The notes beneath the pieces are model-generated. The model was not told the DNA's origin and made no database searches. It saw only the letters and a program-made list of their open reading frames with translations. A program made the translations under genes and the position numbers. Shown here in pieces: positions 1 through 10,371 of a stretch of 10,371 bases of DNA. Positions within the stretch are counted from its first letter, which is position 1; each line of letters starts with the position of its first letter. Source of the stretch: Clostridiales bacterium (GTDB lineage Bacteria; Bacillota; Clostridia; Christensenellales; Aristaeellaceae); contig JAAZAQ010000386.1 in assembly GCA_012514225.1 (NCBI GenBank), forward strand, positions 1-10,371. The letters are read 5' to 3'.

Positions 1-686
1 CCCGCCGCGATATCCGCCAGCCGGCACAGCTGCAGCGCGTCGTAGAGCGCCAGCGCGCCGACCGCGCCCATCGCCTGGGTGCCGTTGATCAGGGCCAGGC
101 CTTCCTTGGCCTGAAGCTCCAGCGTCGTAAGCCCCGCCCGCTCCATCACCGTCTGGCCCGGCATCACCTTTCCCCCGTATTCAGCCTCGCCCAAGCCCAG
201 GAGCACCAGCGCCATGTGGGACAGCGGCGCCAGGTCGCCCGAGGCGCCCAGGGAGCCTTTCTCAGGGACGACGGGGTGCACGCCGGCGTTCAGCATGCCA
301 AGCAGGGTCTGCACCAGCTCCGGCCGCACGCCGGAATGCCCCTGGCACAGCGCGTTGGCGCGCAGCAGCAGCATCGCCCGCACCGTTTCCGCGGCGAGGG
401 GGTTGCCGCAGCCCACCGCGTGGCTGACAATCAGGTTGCGCTGCAGGAGGTTGACCTGTTCGCCGGAAATCCGCACGCTGCTCAGCGCGCCGAAGCCGGT
501 GTTGATGCCGTACACCGCGCGGCTTTCCCGCAGGATGCCCTCGACGATTTCCCTGGAGCGGCGCATCGCCGGCAATGCCGTTTCCGAGAGGGAAACCTTG
601 GCCCCAAACCGCGCGACGGCGACGACCTGCTCCAGGGACAGATGATGGCCGTCGATGACGACCTGGGAAATGCTGTCGGCGAACAT
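1..686 (-). CDS. hutH: Histidine ammonia-lyase, N-terminal part (runs off left edge)
   Basis: Cytosolic, normally homotetrameric enzyme that deaminates L-histidine to trans-urocanate and ammonia, the first step of histidine degradation. The minus-strand translation begins MFADSISQVVIDG and carries the family hallmarks: YGINTGFG with the active-site Tyr at residue 59, and GASGDLAPLSH, whose Ala148-Ser149-Gly150 triad forms the electrophilic MIO cofactor by self-cyclisation. INGTQAM follows further on. All 228 codons present are open and aligned with the family; the full protein is usually about 500-510 residues, so more than half lies beyond position 1. The ATG at 686-684 is chosen because GGAGGG lies about 9 nt upstream and the N-terminus has the expected length. 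No other hut gene is visible. The MIO triad and the LINGTQ motif place it in the aromatic amino acid lyase family. HAL is the obvious call, because PAL and TAL relatives are rare in this context, but the C-terminal half would settle substrate specificity. Confidence 0.95.
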   Translation of the reverse strand, partial: MFADSISQVVIDGHHLSLEQVVAVARFGAKVSLSETALPAMRRSREIVEGILRESRAVYGINTGFGALSSVRISGEQVNLLQRNLIVSHAVGCGNPLAAETVRAMLLLRANALCQGHSGVRPELVQTLLGMLNAGVHPVVPEKGSLGASGDLAPLSHMALVLLGLGEAEYGGKVMPGQTVMERAGLTTLELQAKEGLALINGTQAMGAVGALALYDALQLCRLADIAA

Positions 687-731
687 GCGGGCGCTCCCTC
701 CAATTCCTGTCATGCCGTTCTGTGCCGCCCT

Positions 732-757
732 ACTATACGCCATCCGGCTTCAATACA
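732..757 (-). promoter_or_regulatory. Possible sigma-A promoter for hutH
   Basis: On the minus strand a good -10 box, TATAGT (737-732), lies about 45 nt upstream of the hutH start codon. The -35 side is poor: only TTTGTA-like sequence at a 15-17 nt distance, overlapping the T-tract of the preceding terminator. A start point near 725 would give a leader of about 40 nt. The call rests mainly on the -10 box and on the need for a promoter after the strong terminator. Confidence 0.35.
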
Positions 758-786
758 AAAGCCCGGAACGCGGCGTTCCGGGCTTT
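754..786 (-). terminator. Rho-independent terminator following the tRNA 3' end
   Basis: A 13-bp perfect stem (AAAGCCCGGAACG at 758-770 against CGTTCCGGGCTTT at 774-786) with a 3-nt loop. Read on the minus strand it runs into CTTTTGTATT, a T-rich tail. It starts at the A of the CCA end of the tRNA fragment at 786-808, so it is most simply the original terminator of that tRNA gene, insulating hutH from it. On the plus strand the stem is followed by GGCAGG, so it is unlikely to terminate in that direction. Confidence 0.8.
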
Positions 787-808
787 GGCAGGGGCATAAG
801 GACTCGAA
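786..808 (-). other. tRNA 3'-end fragment, probable integration att site
   Basis: Read on the minus strand, the 23 nt from 808 to 786 begin with the T-loop TTCGAGT, continue with the 3' T-stem strand CCTTA, the acceptor strand TGCCCCT, discriminator G, and end in an encoded CCA. The TGCCCCTGCCA end matches what I recall of bacterial tRNA-Trp genes, but the isotype is not certain. The sequence just to the right (809 on) gives TAAAA where the 5' T-stem strand should pair with CCTTA, and no D-arm or anticodon arm follows, so this is a fragment and not a gene. A lone tRNA 3' end still attached to its terminator is the typical scar left at the distal end when a tyrosine-recombinase element integrates into a tRNA and rebuilds the intact copy at its other end. 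No integrase is visible in the window, so this part is inference. Confidence 0.7.
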
Positions 809-1072
809 TTTTATTCAGCAGTTATTTGGCGTTGTTTTGTATTCATCCCTGTTCAAGAAGCATTGAAAACACTCACTTTTATACAATGAGGTTATTCACG
901 GTACAACTGTATACAAAGCCGTAAAGGGTAAAAATAAGGGTACCAGGTCTCCTTGGAATGGTCACTCATAGTAAACAAAATCGGCATCAAGGTGGGGTTC
1001 GTTGGTACAATCAAAGCAAATAAACTTCAGCAAAGGCTCAATGGCAGTGTACTCTCTATAGCAGCTCAATGA
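809..1072. other. AT-rich stretch without a recognisable gene
   Basis: The base composition falls sharply relative to both flanks, and all frames are broken by stops or give no familiar protein. The only structure I see is a short direct repeat, AAGGGTA at 924-930 and again at 936-942, 12 nt apart, which could be arm-type recombinase sites near an att junction but may be chance. No tRNA body, integrase or strong terminator is visible. Confidence 0.5.
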
Positions 1073-1294
1073 ACTAGAAAAAATAAAGACTGTTATTATG
1101 CAAGAGAAATTGATATTGTATATATAATGGGTCATTCTCTCGGGGGTCCAGATGACTTGTATTATGAACAGTACCTTATCCCAATACTTAAGAATGCACA
1201 TTGGGTTTTTTTCTATCATAATAATGATAGAAAAGAGAAAGAGGATTTTGCACAGAAACACTCACTAAAGAATGTTGAGTTCATTCATTGGTGA
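1073..1294 (+). pseudogene. 3' remnant of an AbiH-like abortive-infection gene
   Basis: Plus-strand reading gives about 73 open residues ending in TGA at 1292-1294. They include REIDIVYIMGHSLGGPDDLYY and then a stretch rich in aromatic and charged residues ending VEFIHW. The pattern hydrophobic strand-GHSLG-xxD-x-Y-(F/Y), then a W-x-(F/I)-(Y/F)-Y-H strand and a short charged tail, is how AbiH-family phage-exclusion proteins (PF14253) end. AbiH proteins are usually 250-400 residues and start with a GNGFD-type motif. Nothing like that lies upstream: the same frame has a TGA at 1070-1072, and there is no start codon with a ribosome site. I therefore read it as a decayed 3' end, left behind by deletion or insertion. 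The low GC matches the surrounding stretch and differs from the operon that follows. The family assignment is from motif memory and is moderate only; a GHS-type alpha/beta-hydrolase fragment is the alternative. Confidence 0.5.
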
Positions 1295-1339
1295 AATCTG
1301 TAAAGAATTCGTAATGATACTTGTTTGGAGATTGAATAT

Positions 1340-4300
1340 ATGAACTTCACCTACCTGACCACCTTCCCCGCCTTCTCCCAACTCCTCGGCTACTGCCGGG
1401 AGGCGGAGGACTTCGCGCTGTCCCGTCCCAACATCGGCGCAACCTCCGCCCGCAAGGCGATGGAGTACCTGGTGAAGTTCCTCTACGCCGCCAGGGTCGG
1501 GGAGCCTGAGCAGGGAAAAACGCTGTTTGAGATGGTCACGGACCCGCGCTTCACCGCTTTCGTGGGCGATCCCACCCTGCTCAACAGCATCCACTACATC
1601 CGCCGGATGGGCAACGTGGCGGTGCATGACGGCACCCTGACGGCAGACGACGCCTTGAAGGTGCTGGAGGAGCTGCACTTCCTGGTGGGAGAAACCTGCA
1701 TCCTGCTGGGGCTCATCCCCGACTACGATGATTTCGTGAAGCCGGGTGCCTCCGTCCCTGTGGTGCCGCCGACGCCTTCCACACAGAAAGTCACCGTCGC
1801 GCCGGAGCTGGCTGCGGCCTTCGCCCCGCGGATGCGCTTGGCGCGCTTTGACGTGCGGCACCCGCGGGACGAGGAGGAGAACAAGAAGCTCTTCCTCACC
1901 GCCTCCCTGCGTGAGTCCGGCTGGGCCCTCGTCAACCGGCCTGACCAGGCCTTGCCCGGCTGCGCCGGCATCCAGATGATGCTGGAGGGCGGGGACACGG
2001 TGGACTATGTGCTCTACGGCCGGGACAACAAGCCCCTGGCGGTGGTGGAGTACACCGCGACCCGGAAGAACCCGCTGGAGGGCCGGGCAAAGGGCATCGC
2101 GAAGGCGAACCAACTCGCCCAAAAATACGGGTGCCGCCCGGCGGTGTACTACACGGACGGCTACCACATCTTCTGCATCGACCCGCTGGGCTATCCCCCG
2201 CGCCGGGTGTTTTGCTTCCACTCCGTGGCGGAGCTGGAGCTGCTCCGGCTGCGGGCGACCTTGCGCGGGGACCTGAACGCCGTGAAGGTCGACGACGCGA
2301 TCACCAACCGGGACTACCAGAAAGCCGCGATCGCCGGCGTGTGCGCGGCCTACACAGGCCTGCGCCGCAGGAGCCTGCTGGTGATGGCGACCGGCAGCGG
2401 GAAAACCCGCGTGGCCATCTCCTGCGTGGACGTGCTGCTCAAGGCGAACTGGGTCAAGAACGTGCTCTTCCTGGCCGACCGCACCAGCCTGGTGCGCCAG
2501 GCGCATAAAAACTTCAGCAAGCTGCTGCCGGGCGTAACCACCTCCGTCTACACGGGAGGAGAGACGGGCCGGGACGGGAACGCACGCGTCATCTTCTCCA
2601 CTTACCAGACGATGATCAACCTGGTCAATGACGACACGCGGGAGTTTGGCATCGGACGCTTCGACCTGATCATCATCGACGAGGCGCACCGTTCCATCTT
2701 CCGCAAGTACAGGGCGCTGTTCCACTATTTTGACGCGCTGATGCTGGGGCTGACCGCCACCCCCAGGAGCGAGGAGAACAAGAGCACCTACGAGGCCTTC
2801 GCCCTGCCGGAGGGCAAGCCGGACTATGCCTACGAGCTGGAGCAGGCTATCCGGGATAAGTTTCTCGTGGGCTTTTCCGTGCTGGACCGCACCACGGAGC
2901 TGCTGCGCCGCGGCATCCGCTACGACCAGCTGAGCCCGGAGGAGAAGGAGCAGTTTGAGGAGACCTTCTCCCCGGACGACCTGGACACCCAGCCAGATTT
3001 TGACGGCACGGTGGTCGAGCCGGGGCGGATCGGGCGGCGCGTGATCAACCTGGGCACCATCGACGTGATGCTGAATGACCTGATGAAGAACGGCCTGAAA
3101 ATCAACGCCGGTGACAAACTGGGGAAGTCCATTATCTTTGCCGCCAGCCACATTGAGGCCGAAATGATCGCCGAGCGCTTCCGCAAGCTCTACCCCCACC
3201 TGGGGATGGACTTCTGCAAGCTGGTGGACAGCCGGGTGGAGAACAGTCAGAGCCTGATTGATACTTTCAGCGAGCGGGACAGCCTGCCCCAGGTCTGCGC
3301 CAGCGTGGACATGCTGGACACCGGCATCGACGTGCCGGACGTGCTGAACCTTGTGTTTTTCAAGGGCGTGCGTTCCAAGATCAAGTTCCTGCAGATGGTC
3401 GGCCGGGGCACCCGGCTGTCCAAAGACGTGTTCGGCCCGGGGCTGGACAAGCAGGGCTTCCTGATCTTTGACTACTACGACAACTTCCGCTTCTTCTCCA
3501 CTGGCGACACCTGGACTGCGGCGGGGGGCAGTAAGGGAAGCACGCTTCCTTCCTCCCAGTCGCTCACCCTCAACCGCCGGCGGCTGAGCATCCTGCGCAG
3601 GCTGCAGGAGCAGCACAAATTATGCGCTTTTGACACGGGCTACCGGGACGACCTGCGGGCGCATTTCCTCAGTGAGGCGCGGGGGCTGAACAACGACGAC
3701 ATTGAAGTGCAGTACAACATGGCCTGGGTGAGCAAGTACCGCACCGCGGAGAACTGGGACACGCTCACCGAAGCGCGCGCGGCGGAAATCCTCCGGCACG
3801 TGCTGCCGCTCATCCCCCCGGAGGGCGACCCGGCCAAGGTGAAGAGCTTCGACATGCTCATCCTGGTCATCGAGGACGTGTATCCGCGCCTGGAAGAAGA
3901 GGGCAAGGACGTCCGGAAAATTCGCAATGGCTTCCAGAATGTAAGCCAGGCGATTACCGAGCGGATGCGGGAGCTGCTGAAACTCAAGACCATCCCCGCC
4001 ATCGTGCAGAAGGAGAAACTCATCGTCTCCATGCTCAATGGCGACTATCTATTGGACGCGTTCTCCCTGGAAAAGGCGGAGGCGGTACGCAAGGAACTGC
4101 GCGAGCTGATGGCCTACATCCCCGACCGGGAGGAGTACTATATCCTGGACGTGGACGACCTGCTCATTGACGGCGATACTGTCCCCGGTTTGGAAAGGCC
4201 GAAGCCCTATGCAGAAAAAGCGGTCGAATACATCCGGGACAGCGGGAACCCCGCGCTGGCCAAGCTGCGCAACCTGGACGAGCTGACCGACACGGAGAAA

Positions 4301-4645
4301 GCCGAGCTGACGGACATGTTCATGGTAACACTGGGGACCCGCGCGGAGTTCCTCGCCTGGTCGGGCAATATGCCGCTGCTACCCTTCCTGCGCGTCCAGG
4401 TGGGCATCGCGGACGAAGCGATCCAGACCAAGTTCGGCACCCTCCTGGACGACCCAGCGCTGGAGCAGGCGCACCGGATCTACCTGCGGCAAATCATCGG
4501 CTACGCCCGGGAAAACGGGGACGTAACCTTCCTGACCCTCCAGCAAGTCAGCCCCTTTTCTGATGTGGACGTCGTCCAGCTCTTCGGGCCGAAGATTTCC
4601 TATATCAAGCAGCTGGTCAACGGGCTGCACAAGCCGGTCATATAA
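1340..4645 (+). CDS. Solitary HsdR-like type I restriction R-subunit homologue (DUF4145 - nuclease - SF2 helicase - EcoEI-type C-terminus)
   Basis: A 1101-residue DNA translocase of the type I restriction R-subunit family. Order of parts: DUF4145-like N-terminus (about 1-115, with SARKAMEYLVKFLY and a conserved HDG); an HsdR_N PD-(D/E)xK region (about 160-300); then an SF2 helicase with Walker A MATGSGKT (349-356), DEAH (447-450), LTATPR (471-476) and motif VI QMVGRGTRL (685-693); and an EcoEI_R_C-like C-terminus (about 950-1095). The helicase motifs all look intact. In the nuclease motif Asp222 and Glu237 are present, but the position that should hold the catalytic Lys (ExK) reads Glu-Tyr-Thr, so cleavage may be lost or use another lysine such as Lys243. 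The start is taken at ATG 1340 (GGAG 9 nt upstream); a TTG at 1325 would add five residues but lies before that ribosome site. No hsdM or hsdS is in the window. It is the first gene of a five-gene plus-strand run; the 217-residue gene starts 12 nt after its stop. The promoter must lie in the AT-rich leader before 1340, where I see only a weak TTGGTG/TAATGA pair. Confidence 0.88.
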   Translation: MNFTYLTTFPAFSQLLGYCREAEDFALSRPNIGATSARKAMEYLVKFLYAARVGEPEQGKTLFEMVTDPRFTAFVGDPTLLNSIHYIRRMGNVAVHDGTLTADDALKVLEELHFLVGETCILLGLIPDYDDFVKPGASVPVVPPTPSTQKVTVAPELAAAFAPRMRLARFDVRHPRDEEENKKLFLTASLRESGWALVNRPDQALPGCAGIQMMLEGGDTVDYVLYGRDNKPLAVVEYTATRKNPLEGRAKGIAKANQLAQKYGCRPAVYYTDGYHIFCIDPLGYPPRRVFCFHSVAELELLRLRATLRGDLNAVKVDDAITNRDYQKAAIAGVCAAYTGLRRRSLLVMATGSGKTRVAISCVDVLLKANWVKNVLFLADRTSLVRQAHKNFSKLLPGVTTSVYTGGETGRDGNARVIFSTYQTMINLVNDDTREFGIGRFDLIIIDEAHRSIFRKYRALFHYFDALMLGLTATPRSEENKSTYEAFALPEGKPDYAYELEQAIRDKFLVGFSVLDRTTELLRRGIRYDQLSPEEKEQFEETFSPDDLDTQPDFDGTVVEPGRIGRRVINLGTIDVMLNDLMKNGLKINAGDKLGKSIIFAASHIEAEMIAERFRKLYPHLGMDFCKLVDSRVENSQSLIDTFSERDSLPQVCASVDMLDTGIDVPDVLNLVFFKGVRSKIKFLQMVGRGTRLSKDVFGPGLDKQGFLIFDYYDNFRFFSTGDTWTAAGGSKGSTLPSSQSLTLNRRRLSILRRLQEQHKLCAFDTGYRDDLRAHFLSEARGLNNDDIEVQYNMAWVSKYRTAENWDTLTEARAAEILRHVLPLIPPEGDPAKVKSFDMLILVIEDVYPRLEEEGKDVRKIRNGFQNVSQAITERMRELLKLKTIPAIVQKEKLIVSMLNGDYLLDAFSLEKAEAVRKELRELMAYIPDREEYYILDVDDLLIDGDTVPGLERPKPYAEKAVEYIRDSGNPALAKLRNLDELTDTEKAELTDMFMVTLGTRAEFLAWSGNMPLLPFLRVQVGIADEAIQTKFGTLLDDPALEQAHRIYLRQIIGYARENGDVTFLTLQQVSPFSDVDVVQLFGPKISYIKQLVNGLHKPVI

Positions 4646-4657
4646 GGGGGCGGAACG

Positions 4658-5311
4658 ATGGAAGTGCTGGAGATTCTCAGGGCGAACGGGCCTGCCCTGC
4701 TGAAGGAGGACCTGGACTTTTTCGAGACGGAGCTGGGGACCGGCGAATACTCCGGCGCCTATATCGAGGAGTGCCTGGTGCTCATCTCCCAGATCCGCGG
4801 CTGGCAGAAAGCACTACAGGGAGAAAATGACCCACCGGAACAGCCTGGAGGCTTGCCCCCCGGCGCTTTCGTTGACCCGGCCCGCCTCACACCCCCGGGG
4901 ACACAGCCCGCCCTCCCCACCTGGACCCCGGAGGAGCAGGTGGCGCGCGACCTGGAGCGGCTGCGCAAACAGCCGGACTACAAGACGGCGTTCAAGGACT
5001 ACCTCACCGGGAGCTCGGTGATCAACGAAGCTTTCCTGGACGCGCATTTCACGCTATTCCAGCCCTGGGAGATGGGCGCCGTGGTATCGGTCATCCCCCT
5101 GGGGGAAGCCTTCCTGGAGAAGTACTTCACGGAGCTGGACCCTGAGAAGATCGCCCGGTACCAGGCTTTCTCCGAGGTGTTCTTCATGAAGCATTTCGCG
5201 AAGCTGGATCCGTCCCTGGTGCTGGAAAAGGGCAGGAACGAATGGCGCAAAAAGGAGAACCGCTCCACACAGCTGGACGTGTTCCTGCGCCTGAAAGGGG
5301 TCAGGATATGA
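4658..5311 (+). CDS. Uncharacterised 217-residue protein with C-terminal tandem repeats
   Basis: No enzyme motif is recognised. Residues 1-50 are predicted helical (MEVLEILRANG onward), followed by a Pro/Gly-rich linker (about 55-92) and a helical stretch (92-118). The C-terminal half shows three imperfect repeats of 23-26 residues: unit 1 from N123 (NEAFLDAHF), unit 2 from G149 (GEAFLEKYFTELDPEKIARYQ), unit 3 from S172 (SEVFFMKHFAKLDPSLVLEKG). The shared pattern is (S/G)E-x-F-(L/F)-x-K-(Y/H)-F-x-x-LDP-x-x-(I/L). This resembles, as far as I recall, the SEEFIEKYFDKLDW-type repeats found in phage and giant-virus proteins. The tail (195-217) is basic. The start ATG has a GGGGGCGG-type ribosome site and lies 12 nt after the HsdR-like gene. 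Its stop overlaps the next start (ATGA, 5308-5311), so it is translationally coupled to the AAA+ gene and is probably a specific partner of it, perhaps an adaptor or sensor. That role is inference. Confidence 0.85.
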   Translation: MEVLEILRANGPALLKEDLDFFETELGTGEYSGAYIEECLVLISQIRGWQKALQGENDPPEQPGGLPPGAFVDPARLTPPGTQPALPTWTPEEQVARDLERLRKQPDYKTAFKDYLTGSSVINEAFLDAHFTLFQPWEMGAVVSVIPLGEAFLEKYFTELDPEKIARYQAFSEVFFMKHFAKLDPSLVLEKGRNEWRKKENRSTQLDVFLRLKGVRI

Positions 5312-6639
5312 TTACCATCAATGAGGCGAAGCGGCTGGTGAAGCGTGCCCTGCTGGCCAACGTCGTGTCCGGGAAGCGCGACCTGGCCATCACGCCCATC
5401 GTCTCCGGCAAGCACGGCATCGGCAAATCGCAGATGATCAAGAGCATCGCCGCGGACATGGGCGGCGTGTGCATGACAGTAGAGGGCGGCACGCTGAAGG
5501 AAGGGGAGATTACAGGCCTCCCCTACCAGTACAAGGATGAGGCAGGGGCGCACAAATTCCGCTTCCTGTCCTACTACGCGGTGGAGCGCATCCAGCTGGA
5601 GGAACGCCGCGTGTTTGAAGCCGCAGGCCATGTGCTGGCCCGGTCCTCCGCGCTGGAGGGTGATGAGAACAAGTATGCCCTCAACGACCTGAGTGTACAG
5701 GATAAAATTGAAGCCCTGCTCTCCGGGCGTGTGAAGCCGGTGATCATTTTTATTGACGAGATCAACCGCACCGAGAACACCGTTTACAAGGAATTGATGA
5801 ACATCCTGCTCACACGCAGCGTGAATGGCTACCAGTTTCCCTGGTGGGCGTTGTTTGTGGGCGCGATGAACCCCAGCACCCAGAACAGCGTGTACGCCAC
5901 CAATGAGATGGACCCCGCGCAGTTGGACCGCTTTATCAAGATCAAGGCGGGCGACAACGCGGCCGAGTGGATTAAATACGGGAAGCAGGCGGGGATATCC
6001 TCCGACATCCTGGCCTTCATCAAGGACAACCCCAAGTGCCTCTCCCCGGATTCCAAAGACCTGACGGATGAAGAGAAGCCGACACCCTCCCCCCGCGGCT
6101 GGGACATGGTGGATACCCTGCTGCGCAGCGAGCCGCTGCTGCGGCCCTTTTTCACTGATAAGGAGAACGACCCCAGGGTGGTGGAAAAGGACATGCGTAA
6201 TTTGATCAGCGCGAAGCTGGGCCCCTCCGTGGCCACGATGTTCTTCGCCAGCCTGGTGTCCCAGGCCAGGGCGATCCCGCCGGAGGAGATTTTCGCTGAC
6301 GACGAAACGCTTAGCGGGCTCTCAGAAACCATTTGCCTGCTCTCCGCGGCCAAGAAGGCGCAGGCCTGCGACCTGATGCTGCAGCATTTAAAGGAGAACC
6401 TGGAGTTCATGATGCTGGACAGGACCGGGTTCGAAACCGTGAAGAAGCAACTGTCCGCGTTCGTCGGCCTCCTGGACGCCTCCACCCGGCTGCTGTTCGC
6501 GCAGAACATCGCGGCCACCCGTACGGACGACGGCAACAGCCTAATTGACCTCCTGTTCAGCGTGTTTGAGAAGGACCTCATCGGGATGCTGGACCTGTCC
6601 GACCGCACGCGCAAGCTGATCGAAAGCAGCGGGTCATGA
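5308..6639 (+). CDS. MoxR-like AAA+ ATPase
   Basis: A 443-residue AAA+ ATPase of the MoxR/dynein-related (AAA_5) type, which assembles as hexamers and typically works with a VWA-domain partner to remodel or activate a client. Visible motifs: Walker A GKHGIGKS (34-41, Lys40), the EGGTLKEGEITGLPY segment after it, Walker B IIFIDEIN (Asp150, Glu151), sensor-1 Asn188 in GAMNPST, and the arginine-finger region QLDRF (Arg208). The region after about 330 is helical and unrecognised. The start is set at ATG 5308, which overlaps the TGA of the preceding gene; an in-frame ATG at 5242 would add 22 residues lying inside that gene and before the GGGGTCAGG ribosome site, so it is rejected. The gene ends in another ATGA overlap (6636-6639) with the VWA gene. 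The gene order AAA+ then VWA is the normal arrangement of such pairs. Confidence 0.92.
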   Translation: MITINEAKRLVKRALLANVVSGKRDLAITPIVSGKHGIGKSQMIKSIAADMGGVCMTVEGGTLKEGEITGLPYQYKDEAGAHKFRFLSYYAVERIQLEERRVFEAAGHVLARSSALEGDENKYALNDLSVQDKIEALLSGRVKPVIIFIDEINRTENTVYKELMNILLTRSVNGYQFPWWALFVGAMNPSTQNSVYATNEMDPAQLDRFIKIKAGDNAAEWIKYGKQAGISSDILAFIKDNPKCLSPDSKDLTDEEKPTPSPRGWDMVDTLLRSEPLLRPFFTDKENDPRVVEKDMRNLISAKLGPSVATMFFASLVSQARAIPPEEIFADDETLSGLSETICLLSAAKKAQACDLMLQHLKENLEFMMLDRTGFETVKKQLSAFVGLLDASTRLLFAQNIAATRTDDGNSLIDLLFSVFEKDLIGMLDLSDRTRKLIESSGS

Positions 6640-8102
6640 AGGGTGACATCGTCGCCCTGCTCCAGGGGATCCAGGAGAAGATCCGGGCCGTCGAGGGCGG
6701 TGACACGGACGCTTCGGTGCTGGACGGGATCCGGGCGGACTACCTGGAGCTGACGGAACTGGTCAAGCTGTTCCTGATCTCCGAGCGGGACAGCTATTAT
6801 GGCTACTTCCTGATGAACATGGCGTTCCGGGTGGATTTCCGCTGCCGGTGCGTCGCGGGGATCCGGCTGGGCGAGTTCCCGCCCGTGCTGGAGTCCAACC
6901 CCCTGCTCCTGTGCAGGTTCACGCTCAAGGAGATCCTCTACGTCTTCTGCCATGAGATCGACCACGTGATGCTCAACCACCCGGCGGAGATGCTCCGGGC
7001 GAACCCGGCCGGAGACCCGGAGGTGTTCCAGCGGTTCAACCTCGCGGCCGACGCCTCCGTCAACGACCGCCTCAACCACGAGATCGTCCAGGTAAAACGA
7101 ACCTTTCTTTCCATGCCGGAGGGATGCATCACCTCGGCCGTCCTGAAGAAGATGTTTCGCCTCAGGCAGGTCCTGCCATTGGAAAGCTATGCATACTACT
7201 GGGCGCTCATCAAGGACAGCGGCGAGGCGCCCGGCACCAACGGACACACGGAGATGCTGCTCAGGCTGCCGGGGGCCCCGGGCGGCAAGGCGCGCGGCGG
7301 CAGCGGGAAACCCGGGGGGCAGGGTGAAGCGGCGCCCAAAGACGACGTCGGACCGGGTGGGCAGGGCAGCGTCGTCACCGCTAAAAACTGCGCAAAGGCG
7401 GAAGACCACCAGTGGGGGGCGGAGAGTGACCCGGAGAACGCGCAGGCAGCCGCCCGGGAGCTCGTCAACGCCGCGGTATCGATGATGAACGACGAGACCC
7501 GCGGCCTGATGCCCGCCGGCTTCATGAGCCAGGTCGGCAGGCTCAACGCGCCGCCGGCGATCTCCTGGCAATCCATCCTCAAAAAATACGTGGGCACCAT
7601 CTCCGCCCAAAAGCGCAGGACGCGCATGCGGCTCAACCGCCGCCAGCCGGAGCGCTTCGACCTGCTGGGCACGATGAGCGAAAAGATCCTCAAGATCATT
7701 GTCGCGATCGACACCTCCGGATCGATGGACGACGCGCAGATTGCCGCCGTGTTCACCGAGATCTTCGCGATCCTCGCCAAGCGGAAGTATGAAATCACCG
7801 TCATCGAATGCGACGCGAAGGTCCAGCGGGTCTACACGGTGACCAAGCCCGGGGAGATCGGGCAGTCGGTCAAGGGACGCGGCGGCACGGCCTTCACCCC
7901 GGTGATCGAGTATGTGAACAACGACCGCCGCTTCCGCGACGCCCTGCTGATCTACTTTACGGACGGCTACGGGGAGAGCGAGATCCCGCGGCCGAAGACC
8001 TACCGCAACCTTTGGGTCGTCCTGGACAACGCGGCGCACCTGTCCCTGCGCGAGCCCTACGGGACCAAGGTGGTCCTGAAGCGGGCGGGGAACGGGCAAT
8101 GA
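6636..8102 (+). CDS. DUF2201-type protein: HExxH metallopeptidase-like domain fused to VWA domain
   Basis: A 488-residue partner of the preceding AAA+ ATPase. The N-terminal half (about 45-210) matches the putative metallopeptidase domain of DUF2201 proteins: CHEIDHVMLNH contains a complete zinc-binding HExxH (His106, Glu107, His110), followed by the family segment NLAADASVND (Asp139, Asn143), which may give the third ligand. A flexible Gly/Pro-rich linker (about 210-248) follows. The C-terminal part (about 350-480) is a VWA domain with an intact MIDAS: DTSGS (Asp359, Ser361, Ser363), GGTAFTP (Thr418) and FTDGYGE (Asp443). VWA domains of this kind bind AAA+ rings through a metal-dependent contact. 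Translation is coupled to the AAA+ gene by ATGA at 6636. There is no signal peptide or membrane segment, so it should be cytosolic. Whether the peptidase site is active is not known for the family in general, but here both motifs are complete. Confidence 0.9.
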   Translation: MKGDIVALLQGIQEKIRAVEGGDTDASVLDGIRADYLELTELVKLFLISERDSYYGYFLMNMAFRVDFRCRCVAGIRLGEFPPVLESNPLLLCRFTLKEILYVFCHEIDHVMLNHPAEMLRANPAGDPEVFQRFNLAADASVNDRLNHEIVQVKRTFLSMPEGCITSAVLKKMFRLRQVLPLESYAYYWALIKDSGEAPGTNGHTEMLLRLPGAPGGKARGGSGKPGGQGEAAPKDDVGPGGQGSVVTAKNCAKAEDHQWGAESDPENAQAAARELVNAAVSMMNDETRGLMPAGFMSQVGRLNAPPAISWQSILKKYVGTISAQKRRTRMRLNRRQPERFDLLGTMSEKILKIIVAIDTSGSMDDAQIAAVFTEIFAILAKRKYEITVIECDAKVQRVYTVTKPGEIGQSVKGRGGTAFTPVIEYVNNDRRFRDALLIYFTDGYGESEIPRPKTYRNLWVVLDNAAHLSLREPYGTKVVLKRAGNGQ

Positions 8103-8126
8103 CGCGGGGGGAGTGAGGGAGACGCC

Positions 8127-9092
8127 GTGAACATCGGGAAAGACATCGGGCGCGACTTGACGGGAGGCCTGATCATCGACTGGTGCGCACAGTTGGCGCA
8201 GCAAGACGGGGAGTTCGTCTTCATGAATTCCTTTGCCTCCGGATACGGCAGGATCCGCTTTTCAACACGCACCCTGGAAGCGGCGTTCCCGCCCTCCGGG
8301 GGCACGGCGGGCTTCTGGAAGAACGGCCGGCACGCGTTTTATGAGATCCGGCACCAAACCGGGGTTTTCCAGGTTGCGTGCCTGGTCGGAATATCGGGGC
8401 TCGGGCTTCGAAAGCAAAAAGCGTGCCGGCAGCTGCTGGCGGCGGCGGGGGCGGAGGACACAAGAGACGACTGCGCCGTCGTCAAGGCTTGGGATCTGCT
8501 TCCCTTCCTCAGTTCGTCCTTCCAAGAGGCCGACGCGCTGAGCGACTTTGCCGGGTGTGAGCTGCAGTTCTTCCAAAGGGAGCTGCGCGCGTGGCTGGAC
8601 GATCCCGCCCGCCGCATCCGGAATTTCCCTGGCCTGGAACTCCATCCGGTGGGGAATCTGGAACTGCCGGAAACGGTGTACATGGAAGGCGCGCTGAAAA
8701 CCATCCTCACGGACCGCTTTGAGCGGAACCGTCAGGCGCGCAGGCAGTGCGTCGCCGTCCACGGGACCGCGTGCGCGGTCTGCGGTTTCGACTTCGGCCT
8801 CGTGTACGGCGAGGAATTTGCAGGGAAGATCGAGGTACACCATAGAAAGCCGCTGAGTGAGATCCGGGAGGAATACACTGTGAACCCTGGGGAAGACCTG
8901 ATCCCCGTTTGCCCGAACTGCCACCTCATCCTTCACAGCAAAGCAGAAGGCGTGTTCACTGTTGCGGAAGTGAAGAATTTCCTGAACCATCAGGATGTTG
9001 CGGCGGAAGCGGGCAAAGATGCCTCCGTAGTTCATCATCAAACCGACCTGCAAGACAGCCCCATCAGGCACGGGGGGGCCGGTAAATACTAG
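8127..9092 (+). CDS. HNH endonuclease with unrecognised N-terminal domain
   Basis: A 321-residue protein whose C-terminal third is a McrA-like HNH nuclease: CAVCGFDFG (Cys216, Cys219), EVHHRKPLS (His238, His239), NPGEDLIPVCPNCHLILH (Cys262, Cys265, His266, His270). The four cysteines suggest a structural zinc beside the beta-beta-alpha-metal catalytic site. Proteins with this HNH often cut modified or foreign DNA. The first 200 residues, with GRHAFYEIRHQTGVFQVACL near 70-90, match no domain I know and could be the DNA-recognition or modification-reading part. Start GTG 8127 has AGGGAG just upstream (8116-8121) and lies 24 nt after the VWA gene; the next in-frame ATG (8223) would cut into a conserved-looking stretch. 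It is same-strand and close, so probably co-transcribed, but without the stop-start overlaps of the previous genes; it could be an independently acquired cargo gene. Confidence 0.88.
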   Translation: MNIGKDIGRDLTGGLIIDWCAQLAQQDGEFVFMNSFASGYGRIRFSTRTLEAAFPPSGGTAGFWKNGRHAFYEIRHQTGVFQVACLVGISGLGLRKQKACRQLLAAAGAEDTRDDCAVVKAWDLLPFLSSSFQEADALSDFAGCELQFFQRELRAWLDDPARRIRNFPGLELHPVGNLELPETVYMEGALKTILTDRFERNRQARRQCVAVHGTACAVCGFDFGLVYGEEFAGKIEVHHRKPLSEIREEYTVNPGEDLIPVCPNCHLILHSKAEGVFTVAEVKNFLNHQDVAAEAGKDASVVHHQTDLQDSPIRHGGAGKY

Positions 9093-9158
9093 ACACGGAA
9101 ATCACGATACAGGTATGAAAATCGGCTAATTCTGCAAGGAATAGATCATCGCTCGGTT

Positions 9159-9437
9159 TTACTGCCCCCAACTATAAATCTCGCTGCTGGGGACGGTTGG
9201 TTCCCCCTCCTCTTCGCAAACGATCTCGACCACCTTGGCGGACCTGGGGAGGGAATCAAGATACGCTTCCAGTTCCGCCGGGGTTTCGATCAGGAGGGGC
9301 TCTGTGTAATTGCCCCGGCTTCCCGGGTCGCTCGCCTGGACATAGTAAGGAGGCAAGCCCCTGTAAACCACGACGTACATCCCCTGACCGAAGCTCTCTT
9401 CGACGGCTTCCAGCCGTTTAGTCAACGCTGATCTCAT
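9159..9437 (-). CDS. Small acidic hypothetical protein, phage-like context
   Basis: A 92-residue acidic protein: KRLEAVEESFGQGMYVVVYRG at the start, then a Pro/Ser segment, a short helix around ETPAELEAYLDSLP, and a strand KVVEIVCEEEGEP. It shows a plausible alternating strand/helix pattern but no family I recognise. The start ATG (9437) overlaps the TGA of the upstream helix-turn-helix gene by 4 nt, so the two are translationally coupled, and GGGCGGG serves as the ribosome site. Similar small proteins often sit between the small and large terminase genes of Firmicute prophages, but no large terminase follows. It converges on the HNH gene with only 66 nt between, and I see no clear hairpin terminator in that gap. 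Confidence 0.65.
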   Translation of the reverse strand: MRSALTKRLEAVEESFGQGMYVVVYRGLPPYYVQASDPGSRGNYTEPLLIETPAELEAYLDSLPRSAKVVEIVCEEEGEPTVPSSEIYSWGQ

Positions 9438-9994
9438 ACCCGCCCTTTCTTTTCCGCGACAGCCTTCTCGACCTCGCCCAGCCGGGCTTCCAGTTCCACC
9501 AATTCGATGCCTTTCAGCATGGAGTCCATCACCTTCATCTCCAGCATGGTCCGCGCCGGCTCCACGTCCCCGCCCTGGATCCGGACGAGCAGCTTGCCCA
9601 TTTCCCTAAGGATGCCGGCCGCCGTGGTCATCTGGCCCGTCCGTTCCGGCTTGTGGAGGGGGATATACTCGTCCTTCAAGGCAGCGGCGTACTTCAGCCG
9701 CATGTCCAGCAGTTTCTCCGGCGGGACCGCGCTCAGGTCCGTCCCCTCCAGCGCGTCATCGATCCGGGCAAGGATCCCGCCCAGCTGCCGGATCCGCGCC
9801 TCCCGGGTCATATGGAAAGCGTCATAGAGTTCCTGGAGCTGGTCAGCCTTGTAATGGGCGATTTCCCCTTCCAACTCGTGCGAGAAGCGGCTGGCGGTAC
9901 TTTCGGAAACGTGCAGCTCCCTGGCGATCTGCGCGTTGCTTTTGCCCTCCGCTTTCATGCGGATGAACTGGAACCGCTTGGATGCACTCACCAC
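9434..9994 (-). CDS. Helix-turn-helix protein, possibly phage small-terminase-like
   Basis: A 186-residue protein. Residues about 9-40 form a resolvase/sigma-type helix-turn-helix (FIRMKAEGKSNAQIARELHV followed by SESTASRF), a form also used by phage small terminase subunits to bind packaging DNA. The remainder is helical: a central region (about 45-130) with ARIRQLGGILARIDDALEGT, then a C-terminal amphipathic, coiled-coil-prone helix (about 145-183), compatible with an oligomer. GTG 9994 (or the adjacent GTG 9991) is the start; it overlaps the stop of the 26-codon reading frame upstream, which would explain the weak ribosome site of its own. Its stop overlaps the next start. A transcriptional regulator is the alternative; the phage assignment rests on architecture and small-gene packing only. 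Confidence 0.75.
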   Translation of the reverse strand: MVSASKRFQFIRMKAEGKSNAQIARELHVSESTASRFSHELEGEIAHYKADQLQELYDAFHMTREARIRQLGGILARIDDALEGTDLSAVPPEKLLDMRLKYAAALKDEYIPLHKPERTGQMTTAAGILREMGKLLVRIQGGDVEPARTMLEMKVMDSMLKGIELVELEARLGEVEKAVAEKKGRV

Positions 9995-10068
9995 TGGACT
10001 TCAACGTCCGTATGGTTGCGCAGCAGGATCAACTCGTTTTTCTTCATCCGCTTCTCATCATTCGTCAT
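9988..10068 (-). CDS. Possible 26-residue leader peptide overlapping the HTH gene start
   Basis: The minus strand holds ATG at 10068-10066 with a strong AAGGGGG ribosome site 7-8 nt upstream and an open frame of 26 codons (MTNDEKRMKKNELILLRNHT and then DVEVQW), ending in TGA at 9990-9988. The stop overlaps the tandem GTG start codons of the HTH gene (GTGGTGA). The good ribosome site and the exact overlap argue that it is translated and feeds ribosomes to the downstream gene. No function is recognised. Confidence 0.5.
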   Translation of the reverse strand: MTNDEKRMKKNELILLRNHTDVEVQW

Positions 10069-10247
10069 GTTTCACGCCCCCTTGTGGCTATTATCGCTTA
10101 GTCCAGGGTCAAAATTAAGGCCTCTCCCAATGCAGCTGGCACATTATCTCCATCCCTCTTTAAAAGGGTGACAGTAGGTGACGGTTTGGACCCTTTCCCA
10201 GGAACTCCCTGTAGTAAATATTTATTTTTGTTTCCCTTTTTCTTTTA
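10069..10247. other. Intergenic region between phage-like genes and IS element
   Basis: No gene seen. It must contain the promoter for the minus-strand trio; GATAAT lies on the minus strand near 10095 but lacks a convincing -35. A small repeat cluster lies at 10163-10196: AAAGGGT (10163-10169) pairs with ACCCTTT (10190-10196), enclosing two copies of GGTGAC exactly 10 nt apart (10167 and 10177). It could be a short hairpin, an operator with sites on one helix face, or a relic of another mobile element. Confidence 0.4.
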
Positions 10248-10254
10248 GATAGTG

Positions 10255-10283
10255 TGGACACGAGATAAATTTTCTGAGATAAT
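10255..10283 (+). promoter_or_regulatory. Transposase promoter
   Basis: TGGACA (10255-10260) and GATAAT (10278-10283) are separated by exactly 17 nt, a near-consensus sigma-A promoter. It predicts a start near 10290 and a leader of about 26 nt before the transposase start codon. Confidence 0.6.
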
Positions 10284-10317
10284 GGTCATACCAAGTGAAA
10301 AGCGGAGGTATGACCAT
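10282..10317 (+). promoter_or_regulatory. 11-bp inverted repeat spanning the -10 box and the transposase start codon
   Basis: ATGGTCATACC (10282-10292) is the perfect reverse complement of GGTATGACCAT (10307-10317), with a 14-nt loop containing part of the GGAGG ribosome site (10304-10308). The right arm contains the first two bases of the start codon at 10316. In a transcript that reads in from outside the IS, both arms are present and the start region would be paired. In one starting near 10290 most of the left arm is missing. It could instead be an operator for a repressor. Confidence 0.6.
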
Positions 10318-10371
10318 GTCCACAGCGATACACAGACACGACATTTCAGACGAGGTTTGGGCATTGCTTGA
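10316..10371 (+). CDS. IS5-family transposase, N-terminus only (runs off right edge)
   Basis: Only 18 full codons are seen: MSTAIHRHDISDEVWALL. The RHDISDEVWALL segment is the typical opening of the DUF4096-type N-terminal domain of IS5-family DDE transposases, which cut and join the ends of their own element. Start ATG 10316 lies 7 nt after GGAGG (10304-10308); the in-frame ATG at 10310 is too close to that site. The catalytic DDE residues lie beyond the window, so intactness cannot be judged. Confidence 0.75.
   Translation, partial: MSTAIHRHDISDEVWALL

Follow-up and report, generated by a model that had tools for sequence, protein, structure and literature searches.

The stretch of DNA analysed here (10,371 nt in full, referred to as the window) carries five open reading frames (ORFs) on the + strand. 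In the ORF list of the window these occupy most of the sequence between 1340 and 9092, and the features on which the argument rests are the following.

786..808, - strand: remnant of a tRNA-Trp 3' end, with 22 of 23 bases matching the tRNA-Trp of the same-genus genome G006
1340..4645, + strand: HsdR-like translocase of 1101 aa, with DUF4145, an HSDR_N-like PD-(D/E)XK domain, an SF2 motor and a C-terminal region
nt 2048-2056 (residues 237-239): HsdR nuclease site, where ExT replaces ExK
nt 2387-2407 and nt 2678-2689: SF2 motor motifs ATGSGKT and DEAH of HsdR
4658..5311, + strand: P2, 217 aa, predicted to be mostly helical, no Pfam family
5308..6639, + strand: MoxR-like AAA+ ATPase, Walker A GKHGIGKS, Walker B FIDEINR, starting within the P2 stop (ATGA)
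6636..8102, + strand: putative metallopeptidase domain DUF2201_N fused to VWA-like DUF2201, with HEIDHxxxxH at nt 6951-6980 and DTSGS at nt 7710-7724
8127..9092, + strand: HNH endonuclease with a GTG start, a separate N-terminal domain and a C-terminal HNH domain at nt ~8838-8936
9434-9994: HTH ORF

The analysis confirms the five-gene cluster, all of whose genes are intact. The first-pass annotation had read an HsdR-like translocase, a 217-residue repeat protein (P2), a MoxR AAA+, a metallopeptidase-VWA and an HNH nuclease in this order, separated by gaps of 12 and 24 nt and joined by two ATGA overlaps (5308-5311 and 6636-6639), and all of this stands. The start of the AAA+ gene at 5308 was placed through alignment to relatives. 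The tRNA scar proposed beside the cluster is supported by the match to the relative's tRNA-Trp 3' end, and the remnant likely represents the edge of an island, as an att-like scar. ARAGORN detected no tRNA gene within the window, and no second, intact copy of the tRNA end was found elsewhere in the same genome when up to two mismatches were allowed. The proposed abiH-like remnant is unconfirmed: the frame in question is 55 residues long and matches nothing in Pfam at E 0.01. At the other side, the last ~55 bases of the window were judged by eye to be the start of a transposase, and the right end gave no match to phage DNA. No hsdM or hsdS was recognised among the ORFs of the window, whose contig stops 1.3 kb past the HNH gene.

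The changes found in the HsdR of this cluster affect its nuclease domain. Alignment of 128 HsdRs, namely 8 full-length proteins from loci with the gene set described above (the module) and the best 120 database hits, revealed that the lysine of the ExK motif of PD-(D/E)XK is lost in 128/128, one of them having R in that column, and that QxxxY is also lost in 128/128. The module context is known for the 8 locus proteins, the 120 others being taken by sequence alone; the alignment comprises 37 groups at 90% identity and 19 at 80%, with a single 90% group taking 88 rows. The acidic residues persist, as D in 128/128 and E in 126, with D instead of E in 2. In the closest solved structure, 3h1t, EAK is found where the window HsdR has EYT. 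Walker A, DEAH and motif VI are present in 8/8 locus HsdRs and in 120/120 database proteins. The module HsdRs form a single clade in the tree (support 100/100) and the nuclease motifs are lost there, so that nuclease loss coincides with the presence of P2, AAA+, VWA-peptidase and, often, HNH. Given that the catalytic lysine and QxxxY are gone, the HsdRs of this clade are predicted, by motif, to be unable to cut DNA. The initial reading of this protein as an HsdR-like translocase therefore holds for its motor, but it overlooked a nuclease that is dead by motif, a finding that adds to the interest of the accessory genes.

Affiliation to type I enzymes is indicated by the best NCBIfam matches of the window HsdR, which are type I R families, under their cut-offs. 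EcoEI_R_C, the C-terminal domain of type I R subunits, was found in 4/4 module-type HsdRs scanned, and is precomputed in 116 of the 120 best database relatives, as counted from their listing. It gives no score at E 1 in the window HsdR, and P0241 and P0242, the relatives nearest to this protein, do not score either.

A search of 196 genomes gave 15 HsdR matches, of which 11 served as control loci; the own genome, G158 (a module locus, partial) and the partial matches G213 and G236 were left out. The catalytic lysine of ExK and QxxxY are both intact in 11/11 of these HsdRs, which lack the module, and the same patterns that served for the module HsdRs detect DEAH in 8/11. None of the 11 control stretches has a match to P2, AAA, VWA or HNH among all ORFs of at least 60 aa at E 1e-3; hsdM is carried by 10/11 and hsdS by 11/11. 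An HNH-like ORF in control L047 and a VWA-like ORF in control L048 were noticed by eye, neither of which matches the module proteins.

The C-terminal half of P2 contains three repeats of ~25 aa with the pattern F-[LF]-x-x-[HY]-F, and its predicted model (mean pLDDT 78.6) had no match among PDB folds at E 0.001. In Pfam, the AAA+ protein matches AAA_5 and AAA just over the cut-off and AAA_3 under it. Conserved motifs in relatives support the first reading of the AAA+, VWA/peptidase and HNH proteins: Walker A and B occur in 11/11 AAA+ proteins of the loci, HExxH and the MIDAS-like DxSxS in 10/10 VWA proteins, and the HNH catalytic residues are invariant in 26 aligned members. Sequence comparison with the PDB yielded no match at E 0.1 for the AAA+ protein, one chance-like match (E 0.78) for the VWA protein, and a weak match to McrA alone (E 0.56) for the HNH protein, whose predicted model (pLDDT 76.4) matched no PDB fold at E 0.001.

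Scanning the genome collection with P2 as the seed recovered 11 other loci with the cluster order, 8 from Clostridia, 2 from Coriobacteria and 1 from another group, and two of the 11 come from isolates. Recurrence of the order in unrelated genomes is thereby supported and speaks against a chance arrangement. P2-AAA is conserved in 11/11, HsdR-P2-AAA in 10/11 and AAA-VWA in 9/11 loci, the misses being contig ends. L018, L025 and L037 all represent G158 and were kept out of the count, the G158 contig being the same as L007. P2 and AAA are 477 nt apart in L008, indicating that tight gene packing is not universal. As to whether the HNH gene travels with the set, it follows VWA in 7 of the 9 loci readable past VWA (window counted) and is absent in L014 and L015; the HNH gene is an optional part of the module. 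Within the class, the AAA+ protein has matches at E <= 1e-100 in 3/391 genomes, the own genome and G158 with the full order and G091 with a DUF4116 neighbour; among 398 genomes of the phylum, only the own one had a match at E 1e-40. P2 matches occur in 3/391 genomes of the class, one of them through repeats only. Cargo of mobile elements was considered and rejected: a pattern-based scan found no P2 relatives in viral contigs, and plasmid AAA matches are distant only (73% coverage and 23% identity in the top row). The single close record labelled as phage is a faecal contig of 5.6 kb without annotation.

The first-pass annotation also proposed that the system is independent of HsdM and HsdS, and this is not supported by its relatives. 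Within ~8 kb of the module and on the same contig, hsdM is present in 5/11 loci and hsdS in 6/11, and the contigs of the remaining 5 of 11 are cut on at least one side. Both genes adjoin the module in L009, L011/L066, L015, L016 and L017; homologous loci of this kind had been named beforehand as a result that would refute the proposal. L011/L066 and L016 are isolate genomes; both Emergencia sp. 1XD21-10 and Senegalimassilia anaerobia JC110, the isolates, have a single contig that bears the module together with hsdM and hsdS. Other genes intervene between hsdM and hsdR or HNH in L011 and L016. In the genome of L010, one contig (L068) holds hsdM-hsdS plus an HNH gene and a VWA end. The methylase motif NPPF is found in 7/7 HsdMs examined from module genomes, 5 of them encoded on the contig of the module. 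No inverted repeats of at least 40 nt between hsdS copies, a sign of a shufflon, were found in L066 or L009, the one pair of L066 lying beyond hsdM. The MAG to which the window belongs (89% complete) yielded neither an HsdM-type methylase nor a Methylase_S match, and N6_Mtase has no match in two other module genomes and a sub-cutoff match only in a third. The three module genomes without an N6_Mtase match are MAGs, the own one consisting of 401 contigs.

Given the proximity of hsdM and hsdS to the module in relatives, the module is best read as the R half of a type I restriction-modification (R-M) derivative, in which the motor and P2 would trigger the AAA+/VWA-peptidase and, mostly, the HNH nuclease too; we assign this reading a probability of about 0.55. 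HsdM and HsdS, encoded near the module in relatives, would methylate and recognise sites, and unmodified sites would attract HsdR, which would then translocate the DNA. The HsdR motor, with P2 as an adaptor, may then load or trigger the MoxR-type AAA+ ring, which together with its VWA partner would switch on the fused metallopeptidase. In most loci the HNH nuclease would also be licensed. From gene content and motifs we infer the formation of a complex, its trigger and its substrate, as well as a function in defence against phage or foreign DNA.

A more specific version, in which HsdRMS is a sensor of unmodified DNA, translocation drives the MoxR/VWA ring and the VWA-fused metallopeptidase responds by proteolysis, with the HNH DNase as an option, is put forward with rather low confidence. 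If true, a protease would be the output of this type I-derived system, in which restriction is not performed by its own nuclease. In the textbook picture, type I enzymes are motors whose DNA translocation is followed by cleavage. A whole clade of HsdRs that has kept the motor and lost the cutting motifs, with an AAA+/VWA-peptidase instead, provides a direct example on which effector exchange in restriction systems can be tested, and suggests an undescribed way of acting on foreign DNA in bacteria. The two isolates in which the module shares a contig with hsdM and hsdS open this question to bench work.

Other explanations divide the same evidence differently. It is possible, though we favour it considerably less, that the HNH nuclease has replaced the dead HsdR domain in cutting DNA, with AAA+/VWA acting in assembly or gating; restriction would then be of the ordinary kind, with one nuclease exchanged for another. 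The frequent position of HNH after VWA and its invariant catalytic residues agree with such a replacement, as do the two Coriobacterial loci, which retain just the HNH part and no N-terminal part. However, neither L014 nor L015 has HNH by the module, yet the HsdR of L015 has EYT with hsdM and hsdS present, and the HNH domain is reused with other N-terminal parts in 6 other genomes of the 391. A similarly tentative proposal is that recognition of unmodified DNA leads to proteolysis by DUF2201_N, as an abortive or targeted-protein response to which HNH is an extra. HExxH is the sole predicted effector catalytic motif in all VWA proteins, those of HNH-less loci included, and the accessible parts of two sources provide precedents, a MoxR with a metallopeptidase-VWA in jumbo phages (PMC7824862) and MoxR-vWA-peptidase counter-invader systems (PMC12839542). 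Nevertheless, DUF2201_N is a putative peptidase, and the phage pair was proposed for virion assembly, not defence.

It seems unlikely that MoxR/VWA only remodels or restrains HsdRMS, for instance in its assembly, without an effector role. Other MoxR-VWA pairs insert metals or activate enzymes, and the characterised pair NorQ/NorD is a chaperone for metal insertion, according to the accessible part of PMC9976466, but such a role leaves the loss of HsdR nuclease motifs in the same clade unexplained. The stand-alone conflict system without HsdM and HsdS that was originally proposed is improbable, and as a main reading it was rejected because of hsdM and hsdS near the module in both isolates and in L009, L015 and L017; the failure to find these genes in the window, in its MAG and, as N6_Mtase, in two more module genomes would fit it, but the three genomes concerned are MAGs. 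Least probable of all is an R-M locus in decay, non-functional after the loss of M, S and nuclease. An orphan next to a tRNA scar and what may be a mobile element, with M and S not found, could be taken for such a relic, but its five ORFs are full length relative to those of relatives and keep the motor, AAA, VWA, HExxH and HNH motifs.

The first-pass annotation recognised no named defence system with this gene set, in agreement with the PADLOC library of 2023, where no model matches it, and a literature search found no description of such a system. The best PADLOC match of HsdR is a type I R model (E 8.7e-125); its matches include strong generic REase_I ones as well as type IV and other helicase models, and its N-terminus matches PDC-M16A (E 8.8e-11). 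P2 and VWA have no match, AAA+ has a single, chance-like one (E 0.0091), and HNH has weak matches to PDC-S26 (E 5.8e-5) and type IV (E 0.0098). BREX, DISARM and McrBC/CoCoNuT are multi-gene systems that share the theme of an ATPase with DNA modification; their PADLOC models are unmatched by P2, AAA and VWA, the weak type IV match of HNH being the one given above.

The AAA-VWA pair is also found in phages and chromosomes where R-M genes do not adjoin it, and PHROG families 1297 and 1314 match the AAA and VWA of the window. In jumbo phages, a MoxR AAA+ accompanies a VWA bearing a fused N-terminal metallopeptidase, the same architecture as in the window, but in a phage context and, in the accessible part of PMC7824862, without mention of R-M genes. 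DUF4116-repeat + AAA + VWA triads of the same class (L027 and L028, and L026 with AAA, its VWA side being cut) likewise place a repeat protein directly before AAA and VWA, but their AAA is only 34-44% identical, and no HsdR, HsdM or HsdS match was found in the stretches read with a greedy ORF set. The MoxR-vWA counter-invader systems, as presented in the accessible parts of PMC7159879 and PMC12839542, also combine a MoxR AAA+ with a VWA-fused peptidase domain. The third component described in PMC12839542 is an iSTAND sensor, in contrast to the repeat protein and type I R-M motor found here. An EcoEI-like helicase (printed EcoERI) is named among the effectors in the accessible part of PMC7159879, but it is fused to DUF3427. 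With EcoAI/EcoEI-like type I R-M, the module shares the HsdR motor with DUF4145 and, in relatives, EcoEI_R_C and nearby hsdM and hsdS; it differs in an HsdR without the PD-(D/E)XK lysine and QxxxY, and in the addition of P2, AAA+, VWA-peptidase and often HNH. Both halves, the type I motor and the MoxR/VWA-peptidase, are known separately, and the new point is the loss of HsdR nuclease motifs together with the module.

The window is one entire contig of 10371 bases. The genome it comes from totals 1.93 Mb over 401 contigs at 89% completeness, and we take it to be a metagenome-assembled genome (MAG). Its features are as follows.

Features of the window
Left start, - strand: histidine ammonia-lyase gene, inside which the contig begins
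786-808: remnant of a tRNA-Trp 3' end, 22/23 bases as in the tRNA-Trp 3' end of a same-genus genome
1340-4645, + strand: HsdR-like gene
4658-5311, + strand: P2 gene
5308-6639, + strand: AAA+ gene
6636-8102, + strand: VWA gene
8127-9092, + strand: HNH gene
9434-9994, - strand: HTH_23 ORF, 186 aa
10316-10371, contig end: putative transposase start, by eye

The HsdR-like protein contains DUF4145, a ResIII/SNF2-type helicase and Helicase_C, and the VWA protein contains DUF2201_N and DUF2201. P2 carries three repeats of ~25 aa and is predicted by structure modelling to be mostly helical; it has no match in Pfam, and its sole match in PHROG, across 52 residues, is to a phage family without an assigned function. 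A 192-aa protein of LSEAFI-type repeats in another genome (G037; L081 1486-2064) matches only the repeat-bearing half of P2 (E 9e-15). The AAA+ and VWA proteins strongly match PHROG 1297 and 1314, respectively. Walker A and B are kept in 11/11 AAA+ proteins, HExxHxxxxH and DTS[GA]S in 10/10 VWA proteins, and the core cysteines and histidines of HNH are invariant among 26 aligned members. The HNH domain is C-terminal, following a part with no recognised fold, and occurs with other N-terminal parts in 6/391 class genomes, and is thus a reused part. Residues 20-106 of the HNH protein (window 8184-8444) weakly match the PADLOC candidate PDC-S26 (2023 library; E 5.8e-5).

A scan of the P2 alignment against one genome per species (84,980 species) yielded 11 loci, a lower bound, since the scan relies on short exact patterns and may miss near copies of the window's own genome. 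Eight loci are from Clostridia (by title or taxonomy), two from Coriobacteria (Senegalimassilia and an Eggerthellaceae MAG), and one from a MAG labelled Gastranaerophilales, which might reflect transfer or mis-binning. The expectation of the first-pass annotation that the gene order recurs in unrelated genomes was borne out: P2 is directly followed by AAA in 11/11 loci, HsdR precedes P2 in 10/11 (the L014 contig begins inside P2) and VWA follows AAA in 9/11 (the L008 and L009 stretches end there). That the HNH gene travels with the set holds in part, given that it follows VWA in seven of the nine loci readable past VWA, window counted, and is absent there from L014 and L015; in both Coriobacterial loci the protein is reduced to its HNH part. 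The module is rare in whole-genome samples, being found in its own genome and one more of 391 in the class (G158, whose contig is identical to L007), and in 0/398 of the phylum besides its own genome.

Our results indicate that the module belongs to a type I restriction-modification (R-M) system, and the earlier proposal of a stand-alone system without HsdM and HsdS is not sustained. On the module's contig, within ~8 kb, hsdM lies in L009, L011 (seen in its longer view, L066), L015, L016 and L017, and hsdS in these five and L010; in L017 the contig ends within hsdS (match E 1.6e-9). In both isolate genomes, Emergencia sp. 1XD21-10 (L011/L066) and Senegalimassilia anaerobia JC110 (L016/L069), hsdM, hsdS and the whole module share one contig. 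The L010 genome has hsdM-hsdS on another contig, L068, where an HNH gene and a VWA gene end (3313-4466) converge on the pair, so that gene order around the module is rearranged in that genome. The visible parts of L007, L008, L012, L013 and L014, each on a contig cut on at least one side, show no hsdM or hsdS. Genome-wide, N6_Mtase was found in 9/12 genomes (in one of these below cut-off only), whereas the window's MAG, G447 (L007) and G454 (L014) gave no match; Methylase_S was likewise not found in the window's MAG. A 642-aa protein that matches nothing in Pfam at E 0.01 lies between HNH and hsdM in Senegalimassilia (L016 13867-15795).

Tyrosine recombinase genes lie near hsdS, a likeness to type I systems with switching specificity; inverted repeats of at least 40 nt between hsdS copies were found in neither L066 nor L009.

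Tyrosine recombinases near hsdS genes
L009 4528-5496: Phage_integrase family, Pfam
L010 2793-3809: match to L009 protein
L011 3323-4291: match to L009 protein
L016 20006-20660: match to L009 protein
Control L054 13222-14211: match to L009 protein

In eight full-length module HsdRs, the nuclease motif ExK is replaced by ExT, DxA or DxT. Among their 120 best database relatives, which were taken by sequence (module linkage was read at the locus HsdRs), the K column holds T in 111, I in 4, S in 4 and R in 1. Across all 128 rows, which form 37 groups at 90% identity (88 rows in one group) and 19 at 80%, other residues stand at both the Q and the Y position of QxxxY; the first aspartate remains in 128/128 and the glutamate in 126/128, with D in the other two. 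Walker A, DEAH and motif VI are intact in 128/128. Eleven near full-length control HsdRs (33-39% identity; found by searching 196 same-class genomes) keep both ExK and QxxxY. Their stretches (13.6-18 kb) contain hsdM in 10/11 and hsdS in 11/11, and matches to P2, AAA, VWA or HNH at E 1e-3 in 0/11. In a tree of 30 HsdRs, all 19 module-type rows fall on one side of a 100/100 branch with a long stem; control L054 is a long branch, flagged by the tree tool. Judged by motif, the module-clade nuclease is dead; a structure might still reveal a rebuilt site.

Other arrangements in the same class suggest an origin for the module.

DUF4116-repeat proteins before MoxR AAA+
L027 6803-7579: then VWA; DUF4116 by Pfam
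L028 8700-9392: then VWA; DUF4116 by eye
L026 1346-2425: DUF4116 by Pfam

The AAA of L027 and L028, both chromosomal, is 34% identical to the window's, and that of L026 is closer, at 44%. The L027 and L028 sets adjoin genes resembling, by eye, cation antiporter subunits. Possibly, the DUF4116-repeat protein, MoxR AAA+ and VWA form a free-standing triad, and from these sets the module's repeat protein, MoxR AAA and metallopeptidase-VWA look like an older triad that was taken up by an operon for type I R-M.

Published work describes MoxR with an N-terminal metallopeptidase-vWA in jumbo phages (PMC7824862), MoxR-vWA-peptidase-iSTAND systems (PMC12839542), MoxR-vWA systems (PMC7159879) and CoCoNuT superoperons in which type I R-M occurs together with VWA of the TerY type (PMC11090510). 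The titles and abstracts found, with few subscription papers or bioRxiv preprints among the sources, contain no description of a type I system with such a module. The peptidase is the sole predicted effector motif in all VWA proteins read, and HNH is present in most loci; either could be the main effector. P2 would act as an adaptor, and an optional DNase would be supplied by HNH. An ordinary type I enzyme, in the form R2M2S, translocates DNA when at an unmodified site and then cuts (PMC12707154). In contrast, the HsdR clade that has the module keeps the motor motifs without the cutting motifs, which suggests that DNA translocation by HsdR may instead drive the AAA+/VWA-peptidase.
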